11,759 nt of DNA, taken from the NCBI GenBank assembly GCA_016202645.1, contig JACQOF010000114.1:1-11759 (forward strand), written 5' to 3'. The stretch is from a bacterium (GTDB lineage Bacteria > Lindowbacteria > 2-12-FULL-62-27). Of the stretch, positions 1 through 11,759 are shown piece by piece. Position 1 is the first letter of the stretch. The number at the start of each line of letters is the position of its first letter. The translations under genes were made by a program, and so were the position numbers. The notes beneath the pieces were generated by a model. The model was not told the origin of the DNA. It did no database searches and saw only the letters and a program-made list of their open reading frames with translations.

Positions 1-2
1 CA

Positions 3-3000
3 CTTTTCACTCCATCAGAGGCGCAAGCGGCCCTCAACACCTGGGACACGCTGACGGCCGCGCCGGATACCGTCTCCGTCGGCGGCGCGCTGGTCTATCT
101 AGGCAGTGGCGATACCATCTACGCATTCCGGGGCAACACCTTCACCGACTTCTGGGGCTACAACACCAAGACGAACGCCTGGACCACGCTGACGGCCGCT
201 CCGGCCACCGTCTACTCCGGCGGCGCGCTGGTCTATCCGGGCAGTGGCGATACCATTTACGCGTTCAGAGGCTTCACCACCACCGCCTTCTGGGGCTACA
301 ACACCAAGACGAACGCATGGACCACGATGACGGCCGCTCCGGCCACCGTCGACAACGGCGGCGCGCTGGTCTATCCGGGCAGTGGCGATACCATTTACGC
401 GTTCGGAGGCAACACCACCACCAACTTCTGGGGCTACACCGTTCCCTTCTACGCCGGTCCCACGTGGTATGTGAACGACGCGTCGACGGCCGGGGACTCG
501 TTCACGACCGCCGTCGGCGACACGACCGGCGACGGCTCGTCGGCGCGGCCGTTTTTGACGATCACGAAGGCGCTGACGAAGGCGAAGGCGGGGGACACGA
601 TTTACATCGACGCCGGGACGTACACCGAGACCGTCGTCATCGACGTTGATTCGGTCGCGCTGATCGGCAAGGACTCCGGCGCGACGGTGATCGACCCGCC
701 GGGATCGAACGCGACAGCCGGGCTATACGGCATCTACGCCGACACGCAAACCGGCCTCACGATCAAAAATCTCGGCGTGACGGGGGCGTATGACGGGATT
801 TATTTCATCAACGTGGATTTGTCGTCCATTTCTGGGGACAGTTTCGGTACGAACGGCGGGCACGGCGTGAATATCATCGATGGGTCAGACTCCAACACGA
901 TCACGGCAAACGACGCCGGCGGCAACTCGCTCCAAGGCATTTACCTCGCTACGAATTCGAACAACAACGCCGTCACCAACAACACGGTCGGCCTCAACGC
1001 CGCCGACGGCATCCTCGTAGCCAACTGTTCGAACGACACCCTGTCCGGCAACACGACCGACTCGAACAGCGGCAGGGGAATCATGGCCCAGTTTTCGTCC
1101 CGGATCGCGGTAATCAACAACCGGGTCCTCGCCAATATTGACGGGATCAAACTCCAAGGCTGCACAACCTGCCTCGTGTCCGGCAACGTCGTGCTGTCGA
1201 ACAGCTACGGCATTGTGCTGGATCCGGGTTCGAACAACATTACGGTGAGGAACAACCACGTGAATTCCAACGTGAACGACGGAATCCTCGTGGTCAGCTC
1301 GGATACCAACCTCATCGCGCAAAATGACGTTTCCGGTCATTCCATCGGCGTGAGTTTGTCGGGTTCTTCCAGAAACAACATCGTGACCAAAAACAATATT
1401 ACCAACAGCAGCAATAAAGACCTCAGCAATTACACCGGCCTTGCCCAGACCGTGTCCCGCAACTGGTGGGGATCGGTTGACACGGCATCGATCAAATCCA
1501 AAATCACCGACACGGTCAACGCCTTCACGCCGTTTCGAATCGGGACCGTGGACACCGCCGCCGGCGCCGACACGACCGCGCCGAAAGCGCCGGACACCGT
1601 GTCGGTTGCCTGCGCCGGGACGTCCTGCACCGTAACCTGGTCGGCGGTGTCGGCCAACGAGGAAGGCGTCACCTGGGGCGGCGATCTGTCCGCCTACCGC
1701 GTCTACCGCCAGACGACAAAGTATACGGCGAACTGGAAAGACACCACCGGCGGCAACGGCCGGCTGGGTCAGTCGTCCGGTGTCTCCTTTGTCGATACAT
1801 CCGCCGGCCAGACCAACTATTATCGGGTGACCGCGTTCGACGCGGGGACTCCTTACGAAAACGAATCCTTTTTTTCCGATTCCATCATCCGCGGCGGCGC
1901 GGTGGATACTCCGCGCATCTACGCCGGCACGTACCAGAATACCGGTACGGTGAAGATCACATGGACATTCGACAGCGAAGAGCAGGGCGCCTACGAAATT
2001 CAGGTCGATACCGGTCTCAGCCCCGACTGGGCCAACCTGGCCGACAACGTGTCCAAAACCGCCGGCTCGATCACGAGTCGCCTGACCGCATCTTTGACCC
2101 GGGGACAGTGGTTTACCGCCCGCATGCGTGTCTGGACCGCCGGCGACGATACGAGTCCCTGGTCGGATTCCGTGGCCTTTTATGTCCTCAAGCGCTTCTC
2201 GGACGGTGACGCCTCGGACTGGGCGGGAACGCCCGGTACGGACTCGGACGCAGGGTCCGTGTCCGGCGGGGAATACATCTGGGTTGATCGGATCGGAGAC
2301 GTGCGGGCGGACCCGGTGGATCCCGACGGCGACATGGATCTGACTCAGTTCCGGGTGACGGCGGACACTTACTATGTCTATTTCATGTTTCAGACGGCCA
2401 ACTGGAGCGCCAACCGCGCTCTATTTTCGATGGCGCTGGACGTGACCCGCAACGCGTCGGACACAGGTATGAACTGGCTCGGCGACGACGCCAACGGGTT
2501 TCTCGGGCGCGGCGGCGAGCAGTACAGCGAAGTGAATCTGGACGCTTCGGACAACGCGCCGGACTCGGCTGTCTGGATTTATTTGGACACGGCCGTCGCG
2601 TGGAACCGTCCGAGCAGTGGGCCGGCATACGACTGGTTTGCCAAGACCACCGAGATCGCCGTCAAACGGGAGGACATCAAATGGTCGCCGGGCGATACGC
2701 TCCGGATCAGTCTGGCGGTCGGCGAACAGAACTCCTCCGTCACGAATCCCCAGACCGGCGACAACTCCGTCAACTTTACGCTGACCGATTTTCTGGACGA
2801 CCTCTACCCCGGCGCCGGCGCCGGCGCCTGGTCGGACGATCTGTCGGACACCGACCTGGATTATTACGTGGACGTCTATTTCGGCTCTGACGGCGAAGTG
2901 CGATCGAACGCCGCGCCGTCGGTTGTGTCATCAGCGGTCACTCCCGCCAACGGCGCCGAAACGACCTCGGCCACCTTCACGTTCCGCTGGTCCCCCGCGG

Positions 3001-6000
3001 CCGACGCCGACGCCAGCGACACGGTGACGTACTGGTTCCGTCTGGACAACGACAGCGGGTTTGGTTTGGTGAATCAGCAAATCTATGTGATCTGGGGCGG
3101 TGAATCTGCCGCATTGACGGCGGAGCTGACGAAGGATGTGACCTATTACTGGCAGGTCCGGGCGCGGGACAATCACGGCCAGTACGGCGCCTGGAGCGAC
3201 ACCTTCAGTTTCACCTATCGAGGAACTCCGCCCAGTCTAATCGACGGCAGCGACACCGACTGGCTGGGCACACCATCGAATCAGGGCCACGACACCGTGA
3301 TTTCCCAGGGAGAATTTATCTATACTGGCGCCCAGGACGACCAGCGGACGGATCTGGGCGACGTGAACGCGACGGACATCACGGAAGTCCGGTTCAAGGG
3401 CGACGCCGATTACCTGTACCTGTTGGTTCGGTTTAAAAGCATCGAGGCCGCAGACAGCGTCCACATCGGCCTTGGGATCGACCTCGATCAGAGTTCGTCC
3501 GACAGCGCTCTCACCTGGCTGGCGGATCAGGACGACATGTCGGTGGGGTCGCCCGCTCTTTATCCCGAAACCAACGTGGCGCTCCACATGACCGCATCCG
3601 GAGCGAAGATCGAAATGTACGACCAGGGTGGCGCCACATGGCACGCGCCAACCTGGGGGTCGGCGGACTCCATTTATATCAGCGCCCCGAACAAACTCTT
3701 GGAGGCAGCCATCGCCTGGCGTGATCTTGCCCCGGTGTCCCTGCCGCAGCGCATCCGCTTTACGCTCGCGAGTTTCTACAACGCCGTGATGTGGAACAAC
3801 GACGGCGACGCCACGAAGGACATCGCCGCCAGCGCCGACGCGTCGGACGTGATGACGCCATACTGCGATTCCGGATTGAACGCCTGGAATCGGGACATCA
3901 GCGACGCCGATTTCGACAGTTCCATCACGGTGAATTTCAACAATACCGGCAAGGTCAACCACTATCCGGACACCCCACTTTCGGACACTCCGTCGGACGC
4001 GACAAAATTCAAGTTGTCCGAAACCGAATCCGGCAAGTCAATCACGCTGGCCTGGAGACTCGACGACAAAGACAGCGCGGACGCCAAAGATTCCGTGGTC
4101 CACCTGCAGGTGGGCAGGACAGCGGGCGGCAACGATGTGCTCGACACGAAATTGTATGGGAACGATCTGGATCTCATCTACACCTTTTCCGCCAATGACA
4201 CGTACTTCTGGCGGGTTCGGCATGCCGACGATTTCGGCACATCGCCGTTTTCAGCCGACCGCAAGTTTTCAGTGGTGTATGAAGGACCGAAGTGGTATGT
4301 CAACGACACCTCGACCGCCGGCGACTCCTACACGACCGCGGTGGGCGCCGACACCGCCGCCGGCGCCATCGGTTCGCCGTTTCGGACGATCATCAAGGCG
4401 CTGCGTTCCGCCGCGGCCGGGGACACGATCTGGATCGACGCGGGCGTGTACGACTCGTACGTGACGGTCAACACGACCGAGACGGCGGGGGTGAACATCG
4501 ACAAGGACTTAATCACGCTGATCGGCAAGGACTCGTCGTCGACGGTCATCGACCCGCCGGGGGCGAATTCGGTCAGCGGGCTATACGGCATCTACGCCGA
4601 CACACAGACAAATCTAACGATCAAAAACCTCGGCGTGACGGGGGCGTATGACGGGCTTCGGTTCGACAATGTGGACAGTTCCACGGTTTCGGGCGACAGC
4701 GTCTGCGGCAACGGCGAGTACGGGATATTTCTTTTGAGCGGATCCAACAATAACACCATCGGCAACAATACAGCCGATTCGAATTCGTCGATCGGCATTT
4801 TGATCTCCGGCTCTAATTACAACACGCTCGACAACAACATCGCCAATTCCAACTCCAATGCCGGAATCAATTTCTCATCCTCTTCTTACGACACAGCAAG
4901 CAACAACACTACGAATTTGAACGGCCTTGCCGGGATCGATCTGAACGGCGGGTCATATTACGTCGTCACCGGCAACACGGCGGACACCAATTCCTCCCAC
5001 GGCATCTATCTCGAAGGCGGGACCAATAACAACACCGTTTCCAATAACACCACCCGCGGCAACTTGACCACCGGCATCTACCTCAACGCGGTCGATACCA
5101 ACACCCTTTCCGGCAACACGGCCAATTCCAACGGCGACGGCATCAAAATTCTCAACAGTCACGGCAATGCGGTGAGTGGGAACGTGACGAATTCGGACAC
5201 GTACAATGGAATCGTGATTTCCGCGTCGAACGGCAATACGGTGGAGACCAATACGTGCAATTTGAACAAGCTGTTTGGAATCTTGCTGGAAGACACGTCC
5301 AGATACAATACGGTGCGCAATAACACGGTGGATACGACCACCGGAAGCGGCATCAAGCTTTTGAGATATTGCGCCTATGATACGGTGACCGGGAATGTAA
5401 CCCGATGGAACTCGGCGCAAGGAATATGGCTGGAGGATACCTCGACGAACAATCAGGTGACGGGCAATACGGCAAACTTTAATGCCGGCGTCGGCATTTT
5501 ACTGAGCGGCGGATCCGACAGCAACACCCTCAAGAGCGATACGGCAAACACAAACTCCGATGGAATCAAGCTGGCGAACAGCGCGGGGAACACGGTTAGT
5601 GGGAACACCGCGAATTCGGACACCTTCAACGGCATGGTCCTCTCCGGTGCAAACAACAATCTGGTCGAATCCAATACGATCAAATCCAACCTAGAGATCG
5701 GCATCCAAATCGCGGACGCATCCAAAAACAATACAATCCGAAGCAACGCCGTTTATTCAAATACCCATGCCGGCTTGAAGTTCTACAGTTCCGACTCGAA
5801 CGCCGTCGTGCAGAACGAAATCGCCGGCGGCGACACCGGCATCCGGATCGAAGGTTCCTCCGCCGGAAATCTGATCGCCAAAAACAACATCGCCGGCGGC
5901 GCCGTCAACCGCGTTTATAACCCGGGCGGCCTGGCCCAGACCCTGACCCGCAACTGGTTCGGCTCGGCTGATTCGGTGACGATCAAGAACAAGATCAGTG

Positions 6001-9000
6001 ACACCGCGTCAGCTTGGACTCCCTGGCGGCTGGCCGCTGTCGACACGCAGCCGAGCGCCGACACGACCGCGCCGAAAGCGCCGGACACTGCGGCGGCGGC
6101 GAATACGGACAGCGCGATTCTGGTGTCGTGGTCGGCGGTGACGGCGCTGGAGGAATCCAACGGCGGCGCGGTGGGGCTGTCGGGGTATCGGGTATACCGG
6201 AGCAAGACGAAAGACACGAGTTCCTGGCTCAAGATCGGGCAGGTTGGCGCCGTCACGCAGTTTGACGACACGGACGCGGCGGAGAACACGACCTATTACT
6301 ACCGCGTGACCGCCTTCGACGCGGCGACATTCGAAAACGAGTCCTTCTTCTCCGACTCCCAGCCTTCCGACTCCGTGGCGAAGTGGACGGGCCCGAACTG
6401 GTACGTGAATGATGCGTGGTCCTCGTCGGCGGACTCATTCAGCTACGCGGGCGGCGCGGACACGTACGGCGGCGACGGATCGGCGTCGAAACCGTTCCGG
6501 AGCCTCGCGCGCGTGAAGCAGAAAGACAAAGCCGGCGACACGATCTGGCAGGACGCCGGCACGTACGGCGGCGACACGTGGGACATGTTTTCGGCGACGG
6601 ATACGGCCGCCGTGAATCTGGATACGGACAACCTGACCCTGATCGGCAAGGATTCGGGGGCGACGGTGATTGATCCGGCGGGGGCGAAGACGGTCGTCGA
6701 CCTCTACGGCATCTACGCCGACACGCAGACGGGTCTCGTGATCCGCGACCTCGGCGTGACGGGCGCCTACAGAGGAATCTTTTTCATCGACGTGGATCGA
6801 GCCACCCTCACCAACGACAGTGTCTGTTCGAACGGAAACGACGGGATCAGCCTGTACGGCAAATCGGAAACGAACACCGTGAGCAACAACATCGCAAGCT
6901 GGAACACGGGTGACGGCGTCATCTTGTCTAATTTTTCGAACAACAACACGGTGAATGACAACACAACCAATTCGAACGGCTATGCGGGGATTCATTTATA
7001 CGCCATTACTGAAAGCGACTCGCCCGGGCAGAACACGTTCCGGAACAACACCTCTAATTTGAACGCCTACGGGATTCGTTCTGATCGCGGATTCGACAAC
7101 ACCTTCATCGCAAACACGACCAATTCGAACTCCAATTCCGGCGTCTACATCAACGGAATGTCCCCCAATAACCTGCTGGTCCGTAATATTTCAAGATCAA
7201 ACACCCTGCACGGATTCTACCTGTGGTGGGACCGCTTCTCGACCCACACTCAAAATACGGCCGAGCTCAACGGCGAGTACCAATACTATATCACGGCAGG
7301 TTCGTTGTCGGACACGATCCAGAAGAACAACATCAAACCCTCGGCCGGCAACCCCGACAGCGGCGTATACAACGCGTCCAATATGTCTTTTGATTTCTCG
7401 CGAAACTACTGGGGCACGACGGACTCCGTTGCGATCGACAAGATGATCTACGACACATCGGGGGCCAAAAAAATAACATTTCAGCCGTACCGCCTCGGCT
7501 CGGTTGACACGGCGGCGGGGGCCGACACGACGGCCCCCAAAGCGCCGGACACGGTGGCGGTGGTAGGCGCGCCGAGCGACACGTCGATCATCGTCGAGTG
7601 GTCGGCGGTGAGCGCGCTTGAGGAAGTCAACGGCGGCGCGGTGGGGCTGTCGGGGTATCGGGTGTACCGGAGCGCCATCAAAGACACCTCGTCATGGGTG
7701 AAAATCGCGCAGGTGGGTTCGGGTGTGCTCCGGTATCAGGACACAGACGCCACGCTCGGCTCTCCATATAATTATAGGGTCACCGCGTTCGACGCCGCAA
7801 CGCCGTTTGAGAACGAGTCGTTTTTCTCCGACTCCCAGCCGACCGACTCCGCGCAGGCGCAGTCGCGGGTGAACTGGTATGTGAACGACGCGTCGACGGC
7901 GGGGGACAGTTTCACATACCTGACCGGAAGCGATGCGACGGGCGAGGGGACGGCGAACAAGCCGTTTGGGACGATCACGAAGGCGCTGTCGCTGGCAACG
8001 GCGGGGGACACGGTGTGGGTCGACGCGGGACTTTACGCAGAAGCGGTCGTCATCGGCAACGACTCGATCAGCGTTGTCGGCAAAGACTCGGCCGCGACCG
8101 TAATCGACCCGCCGGGTTCGAGCGGGACGGCCGGCGTCTGGGGCATTTATGCCGCGGGCCGGGTGAGCCTGTCGATCAGGAATCTGGGCGTGACGGGGGC
8201 CTACAACGGCATCCGGTTTGACAATGTCGACCGGTCCACGGTAAGCGGCGACAGTGTGAGCGCTTGCGGAAATTTCGCGGTTTACCTGCTGAACGGATCC
8301 GACACGAACACGTTGAGCAAGAATGAAGTCGTCTTGAACTCCAACTACGGCATCGCGCTGGACGCAAGTTCCGGCAATACGCTGAGCGACAACATGTCCT
8401 CATCCAACTCGAGCAGCGGCATCAATCTCGGAACGTCGTCGAACGGCAACACGATCACGGGCAATACGACCAATTCGAACACCAACTACGGAATCGATCT
8501 GGCGTCGAGTTCCGTGAACACCACGGTTTCCAACAACACGGCGAATTCCAACACGAGCGCCGGAATCGTGGCGCAGACCGGCAACAATACGTTGACCGGC
8601 AACACGGCGAATTCCAACACGGATTACGGCATTTGGGTCGACGGCGGAAACGCCAACGTGATCCGCGGCAACGTCGCGCGATCCAACGCGAGCGCCGGCA
8701 TCCGGCTGAACATCTCCGACACAAACTCGGTAACGTTGAACGAAGTCTCCGGCAGCGACACGGGAATCTGGATTGCGGGCTCGTCCAGAAACAACGAAAT
8801 CCAGAAAAACAATATCGGCGGCGTCAGCTATCTTCACAACCAGTCCGGCCTGACCCAGACCATCACCCGCAACTGGTTCGGCGCGACGGACGAGGTGACG
8901 ATCGCCGCAAAAGTCAGCGACACCGCCAACGCGTTCCGGCCGTACCGCCTCACGAAGGTCGATACGGCCTCGGGCGCCGACACGACCGCGCCGGCCCTGC

Positions 9001-11759
9001 CGACGGGCGTGACGCTCGACACGAGCGCGGCGGGCCAGATCAAGATCACGTGGACGATCCCGGCGATCAACGAGGAGACCAACGGCGGCGCGGTCGGATT
9101 TGGCGGCCTGAACATCTACCGGCTGGTCAATCTTGTTGACACGACGAACTGGGCCAACTCGGTCAATCTCGTCAAACAGACCGCCTCCACCGACACGACC
9201 TGGACCGACACCACCGTCACGGCGGGAAACACGTACTATTACCGGCTCACGTCGAAGGACGCGGCGGCGTTCTTGAACGAGTCGTTTTTCATGGACACGC
9301 GCGTGACCAAGCCCGCGTACGCGGGGCCGGTGTGGTACGTCAATGACACCGTGACAACCGGCGACTCGTTCACGTATCAGGTGGGTGGCGACGGCGGCAA
9401 CGGCGACGCGGCGGCGCCGTTTTTGACGATCACGAAGGCGCTGTCGAAGGCGAAGGCCGGCGACACGATTTACATCGACGCCGGGACGTACACAGAGACG
9501 GTGGTGATCAATCTCGACAGCGTTGCGCTGATCGGCAAGGACTCGAACGCGACGGTGATTGATCCGCCTGGGGACAGTTCTTCCGCGACGAACGCCAAAG
9601 GGATAACCGCCGACACTCAAACAGGACTCTTGATAAAAAATCTGGCTGTCCGGGACGCCTATTGGGGAATTTATTTTCAAAACGTCGATCAATCGACCAT
9701 CACCGGGGACAGCGCCTGTTACAATGGGCAATATGGCATATACCTCTATAATGGCTCTGACACCAACACGGTCTCCGGCAATGTGGCCAGTTCAAACGGT
9801 CAAACCGGTATCGTCTTGAATGGTTATACCGTCGCAAACTGCGATTTCAATACGGTAAACAATAACACGGCTAATTCGAATAAAGACGCGGGTATAGATG
9901 TGGACGGGAATGCGAACAACAACAGTATCTTCGGCAACACAACCAATTCCAACAATGTTTATGGCGGCATTATGATTTTGGGAAACAAGAACTTCGTCGG
10001 GAATAATACAAGCCTTTCGAATGTCAATTCCGGAATTCGAATATACAACGCAGATTCAAACAGCATCGTTCAAAACGAGTTGACGGGAAATGACACGGGG
10101 CTCTGGATCGTCGGCAGTTCCAGCAACAACCTCATCACAAAAAATAACGTGACGGGCAACAACTTCAGCGTCGCCAACGCGGGCGGTACTTCCCAAACCC
10201 TGACCCGCAACTGGTGGGGCACTACGGACGAGGTTGCGATCTCTGCGAAGTTCAGTGACACCGCGTCGGCGTTCCGCCCCTACCGCCTCGCCGCCGTCGA
10301 CACCGCCGCGGGCGCCGACACGACCGCGCCGGGCAAGGCGGTCGGCGTCACGCTGGACACGACCGTCAAGGGGAAGATCACCATCAAGTGGACGATTCCG
10401 TCGCTCAATGAGGAGACCAACGGCGGCCCGGTCGGGTTCAATGGGCTGAACATCTACCGGCTGAAGGACCTCGTCGACACGACGAACTGGGCCAATTCCG
10501 CCAATCTCGTGAAGCAGACGTCTTCCACGGACACGACGTGGACCGACACGAACGTTTTCGGCGGCAATACCTATTATTATCGTCTCACGTCCAAGGACGC
10601 CGCGACGTTTGTCAACGAGTCGTTTTTCACCGACACGGCCGCGGCGTCGCCCGACACGATCGTGACGGTGGCGCTGGTCAATCCGCAGGACGGACACGAG
10701 ACGACGGCGACCTCCATCCCGTTTTCCTGGTCGACGTCGAACGACGCGGAAACTTACACCTGGCAGTTGTCGCGCACGGCGGCATTTACGACGCTGTCGG
10801 ATAGCGTCGTGGACACAACTGCGACAAGCCTGATCCGCAGTGTCACGGCAAACGATTCGTACTACTGGCGCGTGACCGGCCGCGACGCGGCGGGCAACCA
10901 CGACACCCCGGCGGCGCGAGGATTTGTCATCGACACGCAGACGGGGCAGGTGACGGTATCCAGTCCCGCGGACGGAAACCAGACGAACGCGCCGGCGACC
11001 GTGATTTGGACGGCGCCGGCGGACAGCGTCGGAATTGATTCCTACGTCGTGGAGGTATCCAAGAGCTCGGCGTTTACGACGACGGTTTCGGCCGACACGG
11101 TGGACGGCGCGGTCACGTCGCAGTTATTGAGCGGTCTCTACAACGACACCTATTACTGGCGCGTGCGCGCGATTGACGATGTCGGCAATGTCGGGGCAAA
11201 CTCCTCGGTGCGCGGGTTCGTGTATGACACGGCGATTGCGCAGGTGACATCGTCGAGTCCGGCGGACGGCGCCGCACAGAACCGCGCCGGGACGGTGATC
11301 TGGAACGCGGTGACGGGAGATTCGAGCGGGATCGACAGTTACGTGGTTGAGGCATCAAAGAGTTCGGGATTCACATCGACGATCTCCGCGGACACAGTCG
11401 ACGGCGCTGTGACGTCGCAGCTCCTCAGCGGGATATACAACGACACATACTTCTGGCGCGTCCGTGCTATAGACGGCGCGGGGAACACGGGGACGAACTC
11501 GGCGGTGCGAGGGTTCCTGCTGGACACGGGTGTTCCGGCGCAGGTGACGGCGTCGAGTCCGGCGGACGCGGCTCAGCAAAACTCCGCGGTGACGGTAATC
11601 TGGAGCGCGGTGACGGGAGACTCGAGCGGGATCGACAGTTACGTGGTTGAGGTCTCGAAGAGTTCTGGATTCACGTCGATGATTTCCGCGGACACCGTGG
11701 ACGGCGCGGTGACGTCACAACTTCTAAGCGGTCTTTATAACGACACATACTTCTGGCGC
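3..11759 (+). CDS. Giant modular repeat protein (Kelch, beta-helix, FN3, DOMON-like), internal fragment open at both ends
   Basis: Reading from base 3 in frame 3 gives 3919 consecutive sense codons. I checked the frame at many landmarks (WYVND, GAYDG, RNWWG, TYFWR), all at positions divisible by three, and in-frame stops are absent. The order is three Kelch-like repeats, beta-helix 1, two FN3-like domains, DOMON-like A, FN3-like, DOMON-like B, FN3-like, four beta-helix plus FN3 units, then at least four Ig/FN3-like tandem repeats. The composition is rich in Asp, Thr, Asn, Ser and Gly, poor in Lys and nearly free of Cys, as expected of an exported acidic structural protein. No transmembrane segment is evident. 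Members of these families act outside the cytoplasm as adhesins, sheath or carbohydrate-binding proteins; that role is inferred here. Start, signal peptide, ribosome binding site, stop and anchor lie outside the window. The true length is unknown but exceeds 3919 residues. Codon use is mostly GC-ending. Confidence 0.95.
42..446 (+). repeat. Three Kelch-like repeats, exact 138-bp period
   Basis: Residues 14-148 hold three copies of a 46-residue unit. They begin at the Trp codons at 42, 180 and 318, so the period is exactly 138 bases. Each copy has the pattern W-T-LTAAPxT, then GGALVYPGSGDTIYAF, then RG-NTTT-FWGYNTKTN. The double Gly, the Tyr and the spaced Trp match the Kelch blade consensus, where each unit forms one four-stranded blade of a beta-propeller. 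The third copy ends at FWGYTVPF and passes directly into beta-helix 1. Three blades are too few to close a usual propeller, and the 13 residues upstream do not look like another copy. Either earlier, more diverged blades lie outside the window or the unit is not a closed propeller. The copies are nearly identical in DNA, implying recent duplication or homogenisation. Confidence 0.8.
465..1565 (+). other. Right-handed beta-helix module 1 (NosD/DUF1565-like)
   Basis: Residues 155-521 begin with WYVNDASTAGDSF. The conserved head follows: GDTIYIDAGTYTETVV, LIGKDSGATVIDPPG, GIYADTQTGLTIKNLGVTG. About nine rungs come next, marked by GI/GV at the end of each coil and by NNT, SGNT and NSN turns. The exit cap is SRNWWGS with its first Trp at 1464, then a KITDTVNAFTPFR strand. 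This is the PbH1/NosD-type right-handed parallel beta-helix, a fold of extracellular adhesins and polysaccharide-binding or -cleaving proteins. No catalytic residue set is recognisable. Unlike the other four modules it lacks the Cys in the SGDSxC position (it reads SGDSFGTNG). It does contain a CTTC pair on a middle rung (about 1158-1169). Confidence 0.85.
1566..1901 (+). other. Fibronectin type III domain 1
   Basis: Residues 522-633 start with the linker ADTTAPKAPDTV. They show the FN3 hallmarks: a central Trp in VTWSAVS, a SAYRVYR strand, and the late NYYRVTAFDAG strand ending in NESFFSDS. It is the most diverged of the five post-helix FN3 domains. It has a CAGTSC pair in the first strand region and a longer loop (TTKYTANWKDTTGGNGRLG) where the others have DTSSW or DTTNW. 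FN3 domains usually act as spacers or binding modules in secreted proteins. Confidence 0.8.
1902..2195 (+). other. FN3-like beta-sandwich domain
   Basis: Residues 634-731 contain VKITWTFDSEE, YEIQVDTG, and a late strand FTARMRVWTAGDDTSPWSDS followed by VAFYVLKRF. The Trp-core strand, the aromatic/Arg late strand and the WSDS exit are FN3-like. It joins FN3 domain 1 to DOMON-like domain A without a visible linker. The assignment is by pattern only and is weaker than for the DTTAP-initiated domains. Confidence 0.55.
2196..2909 (+). other. DOMON/CBM9-like beta-sandwich domain A
   Basis: Residues 732-969 open with FSDGDASDWAGTPG, the D-G-x-x-x-DW opening typical of DOMON-like and CBM9-like ligand-binding sandwiches. 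GEYIWVDRIGDVRAD follows (Glu codon at 2271), then DMDLTQFRVTAD and TYYVYFMFQT. Next comes FSMALDVTRNASDTG, a strand expected to carry an acidic, possibly metal-binding edge. The C-terminal half has an Asp/Asn-rich NAPDSAVWIYLDT strand and a LDDLYPGAGAG tail. Such domains bind sugars or heme in other proteins; the ligand here cannot be told. Domain B downstream shows the same motif order, so the two are probably paralogous. The insertion of this pair breaks the regular helix-FN3 alternation. Confidence 0.6.
2910..3224 (+). other. FN3/Ig-like domain between the two DOMON-like domains
   Basis: Residues 970-1074 carry TPANGAETTSATFTFRWSP, then VTYWFRLDND, and the late strand VTYYWQVRARDNHGQYGAWS. 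The closing YYWQVRARD pattern is the same as in the C-terminal Ig/FN3-like repeats (YYWRVRAIDD), so this domain belongs to that subtype rather than to the DTTAPKAP type. It acts as the spacer between DOMON-like domains A and B. Confidence 0.7.
3225..3977 (+). other. DOMON/CBM9-like beta-sandwich domain B
   Basis: Residues 1075-1325 begin LIDGSDTDWLGTPS. GEFIYTGAQDDQRTD follows (Glu codon at 3312), then ITEVRFKGDADYLYLLVRF, HIGLGIDLDQSSSD and LTWLADQDD. The order of motifs (DG-DW-GTP; GE-F/Y-I-aromatic; D-R-x-D; T-x-x-R; Y-x-Y; I/L-D) repeats that of domain A. Domain B differs in its second half, which has an EAAIAWRDL strand and a RIRFTLASFYNAVMWNNDG stretch. Related domains occur in secreted carbohydrate-active enzymes, so sugar binding is a reasonable but unproven inference. 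Confidence 0.6.
3978..4292 (+). other. FN3-like domain before beta-helix 2
   Basis: Residues 1326-1430 contain ESGKSITLAWRLDDKD (core Trp), VVHLQVGRTAGG, and the late strand NDTYFWRVRHADDFGTSPFS, ending in RKFSVVYEGPK. The TYFWRVR strand is shared with the C-terminal repeats. It connects DOMON-like domain B to the WYVND entry strand of beta-helix 2. Confidence 0.65.
4293..6056 (+). other. Right-handed beta-helix module 2, longest stack
   Basis: Residues 1431-2018 follow the standard plan: WYVNDTSTAGDSY entry, GDTIWIDAGVY head, LIGKDSSSTVIDPPG, and GIYADTQTNLTIKNLG. The SGDSVCGNG Cys and the cap TRNWFGSAD (Trp codon at 5955) with SDTASAWTPWRL are also present. I count about eighteen rungs, each 23-24 residues between successive GI positions, roughly twice the number in the other helices. 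Rung turns are dominated by NNT, SGNT, NSN and DSN. Part of the extra length comes from an internal six-rung offset duplication (see 5100-5783). Codons are more AT-ending here than in the FN3 domains. No catalytic site is recognised; the role is structural or adhesive by inference. Confidence 0.87.
5100..5783 (+). repeat. Internal duplication of beta-helix rungs, 423-bp offset
   Basis: The segment from 5100 to about 5360 matches 5523 to about 5783 at an offset of exactly 423 bases (141 residues, six rungs). Matching landmarks are GDGIKILNS / SDGIKLANS (Ile codons at 5142 and 5565), NAVSGNVTNSDTYNGI / NTVSGNTANSDTFNGM (Asn codons at 5166 and 5589), and TVETNTCNLN / LVESNTIKSN. The similarity fades after about 260 bases, leaving about 160 unmatched bases between the copies. 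This implies an in-frame tandem duplication of six rungs, followed by divergence. Confidence 0.75.
6057..6398 (+). other. Fibronectin type III domain after beta-helix 2
   Basis: Residues 2019-2132 run from ADTTAPKAPDTAAAANTDS through ILVSWSAVTALEE, NGGAVGLSGYRVYRS, DTSSWLKIGQVG and TTYYYRVTAFDAATF to NESFFSDSQPSDS. This is a canonical FN3 layout with the core Trp and the YYYRV strand. Over 6150-6203 it differs from the next FN3 domain (7620-7673) at only three of 54 bases. Confidence 0.85.
6399..7520 (+). other. Right-handed beta-helix module 3
   Basis: Residues 2133-2506 start WYVNDAWSSSADSF, with an altered head (ARVKQKDKAGDTIWQDAGTY, then GGDTWDMFSATD) that adds residues before LIGKDSGATVIDPAG. 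About seven recognisable rungs follow. One has an unusual Trp/aromatic-rich segment, HGFYLWWDRFSTHTQ (about 7209-7253), and the next is GEYQYYITAGS. The cap is SRNYWGTTD (Trp codon at 7410), with a strand variant KKITFQPYRLGS. It has the conserved Cys in TNDSVCSNG. It is the least regular of the five stacks, and its late rungs lack the simple NNT/NSN ladder. Confidence 0.83.
7521..7874 (+). other. Fibronectin type III domain after beta-helix 3
   Basis: Residues 2507-2624 carry ADTTAPKAPDTVAVVG, IIVEWSAVSALEE, NGGAVGLSGYRVYRS, DTSSWVKIAQVG, YNYRVTAFDAATPF and NESFFSDSQPTDS. It is the closest relative of the FN3 domain after helix 2. A short QAQSRVN linker leads to beta-helix 4. Confidence 0.85.
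7875..8975 (+). other. Right-handed beta-helix module 4
   Basis: Residues 2625-2991 show WYVNDASTAGDSF, GDTVWVDAGLYAEAVV, VVGKDSAATVIDPPG and NLGVTGAYNGIRF, with SGDSVSACGN placing a Cys near the conserved site. The head segment GIYAAGRVSLSIRN has lost the ADTQTG element. About nine rungs follow with a regular NTxSxN/NSNT ladder. One rung is shortened to 22 residues (AACACG repeats at 8535 and 8601, 66 bases apart). The cap is TRNWFGATD (Trp codon at 8874) and SDTANAFRPYRL. Confidence 0.86.
8976..9332 (+). other. Fibronectin type III domain after beta-helix 4
   Basis: Residues 2992-3110 run ADTTAPALPTGVTLDTSA, IKITWTIPAINEETNGGAVG, GGLNIYRLVNL, VDTTNWANSVNLVKQT, NTYYYRLTSKDAA and NESFFMDT. 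With the FN3 domain after helix 5 it forms a second subtype, marked by the GLNIYRL strand and the TTNWANS insert in place of SGYRVYRS and TSSW. Confidence 0.85.
9333..10313 (+). other. Right-handed beta-helix module 5
   Basis: Residues 3111-3437 begin WYVNDTVTTGDSFTY. The head is GDTIYIDAGTYTETVV, LIGKDSNATVIDPPG and ADTQTGLLIKNLAV, where the usual LGVTGAY has become LAVRDAY. TGDSACYNG carries the conserved Cys. About seven rungs follow. The cap is TRNWWGTTD (first Trp codon at 10212), then SDTASAFRPYRL. The head DNA at 549-623 of module 1 and 9417-9491 here is almost identical (72 of 75 bases), although the rungs are unrelated in detail. The rungs (about 9640-10140) are visibly more AT-rich than their flanks. 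Confidence 0.86.
10314..10661 (+). other. Fibronectin type III domain after beta-helix 5
   Basis: Residues 3438-3553 show ADTTAPGKAVGVTLDTTV, ITIKWTIPSLNEETNGGPVG, NGLNIYRLKDL, VDTTNWANSANLVKQT, NTYYYRLTSKDAA and NESFFTDT. It is nearly a copy of the FN3 domain after helix 4. It closes the alternating region; the following sequence changes to the shorter Ig/FN3-like tandem repeats. Confidence 0.85.
10662..11759 (+). repeat. Tandem Ig/FN3-like repeats, at least four, last one cut by the window end
   Basis: Four repeats begin at 10662 (95 residues, diverged), 10947 (98 residues), 11241 (100 residues) and 11541 (73 residues visible). Repeats two to four start QVTxSSPADG and share IDSYVVEVSKSS, SADTVDGAVTSQLLSG and YNDTYYWRVRAID. 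The first has the same frame with NPQDGHETTATS and SYYWRVTGRDAAGN. These are short beta-sandwich spacers common in surface proteins, and they extend the molecule as a stalk. Comparing the third and fourth repeats over 11295-11459 and 11595-11759, 19 of 55 codons differ but only four change the residue. The protein sequence has therefore been kept while silent sites drifted. The number of further copies is not visible. Confidence 0.85.

Follow-up and report, generated by a model that had tools for sequence, protein, structure and literature searches.

What kind of gene fills an entire contig without a single stop codon, and what could its product do for the cell? This question is raised by the window analysed here, the whole stretch of 11,759 bp, which is one entire contig (JACQOF010000114.1; C90) of a Candidatus Lindowbacteria MAG (G000; 2.9 Mb, 146 contigs, 82% complete). 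Two other Lindowbacteria genomes of the same family as the window's genome, MFPR01 (RIFCSPLOWO2_12_FULL_62_27; G001) and JAHFCY01 (nzgw232; G002), were used for comparison; all strong named matches in a search with the C-terminal domain described below belong to these two. Contigs are designated C followed by a number within each genome.

The open frame and its assembly

Frame 3 (3-11759) runs through 3,919 codons without a stop, while the next longest stop-to-stop frame of the window measures 511 aa. None of 200 first-order Markov sequences contained an open run of more than 536 codons, and the median of their longest runs was 290. The GC3 value lies between 0.74 and 0.86 in each 1.2-kb bin, with GC1/GC2 at 0.41-0.58. 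The differences between paralogous modules within the window are mostly synonymous, and pairs of FN3, Ig and beta-helix modules have dN/dS ratios of about 0.15-0.35 (FN4-FN5, dS 0.73, dN 0.16; last Ig repeats, dS 0.59, dN 0.09; helix 1-helix 5, dS 1.74, dN 0.38). A non-coding open frame was rejected on the basis of the Markov sequences, GC3 and dN/dS. The Kelch repeats are the exception to the synonymous pattern (repeats 2-3, dS 0.09, dN 0.19), and since the DNA is nearly identical across all three of them, a recent duplication or conversion is suggested. The claim of an earlier note on this DNA, that a single open frame fills the window as part of a giant gene too large for it, was thus borne out, the 3' edge cutting through an Ig repeat.

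Such a frame might also arise if repeats of several genes had been fused during assembly. The genome is a fragmented MAG, its contigs tend to end inside these repeats, and two of the other contigs (C53 and C83) overlap by exactly 141 bp, as expected if 141 bp is the k-mer length of the assembler. Exact matches of the window, however, reach at most 71 bp in the other contigs examined and at most 49 bp within its own sequence, so that it contains no junction of k = 141. Moreover, complete frames of the same architecture are present on 60-266-kb contigs of another published genome. A false frame of this origin is therefore highly improbable, and an assembly chimera joining separate genes was rejected on both grounds.

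Domain organization of the encoded protein

The domain order was obtained with profiles made of the window's own repeats (Table 1). Kelch_6, fn3, NosD/Beta_helix and DUF1565 all scored above the Pfam cut-offs, and NCBIfam marked 25 PbH1 stretches. The modular make-up read earlier, with Kelch repeats, a beta-helix, helix-FN3 alternation and an Ig-like stalk, is upheld by these profile matches, and the reading as a surface protein is supported as probable. The combination of domains, which could not be assigned to a named protein, was likewise absent from the literature covered by full-text searches. In one frame, the end of a signal peptide, assigned by homology, is followed by five modules of beta-helix (N-cap WYVND...) and FN3. 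The three Kelch repeats contrast with six in the homologue on C107 of the host MAG and in two G001 giants, and fall short of a closed propeller of 6-7 blades. The linker at 1908..2192 had no BLAST relative in the other giants compared.

Table 1. Features of the window and, where a G001 contig is named, candidate export-related genes next to relatives
Feature	Position	Strand	Basis
Signal peptide end (Sec), LFTPSEAQA	3..29	+	Homologues on C74 and in G001
Three Kelch repeats, 46 aa each (36-173, 174-311, 312-449)	36..449	+	Kelch_6 35.6 bits, cut-off 25.3; repeat map
Module 1: right-handed beta-helix (456-1538), then FN3 (1563-1853)	456..1853	+	NosD/Beta_helix/PbH1, AlphaFold, Foldseek
Single FN3/Ig-like linker	1908..2192	+	Translation; FN3-like by eye only
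CBM9/DOMON-like domain A	2193..2951	+	26% identity to domain B; hhalign to CBM9
Ig/FN3-like spacer between the two CBM9-like domains	2952..3200	+	IGt profile match; Ig_Rha78A_N match
CBM9/DOMON-like domain B	3234..3998	+	As for domain A
Ig/FN3-like spacer	4008..4256	+	IGt profile match
Module 2: long beta-helix (4290-6032) and FN3 (6054-6332)	4290..6332	+	
Module 3: beta-helix (6375-7502) and FN3 (7518-7805)	6375..7805	+	
Module 4: beta-helix (7872-8957) and FN3 (8973-9272)	7872..9272	+	
Module 5: beta-helix (9324-10292) and FN3 (10311-10610)	9324..10610	+	
Ig/FN3 stalk, four repeats of ~99 aa, last cut by contig end	10617..11759	+	
Weak PorV-like protein, directly after the 8,313-codon frame	G001 C6:146138		
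Weak PorV-like protein	G001 C31:39802		
Weak PorV-like protein	G001 C28:205202		

In the AlphaFold model of module 1, based on an alignment of the window's five modules only, the helix part is a right-handed beta-helix in which most of residues 30-290 have a pLDDT of about 90-98; confidence is low for FN3. The nearest PDB folds found by Foldseek are the A-modules of AlgE4 and AlgE6, other polysaccharide enzymes (lyases, fructotransferases) and phage tailspikes. The AlgE-type mannuronan C-5 epimerases, which provide the closest solved fold, likewise repeat a right-handed beta-helix module within a single extracellular chain. The protein could accordingly be read as a modular extracellular enzyme modifying polysaccharides, with epimerase or lyase modules of beta-helix fold that recur in the manner of AlgE, and with FN3 and CBM-like domains as accessories; glycan enzymes often have CBM9-like domains in such an accessory role. 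The likeness to AlgE is nevertheless limited to TM-scores of about 0.5 and a sequence identity of about 15%, and AlgE contains RTX modules where the window has FN3 spacers. The DPH motif is the signature of AlgE catalysis. It is absent from the window and from all family proteins examined; where it does occur, the frame is on the wrong strand. Across 116 helix modules, columns of the N-cap and first coils with more than 85% conservation comprise W, Y, N, D, G, P, S, T and hydrophobic residues, with no K, R, H or E, and the NCBIfam AlgG model matches with 26.8 bits against a cut-off of 700. With the DPH motif and conserved residues of catalytic type missing, an alginate epimerase or lyase was lowered among the candidates, and the enzymatic reading as a whole appears quite unlikely.

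The earlier note had also described paired DOMON-like domains. The pair itself stands, as two domains that are 26% identical to each other. Their 14-sequence profile aligned by hhalign to a CBM9-like profile, made from PF06452 matches, with a score of 34-35 (42-52% probability, P ~2e-4), while no control exceeded 15.8, whether one of 30 column-shuffled versions, the profile in reverse or one of five unrelated profiles. A DOMON family match, by contrast, was not obtained: single-sequence and profile searches with the 14 members returned nothing from Pfam, NCBIfam or the PDB, and the similarity to PF06452 or a related family model is distant and at the level of profiles. A search with this region gave no named relatives, and the AlphaFold model, built on a two-sequence alignment, has a pLDDT of 31. 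The pair may thus be called CBM9/DOMON-like in the sense of distant similarity, a term not meant as family membership. Among the 60 genomes searched, relatives of these domains were present only in the three Lindowbacteria genomes, often paired and separated by an Ig domain. In G001, the pair occurs in the frames of 5,542, 8,313 and 4,195 codons and is missing from those of 9,114 and 4,954 codons.

Ends of the gene

Both edges of the window had been taken for unfinished domains. This is correct for the 3' edge, but the 5' edge carries the end of a signal peptide, as judged from homologues in the same and the sister genome. The sequence LFTPSEAQA, followed by A, is identical to the last residues of a signal peptide that C74 of the same genome carries in full length at its left end (..LLILALSTFLFPLFTPSEAQA, followed by ANTW). 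In G001, similar signal peptides precede Kelch in the frames of contigs 6 and 24 (..IALSTFLFSLFTDPASAA, followed by PNTW). On C74 and in both G001 homologues, the signal peptide leads directly into the Kelch repeats. Because of this match, only the start codon and about 25-35 codons would be missing upstream, leaving the N-terminus almost complete.

The 3' end of the gene is probably located on C33. This contig begins inside the same kind of Ig repeat, where its DNA is 85% identical across 180 bp, a better match than any other contig gave, and continues with ten Ig repeats, a FlgD_ig/Por_Secre_tail domain (PF18962, 29.5 bits; PF13860, 31.6 bits; cut-off 27 for each) and a stop. The assignment was made because the window tail and C33 share one closest G001 protein, to which they are 75% and 71% identical, the next best values being 57% and 59%; they align to its residues 11-352 and 985-1944, respectively. 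The gap between them may amount to perhaps 600 aa, which would give a protein of about 6,000-6,200 aa, at least about 5,600, with the window covering an estimated two thirds of the gene. The 99-aa FlgD_ig-type domain, ending in ..DKLAIVR, would thus lie beyond the end of the window's contig. Of the targets recommended by the earlier note for a search, the end of a signal peptide was recognized in the window, and a domain resembling C-terminal sorting signals is present on C33, whose attachment is based on similarity.

A paralogous family of giant proteins in Lindowbacteria

The window gene belongs to a large paralogous family of giants in Lindowbacteria. In the host MAG, its modules are spread over at least 12 contigs, and the fragments counted amount to 170 kb, or 5.8% of its sequence, the counts of giants, taken from searches and individual contigs, being lower bounds. 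In G001, complete frames have 9,114, 8,313, 5,542, 5,498, 4,954, 4,195 and 3,482 codons. Together with frames of 7,200, 5,224, 5,038, 4,540, 3,790 and 3,214 codons that are cut by a contig end, they add up to 210 kb, or 4.8% of the genome. Being measured from stop to stop, these lengths somewhat exceed those of the actual proteins, and some frames lack some of the modules. A 99-aa C-terminal domain is conserved in seven family C-termini (64-74% identity to the first) and matches FlgD_ig and Por_Secre_tail. Similar but weak C-terminal domains were found in Krumholzibacteriia, Eisenbacteria, Latescibacterota, KSB1, WOR-3 and others. Relatives of the window protein also contain FG-GAP and Lamin Tail domains. 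No transmembrane helix beyond the signal peptide was detected in the 11 family fragments scanned, and no catalytic domain was found in the scanned family proteins.

Several further observations concern individual members. Contigs C53 and C83, whose right and left ends, respectively, overlap, are both open throughout, which suggests that they form one frame of at least about 7,800 codons. A longer chain C12-C53-C83-C131, corresponding to a gene of more than 14,000 aa, is not claimed, as the exact 141-bp overlap exists only at C53-C83. On C107 (11857-12070), the frame of a Kelch-type giant breaks near 12,000: the signal peptide, the six Kelch repeats and the start of the helix are read in one frame and the rest in another, so that this paralogue is either frameshifted or misassembled. 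An Alginate_exp (PF13372) outer-membrane beta-barrel gene (C88:17945-19510) directly follows a 4,410-codon giant. Two large neighbouring proteins on C48 (2474-5707 and 6125-10366) have nearly identical N-termini, and the second ends in a Peptidase_S74 endosialidase-chaperone domain. The giant C-terminal regions on C33, C74, C88, C48 and C123 contain low-complexity in-frame stretches, e.g., LPLSLSPSLPLSLTL, NPKSEIRNPKSQ and GEREKGRE; together with similar ones in neighbouring frames, they look like short repeats inserted in frame into genes.

A 22-bp sequence, AACTTAACAACTWACGGTCTGA, is present in 11, 4 and 1 copies in the three Lindowbacteria genomes and in none in the reversed control. Its sites include C74:421-442(-), C74:1415-1436(+), C107:13439-13460(-) and C35:15016 and 15058(-) in the host MAG, as well as C6:153858(+) and C24:55433(-) in G001. 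In both genomes, several copies are situated just upstream of Kelch-type giant genes, and on C74 two inverted copies flank a gene resembling a Y1_Tnp transposase (confirmed at C88:3765-4697). The sequence may represent a REP element linked to the transposase, or else a control site that these genes have in common.

Proposed function and export

The product of the window gene is probably a secreted, surface-attached adhesive rod of the Lindowbacteria cell, one of many paralogues, which would bind glycans or cell surfaces. The recognized domains (Kelch, NosD/Beta_helix, fn3, Ig) are all binding or structural. Together with the lack of a catalytic domain, of the DPH motif and of conserved K, R, H or E in the proteins and columns described above, this favours an adhesive rod over an enzyme. 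The N-terminal signal peptide would direct the protein into the Sec pathway. The chain is then predicted to fold as rigid beads, comprising the Kelch blade array, the five beta-helix and FN3 units, the CBM9-like pair and a long Ig/FN3 stalk, and most likely to terminate in the FlgD_ig/Por_Secre-type domain, which would serve outer-membrane export or anchoring. The beta-helix faces and the CBM9-like pair might contact polysaccharides or the surfaces of other cells, in line with the fold matches of module 1 to polysaccharide-binding enzymes and phage tailspikes and with the distant CBM9 similarity of the pair. According to our estimate from domain sizes, the rod could be very roughly 100-150 nm long. 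Because the paralogues are built from the same parts, a cell might present a varied set of rods.

The giant proteins of Omnitrophota have been proposed as coats or as agents of predation (PMC10066038, PMC12057145), and those of Omnitrophota, Elusimicrobia and CG03 have been read as weapons or cellulosome-like structures (PMC12057145). A coat or sheath around the cell, or a weapon that a predatory or epibiotic cell uses on contact, would also agree with a family that occupies about 5-6% of the genome. The proteins scanned, however, contain neither transmembrane helices nor a degradative domain, and such a role is considered unlikely here.

With a Por_Secre-type domain, a rod of this size would be expected to cross the outer membrane through the translocon SprA. 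The family C-terminal domain resembles that of T9SS cargo through its matches to PF13860 and PF18962. In contrast to T9SS cargo, it occurs where sprA/SprA (PF14349) was found in none of the three Lindowbacteria genomes (82-94% complete), as against all six comparison genomes with similar C-terminal domains; cargo of an SprA-type T9SS was therefore rejected. Weak PorV-like matches lie just downstream of some G001 genes with this domain (Table 1). It is conceivable, if rather doubtful, that Lindowbacteria possess a large, lineage-specific set of giant surface proteins whose T9SS-like C-terminal domain is handled by an export or anchoring system that works without SprA. If true, chains of up to about 9,000 residues would pass the outer membrane by a route that has not been described.

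Comparison with known giant proteins

Bacteria seldom carry giant genes, and those on record are mostly open reading frames with poor annotation. In the Lindowbacteria family, the modular anatomy can be read, each genome holds many paralogues, complete frames reach 9,114 codons, and the members have a C-terminal domain in common. No description of the family, or of its domain combination, was found in the largely open-access literature searched by full text. The phylum-level lineage itself has hardly any literature: of the fourteen open-access papers found to name Lindowbacteria, none does so in its title or abstract, and a survey of huge proteins does not mention it (PMC11573180). The family makes a clean set for asking how giants grow by module duplication and reach the surface without detectable SprA.

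The closest relatives are those of the sister genome. The G001 frames of 9,114 codons (contig 6) and 4,954 codons (contig 24) share with the window the signal peptide, Kelch repeats that are about 70% identical, and beta-helix and FN3 modules, and both end in the C-terminal domain. They differ from it in the number of modules, in having six Kelch repeats and, in one of them, in FG-GAP repeats. The Ig tail of the window is closest (75% identity) to a third G001 protein. The Giant1-5 proteins of Apilactobacillus kunkeei are reported to be also an extracellular family (PMC12863079), of 3,000-8,000 aa and about 6% of the genome. They belong to lactic acid bacteria and are encoded by five consecutive genes, whereas the Lindowbacteria paralogues are scattered.

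The likeness to the giants of Omnitrophota and Elusimicrobiota, to which the earlier note had pointed, is one of kind and not of ancestry. The proteins of Velamenicoccus and other Omnitrophota (PMC10066038) resemble the Lindowbacteria family in being very long single ORFs of uncultured bacteria with a proposed surface role. They have, however, many predicted membrane helices and few recognizable or annotated domains, while the Lindowbacteria proteins scanned show no membrane helix beyond the signal peptide and are characterized by clear repeated domains and a common C-terminal domain.
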